A stretch of DNA of 64,000 nucleotides from Pseudoscardovia suis. Lineage in GTDB: Bacteria > Actinomycetota > Actinomycetes > Actinomycetales > Bifidobacteriaceae. A program made the translations under genes and the position numbers. Shown piece after piece: positions 1 through 64,000 of the stretch. Location: contig NZ_PGFC01000002.1 of assembly GCF_002797875.1 (NCBI RefSeq), positions 248,001 through 312,000 of the forward strand. Reading direction: 5' to 3'. Below the pieces are notes generated by a model. It saw nothing but the letters and a program-made list of their open reading frames with translations. It did no database searches and was not told where the DNA came from. Each line of letters opens with the position of its first letter. Within the stretch, counting starts at the first letter, position 1.

Positions 1-935
1 CCGATGCATCGTCCATGCCGGGGTGGTCCGATCCCGAATCCCGTGGTGTCATGGCGTGGTCGATGTACACCGATGCACAGCACACAGATTCCCATGATTC
101 CCATGATTCCGCTGAACCGGGCGCTGAGCCCGATTCCACGCTCATTGGCATGATTTTCTTGGTCGACATCGACTGGTGGAACAAGTCCGCCCGTCTGCAG
201 GTGGTGCTGGGCGTGGATTATCGCGGCCGTGGTTATTCGCGTGATGCGATGCCGCGAGTCATGACCTTCGCTTTCGCCCGCCGCCCTGTGGGCTTGGGGC
301 TCGAACGCATCTGGCTGAGTCTGCCCGATGCTAATACCCGCAACTCCAGTGTGTATGAATCCTTGGGATTCGACCTCACCGGGCATTCGCGCAATGCCAT
401 GTGGGACAGCCGTGATGGCGAATACCACGATGTGCTGATCTACGACGAAATCGCGGAAGAATACGATCCGATTCGTTCTCTTGCAGCGTTCGGTCTTCAC
501 AACATCATCGACAATCCTGGTGTGAAGGAAGCTCTGGCGGCTCGTGCCGAGGCAAATGAAAGTGACGCTGCTGATTCCGAAGCCTCGGATGGTAGCGCCT
601 CCTCCGAGACGGCAGCGCCAGCTTCCCATGCTGACAGCTCTGCACCGTCGGATTCCGTTGGCGTGGAGTCTGCGGTATTGCAAGGGGATGGGTCTGCGTC
701 CGCCCATGCTGATAGTGCTGCGCATACCTCGACGGCCGATGAGGAATCACCGAAGAAGTCATCTGATGATGCGCTTGATGATGCTTTGAGTGAGCTGAGC
801 GGCGAGTATGGTGGTTCGTCAAGCGTCCATACCGATTGGGCGTATGGTGACGATGCCATCAGGCAGCCTGGCAAGAAGCGCGCTTGGTGGCGCAACTTGG
901 GGCGGAACCGCAACCGTAAAGGAGATGAGTCGTGA
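1..935 (+). CDS. GNAT family N-acetyltransferase, 5' end cut by window
   Basis: The reading frame is open to the window edge, so the first part of the gene is missing. The visible part holds the second half of a RimJ/RimL-type GNAT fold: an acetyl-CoA loop of the form YRGRGYSRDAM near residue 74 counted from the ATG at 15, then the N-x-x-S-x-x-x-Y-E-x-L-G-F motif typical of GNAT C-termini. After about residue 165 the protein becomes an Ala/Ser/Asp-rich low-complexity tail of about 120 residues that ends in an Arg/Lys-rich stretch, so this part is probably disordered. The substrate cannot be told. The stop codon overlaps the GTG start of the next gene (GTGA), which suggests translational coupling. 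Confidence 0.8.
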   Translation, partial: DASSMPGWSDPESRGVMAWSMYTDAQHTDSHDSHDSAEPGAEPDSTLIGMIFLVDIDWWNKSARLQVVLGVDYRGRGYSRDAMPRVMTFAFARRPVGLGLERIWLSLPDANTRNSSVYESLGFDLTGHSRNAMWDSRDGEYHDVLIYDEIAEEYDPIRSLAAFGLHNIIDNPGVKEALAARAEANESDAADSEASDGSASSETAAPASHADSSAPSDSVGVESAVLQGDGSASAHADSAAHTSTADEESPKKSSDDALDDALSELSGEYGGSSSVHTDWAYGDDAIRQPGKKRAWWRNLGRNRNRKGDES

Positions 936-1249
936 GCGCTGAAGACCTTGACAATTATGAAACCGATGCCGAGCTGGCGCTGTATCGCGAATACCGCGAT
1001 GTCATCAAGCTGTTCACGTATGTGGTGGAGACGGAACGGCGCTTCTACTTGGCGAATCGTGTCGATTTCAATGTGCGCTCCGCCGGTCAGGACGTGTATT
1101 TCGACGTGCAGCTGACCGATGCGTGGGTGTGGGATGTCTACCGTCCCTCGCGTTTTGTCAAGAAGGTGCGGATTGTAACCTTCAAGGACGTCAACATCGA
1201 GGAAGTGCAGAAATCCGATATAGAGATACCGGATGATTTTGCCGGTTAG
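932..1249 (+). CDS. DUF2469 family protein
   Basis: A 105-residue protein that matches the actinobacterial DUF2469 family along its whole length. It has the N-terminal SAEDL-x-x-YE start, the central VVETERRFYLAN block, the aromatic AWVWD-x-YRP block and the TFKDVNIEEV block near the C-terminus. In mycobacteria and other actinobacteria the same gene lies next to rnhB, lepB and rplS, as here. No function is established for the family. The GTG start overlaps the preceding stop. A short inverted repeat follows the gene (gtgacg at about 1265, cgtcac at about 1295). Confidence 0.88.
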   Translation: MSAEDLDNYETDAELALYREYRDVIKLFTYVVETERRFYLANRVDFNVRSAGQDVYFDVQLTDAWVWDVYRPSRFVKKVRIVTFKDVNIEEVQKSDIEIPDDFAG

Positions 1250-1301
1250 CGCACAGGCAATATTGTGACGTGGTGCCGCCGGCGTCGTTTTCAGCGTCAC
1301 G

Positions 1302-1310
1302 TGGTATAAT
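1302..1310 (+). promoter_or_regulatory. Extended -10 promoter for rplS
   Basis: A perfect extended -10 (TGG followed by TATAAT, the hexamer at 1305-1310) lies about 190 bases before rplS. No convincing -35 hexamer is present at 16-18 bases, which fits an extended -10 promoter. The inverted repeat gtgacg/cgtcac ends just upstream and could be an operator or the end of the previous transcript. Confidence 0.5.
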
Positions 1311-1496
1311 CCTGTGTGTTTGTGCCGGGTTATGCATCGCCGCGCAGATGCACAGCCTTGATAGGTCCAGCCGCACGAAACTGTGGCGGATTGGCACGCC
1401 CCCGATGGCAAACCGGAGGGGATGGAAACGGATGTGTCCGCGATTTCGCGGCGCATCCCCGACAACGCTGATGCGCGGCGGCGTCGGAGGAACATT

Positions 1497-1856
1497 ATGA
1501 ACGCCGTTGAGGCATTTGAAGCTAAGCAGCTCGAAAACGCACCCGAGGTCCCGGCTTTCCGCCCGGGCGACACCGTCAAGGTGAACGTGAAGATCCAGGA
1601 AGGCGCCAACACCCGTCTCCAGGCTTTCCAGGGTGTGGTCATCGCTCGTCAGGGATCTGGTCTGCGTGAGACCTTCGTGGTCCGCAAGATCAGCTTCGGC
1701 ACTGGTGTGGAGCGTCGCTTCCCTGTGCATTCCCCGATCATCGATTCCATCGAACTCGTGCGCAAGGGCCGTGTGCGCCGCGCCAAGCTGTACTACCTGC
1801 GCAAGCTGCGCGGCAAGGCAGCTCGTATCGTCGAGCGCCGCGACAACGCTGTCTGA
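1497..1856 (+). CDS. rplS: 50S ribosomal protein L19
   Basis: L19 of the large ribosomal subunit, located at the 30S-50S interface. The start is placed at ATG 1497 because a strong GGAGG lies 7 bases before it and the resulting 119 residues are the usual L19 length; the frame is open further upstream but that part does not look like L19. Diagnostic blocks are [12 protein letters not shown], the [11 protein letters not shown] segment and [11 protein letters not shown] near the C-terminus. The roughly 185-base leader after the extended -10 promoter could hold an autoregulatory structure. It is followed by a terminator at 1916. Confidence 0.97.
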
Positions 1857-1915
1857 GTGCTTCCGCCGCTTCCTATGCGTTGCGGCGTGATGGCATGAAG
1901 GCCGTCGTTCGTATG

Positions 1916-1958
1916 CAAGGGTCCAAGGCTGCCAAGCCCTGGGCCCTTGTGCTTTTTT
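1916..1958 (+). terminator. Rho-independent terminator after rplS
   Basis: A 9-base stem (1916-1924 with 1941-1949, one G-T pair) is followed closely by six T at 1953-1958. Confidence 0.8.
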
Positions 1959-2013
1959 ACAGGCGTTTTACTCATCTTATTATCAGAAGCATCGATTACA
2001 TTGGAAACATCCT

Positions 2014-2802
2014 GTGCACGGTGGATTGACAGTATCGACAATGGGGATGGCAGCGGATATGGCATACACACACGATGGCAAGTATTCAGCCAACACCGGT
2101 AGCGACCGCGCCGGTGCGTATGCCTCGCGCTCAGCCAACGGCGGCGCTTCTGGTGGGAACTCTTCATCCAATCTGGGCATCACCCTGCGCGAGGTGCTCC
2201 ATTGGCTTGTGGTGCCGGTGCTCATCGTCGTGGTGCTGCGATGCTTCTTCTTCGGCATGTATGTGATTCCCTCCGCGTCGATGGAAAACACGCTAGGCAT
2301 CGGCGATCGTGTGGTGACGAGCCGCATCGCCGCCAGCCGCGGCGACATCAAGCGGGGGGACATCATCGTGTTCAAGGATCCCGCTGGCTGGCTCAGCGTC
2401 AGCACTACAGAGACAGGGTCGGACTATCTCATCAAACGCGTCATCGGCGTGGCGGGTGACCGCGTGGCATGCGAAGGCAATGGCGCACCGGTGACCGTCA
2501 ACGGCGTGGAAATTGACGAAACATCATACCTGCGCCCCGGCGCTGATCCTTCCGAATTTGCCTTTTCTATCACAGTGACCGATGGCAACCTGTTCGTGCT
2601 GGGTGACAACCGCGCCAATTCCGCGGATTCGCGGTATCACACGGGGGACGGCAACAATGGGCTCGTGCCTGTCTCTGACGTGGTGGGCGTGGCTCTCGCC
2701 GTGTATTGGCCGATTTCTGACATGAAAGCGTTGAAAAACCACGAAGGTGTGTTCGCCAAGGTGCCCGATGCGAATGCCGCGTCTGGTTCCGGCGCACAGT
2801 GA
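2014..2802 (+). CDS. lepB: Signal peptidase I
   Basis: Membrane-bound serine protease that removes signal peptides from exported preproteins. Counting from 2014: a variable cytoplasmic N-terminus, one transmembrane segment at about residues 60-80, the box B motif with catalytic Ser89 (PSASM), box D with the general-base Lys141 (IKRVIG, then GDRV), and box E (GDNRANSADSR) at about 198-207. The S26 fold ends near residue 235. The start is uncertain; GTG 2014 and ATGs at 2041 and 2059 are all in frame and only the non-conserved N-terminus changes. It lies between rplS and rnhB as in other actinobacteria. Confidence 0.95.
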   Translation: MHGGLTVSTMGMAADMAYTHDGKYSANTGSDRAGAYASRSANGGASGGNSSSNLGITLREVLHWLVVPVLIVVVLRCFFFGMYVIPSASMENTLGIGDRVVTSRIAASRGDIKRGDIIVFKDPAGWLSVSTTETGSDYLIKRVIGVAGDRVACEGNGAPVTVNGVEIDETSYLRPGADPSEFAFSITVTDGNLFVLGDNRANSADSRYHTGDGNNGLVPVSDVVGVALAVYWPISDMKALKNHEGVFAKVPDANAASGSGAQ

Positions 2803-2860
2803 AGATGGACGCAGTGAAGTTGAACGCAGTGAAGTTGAACGCAGCGAAGTTGGACGTGAT
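2801..2860 (+). repeat. Four 15-bp tandem repeats across the lepB stop codon
   Basis: Units begin at 2801, 2816, 2831 and 2846 with the form gaagttgaacgcagt and a few substitutions. The lepB stop codon (2800-2802) runs into the first unit, and the array fills the gap up to the rnhB start. Confidence 0.85.
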
Positions 2861-2865
2861 CTCTC

Positions 2866-3708
2866 GTGGTTTCTAAGAAAGACAAGACAGGAAGTCGCTC
2901 TGCCATCCCTACGCTCGAATGGGAACGTGAGCTTGCTGCAGATGCCGACTATGTGCTGGGCATTGATGAAGTGGGTCGCGGTTGCCTGGCCGGCCCGGTT
3001 GCATTGGGCGTGTCGGCGGTGTCAGCGCAGCGCTTGACAGCGGGTGTTGATGCCGTTGAAGGAGTGCGGGATTCCAAGAAACTCACGCCGCATCGCCGTG
3101 AAGTGTTGCTGCCGCAATTGCAGCAATGGTGCGATGCATGGGCCGTGGGCTGGGCGAGCAGCGAAGAGATCGACCAATGGGGCATTTCGCACTGCTTGGG
3201 ATTGGCGGCGTTGCGGGGAATTGCAGCGGTGCAGCATGCGTTGCAGGCTGGTGCCACGGTGCCGGTGCAGTGCGCGGTTTGTGGAACAGGTGCGTGCCGC
3301 GCCGCAGGCGATGCGATGGGTGCGGTGGATGCAGCAGGCGTGGAAGGTGCTGCAATTGGCGCGCCGGTCGCGCCGAATGAACGGTGTGCGCGTTTTCATG
3401 CGATTTTGGATGGACCGAACGATTACATCACTCCCGCGGCGCAAACTTTTGATGCGCCTGCATTGATTGCTCCATGCCGCGTGTCTACACGGGTCAAGGC
3501 TGACATGACCTGCGCCTTGGTTTCCACGGCATCGGTGATTGCAAAAGTGACGCGAGATCGCTACATGACGGAGCTTGCCGAGGAGAACCCCCAATGGGCT
3601 GCCTACGATTGGGCGGACAACAAGGGTTATGGCACTGCAGCGCATCGTGCCGCGATTGCGAACCTTGGCCCGACGCCATACCATCGTCGCACATGGCATT
3701 TGGTCTAG
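2866..3708 (+). CDS. rnhB: Ribonuclease HII
   Basis: Endonuclease that cuts RNA in RNA-DNA hybrids and starts removal of single ribonucleotides. The metal-binding acids can be assigned: Asp34 and Glu35 (GIDEVGRG), Asp182 (ILDG) and Asp213 (VKADMT). The VRDSKKL motif lies at 67-73 and SVIAKVTRDRYM near 223-234. At 280 residues it is clearly longer than the usual 200-230. The extra length is an Ala/Gly-rich insertion at about 130-175 with Cys136, Cys139 and Cys144 (C-x2-C-x4-C) before the Asp182 strand. The GTG start at 2866 directly follows the 15-bp repeat array and has no strong ribosome binding site. Confidence 0.93.
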   Translation: MVSKKDKTGSRSAIPTLEWERELAADADYVLGIDEVGRGCLAGPVALGVSAVSAQRLTAGVDAVEGVRDSKKLTPHRREVLLPQLQQWCDAWAVGWASSEEIDQWGISHCLGLAALRGIAAVQHALQAGATVPVQCAVCGTGACRAAGDAMGAVDAAGVEGAAIGAPVAPNERCARFHAILDGPNDYITPAAQTFDAPALIAPCRVSTRVKADMTCALVSTASVIAKVTRDRYMTELAEENPQWAAYDWADNKGYGTAAHRAAIANLGPTPYHRRTWHLV

Positions 3709-3842
3709 TCGTGGTCTAGTTGCGTTGAGGGAACGATTGCGCAGAAGAAACTGAAAACAGAGGAGACCCAAAACAGAGGAAGCCAAAAATCCAAGAAAAC
3801 ACGTGAAAAACAGGGAAGCACGTGCTTACAGCAGCGGTGCGA

Positions 3843-3916
3843 TGGAGCGGGCGACGGGAATCGAACCCGCGTAATCAGTTTGGAAGACTGAGGCTCTACC
3901 ATTGAGCTACGCCCGC
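3843..3916 (-). tRNA. tRNA-Gly (TCC)
   Basis: Read on the minus strand the acceptor stem is GCGGGCG/CGCCCGC, the anticodon loop is CTTCCAA (anticodon TCC), the T loop is TTCGATT and the CCA end is encoded (complement of tgg at 3843-3845). D and T arms are normal. Confidence 0.95.
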
Positions 3917-3980
3917 GTGGAATCGGCGAATCAAGCTGAGACAACGTCTGTGAAGCTGATTGCTCGACAACCGAGGCACC

Positions 3981-4008
3981 ATTATACATAACCCTTCGAA
4001 ATCTTCAA
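3981..4008 (-). promoter_or_regulatory. Promoter for tRNA-Gly
   Basis: On the minus strand, TTGAAG (4003-4008) and TATAAT (3981-3986) are separated by 16 bases, about 65 bases before the tRNA 5' end. Confidence 0.6.
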
Positions 4009-4167
4009 CTCATGGGGCGTCCGAGATTGAGGTGGACTCTCAAGCGGTGAACCGGGGCTGTGCCGCGCATATGCCATGAGGCGTTCCCGGCTGGTAGGGT
4101 GGTGGGGTAATGGTCCGCAAAGTGCCACGTCCACGGACGCGGCGTACTGAGGAATCGAGTAACGCTC

Positions 4168-4941
4168 ATGGCAGATGGACAGCACATCCCGTCAGCTGAA
4201 AGCACGACCGGTGAGGCAAAGGCGGTGGGTGAGACCCAAATGTTAAGTCAAACCGCGATTCATCCGCACATCGAGCTCTCTTCTGATTCCCTTGCTTCTG
4301 ATTCTGCCGATTCTCAGTCGGCCGGCGCCCCTGTTCAACCGCTCACGGACGAGCAGATCGAGGCGAAGCTCTCATATGCAGATATCCAGCGTCGCAAATC
4401 GCGTCCTCGTTTTTGGCTGCTGTTTCTCCTTAGCTTGCTTGTGGTGCTCATTGCACCGTATGGCGTAGGCCGCTGGCTTGCGTTCAACCGCACCGGTCGG
4501 TTGATCACCATGCTCTCGTCCATTGATCCGCGAGGCATAGCGCTGCTGTCGTGGAGCGTCACCGTGTTTTGCTTCGTGTCGCTGCTCATGGCATTCCTTG
4601 ACAGCATGCGCGTTAAGTGGACTGCTGCATTTTTGATTTTTCTAGCCTGCGTGCAGTTCATTTCAGGATTTTGCTTGTTGAAAGCCCAGTTCTGGTTCTC
4701 CACCTACGTGGTGTATGGTTCCGCCGCAGGAGTCGCGAATGCTGCGAACGTGGGAATTCTCGCGGCGGCAGTTGGACTCGCGGTCTTTGCTGTGCTATAT
4801 GTGGTGATTCTCGTGGTTGTCAAGAAGAGCTCGCCACTCAATGTGCTCACCGAGGATTGGGCCGCCCTCATCATGTTTTGGGCTGTTGAAATCATCGCTT
4901 TCGTTATCAGCGTCTTCAGCGTGCTTCGCATGTTCGTGTGA
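4168..4941 (+). CDS. Hypothetical integral membrane protein
   Basis: I do not recognise a family. The 257-residue protein has a hydrophilic Ser/Ala-rich N-terminus of about 78 residues, a basic turn (RRKSRPR) that should face the cytoplasm, then five predicted transmembrane helices at about 82-99, 122-144, 150-172, 195-218 and 231-254. The C-terminus is very short. No enzymatic motif or metal site is visible. It starts at ATG 4168 with weak ribosome binding and stands alone, bounded by the tRNA-Gly promoter region upstream and a terminator downstream. Confidence 0.75.
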   Translation: MADGQHIPSAESTTGEAKAVGETQMLSQTAIHPHIELSSDSLASDSADSQSAGAPVQPLTDEQIEAKLSYADIQRRKSRPRFWLLFLLSLLVVLIAPYGVGRWLAFNRTGRLITMLSSIDPRGIALLSWSVTVFCFVSLLMAFLDSMRVKWTAAFLIFLACVQFISGFCLLKAQFWFSTYVVYGSAAGVANAANVGILAAAVGLAVFAVLYVVILVVVKKSSPLNVLTEDWAALIMFWAVEIIAFVISVFSVLRMFV

Positions 4942-5037
4942 AGCACGGATGCATCGTCCCGGCTGATTTTCGGCAGGGGCATCGCGAGTGAGGCATCGCG
5001 CGTGGGGTATCGCACTTTTATGTGTTAAGAACGCCAT

Positions 5038-5067
5038 CGCCATCGTGCATGGACGATGGCGAAATTT
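5038..5067 (+). terminator. Rho-independent terminator
   Basis: A perfect 9-base stem (5038-5046 with 5053-5061) with a 6-base loop is followed by AAATTTT. It serves the membrane protein gene ending at 4941. Confidence 0.6.
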
Positions 5068-5088
5068 TGCAGCACCTTCACAATTTTC

Positions 5089-5119
5089 TTGATTATTCCC
5101 TGCGAAAAAACATTAAAAT
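5089..5119 (+). promoter_or_regulatory. Candidate promoter for the lipoprotein gene
   Basis: TTGATT (5089-5094) and TAAAAT (5114-5119) are 19 bases apart in an AT-rich stretch about 60 bases before the ATG at 5180. The long spacing lowers confidence. Confidence 0.35.
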
Positions 5120-5179
5120 TGCATTACTTCTTCAGCGTGATTGCTGAGGGGTGGGGAGTTTTGATGTAAGGAAGTAACG

Positions 5180-5839
5180 ATGAGTAGCGGTATGAATAAC
5201 GATGAGAAAAACAGGGGATTGTTCGCGAATTCGCATCATCGTCAGGCGTGGCGTAAGGTCGCGGGATTGGCTGCGGTCGCGGCATTGACAATGGGCGGTG
5301 CCGCCGCATGCGGTACAACGAACACCGCTGGTGGTTCGCTGTCCGGCAGTGAATCCAGCTCCACTGGATCCATTTCGCGCGCCACATTGTATAGCAGCAT
5401 TGCGGATCTGGCATCTGCCAGTGATGCGGTGGTGGTCGGCAGTGTCGCTTCCCAAAAGGTCGCTGCCGACGTTGATGGCACGACGGAATTCACTCTGTCT
5501 ATCATTGATGTGTCATCCGTGCTCAAGGGAGACGTACAAGATCAATCACAAATCGTGGTGCGCCAGACGGGTTCCACAAATCAGCCTTCGGGCGAGACTT
5601 TCATGACGGAAGGCACGACGTACCTGCTGTATTTGGTCAAATCCGGCTTGGACGGCGATCTTGCGAAGCAGTATTACGTGACTGGTGCTACGGCGGGTCT
5701 GTATGCAGCGCAGCAATCCTCGGCGGCCAAATCCGCGACAGGTTCCAATGCGGGCTCGGAGCAGACCTTTAGCCGGGTGAACGTGGACTCGGGCGATACG
5801 TTGCCGGCGACGGTGACGGCGGCGGATGCATTGAAATAG
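5180..5839 (+). CDS. Putative lipoprotein of unknown function
   Basis: A 219-residue exported protein. The N-terminus has a basic region (RQAWRK, residues 21-26), a hydrophobic core (27-40) and a lipobox AAAC with the lipid-modified cysteine at position 44, followed by a Gly/Ser/Thr-rich linker to about residue 70. The mature domain (about 75-215) is predicted to be mainly beta (for example TEFTLSIIDVSSVLKG, and TTYLLYLV) and has no motif I recognise. It is probably anchored to the outer face of the membrane. It is monocistronic as far as visible, upstream of mscL. Confidence 0.75.
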   Translation: MSSGMNNDEKNRGLFANSHHRQAWRKVAGLAAVAALTMGGAAACGTTNTAGGSLSGSESSSTGSISRATLYSSIADLASASDAVVVGSVASQKVAADVDGTTEFTLSIIDVSSVLKGDVQDQSQIVVRQTGSTNQPSGETFMTEGTTYLLYLVKSGLDGDLAKQYYVTGATAGLYAAQQSSAAKSATGSNAGSEQTFSRVNVDSGDTLPATVTAADALK

Positions 5840-6080
5840 ACGGCTGCATATTCCCTCGTCCACCGTCTTGTATCGTTTTCGGTTGATTGCCGGTGCAATC
5901 GCAGCACGGTCGCAGCGTGCATGAACGGGGTGGATCGACGAGCGGAGGCCTCGTCAAGCACCCTCGTGTAGGCTGGGTGTCGAGGACGGTTTCTTGTGGA
6001 CGCGACCGCGGCCTGCCTGCCTCCGTGCGGCGCTTTGCGCCGTCGATTGCCGATGTTTCGGTACTTATTAAGGAGCCATT

Positions 6081-6530
6081 ATGCTCAAGGGATTCAGGGA
6101 ATTCATTTCGCGCGGCAATGTCGTGGATATGGCCGTCGGCGTTGTGATGGGCGCTGCGGTCACGTCGATCGTCAACTCCATTGTCGACAACCTCATCAAT
6201 CCGCTCATCGCCATGATCTTCGGGCACCCGGATATGTCAAGCATGCTGTGCATTCGCTTCAACGGGGCGGTCATCAGCTTCGGTGCCATCCTCAACTCCG
6301 TCATCAACTTCCTGCTCATTGCCATCGCGGTGTATTTCTTCATCGTCGTTCCCATGAACAAGTTCCGTGAGGCGGGTTCCAGCGCGTTGAAGAAGGTCAT
6401 GCGCAAGGATACGGATGACGCGGCAGCCGATGCCGAGGAAGACACGCGCACGCCTGACGAGATGCAGCTCGAACTGCTGGGCGAAATTCGCGACCTGCTC
6501 AAGGAACAGAAGGACTCGCAACTCAAGTAG
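6081..6530 (+). CDS. mscL: Large-conductance mechanosensitive channel MscL
   Basis: Homopentameric channel that opens on membrane stretch and protects against hypo-osmotic shock. The 149-residue protein has the family N-terminus MLKGFREFISRGNVVDMAVG, first transmembrane helix at about 15-45 containing the narrow AVGVVMGAA pore segment, a periplasmic loop with the small-residue turn HPDMSS, second helix at about 73-97 (INFLLIAIAVYFFIVVP) and a cytoplasmic helical bundle rich in charged residues at 125-149. The ribosome binding site is AAGGAG, 7 bases before ATG 6081. Confidence 0.96.
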   Translation: MLKGFREFISRGNVVDMAVGVVMGAAVTSIVNSIVDNLINPLIAMIFGHPDMSSMLCIRFNGAVISFGAILNSVINFLLIAIAVYFFIVVPMNKFREAGSSALKKVMRKDTDDAAADAEEDTRTPDEMQLELLGEIRDLLKEQKDSQLK

Positions 6531-6566
6531 CGGCTTGACGCGGCGTGGCGCGACCATGCTTTGCTG

Positions 6567-6660
6567 TATAGTGAGCTTTTGGCGTGTTCCGCCCGCGGAT
6601 ACAGAGCGCTACGGCAGAGGGCCGTGGCACCGCGCAGCCAAAGTTTCTTAAGGAGGACTT
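6567..6660 (+). promoter_or_regulatory. -10 element and leader of rpsO
   Basis: TATAGT at 6567-6572 is a plausible -10, without a good -35 at normal spacing (TTGACG at 6535 is 26 bases away). The leader contains a stem around 6609-6627 (ctacggc / gccgtgg) before the ribosome binding site AAGGAGG. In many bacteria S15 represses its own mRNA through such a leader; that role here is inference. Confidence 0.35.
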
Positions 6661-6930
6661 GTGGCACTGAGCACTGACGAAAAGCAGGCTATCATCAACG
6701 AATATGCAACCCACCCGGGCGACACCGGTTCTCCTGAGGTTCAGGTTGCGCTGCTGAGCAAGCGCATCAACGATCTGACCGAGCACCTGAAGAGCCACAA
6801 GCACGATCATCATTCGCGCCGCGGTCTCCTGCTCATGGTTGGTCAGCGTCGTCGTCTGCTTGGCTACCTCGAGAAGGTGGACATCAACCGTTACCGCTCT
6901 CTGATTGAGCGCCTCGGTCTGCGCCACTAG
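6661..6930 (+). CDS. rpsO: 30S ribosomal protein S15
   Basis: Primary 16S rRNA-binding protein of the small-subunit platform. The 89 residues match the standard S15 length; key blocks are [31 protein letters not shown] and the C-terminal [10 protein letters not shown]. It starts with GTG at 6661 after AAGGAGG. As in most bacteria it precedes pnp, and a terminator hairpin lies between the two. Confidence 0.97.
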
Positions 6931-6939
6931 GAGTCTTCC

Positions 6940-6969
6940 GCCCGAGTCGTTTACGGCTCGGGCGCTTTT
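6940..6969 (+). terminator. Terminator or attenuator between rpsO and pnp
   Basis: A 10-base stem (6940-6949 with 6954-6963, one mismatch-tolerant pair near the loop) is followed by gctttt. It may end the rpsO transcript in part and let some polymerase read into pnp. Confidence 0.65.
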
Positions 6970-7134
6970 GCATATCGGAGGAATTGCATTCGGAGGAACG
7001 ACACGTGAGGAATTGGTCCCGCGCAGGTGCGCAGGACAGTGAAGCATGAGGAAAGCCCCCGGCGCGTAAGGTATCGCGCCCGGTATGCCGAGGATGAATG
7101 AAGTAAGTAATAACCACAACAGAAGGAGGAACCC

Positions 7135-9855
7135 TTGGAGGGTCCCGAAATCAAGGCAGTAGAAGCAGTCATTGATAATGGCGCGCGTGGAAAGCGCGTC
7201 CTGCGCTTCGAGACGGGTCGTCTTGCGCAGCAGGCGGATGGTGCCGTTGCAGCATATCTGGACGACGACACGATGGTGCTGTCCACCACCACGGCAGGCT
7301 CCAGCCCGAAGGAGAACTACGATTTCTTCCCGCTGACCGTCGATGTTGAAGAGAAGATGTACGCGGCCGGCAAGATTCCCGGCTCGTTCTTCCGTCGTGA
7401 AGGCCGCCCATCGTCTGAGGCGATTCTGGCGTGCCGTATCATCGATCGCCCGCTGCGCCCCTTGTTCCCGCACACGCTGCGCAACGAGGTGCAGGTCGTT
7501 GAGACGATCCTGTCCATCAACCCTGACGATGCATACGATGTCGTGGCTCTCAACGCCGCATCCGCATCCACGATGATCTCCGGCCTGCCGTTCGAAGGTC
7601 CGGTTTCCGGCGTGCGCCTGGCGCTCGTCGACGGCCAGTGGGTCGCGTTCCCGCGTTGGAGCGAACGCGAACGTGCAGTGTTCGAAATCGTCGTCGCCGG
7701 TCGCGTTGTCGAGAACGGTGATGTCGCAATCGCCATGATCGAGGCAGGCGCCGGCAAGAACGCCTGGAACCTCATCTACGACGAGGGCCAGACCAAGCCG
7801 GACGAGGAAGTCGTCGCCGGTGGCATCGAGGCAGCAAAGCCGTTCATCAAGGTCATTTGCGAAGCCCAGAACGAGCTCAAGCGCATCGCCGCCAAGGAAA
7901 CCAAGGAATTCCAACTCTTCCCGGAGTACACGGACGACCTGTATCGTCGCATTGACGAGATCGCTCACGCCGACCTCGACGAGGCTCTCTCCATCGCGGA
8001 GAAGCTGCCCCGCCAGGAGCGCATTGCACAGATCAAGGAAGGTGTGCGTCAGCAGCTCGCCGGTGAGTTCACCGACATGGACGATGCCGAGAAAGAAAAG
8101 GAACTGGGTAACGCATTCAAGGAGCTGCAGCGCCAGATTGTGCGTCGCCGCATCCTGACCCAGGATTACCGCATCGACGGTCGTGGCCTGCGTGAGATCC
8201 GCACGCTGTCCGCCGAAGTCGACATTGTGCCGCGTGCCCATGGCTCCGCACTGTTCCAGCGCGGCGAAACCCAGATCCTGGGCGTCACCACGCTCAACAC
8301 GCTCAAGATGGAACAGCAGATTGATGCGCTGAGCGGTCCGACCACGAAGCGCTACATGCACAATTACGAGATGCCGCCGTATTCGACCGGCGAAACCGGC
8401 CGCGTGGGCTCTCCCAAGCGTCGCGAAATCGGCCATGGTGCCCTCGCTGAGAAGGCTCTCGTGCCGGTGCTGCCCAGCCGTGAAGAGTTCCCCTACGCCA
8501 TCCGTCAGGTCTCCGAAGCCATTGGTTCCAACGGCTCGACCTCCATGGGCTCCGTGTGCGCATCCACGCTGTCGCTGCTCAACGCTGGCGTGCCGCTGAA
8601 GGCCCCGGTCGCAGGCATCGCCATGGGCTTGGTCTCCGGCGAAGTCGATGGCCAGATGGTCTACAAGACCCTCACCGATATCCTGGGCGCCGAGGATGCT
8701 TTCGGCGACATGGACTTCAAGGTCGCCGGCACCTCCGACTTCATCACTGCACTGCAGCTTGACACCAAGCTTGACGGCATCCCGGCCGATATCCTCGCCG
8801 GCGCTCTGCAGCAGGCTCATGAAGCACGCCAGACGATTCTTGACGTCATCAACGAGTGCATCTCCGAGCCCGATGAGATGAGCCCGTACGCACCGCGCAT
8901 CATCACGATGAGCGTGCCGGTCGAGAAGATCGGTGAGGTCATTGGCCCCAAGGGCAAGATGATCAACCAGATCCAGGAAGACACTGGCGCTGAGATCACG
9001 ATCGAAGATGACGGCACCGTGTACATCTCCTCCGAAGGTGGCGAAGCAGCGCAGAAGGCTCGCGAAATCATCGACTCGATTGCGAACCCGCATGTGCCGC
9101 AGGTCGGCGAGCACTTCAACGGCAAGGTTGTGAAGACCACGAGCTTCGGCGCGTTCGTCAACCTCACGCCTGGCACCGATGGCCTGCTTCACATTTCGCA
9201 GATCCGCAACCTCACCGACGGACAGCGCATCGACGCAGTCGAGGACGTGCTCAAGGAAGGCGACGAGGTTGAGGTCGTCGTGCAGTCCGTGGATGACCGC
9301 GGCAAGATCTCCTTGGCAATCCCCGGTTTCGAAAACCAGGAGTCCAGCCGTCCTGAGCGTAGCGATCGTGACGACCGCGGCGATCGTGGCGGCCGCTTCG
9401 AGCGCTTCGGCCGCGGCCGTCGTTACGATGACCGTGATGAGCGTGACGACCGTCGTTCCGATCGTGATGACCGCCGTGGTGGCCGTGGCCGCCGTTACGA
9501 CGATCGTGACGATTTCGACCGTGATGACCGTGATGAGCGTGACGACCGTCGTGAGCGCCGTTCCAACCGTTACGACGATCGTGACGATTTCGATCGTGAT
9601 GACCGCCGTGGTGGCCGTTCCGACCGCTATGCCGATCGTGATGATCGTGACGACCGCCGTTCCGATCGTGATGACCGCCGCGGTGGCCATGGCCGTCGCT
9701 CCGATCGTGATGACCGCCGTGGTGGCCGCCGCAACGATCGCAACCCGCGTTACGCCGTGGACGACCAGTACGACGAATACCGTGCCGAGCGTCAGGAGCG
9801 CACGGAGCGTCCGCGCCGTCGCGTGCGTCGCGACTTCGATCCGTTCGAGGACTGA
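7135..9855 (+). CDS. pnp: Polyribonucleotide nucleotidyltransferase (PNPase) with long Arg/Asp tail
   Basis: Phosphorolytic 3'-5' exoribonuclease of RNA decay, active as a trimer. Two RNase PH-type halves (about residues 20-240 and 335-560) are joined by a helical linker, followed by a KH domain near 594-650 with its GPKG loop and an S1 domain near 655-725 ([15 protein letters not shown]). After about residue 737 come some 170 residues made almost only of Arg, Asp and Gly, with repeated units such as [10 protein letters not shown] and [11 protein letters not shown], ending in a short basic/acidic tag. The start is TTG 7135, placed by the strong AAGGAGGAA 7 bases upstream. The 906-residue length compares with about 710-780 in most bacteria. 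Confidence 0.96.
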
Positions 9856-9934
9856 TCGCGCTATCGGCCGGTGACCGCTGATTGAACCTCGCGGTTCATT
9901 CCACTGCCGAGCCGTTTCAGCCGAGCCGTTTCAA

Positions 9935-9976
9935 CAGAGCCGGGAACACGTCATGGTGGCGTTGTTCCCGGCTCTG
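9935..9976 (+). terminator. Stem-loop after pnp
   Basis: A perfect 14-base inverted repeat (9935-9948 with 9963-9976) with a 14-base loop. No T tract follows, so termination is likely but not certain. Confidence 0.5.
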
Positions 9977-10057
9977 TGCATTCTCCCCATTGGCAGGGGT
10001 GCCCTTTACCATGTCGGTGTGCAAGAATCTACCCTGATCAAAGGAATAGCAAACGCA

Positions 10058-10609
10058 ATGTTCGCCGAATCGGACTCCAAGGGCACTGCAGCATGGATTC
10101 ATCCCGATGGTCAAGTGCCAGTGATGGTGCTTGTCGTAGTGATTGTGCTCCTCGTACTGCTGGGGCAACTCTTTGGCTCGCGATCTTCCAAAGGCGCGAA
10201 ACCCGAATACCGGTATCGTGCGCGCACATCCGTGATGTCGGCGAGAGAAGAGGAGTTTTATCATCGCCTCACCGCGATTTTGGGACCCCGGTATCTCGTG
10301 TTCCCGCAGATGCATCTGTCGGCATTGCTTGACTGGCACATCAAAGGGCAGAATTGGAATGCGGCGCGCTCCAGCATCAACGGCAAGTCAGTGGACTACG
10401 CAGTGGTGGAAGCCGATACGCTGCAGCTGCTGTGCGCTATCGAACTGGATGACCACACACACGACCGTCCTGACCGCGTTGAACGCGACCGGCTGGTTGA
10501 AAGAATCTTCAGTTCCGCGGGATTGCCCTTGGTGCGCTTCCGCGACGTCGAACGGATGTCGGATTCCCAAGTAAGAGACGCCGTTTTCTCGCACATGCGT
10601 AGAATGTAG
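10058..10609 (+). CDS. Membrane-anchored DUF2726 protein
   Basis: I place the start at ATG 10058 (AAGGAA 10 bases upstream), giving 183 residues; the frame is open further upstream over the pnp stem-loop. Residues 20-38 form one transmembrane helix. The rest matches DUF2726: an EEFYHRL block, LVFPQMHLSALLD, VDYAVVEADTLQLLCAIELDD with an acidic cluster, then LVERIFSSAGLPLVRFRD. The DUF2726 fold is related to restriction-endonuclease-like (PD-(D/E)xK) proteins, so a nuclease-like role is possible but unproven. The stop is 2 bases before the next ATG, so the two genes probably form an operon. Confidence 0.75.
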   Translation: MFAESDSKGTAAWIHPDGQVPVMVLVVVIVLLVLLGQLFGSRSSKGAKPEYRYRARTSVMSAREEEFYHRLTAILGPRYLVFPQMHLSALLDWHIKGQNWNAARSSINGKSVDYAVVEADTLQLLCAIELDDHTHDRPDRVERDRLVERIFSSAGLPLVRFRDVERMSDSQVRDAVFSHMRRM

Positions 10610-10611
10610 CC

Positions 10612-11790
10612 ATGAGTTCTTTGACGAATCCCTTCGGCCATCCCACGGATGATGACGTCCGCATTCTGGCATCGCGCATCGCGCTCATTGTCGTTTCGCC
10701 CAGCTGGGGCAGCGATGCCGTGCAGTCGCAAGGAAAGCCATCAACGCTGCCACAGGAATTCGCCGATGATGAGGCGCAGGCTTACGGGGACCTGGTGCAA
10801 TCCATACGCACGCTGCCCATCCCTCCTGCACTCGTCATTGTGGTTGACGGTATGGGCAGCGACTGCATGCGCGCACTGGTAGAAGCGGATGATTCCCAGC
10901 GTCGCACGGCGCCAGAACGACCTGCAGCGCATGATGCACCGGCAGCCGACACCAGCGGCGACATGCAAGATCGTCCTCGGTTTGTTTATGTGAAGGGCGA
11001 TGCGAAGCAAGGCCCCTCCCAATGGCTGAGCCTTGGCATGAAGGAAGCCTATGACCGTGGCGCCCAATGGTTTTGGTTGCTTGACACGGCCGTGACGGTG
11101 AACGCCGACGCATTGCATCGTTTCGCTGCATGGACGTCGTCGCATGCACTGATTCAAGGCGGTTTCGATGAGACTCATACCGGGGCATACGCTGCACACG
11201 GTTCATACACGCAGTTCCGCCCGGCGCTTGGTATCAGCGAATATGTGCGCGCCCCGCGTTTCGGCCGCGCCGGATACTTGGTGATTTCTTCAGCGTCGGC
11301 GCGTGGCATGCTTGTCTCGCGCGCGGTCGTGGATGCCATCGGATTGCCTGATCCTCGTTTTGCGTTGCATGGCGCAGATACGATGTACACGTACGCGGCG
11401 AGTGCCTACACGAATCCCATTGCGATTCCCGATGCGGTGGTCACATGGAATTCTTCCGCGCACAGCGTGCAGAAGGAAGCGGTGAATATCTGCTCAAGCC
11501 CCGCCCATGCCAATATCACAACCGCGGATTGCTACGTCACGATGCGCAACCGGGGATACGTGGCTCGATATCTCATGGAACGCGGTGACTTCCATCCGCT
11601 GGCCTTTGCCATCGGCACGGCAGTGACATGCGGCTCACAATTCAGCGCTTTGATACGTGCCCGGCATGATGCCGCGGTGCCAGGCATCGTGGAATTGTTC
11701 AAAGGGTGGGTCGCCGCGCGGCGCATCATGCATGATCCCGATTGGAGACCGGCCCAGTCGCCGTCCGCGCTCGCCGTTCATAGTAGTTAA
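10612..11790 (+). CDS. Glycosyltransferase-like protein (GT-A fold, GT2 type)
   Basis: A 392-residue cytoplasmic protein. The order of blocks resembles GT2 galactofuranosyl/rhamnosyl transferases: an N-terminal beta strand (IALIVVSPS), a second strand (ALVIVVDGMGSD), a nucleotide-binding-like core (RFVYVKGDAKQGPSQWLSLG, residues about 122-142) and WFWLLDTAVTVNADAL where family members have a W-x-x-D-D-D type metal motif. Here only one Asp remains at that place, so metal binding may be changed. A later block, FALHGADTMYTYAAS, corresponds to the acceptor-side catalytic segment. I cannot name donor or acceptor. It may be co-transcribed with the DUF2726 gene. Confidence 0.55.
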   Translation: MSSLTNPFGHPTDDDVRILASRIALIVVSPSWGSDAVQSQGKPSTLPQEFADDEAQAYGDLVQSIRTLPIPPALVIVVDGMGSDCMRALVEADDSQRRTAPERPAAHDAPAADTSGDMQDRPRFVYVKGDAKQGPSQWLSLGMKEAYDRGAQWFWLLDTAVTVNADALHRFAAWTSSHALIQGGFDETHTGAYAAHGSYTQFRPALGISEYVRAPRFGRAGYLVISSASARGMLVSRAVVDAIGLPDPRFALHGADTMYTYAASAYTNPIAIPDAVVTWNSSAHSVQKEAVNICSSPAHANITTADCYVTMRNRGYVARYLMERGDFHPLAFAIGTAVTCGSQFSALIRARHDAAVPGIVELFKGWVAARRIMHDPDWRPAQSPSALAVHSS

Positions 11791-11848
11791 CCATCCACAG
11801 TATTAACCGCGCAGTTGCACAGCAGTTGCATAGCTTGAAGGAGCGAAC

Positions 11849-12715
11849 ATGGCAATTCCCATGAGAAAACTTGGACCTTTCATCACCACCGCCATCGGCC
11901 AGGGCGAAATGCCTCTGACCATCGAAAACAACCGTGGTCACGATGTCGGCATCCAGACCATCCATGCGGCTCTTGACGCTGGCTGCCGCCACCTTGACAC
12001 CGCGTGGGCGTACTACACGCCAGGCGAAGAGGAGCAGACCGGCGAGAAGCTGGTGCGCGAAGCTCTTGACACGTGGGATGGTCCGCGCGATGAAGTGCTT
12101 GTTGCCACGAAGGTTGGTCTGCGCCGGGCATGGGACGGCGACAAGCCGATCTGGCCGCGTGACGGCAAGCCCGAGCACATCGTCGAATACGGCAAGCAGT
12201 CCGCGCGGGCGCTGGGTGTTGACACCATCGACCTGTTGTATTTGCACCGCCACGATCCGCAAGTGCCCTATGAGGAATCCTGCGCAGGCATCAAGCAGTT
12301 GCTTGATGAGGGTGTGGCCGCGTGGGCTGGCGTTTCCAACGTGACGATCGAACAGCTCGACATCGCCCGTCGAGTGCTGGGCGACAAGCTCGTGGCTGTG
12401 CAGAACCAATATTCCCCGGTGCATCTCGAGACGCAGGACACCATGGATTATTGCGCAAAGCTGGGGCTGGCGTTCGTGTGCTGGAGCCCGCTGGGAGGCT
12501 ACCGCCATCCGTATGACGATTCGAAGTTCGACCCGTTCCGCAAGGTCGCCGCAGATCATGGAGTCAGCTACCAGCAGATTGTGCTGGCATGGGAGCTTGC
12601 CAAGGGCGATCATGTGTTCGTGATTCCTGGCGCCCATCGCCCCGAAACGATCGTGGATTCGCTTCATTCCGGTGACGTGACGCTGAGCGATGAGGAGCTG
12701 GCGTATCTTGGCTGA
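11849..12715 (+). CDS. Aldo/keto reductase
   Basis: NAD(P)H-dependent oxidoreductase with a TIM-barrel fold; 288 residues. The catalytic tetrad can be assigned as Asp50 (HLDTAW), Tyr55 or Tyr56, Lys88 (VATKVG) and His133 (LYLHRHD). Downstream are the conserved GVSNV strand and the C-terminal VIPGAHRPETI cofactor segment. It lacks the longer C-terminal loop of classical aldose reductases and the substrate cannot be inferred. A GGAGCG ribosome binding site precedes ATG 11849. Its 3' end overlaps the next gene. Confidence 0.9.
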   Translation: MAIPMRKLGPFITTAIGQGEMPLTIENNRGHDVGIQTIHAALDAGCRHLDTAWAYYTPGEEEQTGEKLVREALDTWDGPRDEVLVATKVGLRRAWDGDKPIWPRDGKPEHIVEYGKQSARALGVDTIDLLYLHRHDPQVPYEESCAGIKQLLDEGVAAWAGVSNVTIEQLDIARRVLGDKLVAVQNQYSPVHLETQDTMDYCAKLGLAFVCWSPLGGYRHPYDDSKFDPFRKVAADHGVSYQQIVLAWELAKGDHVFVIPGAHRPETIVDSLHSGDVTLSDEELAYLG

Positions 12716-13598
12716 GCAGATGATGCCTGTCACGATTCCTCTTGTGCTCGCCCCCGGCGTGGAGGTGCGCTTCGCTACGCGTCTGGGCGGGGCGTCGCAA
12801 GGGGATTGGGCGTTTTGCAATCTCGGTTCCAAGGTCGGCGACGATCCGGCACATGTGGCTGCCAACATGGAGGGGCTCGCTCACGTGATGGGCGCGCCGC
12901 TGCGGCTTATCCACCAAGTGCATTCCGCGATTGCCGTCGATGCCGATGAATTGGCCGATAATGCGGTGGATTCCTACCACGTGGATGCCGACGCGCAGGT
13001 GAGCGCGCGCACAGGCATGCCGCTGGGCATCTTTGGTGCGGATTGCCTGCCGGTGCTCTATGCGGATCCCGACTCTGGCGTGATTGCTGCGTCGCATTGC
13101 GGCAGACGCGGCCTGCAGCGTGGCGTGGTGCATTCCTGCGTGGAGAAAATGATTGAGAAAGGCGCCGACCGCACGCGCATCAGCGCCATGCTCGGTCCGT
13201 GCATTTGCGGCACATGCTACGAGGTGGGAGACGAGATAGCGCAGGAATTCAACGCGCAATTCCCCGGAACCGCCACCGTGACACGCTTCGGGGGAGCGGG
13301 CATTGACATCGCCGCTGCTGCGCGCCAAGCGCTTGCAGCCGAGGGTATCGAAGGTGAGCGCATCGTAAGCGCCGTGCCGCGTGTGGCGGCTGCGACGTCG
13401 TATCTCAAGGACGACGCGGAGCTGCAGCAACTGTGCATGCAAGACAACGAGGGCGATCCGGTGCTCGCGGAGCGTCTTGGCGCGATGGACCGCTGCCTGT
13501 GCACGGTTGAGAATCCGTTGTGGTACTCCCACCGCAGGGCGTTTCTGTCCCACAAGGAGCATGAAGGGCGTTTCCTCGCGGTCATTGTGCGACGCTAG
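12708..13598 (+). CDS. pgeF: PgeF/YfiH family protein (laccase-domain purine nucleosidase/phosphorylase type)
   Basis: Member of the DUF152 / YlmD-YfiH family, formerly called polyphenol oxidase; characterised members act on purine nucleosides or on the UDP-MurNAc dipeptide. Visible blocks are RLIHQVHS (first metal His), FGADCLPVLY (metal Cys), AASHCGRRGLQRG, MLGPCICGTCYEVGDEI and a C-terminal DNEGDPV-RLG region. Most relatives have H-A-G-W-R-G where this protein has HCGRRG. The start is uncertain: TTG 12708 has GAGGAG 9 bases upstream and overlaps the aldo/keto reductase end; ATGs at 12720 and 12723 are alternatives. It lies 1 base before ispD. Confidence 0.85.
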   Translation: MAEQMMPVTIPLVLAPGVEVRFATRLGGASQGDWAFCNLGSKVGDDPAHVAANMEGLAHVMGAPLRLIHQVHSAIAVDADELADNAVDSYHVDADAQVSARTGMPLGIFGADCLPVLYADPDSGVIAASHCGRRGLQRGVVHSCVEKMIEKGADRTRISAMLGPCICGTCYEVGDEIAQEFNAQFPGTATVTRFGGAGIDIAAAARQALAAEGIEGERIVSAVPRVAAATSYLKDDAELQQLCMQDNEGDPVLAERLGAMDRCLCTVENPLWYSHRRAFLSHKEHEGRFLAVIVRR

Positions 13599-13599
13599 C

Positions 13600-14421
13600 A
13601 TGGTCACCATGTCGGAAAGCACTACGTCATCATCGCCTACAGTCCCTGTCGTCGCTATAGTCCTTGCCGCTGGTTTCGGCACGCGCTTCGATCCGAAGAA
13701 CCCCAAGCAGCTGGTTTCCGTGGACGACCGTCCGGTGATTGCATGGTCCCTTGAGGCATTTGAGGACGCCCCTGAGGTGACCGACATCGTTGTGGTCGTC
13801 AATCCCACGGTCTATGAGGCGGTGGAAGGCGTCATCGATGAACGTGGCTTCGCCAAGGTGCGAGCACTCGTGCCTGGCGGTGAGACGCGTGCCGACAGCA
13901 CCGTTGCTGCACTCGATTTTTTGGCTCAATCCGGGATTCCCCACGATGCCAAGGTGCTCATCCACGACGGTGTGCGCCCCTTCGTCTCGCCCAAGATAAT
14001 CGGGGAATGCGTGGCAGTGCTGGATTCGGTGAATGCGGCCACGGTCGCAGTTCCCAGCACCGACACCATTCTGCTGGCTACTCCCGATGAAGGCGATGAC
14101 AAGACGCCGAAGGTGCGGGCGGTGCCTGATCGTGCGGCGACATTCCGGGCACAGACTCCCCAGTGCTTCCGTTTCGGTACGATTCGCGACGCATACAACC
14201 GCGCCGCTGACGACGAAGGCTTCCGTCCGACGGATGACACGCGCGTCATCATCGATTATCTTCCCGACGAGCCCGTAGCGATCGTGCAAGGTTCGGACGA
14301 CAATATGAAGATTACCGTTCAAGGCGATATCGACGTCGCCGAAACCATTGCCCCCCGCGCTCGCCGTGTGCGCAATCTTGCGCGCAAGCGCATCGCGCAG
14401 CAGATGCTCGCCGACATGTGA
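13600..14421 (+). CDS. ispD: 2-C-methyl-D-erythritol 4-phosphate cytidylyltransferase
   Basis: Third step of the non-mevalonate isoprenoid pathway: CTP plus MEP gives CDP-ME. The 273-residue protein has the CTP-binding glycine-rich loop LAAGFGTRF, the KNPKQL motif, VPGGETRADST, HDGVRPF, the RAQTPQCF substrate loop and TDDT, with NMKITVQGDIDVAE near the C-terminus. The first loop reads AAGFGTRF rather than the common AAGxGxRM. It starts at ATG 13600 or ATG 13609. A basic C-terminal extension (RRVRNLARKR) follows the catalytic domain. The stop codon is part of a repeated decamer (see 14413). Confidence 0.94.
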   Translation: MVTMSESTTSSSPTVPVVAIVLAAGFGTRFDPKNPKQLVSVDDRPVIAWSLEAFEDAPEVTDIVVVVNPTVYEAVEGVIDERGFAKVRALVPGGETRADSTVAALDFLAQSGIPHDAKVLIHDGVRPFVSPKIIGECVAVLDSVNAATVAVPSTDTILLATPDEGDDKTPKVRAVPDRAATFRAQTPQCFRFGTIRDAYNRAADDEGFRPTDDTRVIIDYLPDEPVAIVQGSDDNMKITVQGDIDVAETIAPRARRVRNLARKRIAQQMLADM

Positions 14422-14461
14422 GTTGACGACATGTGAGCCGACATGTGAGTAGACATGTGAG
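14413..14461 (+). repeat. Decamer gacatgtgag, four copies across the ispD stop
   Basis: Copies start at 14413, 14428, 14440 and 14452. The first contains the last ispD codons and its stop (GAC ATG TGA), so the others look like extra copies of a gene end. Confidence 0.8.
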
Positions 14462-14507
14462 TGGCGCGTCGATTCGGTTCGGTTCTGTCTGGGCTACAGT
14501 GGGTGGT

Positions 14508-15167
14508 ATGGAACGGTTCGATGTGGTGATTTCAGGATTCGACGCCTATAAGGGTGTCGATGTGAATCCGTCGCGTGAAGTGGCACAGGCTTTGGCTCGT
14601 GATGGCGTGCCAGATCCGCCCACCGGCGCATCGATCCATGTGACCAGCGTCTTGCTGCCCATGAGCTTTGCCAAGGCCTGGCCATTGTTGCTGGGCACCA
14701 TTGACGAAGTTCGTCCCCGCATCGTCATCGCCACGGGTCTTAAACGCGCCAGCCGAAGCATTGCCTTGGAACGGTGCGCCACAAATATCATGGATGCCGA
14801 CAAGCCTGACGCCGACAACGCGCAACCCCGCAGGGTTCCCATCGAGCCAGGAGCGCCAGCGGCGTATTGGACGCAGCTGCCGTTGCGTGGGATTCTCAAT
14901 GTCTTCGCCGAGCAGGGGATTCCCGCTACGCTCAGTTCCGACGCAGGCACGTATGTGTGCAATTCGCTGTTTTACCGGTTGCTTAATTGGAGCGCCGGTC
15001 GTGGCGATGCTTTGGCGGGGTTCGTCAGTTTCCCCACGGTGAATGAAAGCGGCGACTACCGCATCGGCATTCCCCTGGGGCAGATGATCACCGCCACCCA
15101 GGATGTGGTGCGTTCAGCCGTTGAATATTGTCAGAAGGCTCCGAAGGACGCATTGGAAAGAGCCTGA
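14508..15167 (+). CDS. Pyroglutamyl peptidase I-like protein lacking the catalytic His
   Basis: A 219-residue member of peptidase family C15, which removes N-terminal pyroglutamate. The N-terminal VVISGFDAYKGVDVNPS block, Glu88 (IALERCATN) and the nucleophile Cys151 (AGTYVCNSLFY) are all present. The histidine of the triad, expected 23 residues after the Cys in a G-F-[IV]-H-[VI]-P context, is Ser174 here (GFVSFPTV). The protein may therefore be inactive or may do another job. ATG 14508 is chosen because the fold begins there; the frame is open upstream over the repeated decamers. Confidence 0.85.
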   Translation: MERFDVVISGFDAYKGVDVNPSREVAQALARDGVPDPPTGASIHVTSVLLPMSFAKAWPLLLGTIDEVRPRIVIATGLKRASRSIALERCATNIMDADKPDADNAQPRRVPIEPGAPAAYWTQLPLRGILNVFAEQGIPATLSSDAGTYVCNSLFYRLLNWSAGRGDALAGFVSFPTVNESGDYRIGIPLGQMITATQDVVRSAVEYCQKAPKDALERA

Positions 15168-15196
15168 CGCATCACAGACGTCTGATGCATCAGGCT
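15161..15196 (+). terminator. Stem-loop at the end of the Pcp-like gene
   Basis: Imperfect inverted repeat of about 14 bases (agcctgacgcatca / tgatgcatcaggct, one mismatch) that starts inside the last codons and ends at 15196. It lacks a T tract. Confidence 0.45.
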
Positions 15197-15421
15197 GAGG
15201 ATTGCCGATGCGCAGCTCATTGCGGGCAGGACGCGCGCAAATCGCTGGCCGATTCGCCCAATGCGGTTTGCGTGCCGTCCTGACGCTATCTGATAGACTT
15301 CCCTTAGGGATTTGTGAATCGCAGTGACGCGATTTGCGCATGCAGGAGACATGTGCGAAATACGCGTTCGGAAGACGCGCGGAAGATCCCTCCAGATGAA
15401 CAAAGCAAGGGGAGTGACCTC

Positions 15422-18400
15422 ATGGGACCATCGCATCGAACGCAGGCTGTGGCAGCATCGTTTTCTTCGGGCTTCAGCAGACTAGTCATTGTATTGCTAT
15501 GTGAGATTGTCGTTGTTGGGTTGACGGTCTCCTTGGGCATCTCGCCTGCCCTGGCAATGGATTCTCCGACCGGGGACGATCAAACAGAAACATCACAAAC
15601 TTGTGATGGTGATCCGGATATCGGCGTTGTCCCTACGAACGAGTGCACCTCTGTTTGGTTTTATGATTCTTATGGATGGGATTCGCCACATGTGTATTGG
15701 TATTTCGATGACAATACCAATGGAGGCAATTGGCCGGGCACTCAAATGGTAAGCGATTCCGCGGGCTGGTGGCGTTTGATGGTGCCCGCAGGCTCTCATG
15801 TGCTGTTTTCAGACGGCAACGGGAACCAGATACCTGCTAAAGATCAGGCTGGGTTCGAGATTTCTGCAGAGTCGTGGTATGCCGAAGGCCATTGGTTCAC
15901 GCAACGTCCTAATGGAATCACTGTTCATTTCTACGATTCATATGGATGGGCGAAGCACTATGTGTATTGGCATTCAAACAATTCGTCTGAAGGTGATTCA
16001 TGGCCTGGAAGTCTCATGCATAGCGAGGGGTACGGTTGGTACTCCTACACGATTTTTGGTTCCGCAACCCCTCAGGTCCTTTTTTCGGATGGAGGAGCAA
16101 ATCAGATTCCCCATCGTATGGAGCCTGGGCATCTGATTACCGCAGACGCGTGGTACCGTGACGGGGTATGGTCGGGAACCGAACCGGCCGGTGTGAAAAT
16201 CGCTTTCAAAGTACCTGACGGATGGAGTGGTAAATCGCGTTTGTACTGGTATGTTGATACCGGCTCCGGAGCTCAGGCAGATAATCCTTGGCCTGGCATC
16301 ACCATGGAAGATGCTGTCAATGGATGGACCTTCTGGTGGATTGGCGGACATGACCGCGCGCGAGTGTTGTTCTCCGATGAAGCGGGTCACCAGGACCCGG
16401 GAGCAAATGTGCCAGGATATGACGTTTCCGGAGAAGTCTGCATTGCTGATACTCGGGTATGGAATGCGTCGGATGATACCGATGAGGATGGGCTCCAAAA
16501 TTGTGCTGAGCTGATGATAGGAGCTAACCCCGAACAAGCCGATTCCGATGGTGATGCCCTTCCTGATGGTTGGGAGAATGACCATGGTTACAACCCGACC
16601 AACAGGGATACGGATGCTGATGGGGTAGATGATCCAGATTCTGATGATGATGACGATGATCTGACTGCACTCCAGGAATACAATCACGGAACTGATCCCC
16701 AAGCTTCCGATACCGATAGTGACTTGCTGACTGATGGTGTTGAAGTGAATACGACGCATACGGATCCTCTCAAACCCGATACAGACGGTGACGGTGCACC
16801 AGATGGGTGGGAATATGACCATGGGTATGCTCCTTTGCAAAATAACGCGGAATTCGATGCGCAGGTAGCATCGCAGGAATCGCCCTATGGAGTCCAGTTG
16901 TCGGTTGACCTGCTTCACGAATCAGGGAATACTGTTTCGAATACCGTTGTGTCCCTTGCAGACACGGACAAGCATCCGCAATTGTCTGAGCAAACTCCTG
17001 GTTTCATGGAAGCTTGGGAGATTGAATCTTCGAATACTCCTCAACATGGAGCGACGTTGTCTATGACATGGGACGCCAGTAAGTGGGGTGAGGAATCCGA
17101 TAGTTTTGCACCTCGAATCTACCGTTTGGATGATGAGACTGGTTGGCTTGAAAAACTACCTGATCAGATTGTGACAGGGCATACGGTTTCAGCGCATACA
17201 GATCACTTCAGCGTCTATGTGCTCCTGGATTCCAAGACCATCGATGCTGTTTGGGATGAGACCATTCATCCTATCGTTGGAAACGATAACAAAATTCCGC
17301 CTGCTTTTGCATTTGTTGTTGATTCCTCAGGAAGCATGTACGACAGCGACCGAGACAATATTCGGTCTGCCGCGATTTCGGGATTTTCCGAGCGCATTCA
17401 GGAAGTCGGCGGCGGTGCTGGAATAGTGGAATTCTCAACTGATGCATCTGTCCGAGTCCCCTACACAACCGATATGTCTCTTATTCGTGCTGCGACATTC
17501 CACTCATATGGTGGCACGAATATCGCATCCGGTATCAGCTCAGGCCTTGACATGGTGCAAAACGTTCCTGAAGGCACGCCCCGCTACCTCGTGGTTCTCA
17601 CTGATGGCATCGATGTGCCGCCATTGGACTGGGACACTGCATATGCTCCGCTGGTGGACCGGGCGAATGTACTGAACGCGCGAATTTACACCATCGGCTT
17701 GGGCGAGTCGACAGATAAGGGTCTTCTGTCGAAGATTGCATCGTTGACGCATGGCTCGTATTTCCATGCAAGTAATCAAGGCGAGCTTCTTGATGCGTAT
17801 TCGGATGTGGCAGATGATACCACAGATAAAACCACCGACTCCAATGGTGACGGCATCACGGATTATCAGACGAAGCTCATCAAGGAAGGTAGGTTGCGTC
17901 CCGCCAGTGGAATGGATTGGACTGGCCTTGATCTGACATGCACATACAAGAACAACATCGAGAGCCATGAGCATCCAGAAGTGTGCGCAGCCAATCCATC
18001 CGATGACTGGGATGGCGATGGAATCAAAAACGGCGACGAAATGCGTGTGGTCATGTCATCAACCGGCGTTGCATACATCGAACAAACCAGCTATTTCTTC
18101 GCGGCGGATAGTAATTTCGACGGTATCAACGACAAGGAAGCGATGGACAAGTTTGGCAATGTATGGGAGCGTCCTGTCGGGAGTACAAAAACTCTTAACA
18201 AGTTGATGCAGGATGCCTCCTGGTCATATATGGATGAGCAACACGAGAAGCAGTGGCGTTCTTCGGCTGTTTCGACACTCTATGGCACGAAGCCGTACGA
18301 TACCTATTTCGCTACGCTGGTCGATTTCTTCACCGCATATTCATATGGTAGCGATTTCAGCTCCAACGGAACTTCTTCACAAGACGCGGATGCCAATGGC

Positions 18401-19417
18401 GAGATGGCGGAACTCGTAACGAAAGCGGTGGTGACTTTTGCGGATGCAGGAGGAGGAATGGCAGAGGTGTATTCCGATATCATTTCCGCTTTGGTGGCAC
18501 CAACTGGTTACACAGCTTCCGAAAGAAGGACGCTCCTTATTGAAAAGCTCAATGCTCTGATATCCAAATACATCAGTGAGAAGAACGCGGAGAAGGTTCA
18601 GCAGTTTCTTCAAAGGGCATTGATGAGCAAAACCTACAAGAGCCCAGTTCTCAACAAGTCTCTTAATGTTGCATCATACTTTCAGCGAGTAGCGAGCGCC
18701 GTCGATGTGGTAAACGATGGGGCGGAGGCGTTTCGTTTGATATTCCAAGTCACTTCCGGTGCAATAGCTGTAGAAGACAATATGGATGTGCTTGATGAAT
18801 TGATTAAGCAATCAGGTTCGGATAGCATGACCAGCGCTGCCCGCACCTTGCAACAGCAGATTTCTTCTGACCTTAATGAGAACCTATTGGGCTACAGTAC
18901 TCAAATCCGAGAAAAAGTAAGCAATCACGCCATCAATGCCGCCATTGCCTTGGCAACGCGCATCCCGGTTGTCGCAATCGTGCAGGCGGTAGGGGACGTA
19001 GCCGACCTGACGGCTGGTTTGCGTGATACTGCGGTTGCAAGTCTCCGTGTGGGGGCCTTGCGCGACATCACCCAGGCGATTCATTCAGTGCAGAATCCGT
19101 ATATGAAAGAAAACAACGGTTACTACACGACGTATCTATCAGGCTATCGCACTGTGATAAGGCTGACATACGATCTTTACTCCGCGCGACTGGCTGGTGA
19201 CCATGCGCTCTTCACCTTCGAAACAAGAAAAGGAGTGATTGATAGAGCCATACATGGGTTCTGTGCCCCTGATGTGGATGAAGCCAATAGAAAACTTCAA
19301 GTCGACCGAAAATATCTTGCACCGGCGGCAGATGAAATGAATCGGTATGCAAACTATGTATACGATGAATTCTCGCCCGATCGCGATGCGGAGGCACTAT
19401 ATGTGGAAGTCGTGTGA
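15422..19417 (+). CDS. Secreted CBM26 x3 / calcium-repeat / VWA protein
   Basis: A 1331-residue exported protein. The start is ATG 15422 (AGGGGAG upstream), giving a signal peptide of about 43 residues ending near PALAMDS. Three CBM26-type starch-binding repeats lie at about 78-157, 168-248 and 258-346, each with aromatic residues and WPG, LFSD and W-[YA] landmarks. Next come thrombospondin-type-3-like calcium motifs (about 351-469, for example DTDADGVDD), then a VWA domain (about 625-790) with an intact MIDAS start D634-S-S-G-S638. Two more DxNxDG/DxDGDG motifs follow, and the last 430 or so residues are helical and unrecognised. There is no LPxTG anchor. G+C is clearly lower than in neighbours (18541-18600 has 25 G/C of 60). 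Confidence 0.85.
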   Translation: MGPSHRTQAVAASFSSGFSRLVIVLLCEIVVVGLTVSLGISPALAMDSPTGDDQTETSQTCDGDPDIGVVPTNECTSVWFYDSYGWDSPHVYWYFDDNTNGGNWPGTQMVSDSAGWWRLMVPAGSHVLFSDGNGNQIPAKDQAGFEISAESWYAEGHWFTQRPNGITVHFYDSYGWAKHYVYWHSNNSSEGDSWPGSLMHSEGYGWYSYTIFGSATPQVLFSDGGANQIPHRMEPGHLITADAWYRDGVWSGTEPAGVKIAFKVPDGWSGKSRLYWYVDTGSGAQADNPWPGITMEDAVNGWTFWWIGGHDRARVLFSDEAGHQDPGANVPGYDVSGEVCIADTRVWNASDDTDEDGLQNCAELMIGANPEQADSDGDALPDGWENDHGYNPTNRDTDADGVDDPDSDDDDDDLTALQEYNHGTDPQASDTDSDLLTDGVEVNTTHTDPLKPDTDGDGAPDGWEYDHGYAPLQNNAEFDAQVASQESPYGVQLSVDLLHESGNTVSNTVVSLADTDKHPQLSEQTPGFMEAWEIESSNTPQHGATLSMTWDASKWGEESDSFAPRIYRLDDETGWLEKLPDQIVTGHTVSAHTDHFSVYVLLDSKTIDAVWDETIHPIVGNDNKIPPAFAFVVDSSGSMYDSDRDNIRSAAISGFSERIQEVGGGAGIVEFSTDASVRVPYTTDMSLIRAATFHSYGGTNIASGISSGLDMVQNVPEGTPRYLVVLTDGIDVPPLDWDTAYAPLVDRANVLNARIYTIGLGESTDKGLLSKIASLTHGSYFHASNQGELLDAYSDVADDTTDKTTDSNGDGITDYQTKLIKEGRLRPASGMDWTGLDLTCTYKNNIESHEHPEVCAANPSDDWDGDGIKNGDEMRVVMSSTGVAYIEQTSYFFAADSNFDGINDKEAMDKFGNVWERPVGSTKTLNKLMQDASWSYMDEQHEKQWRSSAVSTLYGTKPYDTYFATLVDFFTAYSYGSDFSSNGTSSQDADANGEMAELVTKAVVTFADAGGGMAEVYSDIISALVAPTGYTASERRTLLIEKLNALISKYISEKNAEKVQQFLQRALMSKTYKSPVLNKSLNVASYFQRVASAVDVVNDGAEAFRLIFQVTSGAIAVEDNMDVLDELIKQSGSDSMTSAARTLQQQISSDLNENLLGYSTQIREKVSNHAINAAIALATRIPVVAIVQAVGDVADLTAGLRDTAVASLRVGALRDITQAIHSVQNPYMKENNGYYTTYLSGYRTVIRLTYDLYSARLAGDHALFTFETRKGVIDRAIHGFCAPDVDEANRKLQVDRKYLAPAADEMNRYANYVYDEFSPDRDAEALYVEVV

Positions 19418-20120
19418 TTCTGTACTTCATATGATGACTCAGATGAGCATCGTGATGAGTCGATTTCATCACAGTCCTCACTGGTATCGCAATCACCATT
19501 CCGATGACGTATACTTCCCCATTCATGGAACGATGTGGTGTATTTTCTGCATCGTGTGGGCCTTTGCTCTGTTCGCACTCCTGAAAGGCATTTGGCGACT
19601 TGTATGCCTTACCATTGCTCGTCGGCGAGAAGCCGTTGAAGCAACGGTAGTGGAGTGCAATTCGAAGCGTGATCTTGGGTCGGAAGTTTACTTCTTCACC
19701 GTTGAGTTGAAGAGGCACGGAATCCCTTGGTCTCTGGACGACAAAGTGCGCCTGTGGGGGCGTTCACGACGTTTGAAAGTCGGCGATACCCTCCGGGTGT
19801 ATGTCAATGATTTGTCGCCGTGGGGCATTCTTGGCACAGGACGGGATTTTTTCGAGATTCGCCAAGCAGGGTATATCGGATGGAGCGTTTTCCAGATTCT
19901 TTTGGGAATACTGCTCATTGCCTCGGTGCCGTTGGATAGTGCCTTTTGGGGACAGACTTCGTTGCCGGGCAAATTGATTCAGGGCTTTCCCACGTCTGGC
20001 AGCAATCCCCAGTATTGGAATTTGCTGATGGACGTATGGTGCGCCGATCCGTTATGGGAGTTGGATTTTGCTCCCTTCTTCCTCTCCTTGATTCCCTATG
20101 GGCTGAGAGGACGGTGGTAA
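19401..20120 (+). CDS. Membrane protein, DUF3592-like
   Basis: A 239-residue protein with one transmembrane helix at about 46-68 after a His-rich, Met-rich N-terminus, then a soluble beta-rich segment (EATVVECNSKRDLGSEVYFFTVELKRHG, quoted in part: EATVVEC, YFFTVEL, KVGDTLRVYV) and a second hydrophobic stretch near 155-172. The arrangement helix, beta domain with a VGD turn, helix resembles DUF3592 proteins. I choose ATG 19401 because GGAGG lies 6 bases upstream; this overlaps the end of the VWA gene by 17 bases and suggests translational coupling. Later ATGs (19431, 19443, 19455) lack a ribosome binding site. Confidence 0.6.
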   Translation: MWKSCDSVLHMMTQMSIVMSRFHHSPHWYRNHHSDDVYFPIHGTMWCIFCIVWAFALFALLKGIWRLVCLTIARRREAVEATVVECNSKRDLGSEVYFFTVELKRHGIPWSLDDKVRLWGRSRRLKVGDTLRVYVNDLSPWGILGTGRDFFEIRQAGYIGWSVFQILLGILLIASVPLDSAFWGQTSLPGKLIQGFPTSGSNPQYWNLLMDVWCADPLWELDFAPFFLSLIPYGLRGRW

Positions 20121-20206
20121 AGGGTGATCAAACTGGGTGGTGCAGTTTCGGGTTTCAGAGGGCAGAGCAGCTTATGGCGCAATCAAGGCGCTGACGGGAG
20201 GCAGCG

Positions 20207-21253
20207 ATGATCGGTGCGAATGATCAATCCTCGGACATGCCGTCACCGGATATCCAACCCGGGGACTACTTGCCGGGCGGCTACGTCTTTCAAGAGAACT
20301 ATCTTTCGAAGATCGAAAGCGAAACCAAGGCATTTGCTTCCGAAAGTCCTGATTCGGGAGACCAGGTTGGCGGAATCGGCCCTTCTGTTGCTCTCGATGT
20401 GGGAGTGGATCCCATGAAGATGGCCGCGCGGATTGTTTCCGCGCCTGCTTTGAAAAAAAGTACGTTGGTGATTGTCCTCATCATTGGGACGATACTGGGG
20501 TGCGCGGGACGCTGCGTTATCGAGATTATGCTGGCCAATCAGCATTCTTCCTCTCTCACCTTCTGGCGGTTTGGATGGATTTGGGAGATTCTGTTCCCCG
20601 CGTTCATCGGATTGTTCCCTCTCGTTCGCGGCACACGGATGCTGGCATGCATGGCCTCCTCGTCGTCACATCCCGTGGAGGGGAAGCTGCGCAAGATGGC
20701 GGGTCCCGAGACTCTCTTCTTGCCGTGGTGCGAATACAGGCATCCGGGCGAGGCCGAGATACGCAGGATTCCTGTGCGCGCGCACGGCTTCGATGGCTGG
20801 CATCCGTGGATCTCGACCGAGGACTTCATGCCTCAGATGTCTGATGGCGATACCATGACGGTCTATGTGTGCCCGTGGGCGCATGGCATGGATTTCGTGG
20901 ATTGGAACAAGAAAACCCAGAAGGGGCTTGCAATGCGCAACATCGTGGCGGGGCTGGCGGTGTGCTCGATTTCTGCGTGTGCGCTGGCAGGCATCATCTC
21001 TTCGGGGGCTTTGCAGCAATACGGTCCTTTCGCATGGTGGATTGACTTGTTTCCCTTCCTGTGGTTCTTGCCGTATTCCTTCATTGCAATGTGGCAATGC
21101 TCCCAATGGGATATAGGATGGGGCGCTGACTGGCCATGGGAGTATTGGAGGTGGTTCTTCCGCTGGAACCATGATGAAGTGTGGATGGAGGACGGCTCCT
21201 TGGATTCGCAGTCCGATTCCAGCAGGGGGGAAGCTGGTATCTCGGTGCCATGA
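20207..21253 (+). CDS. Multi-pass membrane protein, possible relative of the preceding one
   Basis: A 348-residue protein of unknown function with about four transmembrane segments: roughly 86-107, 125-145, 247-270 and 278-302. Between the second and third there is a soluble loop of about 100 residues containing SDGDTMTVYVCPW, which parallels the VGDTLRVYVNDLSPW segment in the preceding protein, so the two may be paralogues of different length. A Trp-rich stretch (WGADWPWEYWRWFFRW) follows the last helix. ATG 20207 has a good GGGAGG. It probably forms one unit with the VWA and DUF3592-like genes. Confidence 0.6.
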   Translation: MIGANDQSSDMPSPDIQPGDYLPGGYVFQENYLSKIESETKAFASESPDSGDQVGGIGPSVALDVGVDPMKMAARIVSAPALKKSTLVIVLIIGTILGCAGRCVIEIMLANQHSSSLTFWRFGWIWEILFPAFIGLFPLVRGTRMLACMASSSSHPVEGKLRKMAGPETLFLPWCEYRHPGEAEIRRIPVRAHGFDGWHPWISTEDFMPQMSDGDTMTVYVCPWAHGMDFVDWNKKTQKGLAMRNIVAGLAVCSISACALAGIISSGALQQYGPFAWWIDLFPFLWFLPYSFIAMWQCSQWDIGWGADWPWEYWRWFFRWNHDEVWMEDGSLDSQSDSSRGEAGISVP

Positions 21254-21421
21254 TGTGTTCGACACTCTCGACACGCCGATGCGCCGCGAAAGGTGTGGAA
21301 ATCGTGTGAGAGCTTCGTAAAGTGATGACACACGGGGCAAGAAAAGGGTATCGTTAAGCATGGTGAGCGGCGCCATGCCGCAAATTGTATCCGGTCGTTT
21401 CCTAGGTTTGTCATTCCCTAG

Positions 21422-21456
21422 GTTCCAGGAAGAGGACGTTGTTCCAGGAAGAGGAC
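21422..21456 (+). repeat. Duplicated ribosome-binding segment before the DivIVA-like gene
   Basis: The 16-mer gttccaggaagaggac occurs at 21422-21437 and 21441-21456. Only the second copy stands at working distance from ATG 21463. Confidence 0.8.
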
Positions 21457-21462
21457 ATCCAA

Positions 21463-22845
21463 ATGGCTGATGACATGTTTCCCACGGTTCTGCGCGGCTA
21501 TGACAAGGAGAAGGTCGACGAGTACGTCGCCAGCAGCAGGGAGAGCGTGAACAGGCTGCGCGAGCAAATCCGCGTCTACGACAGCCGCATTCTTCAGCTG
21601 GAGGCGGACCTTCAGGAGGAGAAGGCGAAGAAGACCCCGCAGAAGAGCACCTACAGCAATCTGGGCGCCAACGCCCAGCAATTGCTCGCCTCTGCTGAGC
21701 AGACAAGCAAGCAGCTGCTTGCCCGTGCAAAGAAGGATGCCGAGAACATCCGCAAGAATGCACAGGACAACGCCACCACCACCATCAACAACGCCAAGTT
21801 GGATGCAGAGCGCATGCGTTCGCAAGCCAAGCAGAATTCCGACGTTACGATCAAGAACGCGCAGGAGAAGGCGCAGTCCATTCTGAGCAGCGCGCAAGCC
21901 TCCGCACAGCAGATCACGTCCACCGCCACCAAGGAGATGAACGATCAGCGCCAGTCGCTGCAGATTGAGCTGAAAAACAAGCGCGCCGAGCACGACAAGC
22001 AGCTCGAAGCTGAGAAATCCAAGGTGGAGACTCAGCTCGCTGACCAGAAGGCGCAGAGCACCCAGGCCATCGCAGCTCAGCGCAAGGCCGCTGATGATGA
22101 ACTCGCGGCACGTCGTTCCGAAGCGAATGATCAGATTCAGAAGGCGATTGATGATGCAAACGAGCGAGTGAACGCCGCTCGTGATCAGGTTGCCAAGATG
22201 ATGACCGAGGCTCAGCGCAAGGCAAACGAGATTACTGACCAGGCGAAGGCTTCCGCCCGCCAGATTAATGACGATGCCCAGGTGCAGCGCACCCAGACCT
22301 TGAAGAAGGTGTCGCAGGAGGCTGAGCAGTCTCGTCAGAAGATTTCCGACGAGCAAGCGGATGCTACGAAGAAGGTCGACGAGATGCTCGCTAACCTTGA
22401 GGCCAAGCGCAAGGAGACCGAGGCGAGCGCCAAGAAGACGCTCGACGAGGCGCAGGCCAAGCGCGACGAGGCCGACGAGTACGCGACAAACCGCCGCAAG
22501 GCAGCTGACGCCGAGCGCCAGGAAATTCTCGATAAGGCAAACAAGGAAGCTGCGGAAGCCATTGAAAAGCGCCGCGCCGCCGCGCAAGACGAGATCGATG
22601 GTCTTGACAAGCGCATCGAGGAGCTGCAGAACCGCGAGACGGCGATCACCCGTCGCGTGGACGAGCTCAAGTCCATTTTTAGCAACGCGTTCGGTTCCAT
22701 GGGCAGTGTGTTGCAGGACATCCAGCAGGAGAAGGCGGCCGACGCCAAAGTCGCCGAACAGGCTCAGCAGGAAGCGCAAGGCGAGGATGACGCTGCAAAG
22801 GCCGACGGTCAGACCGCTGGTGATGGCGCCACCGAGAATAAGTGA
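21463..22845 (+). CDS. DivIVA-domain coiled-coil protein
   Basis: A 461-residue, almost wholly helical protein. Residues about 5-45 (FPTVLRGYDKEKVDEYV) match the DivIVA N-terminal domain that binds curved membrane. The rest is a very long coiled coil rich in Ala, Lys, Glu and Gln, with repeats of the form A-x-x-x-A-x-x, ending in a conserved-looking segment (NRETAITRRVDELKSIF) and an acidic tail. In actinobacteria, proteins of this type (Wag31, Scy, FilP) organise polar growth and the cell pole; which one this corresponds to is not clear. It is followed almost without gap by pepC. Confidence 0.8.
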   Translation: MADDMFPTVLRGYDKEKVDEYVASSRESVNRLREQIRVYDSRILQLEADLQEEKAKKTPQKSTYSNLGANAQQLLASAEQTSKQLLARAKKDAENIRKNAQDNATTTINNAKLDAERMRSQAKQNSDVTIKNAQEKAQSILSSAQASAQQITSTATKEMNDQRQSLQIELKNKRAEHDKQLEAEKSKVETQLADQKAQSTQAIAAQRKAADDELAARRSEANDQIQKAIDDANERVNAARDQVAKMMTEAQRKANEITDQAKASARQINDDAQVQRTQTLKKVSQEAEQSRQKISDEQADATKKVDEMLANLEAKRKETEASAKKTLDEAQAKRDEADEYATNRRKAADAERQEILDKANKEAAEAIEKRRAAAQDEIDGLDKRIEELQNRETAITRRVDELKSIFSNAFGSMGSVLQDIQQEKAADAKVAEQAQQEAQGEDDAAKADGQTAGDGATENK

Positions 22846-22859
22846 GGCGTGCCGTCGTA

Positions 22860-24260
22860 ATGGCTTCGACTTCCATGAACTCTGCTTTTGACCCTGCATC
22901 GCCCGCTGCGAGTTTGACCGAGGGCACGCTCGATGAGCTCACCGCTGCGTTCGATGCACGCGAAGCGAACCGCATCGCAATGAACGCTGTGGTGAACGCT
23001 GGCATCGATGATGTGGCGCGCAACTATGACCGCGCACGCCGTCTGCAGCGGCGGTTCTCCGTCACTGTCGATAACGGTGATGTGACGAACCAGCGCCGTT
23101 CCGGCCGCTGCTGGCTGTTCAGCTCACTTAACGTGGCGCGGTTCATTGCCAAGAAGAACCTTGGCATCAAGTCCTTCGAGTTTTCGCAGAACTATGCGAT
23201 GTTCTTCGACAAGCTTGAGCGCGCCAATTACTTCCTGCAAGACATGCGCGCCCTCGCACTCGCCGGCGAACCCAATGATTCACGCCTCGTGCAAGCGTTG
23301 CTCCATGACGTGATGGGCGACGGCGGCCAATGGACAATGGCATTGAACATCTACAAGAAGTATGGTGCCGTGCCCAAGGATTTCTACCCGGAGACCGCGT
23401 CGTCGCAGAATACCTCGCAGATGAACACCATGCTGCGCTCCCTGTTGCGTCAGGCGGTGTGCCGCATGTTTGAGACAGTGGACGCCACTTCCGGGGCTGA
23501 TGAAGCCGCTCAGCGCACGGCGGACATTGCCAAGGATGCTCTCGCTGCTGCGCACCGCGTGCTGACGATCCACTTGGGTGAGCCGCCGCGCAGCTTCGAG
23601 TGGGAGTGGACCGACGATGACGGGCAGTTCCATCGCGCTGGCACCATGACTCCGCAGCAGTTCTGGCACACCTATGTGGATGCTGGCCTTGAGGATTATG
23701 TGTGTCTCGTCGACGATCCTCGCGAGGAGCATCCCAAGGGCGTCAAGATCGGCATCGAACACTTGGGCAACGTGGTGGGCGGCGACCCCACCGAATACCT
23801 CAATGTGCCGGTGCAGTTCATGAAGGACTGCGTGCGTCGTATCCTTTCCGAGCAGGGGATTCCCGTGTGGTTCGGCGCGGACTGCCATCCGATGATGGAC
23901 CGCAAGAACGGTGCGTGGGCGACCGACCTATTCGAGTATGGTCGCGTCTACGACACGACGTTCGACATGGACAAGCAGGAACGCGTGCGTTTCGCGGACT
24001 CTGCGATGAACCATGCGATGGCGTTCGTGGGAGTGGATGTGGCGGATGATGGCATGTCCACGAATAGGTGGCGTGTCGAGAATTCGTGGGGTGCCGATAT
24101 CGCCGACAAGGGCTACTTCACGATGGACGATCCGTGGTTCGACCAATACGTGTATGAAGTGGCGGTGCCGCGCACCATGCTGCCAGCCGAATACCAGGCG
24201 GCTCTTGCCAAGCCGGCAATCATGCTGCCCGAATGGGATCCGATGGGGGCGCTTGCCTGA
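22860..24260 (+). CDS. pepC: Aminopeptidase C (bleomycin hydrolase family)
   Basis: Cytoplasmic cysteine aminopeptidase of family C1-B that completes peptide breakdown; members form hexamers. The papain-like triad is visible: Cys84 in GRCWLF, His in MNHAMAFVGV and Asn in VENSWGADIADKGY. The 466-residue length fits the family (about 440-450). The start is placed at ATG 22860; a GTG at 22842 overlapping the previous stop is an alternative. It lies 14 bases after the DivIVA-like gene, so the two are probably co-transcribed although they are unrelated in function. Confidence 0.94.
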   Translation: MASTSMNSAFDPASPAASLTEGTLDELTAAFDAREANRIAMNAVVNAGIDDVARNYDRARRLQRRFSVTVDNGDVTNQRRSGRCWLFSSLNVARFIAKKNLGIKSFEFSQNYAMFFDKLERANYFLQDMRALALAGEPNDSRLVQALLHDVMGDGGQWTMALNIYKKYGAVPKDFYPETASSQNTSQMNTMLRSLLRQAVCRMFETVDATSGADEAAQRTADIAKDALAAAHRVLTIHLGEPPRSFEWEWTDDDGQFHRAGTMTPQQFWHTYVDAGLEDYVCLVDDPREEHPKGVKIGIEHLGNVVGGDPTEYLNVPVQFMKDCVRRILSEQGIPVWFGADCHPMMDRKNGAWATDLFEYGRVYDTTFDMDKQERVRFADSAMNHAMAFVGVDVADDGMSTNRWRVENSWGADIADKGYFTMDDPWFDQYVYEVAVPRTMLPAEYQAALAKPAIMLPEWDPMGALA

Positions 24261-24593
24261 TTCGGATGCCGGCAAACCGACCGATAGAACGCGGCCGTCT
24301 TCGATGACACTCATGCAGCGGGCTTTCAGCACGCCATGGATGGTCACCGAGGCGGCCGCGCGTCATATCGGTTGACGCGACATCGTATAGTAGTGGTCTT
24401 GGTGGCCGCGCCGCACCGCAAGTGCACAGCGAGGGCGGCGCGGCCAGCGTTTTGTCTGCCAGACGAATCGGCGTGGCAGGTGAGCTGGGCATCATGCCCG
24501 GCGAATAAGGCTTTGCAAGGCGCGATGCATCGCTGTGGCGATGGCTAGGCGCAGCGCGGATAGCGTGTCGCACACGTCACGCACTGAGGAAGG
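24261..24593 (+). promoter_or_regulatory. Intergenic leader region before the DAHP synthase pair
   Basis: A 333-base gap with no gene. It holds a TATAGT hexamer at 24386-24391 (no good -35) and a perfect 12-base stem (24403-24414 with 24435-24446) followed by gcgtttt. The stem may end pepC transcripts or act as an attenuator for the aro genes. I see no Phe/Tyr/Trp-rich leader peptide. Confidence 0.4.
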
Positions 24594-25781
24594 ATGAGTG
24601 TCTCGATGGTGCAGTTCAAGGGTCCCGACAGCTCGGAGGATACGGCGCAGCTGGGCGCGAAGGCCGTGCTTCCTGAAACTGTGGACGTGAACATCCGCCA
24701 GCTCGACCCCATTCCGGCGCCACGCGCTTTTATCAACGAGCTGCCCCTATCGCGCGACATCATCAAGCTGGTGCGTGACTCTCGCCGCCAGATCAGTGAC
24801 GTGCTCCATGGCCGGGATGATCGGTTGCTTGTCATCGTGGGGCCATGCTCCATTCACGATGCAAAAGCCGCCAAGGATTACGCGAACCGCTTGGGAGAGC
24901 TCAAATCCCAGCTGTCAGACGACCTGCTCATCGTCATGCGCGTGTATTTCGAGAAACCGCGCACCACGATCGGCTGGAAGGGCCTCATCAATGACCCTGA
25001 TCTGGATGGCACTTTCAACATTCGCAAGGGTATGTGGCTTGCACGCCGCATACTGCTGGACGTGGCCCACCAAGGCCTGCCCGCGGCAACGGAATGGTTG
25101 GACCCCATCACGCCGCAATATCTGTGTGACTTGGTCAGCTGGGGAGCGATCGGCGCTCGCAACACCGAAAGCCAAGTGCATCGCGAACTTGCCTCCGGTA
25201 TGTCGATGCCCATTGGATTCAAGAATTCAACGGATGGCAATGTGAAGGCTGCGGCAGACTCGTGTTTCGCCTCTGCCAACGAACACCATTTCCTTTCCAT
25301 CAACCTCGACGGGCATGTGATTGCGGCGGAGACCAAGGGAAACCCCGACTGCCATATCATTCTGCGAGGTTCTACGCACGGGCCGAATTATTCCAAGAAG
25401 GACGTGGCTGAGGCACTTACCGCACTGCGGGCATCCCGTGTGGGCGAGGCCGCTTCGCATGGAGTTATCATCGATGCCGCTCACGGAAATTCCGGCAAGA
25501 ACGAAGTGCGCGAAGCCGAGGTCGTGGAAGATTTGGCAGCCCGCATAGCTGATGGCGAGAATGGAATTTCCGGCGTCATGATGGAAAGCTTCATCGAAGG
25601 CGGGCATCAGGATCCCGGTCCGTTGAACACGCTTGTGTATGGCAAATCCGTGACGGATCGATGCATCGCATGGCCGCGCACTGAGGAACTGCTGCGCAAA
25701 CTTGCCAGCGCTGTGCGGATGAGGCGTGCACGCGCGGCACAGGACAGCCAGAGCGGCGGGGAGGCGCAAACCCATGAGTGA
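24594..25781 (+). CDS. aroG: 3-deoxy-7-phosphoheptulonate (DAHP) synthase, first copy
   Basis: First step of the shikimate pathway: phosphoenolpyruvate plus erythrose 4-phosphate. It is of the class I alpha (E. coli AroF/G/H) type: RDDRLLVIVGPCSIHD at about 76-91 with the metal Cys, EKPRT-x-GWKGLINDPDL, GARNTESQ, CHIILRGS, IIDAAHGNSGK and SFIEGG near the C-terminus. The N-terminal 40 residues, which in this class carry the feedback site, are present. The 395-residue length is slightly longer than E. coli AroG because of a short C-terminal tail. Its last codons overlap the start of the second copy. Confidence 0.95.
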   Translation: MSVSMVQFKGPDSSEDTAQLGAKAVLPETVDVNIRQLDPIPAPRAFINELPLSRDIIKLVRDSRRQISDVLHGRDDRLLVIVGPCSIHDAKAAKDYANRLGELKSQLSDDLLIVMRVYFEKPRTTIGWKGLINDPDLDGTFNIRKGMWLARRILLDVAHQGLPAATEWLDPITPQYLCDLVSWGAIGARNTESQVHRELASGMSMPIGFKNSTDGNVKAAADSCFASANEHHFLSINLDGHVIAAETKGNPDCHIILRGSTHGPNYSKKDVAEALTALRASRVGEAASHGVIIDAAHGNSGKNEVREAEVVEDLAARIADGENGISGVMMESFIEGGHQDPGPLNTLVYGKSVTDRCIAWPRTEELLRKLASAVRMRRARAAQDSQSGGEAQTHE

Positions 25782-27219
25782 AATAACGCAGGCTGGCAAT
25801 ACGCAGGATGGGAAAAACCAAGGTGAAGTGACCCAAGGTAAAGTGTCCCAGGATGAAATCGCGCAGCGCGAAATCACACAGCGCGAAATCACGCAGGGTG
25901 AAGTCTCACGCACTGAAGCCGCTCATAACGCCAACGGTAGCATCCAGCGCTCGCAGGATTCGGAACAGCGGATTTTCGAATCTCGCGATTCGGCATCGCA
26001 GACAGGCACCACGCGGACTGCGTCCGTGCTCGCGGACTCCGCCTACACCCATGAGGCCAAGCGCGTGCGCCGCATCATTGCACAAGGCGGCAACCCCAAC
26101 GAATACCTCAAAGAGAACGCGTGGGAGCACAAAGTCGGGATCGACCCCATCATCAACCGTCGCGTGTTCGAGCTCGACCCATTGCCCAGCCCCGCACAGG
26201 TGCTGGGCGAACTGCCGCTCACGCCTGCTGACAGGGAACTCGTTATCGAATCGCGCGACGAGTTGCGCGACGTGCTCCACGGGCGTGATGACCGGCTGCT
26301 TGTCATAGTGGGTCCCTGCTCTGTGCATGATCCTGCCGCGGCGCTTGACTATGCGCAACGGCTGTCGAAAGTGCGCGCAGAACTTGAAGACGACCTGCTC
26401 ATCATCATGCGCGTGTACTTCGAGAAACCGCGCACCACAATCGGTTGGAAGGGTCTCATCAACGACCCTGACCTTGACGGTACCAACAACGTGAAGAAAG
26501 GCCTGCTGCTGGCGCGCAAGACACTTCTTGATGTGCTTGGCACGGGCGTGGCGGCGGCGACGGAATTCCTGGAGCCCACAAGCCCCCAATACATTTCGGA
26601 CGCCATCACCTGGGGAGCCATCGGTGCCCGCAACACCGAAAGCCAAGTGCACCGCCAGCTGGCATCCGGCATGTCGATGCCCATCGGTTTCAAGAACGCG
26701 ACGGACGGCAGCGTCAAGGCTGCGCTCGACGGATGCATCACCGCAGCACAGCGGCACACGTTCTTCGGCATCAACCATGAGGGGCGTGCCGCCGCGGTGG
26801 AAACACTCGGCAACGAAAACTGCCATGTCGTGCTCCGCGGCTCGAGCCATGGCCCCAATTATTCCGCTCAGGACGTGGCGGCAGCCATGATGCAGATTCG
26901 CTCCGTCATGCCGCCTGACAGCGCATGCGCGCATGGGCTCATCATCGACTGCTCACATGGCAATTCCGGCAAGGATGAAATCCGCCAAGCGCAGGTCGTG
27001 CGCGATGTGGCGGCGCGCCTTGCGCAAGGCGAGAGCGGAATCACCGGCGTCATGATGGAAAGCTTCATCGAAGGCGGCAACCAAAAGCCCGCACCGCTGA
27101 ACCAGTTGATCTACGGCAAGTCGGTCACGGACCGGTGCATTGCCTGGCCGGAGACGGACGTGCTGCTGCATGAGCTCGCCGCTGCTGTGCGGGCGAGGCG
27201 CGCTCGCGACCGACGTTAG
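25774..27219 (+). CDS. DAHP synthase, second tandem copy with repeat-bearing N-terminus
   Basis: Paralogue of the preceding gene with the same active-site blocks (IVGPCSVHD, EKPRTTIGWKGLINDPDL, GARNTESQ, CHVVLRGSSHGPNYS, IIDCSHGNSGK, ESFIEGG). It starts at ATG 25774 inside the last eight bases of the first copy (ATGAGTGA), so translation is coupled. The 481-residue protein has about 85 extra N-terminal residues that include six pentapeptide units such as GEVTQ, DEIAQ and REITQ (25822-25911), then a Ser/Gln-rich stretch and KRVRRIIAQGGNPNEYLKENAW, which is absent from the first copy. Two isozymes could respond to different aromatic amino acids; which one cannot be seen. Confidence 0.93.
   Translation: MSEITQAGNTQDGKNQGEVTQGKVSQDEIAQREITQREITQGEVSRTEAAHNANGSIQRSQDSEQRIFESRDSASQTGTTRTASVLADSAYTHEAKRVRRIIAQGGNPNEYLKENAWEHKVGIDPIINRRVFELDPLPSPAQVLGELPLTPADRELVIESRDELRDVLHGRDDRLLVIVGPCSVHDPAAALDYAQRLSKVRAELEDDLLIIMRVYFEKPRTTIGWKGLINDPDLDGTNNVKKGLLLARKTLLDVLGTGVAAATEFLEPTSPQYISDAITWGAIGARNTESQVHRQLASGMSMPIGFKNATDGSVKAALDGCITAAQRHTFFGINHEGRAAAVETLGNENCHVVLRGSSHGPNYSAQDVAAAMMQIRSVMPPDSACAHGLIIDCSHGNSGKDEIRQAQVVRDVAARLAQGESGITGVMMESFIEGGNQKPAPLNQLIYGKSVTDRCIAWPETDVLLHELAAAVRARRARDRR
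25822..25911 (+). repeat. Six in-frame 15-bp repeats in the second DAHP synthase
   Basis: Units at 25822, 25837, 25852, 25867, 25882 and 25897 encode GEVTQ, GKVSQ, DEIAQ, REITQ, REITQ and GEVSR. Confidence 0.85.
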
Positions 27220-27283
27220 TCGCGGCTGACCTCCGGCGCCTACAGCGCGTGGAGCGTGGCGTGTCCGTCGCTTCCTTGACTTC

Positions 27284-27335
27284 GTTCCCCGGCAGTTCCC
27301 CCGCAGTTCCCCGGCAGTTCCCCGAACCGTTCCCT
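27284..27335 (+). repeat. 11-bp tandem repeat between aro and mtnN
   Basis: Units gttccccggca (27284), gttcccccgca (27295), gttccccggca (27306), then a 12-base variant (27317) and a partial fifth. Confidence 0.8.
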
Positions 27336-27383
27336 GCATATCAGTAATCGACCACCATATCGACCAAAAATGAGGAGACCATC

Positions 27384-28073
27384 ATGACCACGATCGCCAT
27401 CATCGGAGCGATGGACGAAGAAGTCGCGCATATCGCTGAATCCCTGTCGTCCGTCACCACCGCGCACCACGCGGGGCTCAACCTGACGGAAGGAACCTTT
27501 GAAGGCGCCGCCGGCACCTTGCGCGTCGCCGCCACCGTGAGCGGCATGGGTACGGTAAACGCCGCCAGCGCCACGCAGTATCTCATCGACACGTATGCGC
27601 CGGACGCCATCATCTTCTCGGGTATCGCCGGCAATCTCAATCGTGAACTGCGCATCAACGATGTCGTGCTCGGCAAAACGCTGCGCTACCTTGATTCCGA
27701 CATGCGCCTGATTGGGCAGTCAGCGCCGGGCACGGATGAATTCCATTCCGACCCGCATTTGCTGGATGTTGCGGATGCTGCGCTCGACTCCATGGGAATC
27801 CACCACATTCGCGGCGTGATCGCCACGGGCAATTATTTCGTGGCGGGCGATGAGCTCGTGGCGAAGGTCAAGGAGCAGACTGGCGCTGATGCCGTCGAGA
27901 TGGAAGGAGCCGCAGTGGCGCACGTGGCGGCGCGCAATGACGTGCCTGCCTTGGTGATTCGTGCGTTGAGCGACGAGGCTGATGTGGAATATGAAGAGTT
28001 CCGCACCTTCGACATCACCGATTACGCGAACGTGGCTGCTAGGCTGGTGCTCAACATCTTGGGCAGGTTGTGA
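27384..28073 (+). CDS. mtnN: 5'-methylthioadenosine / S-adenosylhomocysteine nucleosidase
   Basis: Hydrolyses MTA and SAH to adenine and the thio-sugar, so it clears products of SAM use and yields S-ribosylhomocysteine. The 229 residues fit the family. GAMDEEVAHI holds the first catalytic Glu, FSGIAGNLN the nucleoside-binding loop, VEMEGAAVAHVA the second Glu, and RALSDEAD the catalytic Asp. The gene starts with ATG 27384 after GAGGAG. It has its own upstream repeat array and no visible operon partner; no terminator with a T tract is seen before the rplJ leader. Confidence 0.95.
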   Translation: MTTIAIIGAMDEEVAHIAESLSSVTTAHHAGLNLTEGTFEGAAGTLRVAATVSGMGTVNAASATQYLIDTYAPDAIIFSGIAGNLNRELRINDVVLGKTLRYLDSDMRLIGQSAPGTDEFHSDPHLLDVADAALDSMGIHHIRGVIATGNYFVAGDELVAKVKEQTGADAVEMEGAAVAHVAARNDVPALVIRALSDEADVEYEEFRTFDITDYANVAARLVLNILGRL

Positions 28074-28262
28074 GCAGCATTCGGCGCCATTCTGAGTGCC
28101 AATGATGGCCAAGGAGGCCTAAGGGTGCCTTGGGCTGAGGCGCCCGAGGGATGTGGTGTCCGGGGCCGGGCAGGTTCGGATTGGCCTTCGCCCACCACCT
28201 GGGACTGGGTGCCCGGGGCTGATTTGGGTTGATGCCAGCGGTTTCCTATGCAACACGCCGTA

Positions 28263-28291
28263 TTGCAAAAATCGGGATCCGCTGGTATCTT
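28263..28291 (+). promoter_or_regulatory. Promoter of the rplJ-rplL operon
   Basis: TTGCAA (28263-28268) and TATCTT (28286-28291) with a 17-base spacer. The preceding bases 28074-28262 contain no gene. Confidence 0.65.
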
Positions 28292-28297
28292 ACCCTC

Positions 28298-28430
28298 TGT
28301 AAACCACAGACCGTTGGTTGGACGAGTCGTCCATGAAATTCCGCAAGGAAGCCACCGCAGGTTGAGAATCATGAAGTCGCAGCTTTGCTGTGCGTTGTTT
28401 GGTGCTCTGCCTGTGTGGCAGGGCTTTTTG
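28298..28430 (+). ncRNA. Ribosomal protein L10 leader with attenuator
   Basis: The mRNA between the promoter and rplJ has the look of an L10(L12)4-binding leader: an early segment with aaccacagaccgttgg-type pairing partners, and at its end a terminator stem (28404-28411 with 28417-28424, one G-T pair) directly followed by five T (28425-28429). The rest of the leader up to rplJ is short. Autoregulation by L10 is known for this operon in many bacteria; that it acts by attenuation here is inference from the terminator. Confidence 0.6.
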
Positions 28431-28480
28431 TTGAATCTGGGCAATGCGTTCGGTCAATGGTTGATTTAGGAAGGAACGCC

Positions 28481-29002
28481 ATGAAGAGGCCCGAAAAGGC
28501 AGAGGTGATTGCCCAGCTTACGGATCAGTTCCGTAATGCCGACGCGGTCTATCTCACCGAATATCGCGGCCTGAGCGTCCCGCAGATCTCTGACCTGCGC
28601 GAGAAGCTGGGCACCGATACAACCTACACTGTGGCGAAGAACACGCTGGCACGCATTGCCGCCAAGGAAGCGGGCGTGGAAGGTCTCGACGAGTATCTCG
28701 CCGGTCCGACCGCAATCACTTTCGTCAAGGGCGACTACGTCGAGGCCGCCAAGGTCCTGCGTGACTTCACCAAGGCAAACAAGCAGCTCGTCGTCAAGGG
28801 CGGTTTCGCAGATGGAACCGTGTACGACGCCGAGGGTGTGAAGAAGCTCGCCGATCTCGAATCCCGCGAGGTTCTCCTCTCCAAGATGGCTGGCGCTCTC
28901 AAGGGCACGATGGCCAAGGCTGCGTACGCGTTCACCGCTCTGCCGACCAAGCTGGTTCGCACCGTCGATGCGCTGCGCGAAAAGCAGGAGAAGGCTGCCT
29001 GA
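28481..29002 (+). CDS. rplJ: 50S ribosomal protein L10
   Basis: Base of the ribosomal stalk, which binds L7/L12 dimers and 23S rRNA. The start is ATG 28481 with AGGAAGGA upstream, giving 173 residues (normal length), and the sequence begins MKRPEKAEVIAQL as in other actinobacterial L10. Landmarks are AVYLTEYRGLSV, TYTVAKNTLARIA and the C-terminal helix (VRTVDALREKQEK) that holds L7/L12. It is followed after 139 bases by rplL. Confidence 0.97.
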   Translation: MKRPEKAEVIAQLTDQFRNADAVYLTEYRGLSVPQISDLREKLGTDTTYTVAKNTLARIAAKEAGVEGLDEYLAGPTAITFVKGDYVEAAKVLRDFTKANKQLVVKGGFADGTVYDAEGVKKLADLESREVLLSKMAGALKGTMAKAAYAFTALPTKLVRTVDALREKQEKAA

Positions 29003-29141
29003 TTCTTGCGGCGTAGCCGCGAATCATCCAGCACACATCACAACGGCGCCGCTCACGCGGAAGCCGCAAAAACAAACAAGAAACTTCGGCATCGGTAACC
29101 GATAGAAAACAGCCGATGCCAATGATTGAAAGGAAGCCATA

Positions 29142-29525
29142 ATGGCTAAGCTTTCCACTGAAGAGCTCCTCGATGCTTTCAAGGAAATGACCCTCGTTGA
29201 GCTGTCCGATTTCGTCAAGGCTTTCGAAGACGAGTTCGACGTTGAGGCTGCTGCTCCGGTTGCTGCTGTCGCTGCTGCTCCGGCTGCTGGCGCTGCTCCG
29301 GCTGAGGACGAGAAGACTGAGTTCGACGTCGTGCTGACCGCTGTCGGCGACAAGAAGATCGCTGTCATCAAGGCTGTGCGTGCTCTCACCAACCTCGGCC
29401 TGGCCGACGCCAAGGGTCTCGTGGACTCCGCTCCGAAGGCTGTCCTCGAGAAGGCCTCCAAGGAAGACGCTGAGAAGGCCAAGGCTGATCTCGAAGCCGC
29501 TGGCGCCACCGTCGAACTCAAGTAG
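29142..29525 (+). CDS. rplL: 50S ribosomal protein L7/L12
   Basis: Stalk protein that recruits translation factors. N-terminal dimerisation domain ([28 protein letters not shown]), an Ala/Pro-rich hinge at about 38-55 and the C-terminal factor-binding domain with [21 protein letters not shown] and [14 protein letters not shown]. The 127 residues are the standard length. ATG 29142 follows AAGGAAG. A strong terminator follows. Confidence 0.98.
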
Positions 29526-29550
29526 TTCCTTTTACATTCTGGTTTACAAG

Positions 29551-29580
29551 ACCCCGAGCCGTGCATGCGGTTCGGGGTTT
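29551..29580 (+). terminator. Rho-independent terminator after rplL
   Basis: An 11-base stem (29551-29561 with 29568-29578, one G-T pair), 6-base loop, then ttt. Confidence 0.8.
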
Positions 29581-29622
29581 CTGCATTTGCGGCTGTCGGT
29601 GTGCGAATGCGGATGATCCCAC

Positions 29623-29688
29623 ACGCAAGGTCAAGGTCATTTGAAGGTCACTTGAGCGTCGCTTGAGCGTCACGTGAAGGTCACGTGG
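29623..29688 (+). repeat. Six 11-bp tandem repeats
   Basis: Units at 29623, 29634, 29645, 29656, 29667 and 29678 (for example aggtcacttga, gcgtcacgtga), followed by a small hairpin gcgtcctgtaggacgc. The gap 29581-29949 before the FHA gene holds nothing else I can name. Confidence 0.75.
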
Positions 29689-29949
29689 GGCGTCCTGTAG
29701 GACGCTCATAGGTCGATGGGAGGTTCCAGCGACTGCATTGCTGAATGGGATCGTGATTGTCGGTGTCGTTGTATGCCGCAGGCATTGATTCGCGGTACGC
29801 TGTTGGGTGAATGTCAGACGGCTTACAGTTCGAAGTGGAATCGTGATATGTTGAGATTCCTCGAGAATTTTCTGGATTTCGCGTTTTCTTCAAAGTCGGC
29901 ATGACACAATAGCAAACAGTAGGTGCATGCCGCAATCAAGGAGGTAGTC

Positions 29950-32061
29950 GTGGACGAGGATGCGAGCGATGTGCTCTGGGCAATCGAAGTCGATGGCGTG
30001 GAGCTCACCCGTGTCAAGCCAGGTGAATCCGTCGTTGTGGGTCGCAAACCCATCCGGCCGATGGTCGAGGCGGATGCCGACCGGCGTGTTGATGTGGCCG
30101 ATTCCGAAAAATCGATGAGCAAACGGCATGCCAAGCTCACCGTGGATGCCTATGGACGCGCGATGCTGGAGGATCTGGGTTCGACGAACGGCACCTTCGT
30201 GGTGCGTGATGATGGCGGGCTGATGAGGGTTCCGCTAGGCACTCAAATTACGTTCCAGCGTTCCCCCATGCATTTGCAATTCGGCGACAAGGCTGTTGAT
30301 TTCCGCGAGGTTTCCTCGGATGATACCGGTGAGCATCCGGTGCAGAGTCTGTTCGAGAACCTCACTCCTGATCAGATCGCCAATGCGGCGAATGGTGCGA
30401 TGAGCGTGGATCAGATTCTTGATGTGCGCGCCGGCGAGCCCACCACAGCTTTTGATGCGAACGCGGTGCGCGGAAGGGTGCATGAGCTCAATACCGCGCA
30501 TTTGGTGCAATCATATGTGACGACAAGCCCTGCGCCAGAGGAGTGGGATGGCACGCACGGTCCCACGAATGGTGCCCAGAGCAACGCACAGGGGTCGGTC
30601 CTTGTGCACAACGGTGCGTACTCCCACGCTGATGGAATCGTCGCGGAGAGCGTTGTTGCCGAGAACGTCGTGGCGCAAGCCGCGGCACACGATGATTCGG
30701 ATGAGGCGAACGCAGGAATCATGGGCGCTGATGGTCCATCGGCTGCTCAATCCGCGTCGGCAGCGCAGAGTGCGTCGGTAGCAAACGGTGAGTCAGAAGC
30801 AAACGGTGCGTCGGAAACAAACGGTGAGTCGCAAACTGGTGGCAATCCCGCCCCGGACGCATCGGCTGGTGTAACGACACCGGTTGTTGCAGAGGCGACG
30901 ACTGTTGCTGCTGCGGAGTCTGTGACAGACACAGCATCCGTCGAGTCAGCATCCCAGCCGTTTGAGAACGAAACCGAAGTACCGGCTTCTGAAGTCCCTG
31001 ATGCTGCGGATGCCGTCATGACTCCCGGTAACACTGTGGAGGGGGCGACACAATCGCAACAGAGTGAAGGCGTCGTCGCTGATGCTGCAGCTGTCGATAC
31101 TGCTCAATCCGCTAATACCGCTGAATCCGCTGGTGCTGCTGAATCCCGTGATGTTGCAGATTCGCTCGTTACTGATGCATCCGTCGGTACCGTTGAATCT
31201 ACCGGTACCGTTGCCTCCACCAATGTTTCTGAATCCGAGGGTAGCCAGACAGCTGGGAACGCCCCGACGACGGAAGAAGAGACACAATCCCAGAGTGATT
31301 CGCAATCGCCCGAGGCCTCTTCGCGCCAGTCGCAGATCCAGTCGCAGGCCCAGTCCCAGGTTCAGGAGCGCTACCAGGCACAGAATGAGACGCCCGACCA
31401 TGAGGCGTCCTATCCTGTCACGGCATCGTTCCCCATCCGTAGGACCTACAGCCAGGCGACGAATTATTCCGGTGATTATCAGACCACTGATTCCTCCACA
31501 TGGCCTGCGACAGGGCAACATCATGGTTTCGACTCCGAGGCCGCGAATCTTTCCGCAGCTTCCGCAGCGGCTCAAACGTATCCTGCAACAGCCCAAGGCA
31601 CGGCTGCAGCTGCCTCGGATGCGCGGTTCCGCCCGCAGCGGGAGGAGGACGAGCGGTTTGCTGTGCATCAGCAATCCCAACAGGGGATGCATGAATCGCG
31701 GGGCGGATCTGACAACACGTCGGCGTTTGCGAAGGCATCGTTCTCCACCCCGGTGACGAATCCGCGATATGACGCAGGCTCAGTGCTCGATCGGCTGTCG
31801 AACGGACAGTTCCCCGCGCAGCAGGCCGACTCTGAAGATGATCGTCTGATCGATGGGTTCTCGATACGACAGGCACGCACCACGGCGGATTATCAGCAGC
31901 AGTTCCGGATGGCGCAGCATCCGCAGCTCCTTCCGTTCTTGGCGATGAACCCGTCGCTGTACGGTGATTTATACGCATGGCTCGCAGCGCAGGGCAATGC
32001 CGACGTTGAATCCGCATTGAACGGCAATGCCGGTTATCTGGCTTGGAAACAAGGGAAATGA
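29950..32061 (+). CDS. FHA-domain protein with long low-complexity region
   Basis: The start is GTG 29950, 5 bases after a perfect AAGGAGG, giving 703 residues. An FHA phosphothreonine-binding domain spans about 20-110, with VVVGRKPIRP, MSKRHAKLTVD and LEDLGSTNGTFV, so the phosphopeptide-contact Arg, Ser-x-x-His-like turn and Asn-Gly are present. From about 185 to 610 the chain is Ala/Ser/Glu/Gln-rich and probably disordered, with small repeats such as NGESEANGASETNGES. The last 50 residues (QFRMAQHPQLLPFLAMNPSLYGDLYAWLAAQG, in part PQLLPFLAMNPSLY) look folded. The stop lies 1 base before the next ATG, so both are one operon; FHA binding to a phosphorylated partner is expected. Confidence 0.85.
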   Translation: MDEDASDVLWAIEVDGVELTRVKPGESVVVGRKPIRPMVEADADRRVDVADSEKSMSKRHAKLTVDAYGRAMLEDLGSTNGTFVVRDDGGLMRVPLGTQITFQRSPMHLQFGDKAVDFREVSSDDTGEHPVQSLFENLTPDQIANAANGAMSVDQILDVRAGEPTTAFDANAVRGRVHELNTAHLVQSYVTTSPAPEEWDGTHGPTNGAQSNAQGSVLVHNGAYSHADGIVAESVVAENVVAQAAAHDDSDEANAGIMGADGPSAAQSASAAQSASVANGESEANGASETNGESQTGGNPAPDASAGVTTPVVAEATTVAAAESVTDTASVESASQPFENETEVPASEVPDAADAVMTPGNTVEGATQSQQSEGVVADAAAVDTAQSANTAESAGAAESRDVADSLVTDASVGTVESTGTVASTNVSESEGSQTAGNAPTTEEETQSQSDSQSPEASSRQSQIQSQAQSQVQERYQAQNETPDHEASYPVTASFPIRRTYSQATNYSGDYQTTDSSTWPATGQHHGFDSEAANLSAASAAAQTYPATAQGTAAAASDARFRPQREEDERFAVHQQSQQGMHESRGGSDNTSAFAKASFSTPVTNPRYDAGSVLDRLSNGQFPAQQADSEDDRLIDGFSIRQARTTADYQQQFRMAQHPQLLPFLAMNPSLYGDLYAWLAAQGNADVESALNGNAGYLAWKQGK

Positions 32062-32062
32062 C

Positions 32063-35000
32063 ATGGTGAATGATTCGATGCACAATGACGCTGCACAGTC
32101 CGACTACGGAGACGACGCTACACAGAGCGAAGCCGCTGCAAGCGCGCAGGAAACCCAGTCCACGTCGGATGAATCCGCGGCAGTGAATTCCGCCGCTGAA
32201 ATGAACGGTTCCGCTGCCGAAACCATCGAGACCGGGGCGCAGCCGGCTCAAGAGCAGCGCGAGGAATCGTCGATGGACAGGGTGCGCCGTTGGTATTCCG
32301 AATATCGCCGCCAGCATGGCGCGACTCCTATGGATGATATGTCGCGGCTTGTGGAAAGCCTTGACATCACTCACGCACACCCCACGGGCATCGCGCAGCT
32401 TTTTGCGTCGGGACGCGTGCAACTGAGCACACTGTTCCGTGATATCGGTTTTCTGAAGACGGCTGAACGCAATCTGGGCAAAGTGCTGCGCGATTTCCAT
32501 GCCAAGGAACGCACGGATGGCACCGCCAGCCTGTCGCTTGCCGTCGGCATCGCGCAATGGCCGGAGCACTCCATGCCCGTGTTGCTCTACCCGGTCACGG
32601 TCGACGGCGTGGATAGCGAAGATGCCCGTATGTCGCAGGCCGTTATCCGTTTCACCGCTCCTGCGGCAATCAACAGCGCATTCATCGACGAGATGCGACG
32701 CCAGGATGTGTTCCTCGACGCAGACGAATTGATGGATCCTGCATACTACGGTGGCAAGCCGCCGCAGACCGCCGACCTGTTCGCTCTTATCCGCACCAGG
32801 ACGGGTGCGAAAGTGCCGGATTTCACCATCAAATCCGACTTGATTCTGGGCAGTTTCGTCGAATCCTCCACAGTGCTGTTGGCTGATGCCGCCCGAGTGA
32901 TTTCCGCAATGGACCAAGGCAATGCGGCGAATCTTCCGCTCGCAGTGCTCGCTGGCGATAAACGTGCCATGAAGGCGATGTACAACCGCCGGCTGCCCCA
33001 GTATTCGCCACAGGACGCTGATCCCCATGACGAGATGGAAGCCGGGGATGTGAGCAATGCGACTCGATATGCTGCACGGTTGGCAGCCGAAGGCGACAAC
33101 GTGTTTGTCAACGTGTCGTCGGTGGAAGACACCGCTGCTCAGGCGCTCGCTGTCGCATCGCGCGTGGCGCTTGCCGGCAAGACGGCGTTGTATGTGCCGG
33201 GCGTGCCGGAGCAGAAGTTCCGTTTCGCCCATGAGGCACGGATCAATGGCATGACCGACCTGCTGGGGGACCTGTCGGACCCCGATTTCAACGCGAAGCT
33301 CGATTCGCGCCTTGTTTCCGCCGTTGCTTTCTCTGGTGGCGAGGCGACAACGCATTTCGACCAGCTCGCTGATGAGCTTGTTGGCGTGCGCGCGCGTCTG
33401 GGACGCTATCTCGGCGATCTGCATGCGGTCAACAAGGAATGGAACGTTTCGGCGTATCAGGTTATTGAGAATCTGGCGCGAATTTCCAGCAACCCGACGC
33501 ATCCCGCAACGCATGTGAGGTTCGAGGCGAAGACTGTGCATGCGGTTGCCGACCACCTTGATGAGTGGGGCGCAAAACTCACCCGCGCCGCGCAATTGGG
33601 CGAGTTTGAGGATGGTGTGGAGAAAACCGCATGGTATCAGGCTTCGGTCTTCAACGAGGACGAGGCGGTTGACGCGTATCAACGTGTTGTGAGGCTTTTG
33701 ACCGAAACGCTTCCCGCGGTTCGTGAACAGATTGCCGAGACGTCGAAGACCTGTGGTTTCGCGATTCCGGCCAATGCTTCCGAATGGTCGCGTCAGGTCA
33801 CGGTATTGCGCAACCTGCGGCGCGTGATGGATACGTTCCAGCCCGTCATCTTCCAGCGTGACATTCCTGCGATGGTCGAAGCCACGAAATCCAAGCAGGA
33901 ACGAAAGGAGAAGGGTACCACGTTGGGCATGCGCGAACGCCATCGCCTTGCCAAAGAAGCCAAGAGCATGCTGCGCGCTGGCTCGCATGTGGAAGATCTG
34001 CACGCCGCGCTGCAAGTGGCGGTGAAGCAAAACGAGGAATGGCGACGCTTCGTGCCGCATGGCCAGTGGCCGGTGTTGCCCAACAAGCTGGACGACATCA
34101 TCTCGATGGACGAATCCCTGAGCGCCGACCTCACGGCTATGAACTCCGTGCTTGCCACCACGCCGCAGGGTTCCGGATTGGAATCCGTGGGCTTCCAGCA
34201 GTTGGAAGACAGGCTTCGTGCATTGTATGACGATCATTCGGCGCTGGACACGCTCCCGGAGCGCAGCTGCCTGGAACGCGACATTGACAAGGTTGGCTTG
34301 GGCGATTTGTCCGCTGACCTGCGTGTGCGGCGTGTGCCGGTGGAGGCTGTCGCGGATGAGTTCTTGCTCGCCTGGTGGGCGACTGTATTCAACCTTATTG
34401 TGCAGCAGTCTCCGATCATTGCGAGCCAGGATAGTTCTGTGCTCTCGCAGGCGGCGGATCGATTCGCGCAGGTGGACGTGGACCATGTGCGCTCCATTGG
34501 CCCCATGGCTCAGCAAGAGATGATGAAGAGACTTTCCGAGACGCTGTATGCCCATTCTCAGGAAGCCAATCAGCTGCATACATTGCTCGCCACCCCAACG
34601 GTGCTGCCATTCACACGGTTGCGTCGCGATTTCGCGTCGATTCTGGCGGTGGCCAAGCCGATTCTCGTTGGCACGCCTGCTTCGCTTGCCGTGGCAAGTG
34701 GACCGGAACACATCGCCGATGTGGCGATTGTGGACGCGGCATCCCATATGACACCCATTGAGATTCTCACCGTGTTGTCGCGCGTGGACAGCGTGGTGTT
34801 CTTCGGCCATCAGCAGACCTTGTCGTCCGCGGCCATCACGCAGCTCCTGCCGTATTTGGCGCAGGTCAACACACTGTCCACGCCGTCGCATCGCGATCCG
34901 CGCCTGGCATTGTTCCTTGCCGATCACGGCTATGGGGATGTGCGTTTCTCGCTGTCGACCGGCAAGGTGCGCGGAGACGTGCAGTATTCCCGCGTCGACG

Positions 35001-35863
35001 GGGTGGGGATTCCTGAAGAGACCAGCGGTCTGGTGGAGTCCACGAAGCAAGAAGTCAAGGCTGTCGCCGACACGGTTGAGGCGAGGGCGGCTGAATACCA
35101 AGACCTTCCCAAGCGCTACCGCATGTCCATCGTGTGCCTGACCGACACAAACAGGATTCGCATCGGCGCTGAGCTCAAGTCTCGTGCACAACGCACTTCC
35201 GGTCTGCGTGACTTCCTGCGCCATGTGCGCATCATCACCATTTCCGAAGTCGCTGGTGCGGCGGCCGATGATGTCATCCTTGCTTGCAGCTTTGCCAAAG
35301 GCCAACCCAAGCATCTGACTCAGCAGTTCGGAATCATGGAGCAGCCCGGAAGCGACGGCATGCTGCTCGATGCGCTCGCCTTGGCCACGTCTCGCACGAA
35401 TATCATCAGCGCATTCGGCTCCGCCGACATGGATGACGATCGCCTCCGCACGCCGGGCACGCAATTGCTCAAAGAGATGCTGGCATGGTGCGAGCACCTT
35501 TCCGACAGCATGCCCATGCCGCGCGGGCACGCCTCCGACGATGTGATCGTCAATGACCTCGCCAATCGCATCAAGTCCCGCGGACTCACAGTTGAGACGA
35601 ACTACGGTTTCGACGGCGGCGTGCAGGTGCCGCTTGTTGTGGGATTCCCCGGCCGACAATTCCGCTTGGCGGTGAAGGTGGATGACGCACGGTTCATGTC
35701 CGTCCGCTCCGAACGCCAGCGGTATCGCTTCAGCATCGAGAACCTCCGTGAACTGGGTTGGGCAGTCACGTTCATCTGGAGCGTGGCGGCGTTCGTGGAC
35801 CCGGACAAGGAAGTCGATCGCGTCGTAAGCCAGCTTTCCCAGCTGGAGGGCGACGAACTGTGA
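32063..35863 (+). CDS. Degenerate DUF4011-type SF1 helicase / MTES nuclease-like protein
   Basis: A 1266-residue protein starting at ATG 32063. The order of parts matches the large DUF4011 - SF1 helicase - REase_MTES proteins: an N-terminal ERNLGKVLRDF block then SLAVGIAQWPE and MPVLLYPVTV; a helicase core; and at about 1174-1260 an endonuclease-like end with FGFD-type YGFDGGVQVPL and RFSIENLRELGWAVTFIWSV. Every catalytic motif is altered: the Walker A place (about 347-360) reads VNVSSVEDTAAQ without G-x-G-K-[TS]; the Walker B DEAS is DAAS (Asp891); the motif III GDxxQLPP is GHQQTLSS; the nuclease E-C-D-G is KVDD. So it should bind partners or nucleic acid but not hydrolyse ATP. The next gene overlaps its stop (GTGA). 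Confidence 0.75.
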   Translation: MVNDSMHNDAAQSDYGDDATQSEAAASAQETQSTSDESAAVNSAAEMNGSAAETIETGAQPAQEQREESSMDRVRRWYSEYRRQHGATPMDDMSRLVESLDITHAHPTGIAQLFASGRVQLSTLFRDIGFLKTAERNLGKVLRDFHAKERTDGTASLSLAVGIAQWPEHSMPVLLYPVTVDGVDSEDARMSQAVIRFTAPAAINSAFIDEMRRQDVFLDADELMDPAYYGGKPPQTADLFALIRTRTGAKVPDFTIKSDLILGSFVESSTVLLADAARVISAMDQGNAANLPLAVLAGDKRAMKAMYNRRLPQYSPQDADPHDEMEAGDVSNATRYAARLAAEGDNVFVNVSSVEDTAAQALAVASRVALAGKTALYVPGVPEQKFRFAHEARINGMTDLLGDLSDPDFNAKLDSRLVSAVAFSGGEATTHFDQLADELVGVRARLGRYLGDLHAVNKEWNVSAYQVIENLARISSNPTHPATHVRFEAKTVHAVADHLDEWGAKLTRAAQLGEFEDGVEKTAWYQASVFNEDEAVDAYQRVVRLLTETLPAVREQIAETSKTCGFAIPANASEWSRQVTVLRNLRRVMDTFQPVIFQRDIPAMVEATKSKQERKEKGTTLGMRERHRLAKEAKSMLRAGSHVEDLHAALQVAVKQNEEWRRFVPHGQWPVLPNKLDDIISMDESLSADLTAMNSVLATTPQGSGLESVGFQQLEDRLRALYDDHSALDTLPERSCLERDIDKVGLGDLSADLRVRRVPVEAVADEFLLAWWATVFNLIVQQSPIIASQDSSVLSQAADRFAQVDVDHVRSIGPMAQQEMMKRLSETLYAHSQEANQLHTLLATPTVLPFTRLRRDFASILAVAKPILVGTPASLAVASGPEHIADVAIVDAASHMTPIEILTVLSRVDSVVFFGHQQTLSSAAITQLLPYLAQVNTLSTPSHRDPRLALFLADHGYGDVRFSLSTGKVRGDVQYSRVDGVGIPEETSGLVESTKQEVKAVADTVEARAAEYQDLPKRYRMSIVCLTDTNRIRIGAELKSRAQRTSGLRDFLRHVRIITISEVAGAAADDVILACSFAKGQPKHLTQQFGIMEQPGSDGMLLDALALATSRTNIISAFGSADMDDDRLRTPGTQLLKEMLAWCEHLSDSMPMPRGHASDDVIVNDLANRIKSRGLTVETNYGFDGGVQVPLVVGFPGRQFRLAVKVDDARFMSVRSERQRYRFSIENLRELGWAVTFIWSVAAFVDPDKEVDRVVSQLSQLEGDEL

Positions 35864-36084
35864 CGCAGGAATCCTCGCAACAGCCTGCGCCACAGCGCCG
35901 GCGTGGACGTCATCATCGTGTCGTAAGGCAGGGAACCGAATGGTTCGAGGCCGACGGCACGGTAATCGATCCACAGGACCAGCAAACGGAGGCGGCACGC
36001 GAACGGGATGATGATGCGCGCATCCTGACCGAGCTCCCGCCTCATTGGGGCGTATATTCCGAGCGACGTCAGGACGGAGCCTGA
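35860..36084 (+). CDS. Small basic/acidic hypothetical protein, third gene of the FHA operon
   Basis: A 74-residue protein starting at GTG 35860, which overlaps the stop of the degenerate helicase as GTGA and has GGAGGG upstream, so it is very likely translated. It has a basic N-terminal part (PQRRRGRHHRVVRQG), then GTEWFEADGTVID, and an acidic central stretch (ERDDDARI) with a short hydrophobic end (LPPHWGVY). No known domain. Its place as last gene of the operon suggests a role with the FHA/pseudo-helicase pair. The short gap 36085-36134 separates it from the convergent SAF gene. Confidence 0.7.
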   Translation: MTQESSQQPAPQRRRGRHHRVVRQGTEWFEADGTVIDPQDQQTEAARERDDDARILTELPPHWGVYSERRQDGA

Positions 36085-36134
36085 TACTCACGGTTCGCCG
36101 GTTGCCGTTCGACGGCACATTTTTCGACGGCACA

Positions 36135-36986
36135 TCAGTGGGTTGCTGCATCATGGTTGCGCTCCACTGCGATGATTGGTTCGCTCCCGGCAACCGTGAG
36201 CACAGTGAGTGCGTCGGCGGGGGCAAGGGCGAGCGCCACGGATGGTGATTGCGTCTGAGAGAACGCAGACGAGGAAGGCTGCGTGACTTTCAGCACCGTG
36301 GCTCCGCGTGCGAGTATGCAGGAGTCAGGCGGTCTTGCGGCGAGGTCCGACGCTTCGCCAGCCGGTGGTGTATTCGTCATATCGGCTGTGTCCGCTGCAT
36401 CAGCTGTATCTTCCGGTTTTTCTGTTTCTTGTGAGGTTTCCGTTCCTTGCGATGCCGTATCGGTGCCGGAAGAAAGGGAATCATCGGCATTCGAGCAGGC
36501 GCGTGACGCGACAAGGTCCACAACATCTCCGGGCACCAGTCGGTCAGTGGTGCTGGCGAGCTGCAAATCCACGGAAGTGAGCCCTTCGGTGGCGAATGCG
36601 TCTGATGACAGCATGCCTTTGAATATGGGTTCCCCGCGGGCGATCGCCACTTGGGCGAAACCGCTCACCTTGTCATCCGTCACCGATTGCGCAGAGATGG
36701 CATGACGAGCGGCACTATCCTGGGGAACCCATGCGGTTCGCAACATTGATGACGTCACATGCTCGCCCACGGTTATGTCGCGCGCCGCTACATAAATCGC
36801 ACAGGTCGCTTGCGACATCCCGATGGCACTGACAATCGACCATGCAAGCAATCCCGCGCACAAGGCGCACACCAGGCGACGCGCAAGCAGCCGTCGGTGC
36901 CGTGAGGCGAGAGCGGATGCGCCATTGTGACGCGCGGAGCGTCTCCACGGCGTTGAAAAGGTGTTCGCGTGATCGAAAATACTCAT
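36135..36986 (-). CDS. SAF-domain membrane protein
   Basis: I start it at the ATG complementary to 36984-36986, giving 283 residues. After a basic N-terminus a transmembrane helix covers about residues 34-55 (LVCALCAGLLAWSIVSAIG). An SAF domain follows at about 62-140 (YVAARDITVGEHVTSSML, AIARGEPIFKGML), of the type found in CpaB/RcpC pilus assembly and FlgA proteins, then a Ser/Thr/Asp-rich disordered linker and a C-terminal beta portion (LARGATVLKVT, ALAPADALTVLTV). In other actinobacteria an SAF protein also lies beside fmdB and the cyclo-ligase. Function unknown. Confidence 0.7.
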   Translation of the reverse strand: MSIFDHANTFSTPWRRSARHNGASALASRHRRLLARRLVCALCAGLLAWSIVSAIGMSQATCAIYVAARDITVGEHVTSSMLRTAWVPQDSAARHAISAQSVTDDKVSGFAQVAIARGEPIFKGMLSSDAFATEGLTSVDLQLASTTDRLVPGDVVDLVASRACSNADDSLSSGTDTASQGTETSQETEKPEDTADAADTADMTNTPPAGEASDLAARPPDSCILARGATVLKVTQPSSSAFSQTQSPSVALALAPADALTVLTVAGSEPIIAVERNHDAATH

Positions 36987-37067
36987 GGCGCAAGCCTTGC
37001 ACACCGCAGCCGGATATCAGGGGCAATTCGACCAATGTGGACCGTCTGCACATGTATGAATCACCCC

Positions 37068-37107
37068 TGTGGATAAGTTGCACGCCGTCATGCGTCCCTG
37101 TGGATAA
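37068..37107 (-). other. Pair of perfect DnaA boxes
   Basis: TTATCCACA on the minus strand at 37068-37076 and 37099-37107, 31 bases apart (about three helical turns), each in the wider context cctgtggataa-s-ttg. They lie between the SAF gene and fmdB, outside any gene. The flanks of this gap (37020-37304) otherwise only show loose ggttccag repeats near 37148-37265. Confidence 0.7.
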
Positions 37108-37304
37108 CTTGTCGCATTGGTGTGAGGTGTGGCGGTCGGGCAACGACGGTTCCAGCTGCAGCTTTTTCAACAATGGTTACAGCAGCAACGATCCCAACTG
37201 CGGTTCCAGTTGCATCGGTTCGTCAGCAGTTCCAGCGTCGGTTCCAGTGTCAGTTCCAGCAGCCTCTCCAGCAGAGGCTCGATGCCTGCCGTTTCAATAA
37301 GCAC

Positions 37305-37343
37305 TAAAAAAGCCGTGGCATCCCCATCTGGGAATACCACGGC
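37305..37343 (-). terminator. Rho-independent terminator for fmdB (minus)
   Basis: On the minus strand a GCCGTGG/CCACGGC stem is directly followed by six T (37306-37311 as A on the plus strand); the loop contains a second small stem (ttccca/tgggga). Confidence 0.75.
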
Positions 37344-37433
37344 GGGAATGTCACGGCTGAGGGGCGTGCGGCAGATTTCACAATGCCTGCCGCCCGCGCC
37401 CAGCTTGTGCCGGTATTTTCTTGTTGCCGGTGC

Positions 37434-37619
37434 TTACTTCTTGTCTTTGTCGGTGTGGTAGAAGCCACTTCCCTTGAAATTGATGGGGACCGCGGAATAC
37501 ACCTGATGGATTTCCTCGGCCTTGCACTGAGGGCACTGCGTCAACGGATCAGCGGTGATGGAACGCTGAATGGTGAAGTCATAACCGCAATTCTTGCAAC
37601 GATAATGGTAGGTGGGCAC
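37434..37619 (-). CDS. FmdB-family zinc ribbon protein
   Basis: A 61-residue protein. The start is the GTG at 37619 (sequence begins PTYHYRCKNCGYDF after the start), with AAAGGA upstream; longer versions of the frame do not match the family. Two CxxC pairs, CKNC and CPQC, form the zinc ribbon, and the rest (IQRSITADPLTQ, SAVPINFKGSGFYHTD) matches the FmdB family closely. The exact role is unknown. In actinobacteria it lies next to the 5-formyl-THF cyclo-ligase gene, as here, and the two are probably co-transcribed on the minus strand. Confidence 0.9.
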   Translation of the reverse strand: MPTYHYRCKNCGYDFTIQRSITADPLTQCPQCKAEEIHQVYSAVPINFKGSGFYHTDKDKK

Positions 37620-37779
37620 TGTACGTCCTTTGCTGATGAGCACAACGATGGGGAGTGCGCCATGCACGCGCCGTTCATGCGGTCCCCTGCATGAACGGCA
37701 AGGGGAGCGCTGACGGGTGCGGGCGCCCTGTTCTCCTCTTCATCCTAGCGGTCGGGCAGACAGCCGGCGGGCATTTCGC

Positions 37780-38613
37780 TCAAAGGGCAGCGAAGCGTCG
37801 CACCCCTTGTGACGTGAGCACCGCATCCATGCGCACGTCATAATGGTCGTATGGCAAGCTGTCCGTGATTTCCCACGGCCACACGACGGCGATGAGCATG
37901 GCGTCCGCCGCTCGATGTATCAAAGCTCGGTCATACCATCCGGCGCCATGGCCAAGCCTCACGCCATGCCGATCCACTGCCACGGCTGGCACGAATATCA
38001 CATCGGCCGTGCTCAGTTCCCCTGCGCCCATCGACGGAACCCTCTCATCGGTGCCAGTGCCGGCTCCGGTGCCAGTGTCTGCGACAATCGCGCTGTTGCG
38101 CAGAGGCCCGCTGCCCACTGCAAGCTGCTGCCAGCCGATGGTCAGCAGCTTGCCATTGCGCGTCGGAGCGGTGTCGTCTGGGATGCTGCCATCTGGCAAG
38201 GGTTGTGCATAATGCATGGCGGGGGTGATGATCCTCCAGCCGTGTGATGCCAGCCACGAGAGCAATCCTGTGGTGTCGGGTTCGTCCGGGGCGGAGACAA
38301 AAGCGGCTGCCGTGCGTTGGGTTGCTCCCTGGGGTATTCCCGGGGCGGTTCCCTGGATCATTTCGCTGTGCTGGCGTTGGGCCTGTGCCAGGTCTTTTAC
38401 AGCCAGGTCTTCTGCAATCGGTTGGCATATGGACGCCCCATCCGATATGTTCAGGAATCGCCCCAGGTCCTCCAGCGCGAGCGGAGCATGGCGCTGCCCG
38501 GCCAATTCGCTGCCCGGATTCGTGCTGTCGCGTCGCAGTTGTCTGAATTTTGCGCGCAGCTCTTTTTTCAGTTCTGTGGTTGACGGGGTGGTTGATGGGC
38601 GTTCGTCATCCAT
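37780..38613 (-). CDS. 5-formyltetrahydrofolate cyclo-ligase
   Basis: ATP-dependent conversion of 5-formyl-THF to 5,10-methenyl-THF in the one-carbon pool. The 277-residue protein has the N-terminal basic LKKELRAKFRQLRRD motif, a middle PAMHYAQPLPDG segment and the C-terminal ATP/substrate block VPAVAVDRHGVRLGHGAGWYDRAL. It is longer than most (about 190-200) because of insertions around residues 80-105 and a short Gly/Thr repeat (DTGTGAGTGTD) near 178-188. The start is the ATG at 38613. The gap from 38614 to 38798 separates it from the divergent GNAT gene. Confidence 0.92.
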   Translation of the reverse strand: MDDERPSTTPSTTELKKELRAKFRQLRRDSTNPGSELAGQRHAPLALEDLGRFLNISDGASICQPIAEDLAVKDLAQAQRQHSEMIQGTAPGIPQGATQRTAAAFVSAPDEPDTTGLLSWLASHGWRIITPAMHYAQPLPDGSIPDDTAPTRNGKLLTIGWQQLAVGSGPLRNSAIVADTGTGAGTGTDERVPSMGAGELSTADVIFVPAVAVDRHGVRLGHGAGWYDRALIHRAADAMLIAVVWPWEITDSLPYDHYDVRMDAVLTSQGVRRFAAL

Positions 38614-38798
38614 GTGATTGGCTTTCAGTGAGTGTGCTTTAGGTTTGGGGGTGTGCTTTCAGGGAGGTGCTTTCTGACATGTGGCTGTTGAGAAGCATGG
38701 TGAAAGCTGGGTGGTTGTGCCGCTACGTCTCACCTTAGCGGCAGCATGGCATGCGCGCGGCAGCATGGTCGAGCGCCAAGGTGCACTAGCATGGCGGT

Positions 38799-39470
38799 AT
38801 GGTCTTGCGATCTTTTTTGCACCATGATGAGGAAGGTTCGACCGCACTGCATCCCAGGGTGGGTGACGGTTTTGTGGTGCCGCAGCGGCTCAAGGCGCCG
38901 TTGGGATACCCTGCGCTGAGCCTGAGGCCCCTCACCTATGACGACGAGATGGAATGGAGCGATGTGCGCATCGCGAACCGAGATTGGCTTTCCCCGTGGG
39001 ATTCGGGCGACCCCATGCATCGCAACGGCATCAACTTCCGCACATGGATTGACCAGCAGCGTTTCAGTGAACAGTCAGGATCCGCTCTTGTGCTCGCCAT
39101 GGAGGAACAAGGCGGCATCGTCGGTCAGATTTCTTTGGGTGGCATCGGCTATGGTGCGGTGCGCAGCGGAATCATCGGCTATTGGGTGGCAGAGCAATAC
39201 GCCGGCCGCGGTTTTGCGCCCCTTTCTGTGGCATTGCTGACTGATTGGGCGTTTTTCGCGGATTCCGGCCCGCATCTGCATCGCGTCGAGATCGACATAC
39301 TTCCTGAGAATCGCCGCTCCTTGCGCGTTGTGCAGAAGCTGGGTTTTCATGATGAAGGCGTGCGTCGCGGCTATATGTTCGTGCGTGGGCAGTGGCGTGA
39401 CCATCGCAGCTTCTCCCTTCTTTCCACCGATGTGTCTGCAAGCCTCGTCGAGAGGCTGCCACGCCTGTAA
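38799..39470 (+). CDS. GNAT acetyltransferase, RimJ/RimL type
   Basis: A 223-residue acetyltransferase. After an N-terminal extension of about 30 residues come LSLRPLTYDDEMEW, AMEEQGGIVGQISLGG, IGYWVAEQYAGRGFAPLSVALL (acetyl-CoA loop) and HRVEIDILPENRRSLRVVQKLGFHDEGV, the full GNAT pattern of ribosomal-protein alanine acetyltransferase relatives. In mycobacteria a rimJ homologue is also found just before the glpR/sepX gene, as here. The acceptor protein is unknown. Confidence 0.88.
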   Translation: MVLRSFLHHDEEGSTALHPRVGDGFVVPQRLKAPLGYPALSLRPLTYDDEMEWSDVRIANRDWLSPWDSGDPMHRNGINFRTWIDQQRFSEQSGSALVLAMEEQGGIVGQISLGGIGYGAVRSGIIGYWVAEQYAGRGFAPLSVALLTDWAFFADSGPHLHRVEIDILPENRRSLRVVQKLGFHDEGVRRGYMFVRGQWRDHRSFSLLSTDVSASLVERLPRL

Positions 39471-39543
39471 ACACCGTGGCAATCGCAAGACACGCCGGTC
39501 GGAATATGTTGAATTTTCAGACGGGTCCTTTATCGTTGGCGCT

Positions 39544-40740
39544 ATGACCTTTGAATCGTTCAGCGGAATCCTCGTATGTGTGGTTCTGGTGGCGTTCGTC
39601 TTGTGGTGGTTTCCGACGCACGCCAGCCAGAGCATGAAGAACGCTACGAGGCACAGCGGCGATCGTTTTTCAGAATCGATGCGTATCATTGACGTTGACG
39701 CTCATCATGATGAGACAGACGACACGCCTCGTTCTGGCGGCCTCGTGGAAGGCATATCGCAAGTGGGGGATGCCGTGGATGGTTCCCACAACACAAGCGA
39801 GGCGACGGTGATCGAAGATTCTCCTGCAACTCGGCAATCCGAGCAGCTTCCCGCAACGAAGCCTTCGACGTCTCAGGGGAAGCCGGGTAAATCCAAGGGC
39901 CATGCCTCTGCCGAGGCTTTCGACAATGACGCCGTCCGCGCAATTCGCCAAGCCAGACGCAAAGCATTCAAACGCCGTCGCATCGTTGTGGGTGTTTTGT
40001 GCGCGGCGACTGTCGTGACGCTCGCTGTGATGCTTGCGTTGCATTATTCTCCGGCGTGGGCGCTCATTCCGGTCGCGATGCTTGCAGTGGTGCTTGGCTG
40101 CGGTATCCACGCATCTTCAAAGGCGCGCGCGTGGGAACGCCGCTTGGCGCTGTACAGGGAGCAGCGACGTGCTGTCGATGGCGGTCAGGGGGCATCCGCG
40201 AAATCCCGCGAATTTGCACACTCCGGCACGTCCGGGGAAGTTGGCGGCGCAACACGGCCGTCGCAACCGTCACGCGAAGATCGACGGGCAGATGCCTCTG
40301 TGCGATCTCGTCATGATGAAGACATGGATAATCCAAACCTCGCGGATTCGACCCCTACCGTGAAAATGGACACACGGCAGATCAGCCAGGCGATTCATTC
40401 GGAGGAACCGCCTGTTGATGTCTTGCACACATCGCTTTCGTTCACGCTGGGTGCTGTCGACTCTGAGCAGACCTCCGCCGTGCGCAGCGCGGAAATCAAG
40501 TCCTATAGGCAGGTCGCCAAGGCCGTGCCGCGTCGTGGCATGACCGAGCAAATTCGCAAAGCTGCGCAGCGTGAGGCGGCTGAGGCTTCCCAGGAAGCCA
40601 AGGGCGTGCTGGACGCATCGGAGGTGTCGCACACGCAAGGTGTGTCTCAGGAAGACCTGGACCGCGATTTGCAGCAGGCGTTGGAACGGCACCGCAATGC
40701 GTCTGTCATGTCTTCGGCGACGCGGCATTCCGCACGGTGA
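39544..40740 (+). CDS. SepX/GlpR-like divisome membrane protein
   Basis: A 398-residue protein with an N-terminal transmembrane helix (about 8-25, then a short WWFPTHASQ turn), a Ser/Thr/Asp-rich cytoplasmic linker, two closely spaced transmembrane helices at about 145-165 and 168-186 after the basic RRKAFKRRR, and a long charged C-terminal part. This order and the position after a rimJ-type gene match the actinobacterial SepX/GlpR proteins, which act with Glp (a MoeA-like protein) and SepF in division. The sequence outside the membrane part is poorly conserved, so the call rests on architecture and gene order. The start is ATG 39544; the open frame upstream runs through the rimJ-like gene. 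Confidence 0.65.
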   Translation: MTFESFSGILVCVVLVAFVLWWFPTHASQSMKNATRHSGDRFSESMRIIDVDAHHDETDDTPRSGGLVEGISQVGDAVDGSHNTSEATVIEDSPATRQSEQLPATKPSTSQGKPGKSKGHASAEAFDNDAVRAIRQARRKAFKRRRIVVGVLCAATVVTLAVMLALHYSPAWALIPVAMLAVVLGCGIHASSKARAWERRLALYREQRRAVDGGQGASAKSREFAHSGTSGEVGGATRPSQPSREDRRADASVRSRHDEDMDNPNLADSTPTVKMDTRQISQAIHSEEPPVDVLHTSLSFTLGAVDSEQTSAVRSAEIKSYRQVAKAVPRRGMTEQIRKAAQREAAEASQEAKGVLDASEVSHTQGVSQEDLDRDLQQALERHRNASVMSSATRHSAR

Positions 40741-40791
40741 TTTGAGCGGAACGTGCACGGCATATGCACGGTATTTCACCGAGAGAGAGAA

Positions 40792-40818
40792 TTAGCACTC
40801 GAATTGGCAGAGTGCTAA
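40792..40818 (+). promoter_or_regulatory. CIRCE element (HrcA operator)
   Basis: TTAGCACTC (40792-40800), 9 bases, GAGTGCTAA (40810-40818): a perfect match to the HrcA-binding inverted repeat. HrcA represses chaperonin genes until heat shock. Confidence 0.97.
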
Positions 40819-40833
40819 ATGTTGCGCTACTAT
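40804..40833 (+). promoter_or_regulatory. groES promoter within and after CIRCE
   Basis: TTGGCA (40804-40809) lies in the CIRCE spacer and TACTAT (40828-40833) follows after 18 bases, so bound HrcA would block the -35. Confidence 0.55.
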
Positions 40834-40934
40834 TCGAGGTAGCGCATGAAAGACGCGAGGCGTTTCGTCAGCCGCCACACGCCGGCCATGCGGCAATAGT
40901 CACTCTCTGAATATGCAGAAACAGGAGGCCCACA

Positions 40935-41228
40935 GTGTCGATTTCACTCACACCGTTGGAAGACAAGATTGTCGTTAAGCAGGCTCCGGCCGAGACCCAG
41001 ACGAAGTCCGGTCTGTTCATTCCGGAGAACGCCAAGGAGAAGCCGCAGCAGGGCGAAGTCCTGGCGGTTGGTCCTGGCCGTCGCGCAGACAACGGCGAGA
41101 TCATCCCGATGGATGTCAAGGTCGGCGACAAGGTCCTGTATTCGAAGTATGGCGGCACTGAGGTGCATTTCGACGGTGAGGATCTGCTGATCCTGTCCGC
41201 TCGCGACGTGCTGGCCATCATTCGCTAA
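40935..41228 (+). CDS. groES: Co-chaperonin GroES
   Basis: The 97-residue lid of the GroEL folding chamber. Landmarks are the N-terminal [15 protein letters not shown], the mobile loop [21 protein letters not shown] that binds Gro[10 protein letters not shown] and [16 protein letters not shown], ending DVLAIIR. It starts at GTG 40935 after AGGAGG. groEL does not follow; a terminator comes next, so GroEL is encoded elsewhere, as in several bifidobacteria and other actinobacteria. Confidence 0.97.
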
Positions 41229-41253
41229 TTTTCACTGGCCGACGCCTCATTTC

Positions 41254-41281
41254 AAAGCCCGCCCATGCGGCGGGCTTTTTG
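41254..41281 (+). terminator. Rho-independent terminator after groES
   Basis: Stem aaagcccgcc / ggcgggcttt around a short loop, followed by a T run ending at 41280. Confidence 0.85.
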
Positions 41282-41468
41282 TATTGTGCTGCGGCATGAT
41301 TCCATGCCTCGCAGCGTTGCGGCTGGGCGATCGCTAGGCGCGTGAAGAGGGTTGGGATGCTCTCGCGACACGCCGTTAGGCGTCGACTTGCGCTTCTTAA
41401 AATTTCATGGCATTATAGCCAAGTTGCCGCACGAGAGAGCAACGCAAGAAGTTCCCTCGAGTTGCAAT

Positions 41469-41550
41469 GGCTGATTTCCCAAGCGGTCAAAGGGAGCAGA
41501 CTGTAAATCTGCCGGCTCTGCCTTCAGTGGTTCGAATCCACTATCAGCCA
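41469..41550 (+). tRNA. tRNA-Tyr (GTA)
   Basis: Acceptor GGCTGAT (41469-41475) pairs with ATCAGCC (41543-41549); anticodon loop CTGTAAA; a long variable arm of class II type; discriminator A. CCA is not encoded. A weak promoter candidate (TTGCGC 41388, TTATAG 41413, 19-base spacer) precedes this three-tRNA cluster. Confidence 0.95.
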
Positions 41551-41551
41551 C

Positions 41552-41626
<75 letters not shown>

Positions 41627-41627
41627 T

Positions 41628-41701
41628 GGCGGGATAGCTCAGCTGGCTAGAGCGTACGACTCATAATCGTAAGGTCGAGTGTTCGAGTCACTCTCTCGCT
41701 A
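41628..41701 (+). tRNA. tRNA-Met (CAT), elongator
   Basis: Anticodon CTCATAA with a TACGA/TCGTA stem, which lacks the three G-C pairs of an initiator. The acceptor GGCGGGA/TCTCGCT contains G-T pairs at 1-72 and 5-68, as in the mycobacterial elongator tRNA-Met that also lies next to tRNA-Thr and rpmG. CCA not encoded. tRNA-Ile2 (lysidine-modified CAT) is the alternative but fits less well. Confidence 0.9.
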
Positions 41702-41763
41702 CGAGAGCCGGCCGGGCGATACAGTCTGGCCGGCACAATTCGGTAAACAAACAGAGGTGGAAA

Positions 41764-41934
41764 ATGGCTAGCAAGAGCGCCGATATTCGTCCGGGCATCA
41801 CGCTCGCATGCACCGAGTGCAAGGAGCGCAATTACATCACGACGAAGAATCGTCGTAACACGCCCGACCGTCTCGAACTCAAGAAGTTCTGCCCGCGCTG
41901 CGGCAAGCACACGCTGCATCGTGAAACCCGCTAA
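41764..41934 (+). CDS. rpmG: 50S ribosomal protein L33
   Basis: A 56-residue L33 of the zinc-binding type: [22 protein letters not shown], then [14 protein letters not shown], with both CxxC pairs present. This C+ form needs zinc; bacteria often also have a C- paralogue. ATG 41764 follows AGGTGG. The tRNA-Thr-tRNA-Met-rpmG order is shared with mycobacteria. A terminator follows. Confidence 0.97.
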
Positions 41935-41962
41935 AGCGTGGATTCGCTAAAGCTAGACTTTA

Positions 41963-41987
41963 CAGCCCGGTTCGCCGGGCTTTTTTC
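41963..41987 (+). terminator. Rho-independent terminator after rpmG
   Basis: Stem agcccgg/ccgggct with a TTCG loop followed by six T. Confidence 0.9.
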
Positions 41988-42199
41988 ATATCCAGCTACG
42001 GTTGTCCAGCCACATAATTGAGGTGCCATCGCCACATGGAAAAGGCCTGTCATCCGGCGGACGGCTTATCGCCAACGATCCATGTCGCCGTGGCAGTTAC
42101 TGCGGTTGCCCTACACTTCTAGATAGCACCATTGCCCATGCCTATTTACGGATCATCCCGTATTCCACGTGATGCTCACGTCAGCCAAGGGAGGCATTC

Positions 42200-43540
42200 A
42201 TGACCGACGCGCTTATCAATCAACCTGCTGCACAAGTGAATGCTGCACAAGCGGATGTTGCACAGACAGATGCTGCACAGACAGATACGCCCGCTTTCAG
42301 CGACATCACGACCATTCGCATCGGTGGCGCCATCCGCACATTCGTGCAGCCTGCCACGGAAGACGAATTTATCGATGCCGTGCGTTCCGCGGACTCGAAG
42401 TATGAAAGGCTGTGCGTGATCGGTGGCGGAAGCAACATGCTTGTCTCTGATGCGCCGTTCGATGGCACCGTGGTGCGTGACGCCCGTCACGGCGTGGATG
42501 TGCAGGATATGCCGGCGAAGGCCTCACAGCACAATGGCGAGGACGTCACGGTTACCGCGCAAGCCGGCGTGAACTGGGATGATTTCGTGGCTTTCACCGT
42601 TGCACACGGACTGGAAGGCGTCGAAGGGCTCAGCGGCATTCCCGGCACCGTGGGAGCATCTGTGGTGCAAAACATCGGCGCATACGGGCAGGAGGTCGCC
42701 TCCAGCATTCGAAAGGTGCGGGTATGGGACAGGCAGGAACAGGTCATTCGCACCCTGGATGCCGACGATCTGCGGTTCGGCTACCGCACATCCTCTCTCA
42801 AGACGACCATGTACACCGGCTCGCTGCAGGCACGGGAAACGACCCAGTGGTTCCCCACACCGCGGTTCATTGTGCTTGAGGTGACCTATGTGTTGCATTC
42901 CGACAATCGCGGCACCGTAGGCATGGGGCAGCTTGCCAAGGCTCTCGGAGTTGACGTGGGGGAGCGCATGGAGCTCGCTCGCATTCGCGATGCCGTGCTG
43001 AAGGTGCGCGCCGGCAAAGACATGCTGGAGGACCCGACTCGCTACGCCAACCGTTGGATGGCTGGCACCAAGGCGAGCCTCATGGCCGCAGGGACTTTCA
43101 CTGGCAATGACGACGCTGTGGGCGATAGCGACACGGCAGGCCAGACGGTGCAGCCCAATCACAATCGTTGGAGCTGCGGAAGTTTCTTCATCAATCCCGT
43201 GGTCAAGACGGCCCACGCGCAGCGTTACCTCGACGGCGCGCCGCAGTATCCGGTTGCGCTTCCCGACGGCTCCATGGGCGTCAAGACGTCCGCTGCATGG
43301 CTTATCGACCATGCGGGATTCCATCGTGGCTTCACTCTTGCGTCGAGTCAGGACGATGATGTGCAGGAGTCGCACCCCGAACTGGGCCGCGCTGGTCTGA
43401 GCACCGTGCATACCCTTGCCCTGACGAACAGGGGACAGGCGCGCTTTGATGATGTGATGCGCCTTGCCGCAAGCATCCAGAAAGGTGTAGAAGACACTTT
43501 CGGAATCCATCTTGTGCCTGAACCGGTGATCGTGCGCTGA
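42200..43540 (+). CDS. murB: UDP-N-acetylenolpyruvoylglucosamine reductase
   Basis: FAD enzyme that reduces UDP-GlcNAc-enolpyruvate to UDP-MurNAc, committing it to peptidoglycan. The 446 residues include a 30-residue Ala/Gln N-terminal repeat part (AAQ-x-[ND]), then the FAD domain with TTIRIGGAI, CVIGGGSNMLVSD, GVEGLSGIPGTVGASVVQNIGAYGQEV, and the substrate domain with CGSFFINPV carrying the proton-donor Ser. The C-terminal ESHPELGRAG-STVHTLALTNRG block matches long actinobacterial MurB. ATG 42200 follows GGGAGG. Confidence 0.95.
   Translation: MTDALINQPAAQVNAAQADVAQTDAAQTDTPAFSDITTIRIGGAIRTFVQPATEDEFIDAVRSADSKYERLCVIGGGSNMLVSDAPFDGTVVRDARHGVDVQDMPAKASQHNGEDVTVTAQAGVNWDDFVAFTVAHGLEGVEGLSGIPGTVGASVVQNIGAYGQEVASSIRKVRVWDRQEQVIRTLDADDLRFGYRTSSLKTTMYTGSLQARETTQWFPTPRFIVLEVTYVLHSDNRGTVGMGQLAKALGVDVGERMELARIRDAVLKVRAGKDMLEDPTRYANRWMAGTKASLMAAGTFTGNDDAVGDSDTAGQTVQPNHNRWSCGSFFINPVVKTAHAQRYLDGAPQYPVALPDGSMGVKTSAAWLIDHAGFHRGFTLASSQDDDVQESHPELGRAGLSTVHTLALTNRGQARFDDVMRLAASIQKGVEDTFGIHLVPEPVIVR
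42227..42286 (+). repeat. Four in-frame 15-bp repeats in murB
   Basis: Units at 42227, 42242, 42257 and 42272 (for example gctgcacagacagat) encode the AAQ-x-D pentapeptides at the MurB N-terminus. Confidence 0.85.
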
Positions 43541-43762
43541 GCCATGCCACGTCTGGCATGCGTCGCCCGGAGCCGAACCGAGCCGTCGAATGCATCGCTG
43601 CGGCGGCGATGGCACGACACGCACAAGGGTCCAGGCGCGTTGGCGCAGCGTCGTCAAACGGTCGTAACCTTGTAGCAGAACTCGCGCCTCGGGTTGCGTC
43701 CGCTGCAGCCCAGCAATTCGGCGCGCATCATGTTGGCCGCATCGCGGCAGGAAGGAGCCATC

Positions 43763-44086
43763 ATGGCCTACGTTATCGCTGAGCCTTGCGTGGATGTCAA
43801 GGACAAAGCCTGTGTGGACGAATGCCCCGTGGATTGCATCTACGAAGGTGACCGCACGCTGTACATCAACCCCAACGAATGCGTTGATTGCGGTGCTTGC
43901 GAGCCTGTGTGCCCCACCGAGGCGATCTTCTATGAAGACGACCTGCCTGATGACTGGGCGTGGTACAAGGATGCCGCGGTGAGCTTCTTCGCTGAAGTCG
44001 GTGACAAGGGCGGAGCTTCCGCAGTCGGCGCCTTTGGCCATGATGAGCCCCGTGTGGCTGCGCTTCCCGCCGGTATCAACGGCTGA
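43763..44086 (+). CDS. fdxA: 7Fe ferredoxin
   Basis: A 107-residue electron carrier with one [3Fe-4S] and one [4Fe-4S] cluster. Cluster ligands: C-x7-C-x3-CP at the N-terminus (ACVDECPVDC) and C-x2-C-x2-C-x3-CP (CVDCGACEPVCP). The C-terminal acidic tail is typical of actinobacterial FdxA/FdxC. The start is ATG 43763 after GAAGGAG. It is 11 bases before dapC, an order also seen in mycobacteria (fdxC-dapC). Confidence 0.95.
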   Translation: MAYVIAEPCVDVKDKACVDECPVDCIYEGDRTLYINPNECVDCGACEPVCPTEAIFYEDDLPDDWAWYKDAAVSFFAEVGDKGGASAVGAFGHDEPRVAALPAGING

Positions 44087-44097
44087 TTGGCGCATTC

Positions 44098-45258
44098 ATG
44101 GGTTTTGAAGCGTATTCGACTCCTTACGATTGGTCCCGCGTCTCTGCATTTCGCACAGCGGCAGCGGCATATCCGGGCGGTTCCGTCGACCTTTCCATCG
44201 GTTCGCCGGTGGATCCGGTGTCCGATGGCGTGCGTAAGGCCTTGGCTGATTCCTCCAATGCGCGCAACGCCTACGGGTATCCCGCAACGGTGGGTACGCC
44301 GGAGCTGCGCGAGGCGATGTCTCAATGGTATGCGCGCAATCGTGGTGTCGATCTGGCCGCCCTCGGTGCAACCGTTGTGCCCTCCGTCGGTTCGAAGGAA
44401 GCCGTTGCCTTGATGGCGTCCATGCTGCATTTGCAGCCGGAGGACGTGGTCATCCAGCCGCGGATCGCATATCCCACGTATGCCATCGGCACGCAGCTGG
44501 CTGGCGCCACCGTCAAGCTGGTCGATGCAGTCGAAAACACCGCATCATGGGAGCACATCAAGGGAGTCAAGGCCATTTGGGTCAATTCACCCAACAACCC
44601 CAGCGGCAAGATGCTCAATGCATTCCAACTGCACGACATTGTGATGGCGGCGCGCCGTATCGGTGCCGTGGTGCTCAGCGATGAATGCTATGCATTGCTG
44701 GCATGGCGCGGATCCGATGATGCTGCTGATGCCACAGGCCTTGCTGCGCACGCGGCTCCGTCCATTCTTGACCCGGGCGTGTGCTCGGGCAGTGCCGAAG
44801 GAATACTTGCGTTGTATTCCTTGAGCAAACAGAGCAACATGGCGGGCTATCGCGTGGCGTTCATCGCCGGCGACAAGAATCTGGTCGATCCCATGGCGGC
44901 ATTGCGTAAGCAAATCGGCTTGATCATACCAGGACCGGTGCAGGCGGCAATGACGTACGCATTGGGAGACGGCGACACCGTGGTGGCCCAAAGACGCAAG
45001 TATCTGTCCAGACTCATGTCGCTTGTCGACGGGCTCAAGGCGTTCGGCTACGGTGACGCTGCGATTCCTGATGGTGGTCTGTATGTGTGGGTGAAGGCAC
45101 TGGGCAAGGATTGCTGGGATGACATGGATGTGCTTGCCGAACTTGGCATTGTGCCAGCTCCCGGTGAATTCTACGGCGACAGCGGGTACCTGCGGTTCTC
45201 GGTGACAGCCACCGATGAGGCGGTCAACCGTGCGGCGCACCGCCTGCGTGGTGCTTGA
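44098..45258 (+). CDS. dapC: N-succinyldiaminopimelate aminotransferase (DapC type)
   Basis: PLP aminotransferase of the lysine/diaminopimelate pathway, fold type I. The 386 residues begin with YDWSRVSAFRTAAAAYPGGSVDLSIGSPVDPV, a strong match to actinobacterial DapC. PLP-site landmarks: NAYGYPATVGTPELREAM, VNSPNNPSG, VVLSDECYALLAW and the Schiff-base Lys in YSLSKQSNMAGYR. The substrate Arg is in YLRFSVTATD near the C-terminus. The call rests on the family match plus the fdxA neighbour. Confidence 0.9.
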   Translation: MGFEAYSTPYDWSRVSAFRTAAAAYPGGSVDLSIGSPVDPVSDGVRKALADSSNARNAYGYPATVGTPELREAMSQWYARNRGVDLAALGATVVPSVGSKEAVALMASMLHLQPEDVVIQPRIAYPTYAIGTQLAGATVKLVDAVENTASWEHIKGVKAIWVNSPNNPSGKMLNAFQLHDIVMAARRIGAVVLSDECYALLAWRGSDDAADATGLAAHAAPSILDPGVCSGSAEGILALYSLSKQSNMAGYRVAFIAGDKNLVDPMAALRKQIGLIIPGPVQAAMTYALGDGDTVVAQRRKYLSRLMSLVDGLKAFGYGDAAIPDGGLYVWVKALGKDCWDDMDVLAELGIVPAPGEFYGDSGYLRFSVTATDEAVNRAAHRLRGA

Positions 45259-45317
45259 TGCGCATCGCTGCCTGAATCATCTAAGGGTGATTGAGGAGGG
45301 TGACTGAGGTTAGCGTG

Positions 45318-45354
45318 ATCCGGGCGCGGATGAGAAATCCGCGTCCGGATTTTT
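45318..45354 (+). terminator. Rho-independent terminator after dapC
   Basis: A 14-base stem (45318-45331 with 45337-45350, one G-T pair) with a 5-base loop and TTTT. Confidence 0.85.
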
Positions 45355-45512
45355 ATATGATGCGCCGTGTGCATGCCCTCGGTTCACGGCTTGATTGTTA
45401 TTGCCATGGCCGCTTGCATCCATGGTTTGGCGAGAGAACGAAAGACCTAAGAATGAAGGGCTCGGGAACGAAAGGCCTCAGGACGGAAGGCGTAGGGCGG
45501 AATGCGTAGGAA

Positions 45513-45547
45513 CGAAAAAGGCCTTGGACACGAAGTTCCAAGGCCTT
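45513..45547 (-). terminator. Terminator for tRNA-Ser (minus)
   Basis: Stem aaggccttgga / tccaaggcctt (45518-45528, 45537-45547); on the minus strand it ends in a run of T. Loose 15-18 bp repeats (aacgaaaggcc-like) lie just beyond at about 45432-45515. Confidence 0.7.
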
Positions 45548-45552
45548 GCGGG

Positions 45553-45641
45553 CGGAGACGGAGGGATTCGGACCCTCGAACCACAAAAACGTGATTAACA
45601 CCTTAGCAGGGTGCCCCTATCGACCACTCAGGCACGTCTCC
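45553..45641 (-). tRNA. tRNA-Ser (GCT)
   Basis: On the minus strand: acceptor GGAGACG/CGTCTCC, anticodon loop CTGCTAA, long class II variable arm, discriminator G. CCA is not encoded. Confidence 0.95.
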
Positions 45642-45863
45642 AGGCTGTGTATGCAAATCGACTTGCATAGTGCTGACCTGCATATTGAATTATATGAAGC
45701 GCTGCATACGCTGCAGCAACGCAACAGTGCAAAACAATATCAGAAATTCACAAAAACACCAAAACGGCGTGGTTGGCGGTGCGCTCGGCGTTCGTAGTCC
45801 GACATGCATGCGGTCCGCATGACATGCGGAGCCTTAGGCGGTTTGTCGCGGCATAATGAGGTT

Positions 45864-47168
45864 ATGAGCACGTCACCGAGGCCTGAGGCAGCCAAACGAG
45901 ATTGGGGACACGACCCTACTGGGTGCACGATTCTGCATGTCGACATGGATGCTTTCTTTGCTTCATGCGAAATCGCACGCAACCCACAGCTGCGAGGGCT
46001 GCCCGTGATCATCGGCACCGGTGCCCGCGCCGTTGTCTCAGCGGCGAGCTACGAGGCACGCGCATTCGGGGTGAATTCCGCCATGCCACTGTCGGCTGCC
46101 CGCAGGAGGTGCCCGCAAGGCGTGTTCCTGCCAGTGGACATGGCATACTACCGGTCGGTTTCCGCCCAAGTGTTCGAGATATTCGAAGAGGTGACGCCCT
46201 TCATCGAGAAAGTCTCGGTCGATGAAGGCTATCTGGATGTCTCCGGTGCATTGTCTGCATGGTCGGGAGGGCCGGAGCAGATGGGTGCATGGATCCGCCA
46301 GCAGGTCCACGATCGCCTGGGCATCACATGTTCTGTGGGCATCGCATCCAACAAACTCATCGCCAAGCTTGCATCCACCACTGCCAAGCCGGACGGCATG
46401 CTCATCATTCCCAAGGCGCGCAACGCCGAATTCATCCAAGTTATGCCATTGAGATCGGTGCCCGGCATCGGCCCTGCGATGGAGAAATCACTTGCTGCAT
46501 GGGGGTGCACCACCGTGGCGCAACTCGCACGGCTGAGCGAAGATGACCTGCTCCACGCCACTGGGTCGCGAGTGGAGGCTGAGCGCCTCTGGCGTGCCGC
46601 TCGCGGGCAGGACGACCGTCGCGTTGTGGTGTCGGCACCCGAAAAATCCGTGGGTTACGAGCGCACATTTGATGTTGATCACACCACGCTCGGCCCGGTG
46701 GACGCTTTGGTGCGCATGTGCTGCGAAGAGGTTGCGTCCCGGCTCCGCGCTCGCGAACTCGTGGGGCGCACGGTGAATGTGAAAATCCGCTACTCTGACC
46801 TTCGGTATGTCTCGCGCGCGCGTTCACTCGGCCGGCCCCTCGACACGGCGGCGGACATCTATCCGACTGCGCATGAACTGCTGTGCGACATCCTCGCGGT
46901 GGGAACCGACGCTCCGGGGCCCACAAGGCTGTTCCAACCCGTGCGCCTTGCCGGGGTGTCGGTCAGCTCTCTGGAAAGCGCTCATGGCGCGGCATACCAG
47001 CCGACGTTCGAAGACTTGTTGGAACAGGAGGACGCTGAGACGAATCCTTCGCACATAAGATCGCAGTCCGAAGTGCGCGCCAAGACCGGCGAGGCAGAGA
47101 AAGCCATCGATGATATTCGCAGGCGTTTTGGCAAAGGCTCCGTGGGCTTCGGTTTGCGCGGCGAGTGA
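45864..47168 (+). CDS. dinB: DNA polymerase IV
   Basis: Y-family translesion polymerase; 434 residues. Palm acids are in HVDMDAFFASCE (about 24-35) and KVSVDEGYLDV (about 116-126); the fingers carry VSAASYEARAFGV. The helix-hairpin-helix region VPGIGPAMEKSLAAWG and little-finger domain with KIRYSDLRYVSR follow. A non-conserved C-terminal part ends GLRGE. No QLxLF-type clamp motif is evident beyond the last part. The start is ATG 45864 (ATGAGG upstream); the final codons and stop are shared with a repeat found again near 50951. Confidence 0.95.
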   Translation: MSTSPRPEAAKRDWGHDPTGCTILHVDMDAFFASCEIARNPQLRGLPVIIGTGARAVVSAASYEARAFGVNSAMPLSAARRRCPQGVFLPVDMAYYRSVSAQVFEIFEEVTPFIEKVSVDEGYLDVSGALSAWSGGPEQMGAWIRQQVHDRLGITCSVGIASNKLIAKLASTTAKPDGMLIIPKARNAEFIQVMPLRSVPGIGPAMEKSLAAWGCTTVAQLARLSEDDLLHATGSRVEAERLWRAARGQDDRRVVVSAPEKSVGYERTFDVDHTTLGPVDALVRMCCEEVASRLRARELVGRTVNVKIRYSDLRYVSRARSLGRPLDTAADIYPTAHELLCDILAVGTDAPGPTRLFQPVRLAGVSVSSLESAHGAAYQPTFEDLLEQEDAETNPSHIRSQSEVRAKTGEAEKAIDDIRRRFGKGSVGFGLRGE

Positions 47169-47314
47169 CTTTGTCTTGTCGGAATTGTCGCTTGCTGGGG
47201 GAATCGTGACTCTGGGCGGAGTCGTCACCTTATTGGGGATTATTGGGCAATCTCGGCATTGGCTGTGCGGTGAGTGGCTTCAGTCTCTGGGCACACTGAT
47301 TAGAATCGGGGAGT

Positions 47315-48796
47315 GTGGCGAACATCATCGACTATGTGAAGACGGAGATGAGACGGCTTCCCTCGGGTGCAACGGTGCAGGGAAGCGCCGACGGCTCCCA
47401 GACAGACTCAGACGCAGGCTCAGCGCATGGTGCTGCCTTTGACGCTGCGGGCGCTGCCGGCAGTGCTCACGCCTCGCGCCCTTTCCATGATGTCGACAGC
47501 CTGGTGCTTTCGCAGCTCGCCTATGTGCACATGCCCGATAATGTGCCGCGATTGCCATCTACGGGCGCCGCGCTGCCCGCGAGCGCATACGTGTCGATTC
47601 GCGATTTGCTGCGCGCCGAATGCTATGACGCCATGTTCCCCACGAAAGGCGCCAACAGTTCGTTGTGCGCACTGGTCGAGGCGATGGCGGCAAGCCCTCG
47701 TTTCCGTGGTATGCGTGTGGGCAATTACATCTCGGTCGAGGATGATCAGCCGGGGCACGAAAAGCAGTTCGCTGCGGTGAGCGTCCTCATCGATGACCAC
47801 ACGGAGTTCGTGGCGTTCCGAGGGTCCGAGGATTCGATCGCCGCATGGAAAGAAAATTTCAACATGGCTTTCACCTGTCCGGTGCCTGCGCAAGCATCGG
47901 CTGCCAGATATCTGGAGCATGTGGCGGCCTCCAGCTCGCGGCGTCTCATCGTGGGAGGGCATTCAAAGGGCGGCAATCTGGCGGTTTACGCTGCCATGAA
48001 GGCACCTGAGAATGTGCGGCGGCGCATCGAGGCGATTTATTCCCATGACGGTCCCGGATTCGAGCAGCGGGTGCTGGAATCCCTCGATTTCGAACGCATC
48101 AAGCCTTTGGTTCACAAGACGGTTCCCGAAGATTCCATCATCGGAATGATTTTTCAGACCCAGGAGGATTTCACCGTCGTTGAAAGCACCAGCCATGGCA
48201 TCGCTGAGCATTTCGCGATGACGTGGAAGGTCGAGAACGGCGATTTCGTGCGTGTGCCGCAACTGCCTCAGGGCACGCGATACGTCAATCGCACGTTGAA
48301 TGAGTGGGTTGCTCGCATCACTCCGCGTGAACGTGAAAGAGTGCTGGGCGTTCTGTTCGATATCCTTCGGTCAACCGGTTGCGAATCATTCTCCGACATG
48401 GCTGTGCATTGGCGCGAATCGCTGCCAGCCATCGGCGAAGCGGTGAAAGACATGGCTCCGTCCGATCGCAGGCTTGTGGTGACCACTTTCAAAGTGCTGT
48501 TCTCCACGGCGTTGCGCACGGCGCGCACGCAGGCGGAGGAGGACGTCGCGGTGCCGGAGTTCATGCAACAGATGGGGCAGCCGCGCGCTCGCGTGTCAAC
48601 TGCGGATCGTGGTGCGGGTCGTGATGTTGCGGATCGCTCGGGCACAGGTCCACTGGACGCCGAGGACGAAAAGCGACGGATTAAGCAAGAGCTGTCCGAA
48701 CTGTCGAAGCAGTATCGCGATGCCAAACGCCTGAACAAGCACGAGGCGCAATTGCGCAAGCAACAGATCAAGTCGCGCAAGCGGCAGGGCCGATAA
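47315..48796 (+). CDS. DUF2974 (Mbeg1-like) alpha/beta-hydrolase
   Basis: A 493-residue protein starting at GTG 47315 (begins ANIIDYVK after the start, as relatives do). The lipase-like core has AVSVLIDDHTEFVAFRGSEDS (oxyanion strand), the nucleophile elbow GGHSKGGNLAVYAA, and SHDGPGFE, consistent with the DUF2974 family of predicted hydrolases. N-terminal residues 20-60 are a low-complexity Ala/Gly/Ser insertion and the C-terminus is a highly charged helix (KRRIKQELSELSKQYRDAKRLNKHE). No signal peptide, so it acts in the cytoplasm. Substrate unknown. Confidence 0.85.
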   Translation: MANIIDYVKTEMRRLPSGATVQGSADGSQTDSDAGSAHGAAFDAAGAAGSAHASRPFHDVDSLVLSQLAYVHMPDNVPRLPSTGAALPASAYVSIRDLLRAECYDAMFPTKGANSSLCALVEAMAASPRFRGMRVGNYISVEDDQPGHEKQFAAVSVLIDDHTEFVAFRGSEDSIAAWKENFNMAFTCPVPAQASAARYLEHVAASSSRRLIVGGHSKGGNLAVYAAMKAPENVRRRIEAIYSHDGPGFEQRVLESLDFERIKPLVHKTVPEDSIIGMIFQTQEDFTVVESTSHGIAEHFAMTWKVENGDFVRVPQLPQGTRYVNRTLNEWVARITPRERERVLGVLFDILRSTGCESFSDMAVHWRESLPAIGEAVKDMAPSDRRLVVTTFKVLFSTALRTARTQAEEDVAVPEFMQQMGQPRARVSTADRGAGRDVADRSGTGPLDAEDEKRRIKQELSELSKQYRDAKRLNKHEAQLRKQQIKSRKRQGR

Positions 48797-49138
48797 CAAA
48801 AGCGCCGTGTTCGATTCAGCGCCGGAGCATGTGGTATGGCTGTTTGAACAAGCCATGGAAATTCGTGAACGACGAGCGCAGCCACAAAATAGAAGCAATC
48901 CGAAGTGGTGACAAGGGAGACAATGATAATTGTGGGCGAAAGTACTCCCTTGTCTCTCGCCACTACCTATGATAGCGTGCCGCATTCGCGAAATGCGCAG
49001 AAAATGTGAAGCTTTTGTGAAAATTGTTTGAGAAAGTAGGGTGTTCGATATTCCGGCTGACATCAGTGCGTTCGTGAGCCGTTGTGTTTCGACGTCGCCG
49101 TGCTTCATACCGTCACGTTGGTGTCTTAATGTTGGGGC
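48797..49138 (+). other. 342-base intergenic region with a long inverted repeat
   Basis: No gene. It contains a perfect 10-base inverted repeat (gacaagggag 48910-48919, ctcccttgtc 48945-48954) with a 25-base AT-rich loop and no T tract. The stretch 49000-49050 is AT-rich. Confidence 0.5.
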
Positions 49139-50137
49139 ATGACTCTCATCGAACGCAACATGGATCAGACATCCCTGCCTCTTGTAGTCGTTCCCAATTG
49201 TGTGCCGTCGCTGTCCGAGCCGCTCCTGCGCTGCATCGACAGATTCGACGGCAAAGCCCGCGTGCAGCTTTATGCCCAGCCCAAGGACGTGACGGACCCT
49301 GCGGAACTCGTTGCACGGTGCACAGGCGCAGATGCCGTCATCGTGCTGGGGTTCCACGTGACCGATGCCATGTTCGAGGCCTTGCAGCCATCCGTGCGGT
49401 GCTTTGCGTTCGGAGGCACCGGCATAGCAAATTACGTCAATGTACCACTGGCGAAGCAGCGTGGTGTGCGCATTTGCAATGTGCGGCATTATGGCGACCA
49501 ATCGGTTGCCGAGCATGCCGTGGCGCTCATGTTCGAACTGGCGAAGCGCACAGGGCGCATGGATGCACAGATGCACAAGAGTGGCTGGCCAGGGTTCGAT
49601 GCCATCCAGCTGGGTGGCAGGACCTTGGGCATTGCAGGATTCGGGGGCATCGGCAAGGCAACGGCGCGCATAGCGCGAGGCATCGGCATGAACGTCATGG
49701 AATGGTCCAGGTCATCGCATGCAGCCGAGGCCGAAGCGATGGGCGTCACAGAATCGCCGAGCTTGGCGCATCTCTTCGAAACCTGCGACATCGTGAGCCT
49801 CCATATGACGCTCTCCGCCCAGAGCGAGGGAATCATCGGGGCGGACCTCATCAACAAGCTCAGGCCGGGTGCAATGCTCATCAACACGGCGCGTTCGCAG
49901 CTTGTGGATTCCCCCGCGTTGCTGGCGCGTTTGCAGAAAGGCGACATCAGCGCTGGACTCGACGTGTTCGATGCAGAGCCCCTGCCGGACGATTCGCCTC
50001 TGCGCGGGCTTGCCAACGCCGTCATCACGCCGCACAATGCGTGGCGCACCGACGCCGCAAGCGAAGGAATTGTGCAACAATGCGTCGATAGCGTGCTCGC
50101 TTGGCTCGATGGCAAGGCAGTCAACGTTGTCGTCTGA
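49139..50137 (+). CDS. D-2-hydroxyacid dehydrogenase family protein
   Basis: A 332-residue NAD(P)-dependent dehydrogenase of the D-isomer-specific family. Nucleotide loop GIAGFGGIGKATA at about 161-173, catalytic Arg in INTARSQLVD, Glu in FDAEPLPDDS and His in ITPHNAW, all intact. The closest landmarks (GTGIANYVNVPLAKQRGVRICNV, SVAEHAVALMFEL) are common to the family, so the substrate is not resolved; phosphonate, glycerate and lactate type enzymes are all possible. The start is ATG 49139. No operon is evident. Confidence 0.9.
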   Translation: MTLIERNMDQTSLPLVVVPNCVPSLSEPLLRCIDRFDGKARVQLYAQPKDVTDPAELVARCTGADAVIVLGFHVTDAMFEALQPSVRCFAFGGTGIANYVNVPLAKQRGVRICNVRHYGDQSVAEHAVALMFELAKRTGRMDAQMHKSGWPGFDAIQLGGRTLGIAGFGGIGKATARIARGIGMNVMEWSRSSHAAEAEAMGVTESPSLAHLFETCDIVSLHMTLSAQSEGIIGADLINKLRPGAMLINTARSQLVDSPALLARLQKGDISAGLDVFDAEPLPDDSPLRGLANAVITPHNAWRTDAASEGIVQQCVDSVLAWLDGKAVNVVV

Positions 50138-50147
50138 TGCCTTGCCT

Positions 50148-50206
50148 GTGGCAGAGTGGGCAATCCCGTGGCGCAGTGGACGATACGGTGCGCAGTGGAC
50201 GACACG
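50148..50206 (+). repeat. Imperfect 20-bp tandem repeat
   Basis: Three units of the form gtggcgcagtggacgatacg between the dehydrogenase gene and the IMPACT gene. Confidence 0.6.
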
Positions 50207-50239
50207 GTGCGCGCGGTGGCATGAATCAGGCAGGTTGAT

Positions 50240-50899
50240 ATGAAAAGCACACAGGCGTCGACGATTCTTGACGAGGCATCCTCGCCGGCAACGGCCACAT
50301 ATGAGGATCGCAAGTCGGAATTCATCGCAGAGGCATGCCACGTCGAGAGCGCCCAGGAAGCGCTTGCATTCGTCGAAGCCGTGCGTCAGCGCAACCCCAA
50401 GGCCCGTCACGTGGCTTACGCCACCATCTGGGGAGGCGGAGCGGGGGCTGGCGAGCGCATGAGCGATGACGGCGAGCCTTCGGGCACTGCCGGCAAGCCG
50501 ATTTTCGATGTCTTGCGCGCAGGTGGGCTCACCGACTGCGTGGTGACGGTCACGCGCTACTTTGGTGGCATTTTGCTGGGCAGCGGCGGGCTGGTACGGG
50601 CGTATTCCTCGGCGGCGAGCTCTGCCATTGCGGCAGCGCATCATGCCGCCATCGTGGAGGCGGTGCGCTTGCGTTTGGTGGTGCCGTATGCGTTGCGTGA
50701 ACGGATGGTGCGCATCCTTGCGGATTGCGGCGGGCGCGTGGCTGATGAACAGTTCACCGATGTGGTGACGCAGGACGTGGATGTGCCCTGCGATGCGGTG
50801 GAGCCATTCGAAGCCCAGGTGCGGGAAGTCACCGCGGCAGGCGTGACGCCCCAGCGGGTGGGCGAATCCCATCTTGTGCGCGGCATCGGCGGCGAGTGA
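50240..50899 (+). CDS. IMPACT/YigZ family protein
   Basis: A 219-residue member of UPF0029 (YigZ; the eukaryotic IMPACT domain). Landmarks: YEDRKSEFIAEACHV at the N-terminus, KARHVAYATIWG, MSDDGEPSGTAGKPI and VTRYFGGILLGSGGLVRAYSSAA. The C-terminal domain resembles an EF-G domain IV-like fold. The bacterial role is not settled; nucleic-acid or ribosome binding has been suggested. The start is ATG 50240. Its last codons (GGE then stop) are the first unit of a repeat family that continues downstream. Confidence 0.9.
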   Translation: MKSTQASTILDEASSPATATYEDRKSEFIAEACHVESAQEALAFVEAVRQRNPKARHVAYATIWGGGAGAGERMSDDGEPSGTAGKPIFDVLRAGGLTDCVVTVTRYFGGILLGSGGLVRAYSSAASSAIAAAHHAAIVEAVRLRLVVPYALRERMVRILADCGGRVADEQFTDVVTQDVDVPCDAVEPFEAQVREVTAAGVTPQRVGESHLVRGIGGE

Positions 50900-51306
50900 T
50901 CGAGCGCGGCGAATGGACGAGTGCGGTGGCCTAGTGCGGCGAGTGACTTTGCGCGGCGAGTGACTTTGCATGATGAATGATTTTGCGCGGCGAGCGGGCA
51001 GGTGATTGGTCGGACGGTGCCCTTGCGCATTTCCCTATGTCCTGTGAGGGCGTGCCGCCATGGTGATTCCAATGGACTGTTTTTGACCATGTATGACGCA
51101 TATTTTCGACACGCTTTGAACCAACCTGTTGGTGCGGGAGTCCGCCGAAGTCATATGCATAATTTCGAACATCTGAACGATTGCTGCTAAAGTTTGGTAA
51201 AGAAAAACGAGGGGCGATTGCAGCGGCATATTGCAATGAACGCCCTTGCATCGCAGGTATGTGAATTATTCGAATACGTCAATGGGCAGTTGGCAAGGAG
51301 AGTCTT
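50900..51306 (+). repeat. 407-base intergenic region with stop-spanning repeats
   Basis: No gene. At 50936-50950 and 50953-50967 the 15-mer gcggcgagtgacttt repeats with 17-base period; two weaker copies follow up to about 51000. The first unit resembles the end of the preceding gene, and the same 18 bases lie across the end of dinB (47157-47174). Beyond 51100 the region is AT-rich and ends with AAGGAG before ATG 51307. Confidence 0.7.
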
Positions 51307-52086
51307 ATGGCAGATATCCAGTCGCAGGATGAGCGGGAATTGCAGGATGGCCAGGGTTCGGCTGACGTGTCAGCCGATGCGTCGGTGCAGGACGGAACGT
51401 CGGCAGAAACGTCTGCGCAGACGCAGCAGGAGGCTGCGCAACCGGGCGATGCTGCGCAACCGGGCGATGCTGCACAGAGTGGCGAATTCGATGAAAATTC
51501 CGCTACGCTCAACGAGATGTACGACCATTTGAGGCATTCCGTGGACTCTACTGAGCTCGATGCTTTCGCATCCCGTCCCTTGCCCGATCCCAAGGACGCC
51601 GCGGCGTTCTCTCGAGCAACGGCATTGCTGGAAGCCGTGGCAGGCAATCTGCATACATCGGTTGCTACGCGTGTTGCCTTGGCCCGAGATATGAAGTTCC
51701 CGAATATTCTCGTCAAGTTGTCCGAAGATCCCGATCCTACGGTGCGCGCGGCTGTCGCGGCAAACGAGGAGGACAAGAACTGGCTCGTCGGCAGGCTTAC
51801 GAAGGATCCAGAGGTTTTCGTGCGGGAAGCGGCTTTGCGAAACAAGCAAACCTCGTGGAAGATGCGCATGGAGGGGGCCGAAGATCCTCAGATTGGTGCA
51901 CAGACGCTGGACTTCCTCGCGCGCATGGGCACGGAGGAGGGATTCTCTGGCCCTGCGGTGCTCGCTGCCATGGTCAGAAGAGCCGTGGCGCTCAATCCCA
52001 GTGCGAGCGAGGAGACCGTGCAACGACTTGCGCAGGATGGTGTTCCTGATGTGAGTCATGCGGCGCAGCAGCGTCTGGCTCAGTGA
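51307..52086 (+). CDS. LRV/HEAT-like repeat protein
   Basis: A 259-residue protein. The first 60 residues are a Gln/Ala/Asp-rich tail with three 6-residue repeats (AAQPGD; DNA repeats at 51433-51486). The rest is helical with repeated LSEDPDPTVRAAVAANE, LTKDPEVFVREAALRN and LAQDGVPDVSHAAQQRLA units, about 20-30 residues each, like leucine-rich variant or HEAT-type repeats that form a curved binding surface. No enzyme motif. Probably a protein- or nucleic-acid-binding scaffold; there is no obvious partner. ATG 51307 has AAGGAG. Confidence 0.7.
   Translation: MADIQSQDERELQDGQGSADVSADASVQDGTSAETSAQTQQEAAQPGDAAQPGDAAQSGEFDENSATLNEMYDHLRHSVDSTELDAFASRPLPDPKDAAAFSRATALLEAVAGNLHTSVATRVALARDMKFPNILVKLSEDPDPTVRAAVAANEEDKNWLVGRLTKDPEVFVREAALRNKQTSWKMRMEGAEDPQIGAQTLDFLARMGTEEGFSGPAVLAAMVRRAVALNPSASEETVQRLAQDGVPDVSHAAQQRLAQ
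51433..51486 (+). repeat. Three in-frame 18-bp repeats
   Basis: gctgcgcaaccgggcgat at 51433 and 51451, and a variant at 51469, encode AAQPGD, AAQPGD and AAQSGE. Confidence 0.85.
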
Positions 52087-52261
52087 CGCGTTGGCACAAA
52101 CAAGCGTGAGTCTCCGCCTTGATGCATCACATTGATGGTCATCGAGTTGATGGTCATCGAGGCACCGGTTGGATGGTTCTGCGGAATAATGCAGACGTTT
52201 TTCCTGAAATTTTTCCGCAAGAAGCGTGGTTAACGGCGTGGATTGTTTTAGGCTAGTAGAC

Positions 52262-54457
52262 ATGAGCAAAAAACAAGAAATGGAAAGCGAAGAGCGTCTT
52301 GCCCGACCGCTCATTCGGCTTGCGAAGGCACATGGCGTTGCCACGTCCTACAACGGGCAGCAGGGTGAATTCATCGAGATCGACGACGATGTCCTGATCA
52401 AGGTGCTTGCGGCATTGGGAGTCGATGCCAGCAGCGAAGAGAAGGCGAAGAAGGCGCTGAGCGATCTCGAAGATGAGAAGCATGCACGCCTTGTGGAACC
52501 CACCGTGTTGCATGTGCAGGGATCCGACAGCACCGTGACCGTCAACCATGGTCCGCTTGATGTGCCGCAGGCATCCATCACGCTGGAGGATGGCACGGAG
52601 TATCAAGGCGTCATTTCCACGAAGCCGGGCGATGGGGCAACGGCGTATCCGCTCGATGGTGAGCTCATCGTCAATTCCCGTCTCGTCATTCCTGCGGATC
52701 TGCCTCTCGGATACCATACGCTTCATGTAAAGGCTGGCAAGCGCACTGCAGACGCCACGCTCATCAGCGCCCCCAAGCGCGTCAACCTCATCAAGGATTT
52801 GCAGAACGGCCAGCTGTGGGGCTGGATGGCTCAGCTGTATTCCATCCGTTCCAAGGACTCCTGGGGCGTTGGCGATTTCTATGATCTGGGCAATCTGCTT
52901 GCAGGTGCCAAGACGAAGACTGGTGCTGATTTCATCCTCATCAACCCCGTGCACGCTGCGGAACCTGTCGCGCCTCTGACGCCGTCGCCGTACCTACCCA
53001 TCTCCCGTCGTTTCATCAACTTCTCCTACATCCGTCCGGAAGCGATTGAAGAGTATGACCGCCTCGACGATGAAGCGCAGGAGCAAATCGCCCAGCTGCA
53101 TGATTCCGTGCGTGCCAACAACACGGACCCTGATTTTGTCGATAGGGATGCGATGTGGAAGGCGAAGGTGCCTGCCCTGTGGCTCATCTTCAAGGCCGGA
53201 CGCAGCATCAAGCGCCAGAAGGCCTTCGACGCATATGTCAAGGAAGCTGGCGGCGACCTCGAGGCTTACGCAACATGGTGCCTGTGCTACGACAAGTGGG
53301 GCGCTCCCGAGGACGATCCTGAATCGTGGGAGAACCGTCTGACGAAGGACTCCAAGGAAGTCAAGGATCTGCGCAAGCAGTATCCCGACACGCTTGAGTT
53401 TTACAAGTGGCTCGAGTGGATCGCCGACGAACAGCTGACCGCAGCGCAGAAGAAGGCCCAGGATGCTGGCATGAAGATTGGCCTCATGGCTGACATGGCC
53501 GTGGGTGTACATCCTCAGGGGGCCGAGGTGTGGTGGAACCCCCAGCGCTTTGCCAAGGGCGCCACGGTGGGTGCTCCGCCGGACTTCTTCAACCAGCAGG
53601 GCCAGAACTGGAGTCAGCCGCCGCTCAACCCCATCGACCTGGCCAACACCGGTTACCAGACGTACCGTGACATGGTGCACGGCATGTTCCAGAAGGCAGG
53701 TGCCGTGCGCATCGATCATGTGCTCGGTCTGTTCCGTCTGTGGTGGATTCCGCAGGGCAATTCCGCCAAGGACGCCACCTATGTCTATTACGATTCCGCA
53801 GTGATGCTCGGCATCCTCGCCTTGGAGGCATACCGTGCAAATGGCGTCGTGGTGGGCGAAGACCTGGGCGTCGTGCCGGATTACGTTGCGGATTCCCTCA
53901 AGGAGCACGGCCTCATGGGCTGCGTCATTGAGTGGTATGCGCAGGATTCGAACGGTTTCGTGCCTCCGAAGAAGTGGCGTGAATACGCACTGGCTTCCGT
54001 CACGACGCACGACATGCCTCCGACGGCTGGATACCTCAACTACGAGCAGGTCAAGATTCGCGAAGAGCTGGGTCTGCTGACCACTTCCGTCGAGGAATTC
54101 CAGAAGTCCGCTGAGGAAGAGCACAACGGTTTGCTCAATATGCTCGAGACGAACGGCTACATGCCCGCCCAGTGGCGCGAGGACGAAGCCAGCCATGAAC
54201 AGGACATCATCGAGGCAATGCATGTGGCATTGTGCGATGCGCCGAGCAAGTTGCTCGCGGCTGCCATCGTTGATGGCGTCGGTGAACGTCGTGCACAGAA
54301 CCAGCCCGGTACGAACAACGAGTATCCGAACTGGCGCGTTCCCCTTGCCGACGGCAAGAAGAACCCGATCCTTCTGGACGACCTGTTCAACAATGAGCGT
54401 CTTCTGTCCCTGGCTGACACGATGAACAACGCGTTGGCCAAGAAGAACGCACGCTAG
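52262..54457 (+). CDS. malQ: 4-alpha-glucanotransferase
   Basis: Amylomaltase of glycoside hydrolase family 77, which transfers glucan chains in maltodextrin use. The 731-residue protein starts at ATG 52262 (begins SKKQEMESEE). An N-terminal domain of about 170 residues precedes the barrel. Catalytic blocks: SWGVGDFYDLGNLL, VRIDHVLGLFRLWWIP (nucleophile Asp), VVGEDLGVVPDYV (acid/base Glu) and TTHDMPPTAG (third Asp), plus NWRVPLADG near the end. A direct repeat ttgatggtcatcgag lies upstream (about 52132-52163). The gene stands alone and ends at a strong terminator. Confidence 0.96.
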   Translation: MSKKQEMESEERLARPLIRLAKAHGVATSYNGQQGEFIEIDDDVLIKVLAALGVDASSEEKAKKALSDLEDEKHARLVEPTVLHVQGSDSTVTVNHGPLDVPQASITLEDGTEYQGVISTKPGDGATAYPLDGELIVNSRLVIPADLPLGYHTLHVKAGKRTADATLISAPKRVNLIKDLQNGQLWGWMAQLYSIRSKDSWGVGDFYDLGNLLAGAKTKTGADFILINPVHAAEPVAPLTPSPYLPISRRFINFSYIRPEAIEEYDRLDDEAQEQIAQLHDSVRANNTDPDFVDRDAMWKAKVPALWLIFKAGRSIKRQKAFDAYVKEAGGDLEAYATWCLCYDKWGAPEDDPESWENRLTKDSKEVKDLRKQYPDTLEFYKWLEWIADEQLTAAQKKAQDAGMKIGLMADMAVGVHPQGAEVWWNPQRFAKGATVGAPPDFFNQQGQNWSQPPLNPIDLANTGYQTYRDMVHGMFQKAGAVRIDHVLGLFRLWWIPQGNSAKDATYVYYDSAVMLGILALEAYRANGVVVGEDLGVVPDYVADSLKEHGLMGCVIEWYAQDSNGFVPPKKWREYALASVTTHDMPPTAGYLNYEQVKIREELGLLTTSVEEFQKSAEEEHNGLLNMLETNGYMPAQWREDEASHEQDIIEAMHVALCDAPSKLLAAAIVDGVGERRAQNQPGTNNEYPNWRVPLADGKKNPILLDDLFNNERLLSLADTMNNALAKKNAR

Positions 54458-54501
54458 CAAAGCCGAGGTGGTGAGCACAGTCTCACACCGGTGATGTAGA
54501 G

Positions 54502-54545
54502 GTTGCCGGGCGCATGCACTCCATGCGCCCGGCAACATGCATTTT
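54502..54545 (+). terminator. Terminator after malQ
   Basis: A perfect 15-base stem (54502-54516 with 54522-54536) with a 5-base loop, followed by atgcatttt. The 333-base gap after malQ otherwise holds only the rplM promoter and leader. Confidence 0.75.
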
Positions 54546-54629
54546 GCGCCATCTTGCGGTGCGGACATGTTCAGAAAACATTCCTGTTGTCTGACCGCGA
54601 CACGCGGAGGGGAAAAGACGTCGCATGGT

Positions 54630-54658
54630 TTGTCAAACGAGGACCAAAGCTTTATAAT
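54630..54658 (+). promoter_or_regulatory. Promoter of rplM-rpsI
   Basis: TTGTCA (54630-54635), 17 bases, TATAAT (54653-54658). The leader of about 125 bases to the GTG may carry an L13 autoregulatory structure. Confidence 0.8.
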
Positions 54659-54790
54659 TGGCGACTGTTGTGTCTTCCAAGGGTCCGGAAAGCGCTGTCC
54701 CACTCGCATCGGACTTTCAGGGAGCCCACGGAAATCAAGAGAGCCATTAACCACTGGCGCTCAAACACAATGAACAGAAAAGGTTGAACA

Positions 54791-55240
54791 GTGAAGACTT
54801 TCACTCCTAAGCCAGCTGACCTGAGCCACGAATGGTACGTCATCGACGCAACCGACGTGGTGCTCGGTCGTCTCGCCTCGCAGACTGCTAATCTGCTTCG
54901 CGGCAAGAACAAGCCGTCCTTCGCGCCTTATGCGGATCAGGGCAACCATGTCATCATCATCAATGCTGACAAGATCGCTCTCTCCGGCAACAAGCTCGGC
55001 AAGAACCTGTACCAGCACTCCGGCTTCCCGGGTGGCCTGCGCGCTGATAGCTACGCAGAGCTCCTCAAGAAGGATCCGGCTCGCATCATCCGCACGGCTG
55101 TCAAGGGCATGCTCCCGAAGAACCGCCTTGCCAAGGTGCAGCTCAACCGCCTTCACGTCTACACCGGATCCGAGCATCCGCATGTGGCGCAGCAGCCGAC
55201 AGTGTTTGAGATCAAGCAGATCTCTCAGCAGGCTAAGTAA
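54791..55240 (+). CDS. rplM: 50S ribosomal protein L13
   Basis: An early-assembly large-subunit protein. The 149 residues begin [19 protein letters not shown] after a GTG start at 54791 and contain [31 protein letters not shown] and [19 protein letters not shown]. It is co-transcribed with rpsI (26 bases apart). Confidence 0.98.
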
Positions 55241-55266
55241 CCAGGACCGAAAGGAGATCCACAATA

Positions 55267-55758
55267 ATGGCTGACAACAACCAGAACTCCGCGGTCCAGG
55301 AGACCGAGGAAGAGCTCACTTCCTACACCACCGAGACCAACGCAGGCGCCGGCACTGGCACCTCCGCCATCGCCCCGGGTTATGGCACCGGCCGTCGCAA
55401 GGAAGCCGTCGCGCGTGTGCGCCTCGTTCCTGGCTCCGGCAAGTGGACGATCAACGGTCGTCCGCTTGAAGAGTACTTCCCGAGCCGCCTGCAGCAGCGT
55501 GAGGTCAATTCCCCAATCGTGCTGCTCAAGCTCGAGAACAAGTTCGACGTCATCGTGCTCGTTGACGGCGGCGGCGTGACTGGCCAGGCAGGTGCAATCC
55601 GCCTTGGCGTCGCACGTGCGCTCAATGCCATCGATCGCGATTCCAACCGTGCTGCACTCAAGAAGGCCGGCTTCCTCACCCGCGACGCTCGCGTCGTCGA
55701 GCGCAAGAAGGCTGGTCTGCACAAGGCTCGCAAGGCCCCGCAGTACTCCAAGCGTTAA
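55267..55758 (+). CDS. rpsI: 30S ribosomal protein S9
   Basis: Small-subunit head protein whose C-terminal basic tail reaches the P-site tRNA. The 163 residues include a 35-residue acidic/Thr-rich N-terminal extension (typical of actinobacterial S9) before [15 protein letters not shown]; the end [16 protein letters not shown] is the conserved tail. ATG 55267 follows AAGGAG. A terminator follows. Confidence 0.98.
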
Positions 55759-55786
55759 AACGCTTCCGCACTATGTGCGCATCTAC

Positions 55787-55810
55787 GCCCCAGTTCGCTG
55801 GGGCTTTTTT
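55787..55810 (+). terminator. Rho-independent terminator after rpsI
   Basis: GCCCCAG TTCG CTGGGGC followed by six T. Confidence 0.92.
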
Positions 55811-55923
55811 GTTTTTTCAACTCAGCTGTCGTCGCGCCTCGAATCCGGAATGTATTTGCACTACGACGCGACGATTTTCGCCACGCGCGAGTGTTTATGA
55901 AATATGGCGTTGATACGTTAAAG

Positions 55924-55939
55924 TGTGAGTTGGCTCACA
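55924..55939 (+). promoter_or_regulatory. TGTGA-N6-TCACA operator before adhE (Rex or CRP type)
   Basis: A perfect palindrome TGTGA (55924-55928), 6 bases, TCACA (55935-55939), about 80 bases before the adhE start. Rex, the NADH/NAD sensor, binds TTGTGA-N6-TCACAA and controls adhE in many Gram-positives; CRP-family proteins bind the same core. No regulator gene is in the window. Confidence 0.65.
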
Positions 55940-56017
55940 GTAGTCACTGCGCTGTCGTAAGGTCGGCGAACGCGGTTTCGCCACCTGCCGAGGCAGCAGT
56001 GTGTTCAAGGAGGATCC

Positions 56018-58774
56018 GTGGCAAAAAACGCAACGGCAGATAGCAATACCAAGCCCCAAGTCGACGCTCAGGCAGAGGCTGACGCCAAGAAGGCGGCCGC
56101 CCAGGCTGAGGTTGATGAACTCGTCGCAAAGGCCCAGGTTGCGCTGAAGGAATACGAGAAGTTCGACCAGGAGACCATCGACCGCATCGTCGGCAAAGCA
56201 TCTCTTGCAGCGCTGAACAAGCATCTTCAGCTCGCGAAGCTTGCCGTTGAGGAGACCCATCGTGGTTTGGTCGAAGACAAGGCCACGAAGAACATCTTCG
56301 CATGCGAGCATGTGACGCATTACATGGCAGGCCAGCGCACGGTCGGCATCATCAATGAGAACGATGTGGACGGCATCGTCGAGATCGCGGAGCCTGTCGG
56401 CGTTATCGCCGGCGTCACGCCCGTCACGAATCCTACGTCGACCGCCATCTTCAAGTCCCTGCTGGCATTGAAGACTCGCTGTCCAATCGTGTTTGGCTTC
56501 CATCCGTTTGCTCAGAAGTGCTCCGTCGCAGCTGCAAAAATCGTGCGCGACGCGGCAATCAAGGCCGGTGCCCCCGAAAACTGCATCCAGTGGATCGAAC
56601 ATCCCAGCATTGAGGCCACCCAGGCTCTCATGAGCCATCCTGGCGTCGCCACGATCCTCGCGACCGGCGGCCCGGGCATGGTGAAGGCGGCATACACCTC
56701 CGGCAAGCCTGCCCTTGGCGTCGGTCCGGGCAATGCGCCTGCATACGTCGATTCCGATGTCGACGTCGACCGCGCGGTCAACGACCTCGTGCTCTCGAAG
56801 CATTTCGATTACGGCCTGATTTGCGCCACCGAAAACGCCATCATCATCCACAAGGATGTCTATGATCGCGTGATCAACGAGCTTAAGCGTCGCAAGGCCT
56901 ACTTCGTCAACGCGGAAGAGAAGACCAAGCTCGAGAAGTACATGTTCGGCGTGCAGGCGTACGCCCCGGAAGGCAGCCCGGCTCCGCGCCTCAACAGCGT
57001 GGTCCCCGGCAAGTCCCCGCAGTTCATCGCGAAGGAAGCAGGCTTCGAAGTGCCTGCCGATTGCACGATGATCGCCGCTGAATGCGCCGAAGTGGGCGAG
57101 CGCGAACCGCTGACGCTGGAAAAGCTGTGCCCCGTGCAGGCGATCCTCAAGGCGGAAGACAAGGAAGATGGCTTCACCAAGTGCGAGCAGATGCTCGTGC
57201 ACGGCGCTGGCCATACCGCCGCCATCCATACCAACAACGAGGACCTGGTGCGTGAATTTGGCCTGCGCATGAAGGCATGCCGCATCCTGTGGAACTCCCC
57301 GTCGTCCCTTGGCGGCATCGGCGATATCTACAATGCAATCGCCCCGTCGCTCACGCTTGGCTGCGGCTCCTACGGCGGCAACTCGGTGTCCGGCAACGTT
57401 CAGGCCGTCAACCTCATCAACATCAAGCGTGTCGCTCGGAGGAACAACAACATGCAGTGGTTCAAGATCCCGCCCAAGACCTACTTCGAGCCGAACGCCA
57501 TCCGTTATCTGCGCGACATGGTGGGTGTCAATCGCGTGGTCTTCGTGTGCGACAAGGTCATGATTCAGCTGGGCGTCGTTGAAAAGTGCATCGACCAGCT
57601 GCGCCGCCGCATGAACCATGTCGAATATCGCATCATCGACTACGTCGAGCCCGAGCCCAGCGTGGAAACCGTGCAGCGTGGCGCCGCGATGATGCGCGAT
57701 GAGTTCGAGCCGGATACGATCATCGCAGTGGGCGGTGGCTCCGCCATGGATGCCGCCAAGATCATGTGGCTGCTCTACGAACACCCCGAGATCTCGTTCG
57801 ACGACGTCAAGGAGAAGTTCTTCGACATCCGCAAGCGCGCGTTCCGTCTGCCGGAGCTCGGTCACAAGGCCAAGCTCGTGTGCATCCCGACGTCGTCCGG
57901 CACGGGCTCCGAAGTCACTCCTTACGCGGTCATCACCGACCACAAGACCGGCTTCAAATACCCGATCACCGATTATGCGCTCACGCCGTCCGTCGCTGTC
58001 ATCGATCCGGTGCTCGCTCGCACCCAGCCGCGTCGCCTCGCGTGCGATTCCGGCATGGACGCACTGACCCACGCCATCGAGGCCTACACGTCCGTGTACG
58101 CCAACGACTTCACGGACGCCATGGCGCTCCACGCAATCGACCTCATCTGGCATAACCTCGATGCATCCGTCAACAAGAAGGACGTGGATGCTCAGGAGCG
58201 CATGCACAACGCAGCCACGATGGCAGGCATGGCGTTCGGTTCCGCGTTCCTCGGCATGTGCCATGCAATGGCCCATACCATCGGCGCTCTGTGCCATGTG
58301 GTGCACGGCCACACCAACGCAATCCTGCTGCCGTATGTGATTCGTTACAACGGCCAGGTGCCGGAGGAGCCCACGAGCTGGCCGAAGTACAGCAAGTACG
58401 TCGCCCCGCAGCGCTTCCAGAACATCTGCAAGCTGCTTGACATCAAGACCTCCTCGCCTGAGGATGCGGTCGAGAAGCTCGCCAGCGCCATCGAGGATTA
58501 TCGCGACAACAAGCTGGGCATGGATGCTTCGTTCAAGGCTTGCGGCGTGGACGAGGAATACTTCTGGTCCATCCTCGACAAGATCGGCATGCGTGCATAC
58601 GAGGATCAGTGCGCACCGGCAAATCCGCGCATCCCGCAGATCGAAGACATGAAGGACATCGCGATCGCTGCTTACTACGGTGTGTCGCAGGCCGAAGGTC
58701 ACAAAATCCGTGAAGAGCGTGAAGGCGAAGCCGCGTTGCACGAGGCTTCGGAAGTCGTTCCGGAGGGCAAGTGA
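56018..58774 (+). CDS. adhE: Bifunctional acetaldehyde-CoA / alcohol dehydrogenase
   Basis: Converts acetyl-CoA to ethanol with two NADH, the ethanol branch of the bifid shunt. The 918-residue fusion starts at GTG 56018 with AGGAGG. The N-terminal aldehyde dehydrogenase half (to about 460) has the catalytic Cys269 in DYGLICATENA; the C-terminal iron-dependent alcohol dehydrogenase half (from about 470) has GGGSAMDAAKIMW (cofactor site), CIPTSSGTGSEVTPYAV and the metal-binding histidines in MCHAMAHTIGALCHVVHGHTN. An N-terminal Lys/Ala-rich extension of about 30 residues is present. AdhE can form long spirosome filaments. Confidence 0.97.
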   Translation: MAKNATADSNTKPQVDAQAEADAKKAAAQAEVDELVAKAQVALKEYEKFDQETIDRIVGKASLAALNKHLQLAKLAVEETHRGLVEDKATKNIFACEHVTHYMAGQRTVGIINENDVDGIVEIAEPVGVIAGVTPVTNPTSTAIFKSLLALKTRCPIVFGFHPFAQKCSVAAAKIVRDAAIKAGAPENCIQWIEHPSIEATQALMSHPGVATILATGGPGMVKAAYTSGKPALGVGPGNAPAYVDSDVDVDRAVNDLVLSKHFDYGLICATENAIIIHKDVYDRVINELKRRKAYFVNAEEKTKLEKYMFGVQAYAPEGSPAPRLNSVVPGKSPQFIAKEAGFEVPADCTMIAAECAEVGEREPLTLEKLCPVQAILKAEDKEDGFTKCEQMLVHGAGHTAAIHTNNEDLVREFGLRMKACRILWNSPSSLGGIGDIYNAIAPSLTLGCGSYGGNSVSGNVQAVNLINIKRVARRNNNMQWFKIPPKTYFEPNAIRYLRDMVGVNRVVFVCDKVMIQLGVVEKCIDQLRRRMNHVEYRIIDYVEPEPSVETVQRGAAMMRDEFEPDTIIAVGGGSAMDAAKIMWLLYEHPEISFDDVKEKFFDIRKRAFRLPELGHKAKLVCIPTSSGTGSEVTPYAVITDHKTGFKYPITDYALTPSVAVIDPVLARTQPRRLACDSGMDALTHAIEAYTSVYANDFTDAMALHAIDLIWHNLDASVNKKDVDAQERMHNAATMAGMAFGSAFLGMCHAMAHTIGALCHVVHGHTNAILLPYVIRYNGQVPEEPTSWPKYSKYVAPQRFQNICKLLDIKTSSPEDAVEKLASAIEDYRDNKLGMDASFKACGVDEEYFWSILDKIGMRAYEDQCAPANPRIPQIEDMKDIAIAAYYGVSQAEGHKIREEREGEAALHEASEVVPEGK

Positions 58775-58890
58775 CGCATCAGCGCTGAAGGGCCTCTGGT
58801 CTCAATAGCTGATGCCCATTGGCATCGGCTGAGCACTGGGACTGCCCGTCAGCGTGAGTTCGCAGGCATGATTGTGTGCCCGTCGGCATG

Positions 58891-58929
58891 AAAGTGCACC
58901 CATCAATATGTTTGGTGGGTGCACTTTTT
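58891..58929 (+). terminator. Rho-independent terminator after adhE
   Basis: A 12-base stem (58891-58902 with 58916-58927) followed by a T run. Confidence 0.85.
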
Positions 58930-58961
58930 CGATGTGGTGCCAGTCCATCGACACGCCCGAA

Positions 58962-58990
58962 TTGCTGCGGTTTATGGGGTGTGCTTTAAT
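58962..58990 (+). promoter_or_regulatory. Candidate promoter of the S10 operon
   Basis: TTGCTG (58962-58967), 17 bases, TTTAAT (58985-58990), leaving a leader of about 185 bases before rpsJ. The gap 58775-59181 also holds the adhE terminator; nothing else is recognised. Confidence 0.5.
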
Positions 58991-59181
58991 AAACAAGTTG
59001 CCTGTTTTATGGCTCGCAAATTTCTCTTCTAAAAAGCGAGCGCGACGTGGCGAAAGCCAAGGGTCGCGCACTGATGTGGCTCTGCCAGGTCTGCCGTTTC
59101 AACGGTGGACGTAGCTGGTCTGCCTTGGTGATGTAATGCAGGTTGTAATTGTAACGAACCTTAAGAAAGGGCGGACGGCGA

Positions 59182-59490
59182 ATGGCGGGACAGAAAATCC
59201 GCATCAGGCTTAAGTCCTATGACCATGAGGTCATCGACCAATCGGCGAAGACTATCGTCGAGACGGTCACCAACGCGGGCGCAACGGTTGTTGGCCCCGT
59301 TCCTCTTCCCACCGAGAAGAACGTGTTTGTTGTTATTCGTTCTCCTCATAAGTACAAGGATTCCCGCGAACACTTCGAGATGCGCACTCACAAGCGTCTC
59401 ATCGACATCGTGGATCCTACCCCGAAGGCAGTCGACTCGCTGATGCACCTCGACCTGCCGTCGGAAGTGAACATCGAGATCAAGCTGTAG
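59182..59490 (+). CDS. rpsJ: 30S ribosomal protein S10
   Basis: First gene of the S10 operon; also known as NusE, a partner of NusB in antitermination. The 102 residues show [24 protein letters not shown] and the loop [27 protein letters not shown], both highly conserved. The start is ATG 59182 with AAAGGG. rplC follows after 13 bases. Confidence 0.99.
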
Positions 59491-59503
59491 GGAGGAGGAA
59501 GCC

Positions 59504-60154
59504 ATGGCTAACGAAAAGAATCGCGTTGCTCTCGTGGGCACGAAGCTCGGTATGTCCCAAGTGTGGGACGAGAACGGCTTCTTCGTCCCCGTCACCCTCG
59601 TGGATGTCTCCACGAACGTTGTGACCGCTGTCAAGACCGACGAAACCGATGGCTATCAGGCTATCCAGCTCGGCTACGGCGAAATCGATCCTGCGAAGGT
59701 TACCAAGCCTCTTGCAGGTCACTTCAAGAAGGCTGGCGTCACGCCGCGCCGTCACCTCGTCGAGGTGCGCACTGCTGATGCCGCTGATTACAAGACCGGT
59801 CAGGAGCTGACCGCTGAGGTGTTCGCTGAGGGCGCCACGGTTGACGTCACCGGCACCACGCGCGGCAAGGGCTTCGCTGGCACCATCAAGCGCTGGGGCT
59901 TCAAGTCCTATCGTCGTACCCACGGCTCGCACAAGAACGAACGCCGTCCCGGTTCTGTCGGCGCATGCGCTACTCCGTCCCGCATTCTCAAGGGCAAGCG
60001 CATGGCTGGCCGCATGGGCCACGCAACCAACACCGTGCTGAACCTCACTGTCGTCTCCTCTGACGCCGAGAAGGGCATCCTTGCTGTCAAGGGCGCCATC
60101 CCCGGTCCCAAGGGCGGCATCGTTGTGGTTCGCTCTGCAGTGAAGGGAGCCTGA
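59504..60154 (+). CDS. rplC: 50S ribosomal protein L3
   Basis: Early-assembly protein whose loop reaches the peptidyl-transferase centre. The 216 residues show [13 protein letters not shown] at the start and the [14 protein letters not shown] and [24 protein letters not shown] loop of the tip region. ATG 59504 follows GGAGGA. It is the second gene of the operon. Confidence 0.99.
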
Positions 60155-60160
60155 ATTTAA

Positions 60161-60808
60161 ATGGCTAACGTTACTCTGAACGTCACCGACGCAACGGGCC
60201 AGGCTGCAGGCACCGTCGATGCACCGGCCGAGGTCTTCGGCATCGAGTTCGACGATGTGCGCAAGCACGTCCCGCTCGTGCACCAGGTCGTCATCGCACA
60301 GCTCGCTGCTGCACGTCGTGGCACGCACGCTGTCAAGAATCGCGCTCGCATCTCCGGCGGCGGCAAGAAGCCGTACAAGCAGAAGGGCACCGGTCGCGCT
60401 CGTCAGGGCTCCATCCGCGCTCCTCAGTTCGCCGGCGGCGCAGTCGTGCATGGCCCGGTGCCGCGCGACTACTCCCAGCGCACCCCCAAGAAGATGAAGG
60501 CTGCTGCTCTGCGCTATGTCCTGTCGGACCGCGCTAACGCTGGTCGTCTTCATGTTGTGGACTTCGCTCTGACCGAGCCGTCCACCAAGAAGGCGAAGGC
60601 CGCCCTGGTGCCTGTCGTCTCGGATCGTTTCACTACCGTCGTGCTTGGTCGTGAAGAGCTCAACACGTACCTGTCCGTGCGTAACCTGCGCACCGTGCAC
60701 GTGCTGTTCGCCGATCAGCTCAACACGTACGATGTGGTCACCGCCGAGGACGTCGTCTTCTCCAAGGAAGGCTACGAAGCCTTCGTCAATGGCAAGAAGG
60801 AGGCCTGA
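60161..60808 (+). CDS. rplD: 50S ribosomal protein L4
   Basis: Lines the exit tunnel. The 215 residues contain the tunnel loop with [19 protein letters not shown] and [14 protein letters not shown], and the extra-ribosomal C-terminal part. In E. coli L4 represses the S10 operon; that is not shown here. Separated from rplC by 6 bases. Confidence 0.98.
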
Positions 60809-60813
60809 TTTCC

Positions 60814-61110
60814 ATGGTGGCAGTTCACAAGCCCGCACACGACATCATCCTCAAGCCTGTTGTCTCCGAGAAGAGCTATGCGCTCTCCGATCGCGGCCAG
60901 TACACGTTCGTCGTGGCCAAGGACGCGAACAAGGTGCAGATTAAGCAGGCAATCGAAGAGATCTTCAAGGTCAAGGTCACCTCGGTCAACACCCTCAACC
61001 GTGCAGGCAAGCGTGTCCGCACCCGTTACGGTTACGGCCAGCGCGATTCCCAGAAGCGCGCAATCGTCACCGTTGCTGAGGGTCAGTCGATCGACATCTT
61101 TGGCAACTGA
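60814..61110 (+). CDS. rplW: 50S ribosomal protein L23
   Basis: Tunnel-exit protein that docks trigger factor and SRP. The 98 residues show [36 protein letters not shown] and [18 protein letters not shown], including the Glu that contacts trigger factor near residue 18. GTG or ATG near 60814, 5 bases after rplD. Confidence 0.98.
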
Positions 61111-61140
61111 AGGCTAGCCGAGAAAGTTAGGAACTAAATT

Positions 61141-61971
<831 letters not shown>

Positions 61972-61986
61972 GGGAGTGTCACACAG

Positions 61987-62265
61987 ATGACTCGTAGCAT
62001 CAAGAAGGGCCCCTTCGTCGACGCCCACTTGCAGAAGAAGGTCGACGAGCAGAACGAGAAGGGCACGCACAACGTCATCAAGACGTGGTCGCGCCGTTCG
62101 ATGATCACCCCTGATTTCATCGGACACACCTTCGCTGTTCACGATGGTCGCAAGCACGTGCCCGTGTTCGTGACCGAAGCAATGGTTGGTCACAAGCTCG
62201 GTGAGTTCGCTCCTACGCGTACTTTCCGTGGCCATGTGAAGGATGACAAGAAGGCACGCCGCTAA
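61987..62265 (+). CDS. rpsS: 30S ribosomal protein S19
   Basis: Small-subunit head protein. The 92 residues show [18 protein letters not shown], the [32 protein letters not shown] block and the terminal [15 protein letters not shown] 61987 is 15 bases after rplB. Confidence 0.99.
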
Positions 62266-62287
62266 AGGCGAGGAAGAGTAGAGACAC

Positions 62288-62647
62288 ATGGAAGCTAAAG
62301 CAGTTGCTCGTCACGTCCGCGTGACGCCGCGCAAGGCTCGCCGCATGGTCGACCTCATCCGAGGCAAGCAGGCGGAAGAAGCCATCAACATCCTCAAGTT
62401 CGCGCCCCAGGACGCTTCGGTGCCGGTGCTCAAGGTTCTTGAGTCCGCCATCGCAAACGCCCGCGTGAAGGCTGAGCGCGCCAACGAGCAGTTCCACGAG
62501 AACGAGCTCGTTGTGACCGAGACCTACGTGGACGAGGGCGTGACCCTCAAGCGTTTCCGCGCTCGTGCGCAGGGACGTGCAGCCCGTATCAACAAGCGCA
62601 CCAGCCACATCACCGTGGTCGTCGCCGACAAGGAAGGAACCCGCTAA
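62288..62647 (+). CDS. rplV: 50S ribosomal protein L22
   Basis: Exit-tunnel protein with a long beta hairpin. The 119 residues begin [27 protein letters not shown] and contain [11 protein letters not shown] and the hairpin [22 protein letters not shown] 62288; its stop is immediately followed by the rpsC ATG. Confidence 0.99.
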
Positions 62648-63466
62648 ATGGGACAGAAGATTAACCCGTTCGGCTACCGTCTCGGCGTCACCGAATCTCA
62701 CCGCAGCAAGTGGTTCTCCGATTCCGTCAAGCCGGGAGAGCGTTACAGCGATTTCGTGCTTGAGGATGACAAGATCCGCAAGGCCATGAACAAGGACCTG
62801 GAGCGTGCCGGTGTTTCCCGCATCGTCATCTCCCGCACTCGTGACCGTGTGCAGGTCGACATCCACACCGCTCGCCCGGGCATCGTCATCGGACGTCGTG
62901 GTGCAGAGGCCGATCGCGTGCGTGCCAAGCTTGAGAAGCTCACTGGCAAGCAGGTTCAGCTCAACATCTATGAGGTGAAGAACGCTGACCTGGACGCTCA
63001 GCTCGTTGCACAGTCCATCGCTGAGCAGCTGACCAACCGCGTGACCTTCCGTCGCGCGATGCGCAAGGCTCAGCAGGACGCAATGCGCGCAGGCGCCAAG
63101 GGCATCCGTATCAAGCTGTCCGGCCGCCTCGGTGGTGCTGAAATGAGCCGTTCCGAGTTCTATCGCGAGGGTCGCGTTCCGCTTCAGACGCTTCGCGCTC
63201 TCATTGACTATGGCTTCTTCGAGGCTCGCACCACGTACGGCCGCATCGGCGTGAAGGTGTGGATCTACAAGGGCGACATGACGGACGAGGAGTTCGAGGA
63301 GCAGCAGGCTCAGCAGAACAACCGTGGCCGTCGTGGTGACCGTCGTCCGCGCGGCAACCGCCGTGCTGCCAAGGAAGCAGCAACCGAGAACAAGCCGCAG
63401 GAAGCCCAGGCGGCTCCTGCAGCCGCTGCGGAGGCTCCCGCAGCCGCAACGGAAGCAAAGGAGTGA
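62648..63466 (+). CDS. rpsC: 30S ribosomal protein S3
   Basis: Small-subunit protein at the mRNA entry, with a KH domain ([18 protein letters not shown]). The 272 residues begin [12 protein letters not shown] and contain [21 protein letters not shown] and [11 protein letters not shown]. The last 50 residues form an Arg/Gly then Ala/Pro/Glu-rich tail (about residues 220-272), longer than in E. coli S3 but common in actinobacteria. Confidence 0.99.
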
Positions 63467-63470
63467 CCTG

Positions 63471-63890
63471 ATGCTGATTCCTAAGAGGGTCAAGTATCGC
63501 AAGCAGCAGCGTCCTACGCGTTCTGGCATGTCCAAGGGTGGCAATGAAATCGCTTTCGGCGATTACGGCATCCAGGCACTCGCCCCCGCGTACATCACGA
63601 ATCGTCAGATTGAAGCTGCTCGTATCGCCATGACGCGTTACATCAAGCGCGGTGGTCGTGTGTGGATCACGATCTTCCCTGACCGCCCGCTGACCAAGCA
63701 CGCTCTCGGTTCCCGAATGGGTTCCGGTAAGGGTGCTCCGGAATTCTGGATCGCCAACGTGCGTCCTGGCCGTGTCATGTTCGAAATCGGTGGCGTCCCC
63801 GAGGACGTCGCTCACGAGGCTCTTCGTCGTGCAATCGACAAGATGCCGATGAAGTGCAGGATCATTGCTCGTGAAGGCGGTGAAAACTGA
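63471..63890 (+). CDS. rplP: 50S ribosomal protein L16
   Basis: Protein near the A site. The 139 residues start at ATG 63471 ([18 protein letters not shown]) after AAAGGAG; upstream frame is the S3 tail. Key blocks are [33 protein letters not shown] and [18 protein letters not shown]. Its stop overlaps the rpmC start. Confidence 0.99.
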
Positions 63891-64000
63891 TGATCGGAAC
63901 TGCTGAATACAGCATCGAGAATCTCAACGCTAAGACCAACGCTGAAATCGAGGGCGCTCTCAAGAAGTCCAAGGAGGAGCTTTTCAACCTCCGCTTCCAG
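63890..64000 (+). CDS. rpmC: 50S ribosomal protein L29, 3' end cut by window
   Basis: The ATG at 63890 overlaps the rplP stop by one base. The first 37 residues ([20 protein letters not shown], then KSKEELFNLRFQ) match L29, whose hallmark is the E-x-L-F-N-L-R-F-Q helix. The gene runs off the window. Confidence 0.95.
   Translation, partial: MIGTAEYSIENLNAKTNAEIEGALKKSKEELFNLRFQ

Follow-up and report, generated by a model that had tools for sequence, protein, structure and literature searches.

A degenerate DUF4011-SF1 helicase-nuclease gene and its FHA and PPHW neighbours in Bifidobacteriaceae

Introduction

What role may a helicase-nuclease-like protein play when its catalytic motifs are gone and its reading frame is intact? 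The question is raised by a locus in a window of 64,000 nucleotides from Pseudoscardovia suis (contig NZ_PGFC01000002.1, positions 248,001 to 312,000), the whole stretch of DNA that was analysed. An initial annotation, made from the letters and their open reading frames, described a three-gene operon whose large product has the architecture of DUF4011-SF1 helicase-MTES nuclease proteins with degenerate motifs, related it to defence- and repair-like systems, and suggested a phosphorylation-linked pseudo-helicase scaffold. A literature search returned nothing on this helicase family or on an FHA-pseudohelicase pair, and the B. breve Tn-seq paper has nothing on essentiality in its main text.

Results

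The coordinates bear out the compact arrangement first described: a single base separates the stop of the FHA gene from the start of the large gene, and the start of the small gene overlaps the large gene's stop as GTGA (Table 1). An alternative in-frame start for the FHA gene is a GTG at 29923. A promoter and terminator scan gave signals near chance level, so the case for an operon is made by the gene spacing, the overlap and conservation.

Table 1. Features of the locus, with coordinates as positions in the window.
Feature	Coordinates	Strand	Description
Gene 1, FHA protein (703 aa)	29950..32061	+	FHA head, disordered linker, LRV_2 tail
FHA domain	30034..30201	+	pThr-pocket residues
Linker	30517..31749	+	Ala/Ser/Thr/Glu/Gln-rich, low-complexity; fast-evolving, almost without conserved columns
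LRV_2 tail	31879..32022	+	Variant leucine-rich repeat; strongly conserved
Gene 2, pseudo-helicase/pseudo-nuclease (1266 aa)	32063..35863	+	N part resembling DUF4011; dead SF1 motor that carries a helical arm; MTES REase, also dead
DUF4011-equivalent region (residues 67-320)	32261..33022	+	Pfam match confined to orthologs with intact motifs or a Walker K-to-R change
Former Walker A (residues 351-358)	33113..33136	+	VSSVEDTA replaces GPPGTGKS; K to T357
Helical arm between motifs Ia and II (residues 406-845)	33278..34597	+	Most conserved part in Bifidobacteriaceae
Former motif II	34733..34744	+	DAAS replaces DEAS; E to A892
Former motif III	34805..34828	+	GHQQTLSS replaces GDERQLPP
Former motif VI	35378..35389	+	ALAT replaces TRAR; arginine finger lost
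MTES_1575 REase-fold domain	35555..35836	+	Pfam; Lys1205 replaces the catalytic Glu and Pro1190 the upstream Asp
Gene 3, small protein (74 aa)	35860..36084	+	Basic N part, DDxRIL-ELPPHW at C-terminus; occurs as a fusion with gene 2 in other lineages

The Pfam search of the large protein returned MTES_1575 only (E 3.9e-12; 46.5 bits vs. a cut-off of 38.2), with no match to DUF4011, AAA_11 or AAA_12, while positional orthologs with intact motifs match all four domains. Alignment to these motif-intact orthologs, from which the motifs were read, confirmed the losses initially reported for Walker A, the DEAS box, motif III and the nuclease, whose ExDG reads KVDD in the window protein. Across the Bifidobacteriaceae sequences, the Walker A Lys, motif II Glu and motif III Gln are each retained in 0/81; Ala or Ser takes the place of the motif II Glu throughout (81/81), and the replacing motif III residues, His916 and Thr919, are invariant (81/81). 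Conservation of the Walker loop in the family is below average. Intact ATPase motifs were also sought elsewhere in the window's large protein, and neither GxxxxGK[ST] nor DEx[SDHQ] was found. A search of the same genome for an active paralog that the large protein might regulate gave weak AAA_11 matches only. The motor of the large protein is thus read as non-catalytic, with high confidence.

A sequence-profile search of solved structures gave no match, and structural relatives were found by fold comparison only. The AlphaFold model (pLDDT 86.7) has an Upf1/Sen1-like SF1 fold, in which two RecA domains with SF1 topology are present and a strand-loop-helix is retained at the place of the P-loop. 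Structural matches included Ighmbp2 (Z 16.5, 498 residues, rmsd 7.0), Upf1 (Z 15.7, 440 residues, rmsd 5.1), Aquarius, Sen1 and Dna2 (Z 14-16.5 overall). Since the model still shows this fold, the homology to SF1 helicases initially assigned is secure.

The trio occurs in the same order, with intact frames, in all 80 named Bifidobacteriaceae examined (80/80). Values of dN/dS for the large protein range from 0.02 to 0.18, in agreement with the earlier view that the frame is kept by selection, and the gene is retained in a reduced genome of 0.8 Mb. The helicase gene is absent from some very reduced Bifidobacteriaceae genomes and from one 3.0-Mb genome (G007), and it is therefore not absolutely essential. 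In Bifidobacteriaceae, constraint has shifted from the motor to the 440-residue helical arm: the arm/motor constraint ratio is 1.24 (1.10-1.40) in the family vs. 0.70 (0.63-0.77) in the intact clade, and conservation is comparatively low in the RecA regions that would contact nucleic acid. With its catalytic residues lost and its frame and fold under selection, the large protein is, as judged from sequence, a near-certain pseudoenzyme, predicted to be inactive in vitro.

Of the 143 good genomes in the order, 141 have a positional ortholog of the large gene, and the flanking genes mscL, SAF, fmdB and 5-FTHF cyclo-ligase are common to intact and degenerate lineages; the gene is a single-copy positional core gene of the order, apparently inherited vertically. 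A few lineages retain the full motif set (GPPGTGKS, DEAS, GDERQLPP). An outgroup-rooted tree shows three or more independent losses of the Walker Lys, so that the gene has outlasted its motor, and the nuclease Glu is still present in several of the dead-motor lineages. No conserved link of the large gene to transcription genes was found; an rplL neighbour is family-specific. In other families the longer orthologs have an additional C-terminal tail, which by eye resembles a wHTH/DUF3320 segment and is absent in bifidobacteria. An Actinomyces oris ortholog, which belongs to a degenerate group, bears the bare annotation 'DNA helicase', and pipelines therefore probably misname degenerate orthologs.

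The 74-residue protein gave no Pfam match. A small protein with the Pro-Pro-His-Trp (PPHW) motif adjoins the helicase (60) or is fused to it (8) in 68 of 77 orthologs, compared with one of 229 control stretches, and it accompanies motif-intact helicase lineages too. By the motif test it is missing in 9/77 orthologs, including four of one clade and the motif-intact L108, and is therefore not universally obligatory. The PPHW protein is the older partner of the helicase; the FHA protein is not the ancient one. Linkage and fusions together indicate that the large protein and the PPHW protein probably form a complex. In the model of the natural B. reuteri helicase-PPHW fusion the small part has a pLDDT of about 29-59; because this tail is of low confidence, docking is not readable from it and none is claimed.

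In the product of gene 1, Pfam recognized FHA (E 2.5e-8) and, at the C-terminus, an LRV_2 domain (E 1.4e-10) that the initial annotation had missed. The GR...SxxH...(S/T)xNG pocket of phosphothreonine readers is complete, and its residues (G31, R32, S57, H60, S78, T79, N80 and G81) are invariant in 81/81 orthologs. Five Hanks-type kinase domains are encoded in the genome. The FHA-helicase linkage initially proposed holds across core Bifidobacteriaceae (the 80/80 above), while an FHA gene beside the helicase was not found outside the family or in its basal members; it was added later, in core Bifidobacteriaceae. Phospho-dependent recruitment by the FHA protein, argued from the genes, is plausible, if a little short of an even chance. 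The signature 'FHA domain protein' described for the Scardovia clade may concern another FHA gene.

Discussion

The window protein is a degenerate descendant of the DUF4011-SF1-MTES_1575 family. It shares domain order and descent with ProA/PDC-S37 and Hhe, and differs from them in that MTES_1575 alone lies above its cut-off, the catalytic residues are all lost, and the gene is a core gene, unlike the mobile defence genes. It does not belong to a known defence system, as its scores are far under the curated NCBIfam cut-offs (ProA 119/1500, Hhe 43/2000) and it shows no sign of mobility; intact positional orthologs also fall below the cut-offs, with ProA scores of 777-868 bits. MTES_1575 of Microbacterium testaceum combines HEPN, transglutaminase, SF1 helicase, Vsr REase and wHTH (PMC3710099); the helicase-Vsr REase order is shared, whereas in the window protein motor and nuclease are dead, no HEPN domain was found, and the C-terminal tail is missing as in other bifidobacteria. 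A helicase fold that outlasts its motifs or activity is likewise found in two pseudohelicases, PriA of Deinococcus radiodurans and Utp25 of yeast (PMC4504706, PMC9539457). Those belong to other helicase families; the present case differs further in the repeated loss of an Upf1-like SF1 motor from one positional gene, in the additional death of a nuclease and in the presence of FHA and PPHW partners.

Because the motor died repeatedly, the small gene stayed and an FHA gene was added, the large protein probably survives as a scaffold and not as an enzyme. The best explanation of the whole, favoured tentatively and at very nearly an even chance, is a non-catalytic scaffold with a PPHW subunit, placed under phosphothreonine control in bifidobacteria. 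The gene 2 product would descend from a DUF4011-SF1 helicase-REase protein, would neither bind nor hydrolyse ATP as helicases do, nor cut DNA, and would act as a scaffold through its preserved fold, with the helical arm as its putative main binding surface. The PPHW protein would be an ancient subunit, probably docking via its conserved C-terminal peptide. The FHA protein would join as a reader in core Bifidobacteriaceae, its head binding phosphothreonine made by a PknB-like kinase on the complex itself or a client. The disordered linker of the FHA protein, together with the LRV_2 tail, may tether the client to the scaffold. The broader proposal, that the motor was shed repeatedly since the main role was always to serve as scaffold for the PPHW protein, and that bifidobacteria wired this scaffold to Ser/Thr phosphorylation via the FHA-LRV protein, is somewhat more doubtful. 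As regards the phosphorylation-linked pseudo-helicase of the initial annotation, the dead helicase stands, while its FHA link is younger and narrower than the order-wide dead helicase.

Several other readings were weighed against this scaffold. That the dead motor passively grips DNA or RNA, in a complex that marks or protects repair sites, is unlikely: the fold is that of nucleic-acid helicases and the nuclease Glu persists in several dead-motor lineages, so that work on nucleic acid may have continued there after the motor was lost, but in Bifidobacteriaceae the RecA contact regions are less well conserved than most of the protein. A domesticated or sensor phage defence protein, in which a dead relative of ProA/PDC-S37 and Hhe would sense phage nucleic acid and signal via its FHA partner, is less likely again. 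The nearest curated families are the anti-phage ProA and Hhe, and a DUF4011 gene that is core in P. aeruginosa flanks a defence hotspot (PMC10250203); the gene studied here, however, is a single-copy positional core gene with no defence-island context, and its scores are those given above. PHROGs and phage searches returned no matches. The plasmid matches listed were mostly generic DUF4011/DUF3320 proteins, and the one long match sits on an Actinomyces oris replicon where the neighbours agree with the chromosomal context.

It is slightly less probable still that the large protein is a HelD-like clearing or recycling factor, whose SF1-like body and arm would bind to RNA polymerase or some other machine acting on nucleic acid, with no need for ATPase activity. 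The protein resembles mycobacterial HelD (PMC7749160) in being an actinobacterial SF1-like protein; the RNA polymerase-bound M. smegmatis HelD structure is among its matches (Foldseek E 1.3e-4; Z 13.6, 274 residues), and the arm is the part best conserved. This match, however, is limited to the common RecA core, generic SF1 helicases score equal or higher, and a conserved link to transcription genes is missing, rplL being a neighbour in this family only. To our knowledge, HelD has neither a DUF4011 nor a REase part.

Some pseudoenzymes are known to have hidden activity, and the invariance of His916 and Thr919 could fit an ATPase that is still active via non-canonical residues; this is very improbable given that nothing remains of the Walker Lys, the motif II Glu, the motif III Gln or the motif VI TR, that there is no alternative Walker motif, and that the Walker loop is conserved below average. 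A decaying gene or assembly artefact, to which the loss of catalytic motifs might point, is refuted by the intact frames and gene order in 80/80 relatives, the dN/dS values and the retention in the 0.8-Mb genome.

The parallel loss of the ATPase site, with place, fold and mostly the small partner retained, amounts to a natural experiment on the real role of this helicase family. If the scaffold reading is true, most Actinomycetales would possess an undescribed core complex, and gut bifidobacteria would have added to it a branch of phospho-signalling.

Operon layout and catalytic motifs of the large protein

The three-gene operon, with its gap and overlap as the initial annotation gave them, encodes an FHA protein with an FHA domain and an additional C-terminal LRV_2 domain, a large protein with an MTES_1575 domain (both Pfam), and a small protein.

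Coordinates of the features discussed (positions in the window, C2:248001-312000 of the 2.25-Mb source genome G000, unless a locus or contig is named)
Feature	Position	Remark
FHA gene	29950-32061	Alternative start GTG 29923
Large gene	32063-35863	1 base after FHA gene
Small gene	35860-36084	Overlaps large gene as GTGA
Motif III replacements (His916, Thr919)	34808-34819	Invariant in 81/81 Bifidobacteriaceae
244-aa open frame	~10240-10610	Weak, below-cut-off MTES_1575/REase-like match, 24.7 bits
Second LRV_2 protein (170-aa frame)	G000:C2:3049-3216, outside the window	Sole other LRV_2 carrier found in the genome
Bifidobacterium reuteri ortholog, locus L190	7881-11783	Helicase and PPHW frames in one 1301-aa ORF
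Actinomyces oris ortholog WP_271289505.1, locus L254	4041-8354	RefSeq name 'DNA helicase'

The large protein was aligned with 79 orthologs, and each motif site was then re-scored across 81 Bifidobacteriaceae. The reported loss of the catalytic motifs was borne out across these sequences: the Walker A Lys (replaced by Thr, Ser, Ala or Gly), the motif II Glu (Ala or Ser), the motif III Gln and the REase Asp (Pro) were each found in 0/81, and the REase Glu was kept in 3/81. A search of the large protein for an alternative Walker A or DExx box elsewhere found none, and on sequence grounds the motor is shown to be dead. The invariant pair at the old motif III looks as if a new site had become fixed there. 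The predicted structure (residues 67-1266, mean pLDDT 86.7) agreed with the assignment to SF1 helicases, matching Upf1-like members (Foldseek, VIA-align), namely Ighmbp2 (Z 16.5, 498 aligned, rmsd 7.0) and Upf1 (Z 15.7, 440 aligned, rmsd 5.1), and further Aquarius, Sen1 and Dna2. Elsewhere in the window, the 244-aa frame may encode a small protein of nuclease fold that carries a membrane segment at its N-terminus.

Distribution and repeated loss of the motor

Orthologs of the large gene were present in 141/143 good genomes of the order (64/65 genera), with a patchy distribution in the class, and many adjoin downstream mscL, SAF, fmdB and 5-FTHF cyclo-ligase genes. In Actinomyces oris the order is usp - 'DNA helicase' - hypothetical - mscL - SAF - 5-FTHF cyclo-ligase - glp; the RefSeq label is probably wrong, since its relatives among the orthologs studied here no longer carry the Walker lysine. 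Nine sampled orthologs (L108, L080, L113, L116-L119, L084 and L137) have intact motifs (GPPGTGKS/T or GAPGTGKT, plus DEAS), and eight of them share at least downstream mscL with degenerate orthologs. Pfam and NCBIfam scores form a gradient from intact to eroded orthologs (ProA: 868, 801, 777, 472, 287, 184 and 119 bits).

On a tree rooted with eight active DUF4011 helicases, the intact state is basal. Provided that the Walker Lys was never regained, this tree requires three or more losses: one, Lys to Arg, in the clade formed by L104-L112 except L108; one in L088/L136, which lie within the intact clade (grouping support 0.95); and one in the large clade holding Bifidobacteriaceae (support 0.82). 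The separate clade of L104-L107 and L109-L112 (family f38 and others) reads PGTGRTQ at Walker A, keeps the nuclease Glu, has ED for DE at motif II in most members, and represents a distinct route of motor loss. The nuclease Glu is still present in several dead-motor lineages, and therefore the motor was lost first there.

Selection and constraint

Within Bifidobacteriaceae, the large gene occurred in 128/130 good genomes, and a reduced genome of 0.8 Mb keeps both it and the FHA gene. Genome G007 (3.0 Mb, 99% complete, well assembled) has neither the large gene nor a clear FHA partner, a natural loss. The nearest named species by large protein is Pseudoscardovia radai (77%), one MAG being nearer (87%). 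Maintenance by selection, as first proposed, was upheld by pairwise dN/dS of 0.02-0.18 among close and moderately distant relatives, the close-pair values (0.02-0.09) being safer as synonymous sites approach saturation in distant pairs; the FHA protein, long linker included, gave 0.13-0.49. In the intact clade, conservation is higher in the motor than in the helical arm that lies between motifs Ia and II (arm/motor ratio 0.70, interval 0.63-0.77), whereas the ratio is reversed in Bifidobacteriaceae (1.24, 1.10-1.40), which is supportive, rather than proof, of a shift of constraint from engine to binding surface, the clades compared differing in age.

Partner proteins

The small protein ends in D-D-x-R-x-L-x-E-x-P-P-H-W, preceded in many members by a basic stretch. 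Among the 77 orthologs with enough downstream sequence, a PPH[W/F/Y] gene directly follows the helicase gene in 60 and is fused to the helicase C-terminus in 8 (control stretches: 1/229). Fusions are scattered across the tree, in basal family MAGs and B. reuteri among others; the B. reuteri ORF may be a true fusion or a sequencing frameshift, and its AlphaFold model does not place the PPHW tail. Fusion and adjacency are strong evidence that the two proteins act jointly.

The FHA-helicase pairing recurred, in the order FHA - helicase - small gene and often with 4-base overlaps, in 80/80 named Bifidobacteriaceae. A neighbouring FHA gene was not found for helicase orthologs from other families or for those of the basal Bifidobacteriaceae g4 and g8, so the FHA gene most likely joined later; the large gene is far older than this link. 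In the FHA protein the pThr pocket is invariant, the LRV_2 tail strongly conserved, and the linker between them almost without conserved columns. The source genome encodes five Hanks-type kinase domains and three further FHA domains.

Proposed role

No description of this pseudo-helicase family was found in the literature searched, and the large protein is classed among the pseudohelicases. It falls below the cut-offs of both ProA and Hhe, the curated anti-phage families, and is therefore set outside them. The large protein would serve as a scaffold without catalytic function, and the PPHW protein would be its subunit, a complex suggested by linkage and fusion; in bifidobacteria, the FHA protein would be a reader added to this scaffold, its pocket pointing to possible phospho-control.
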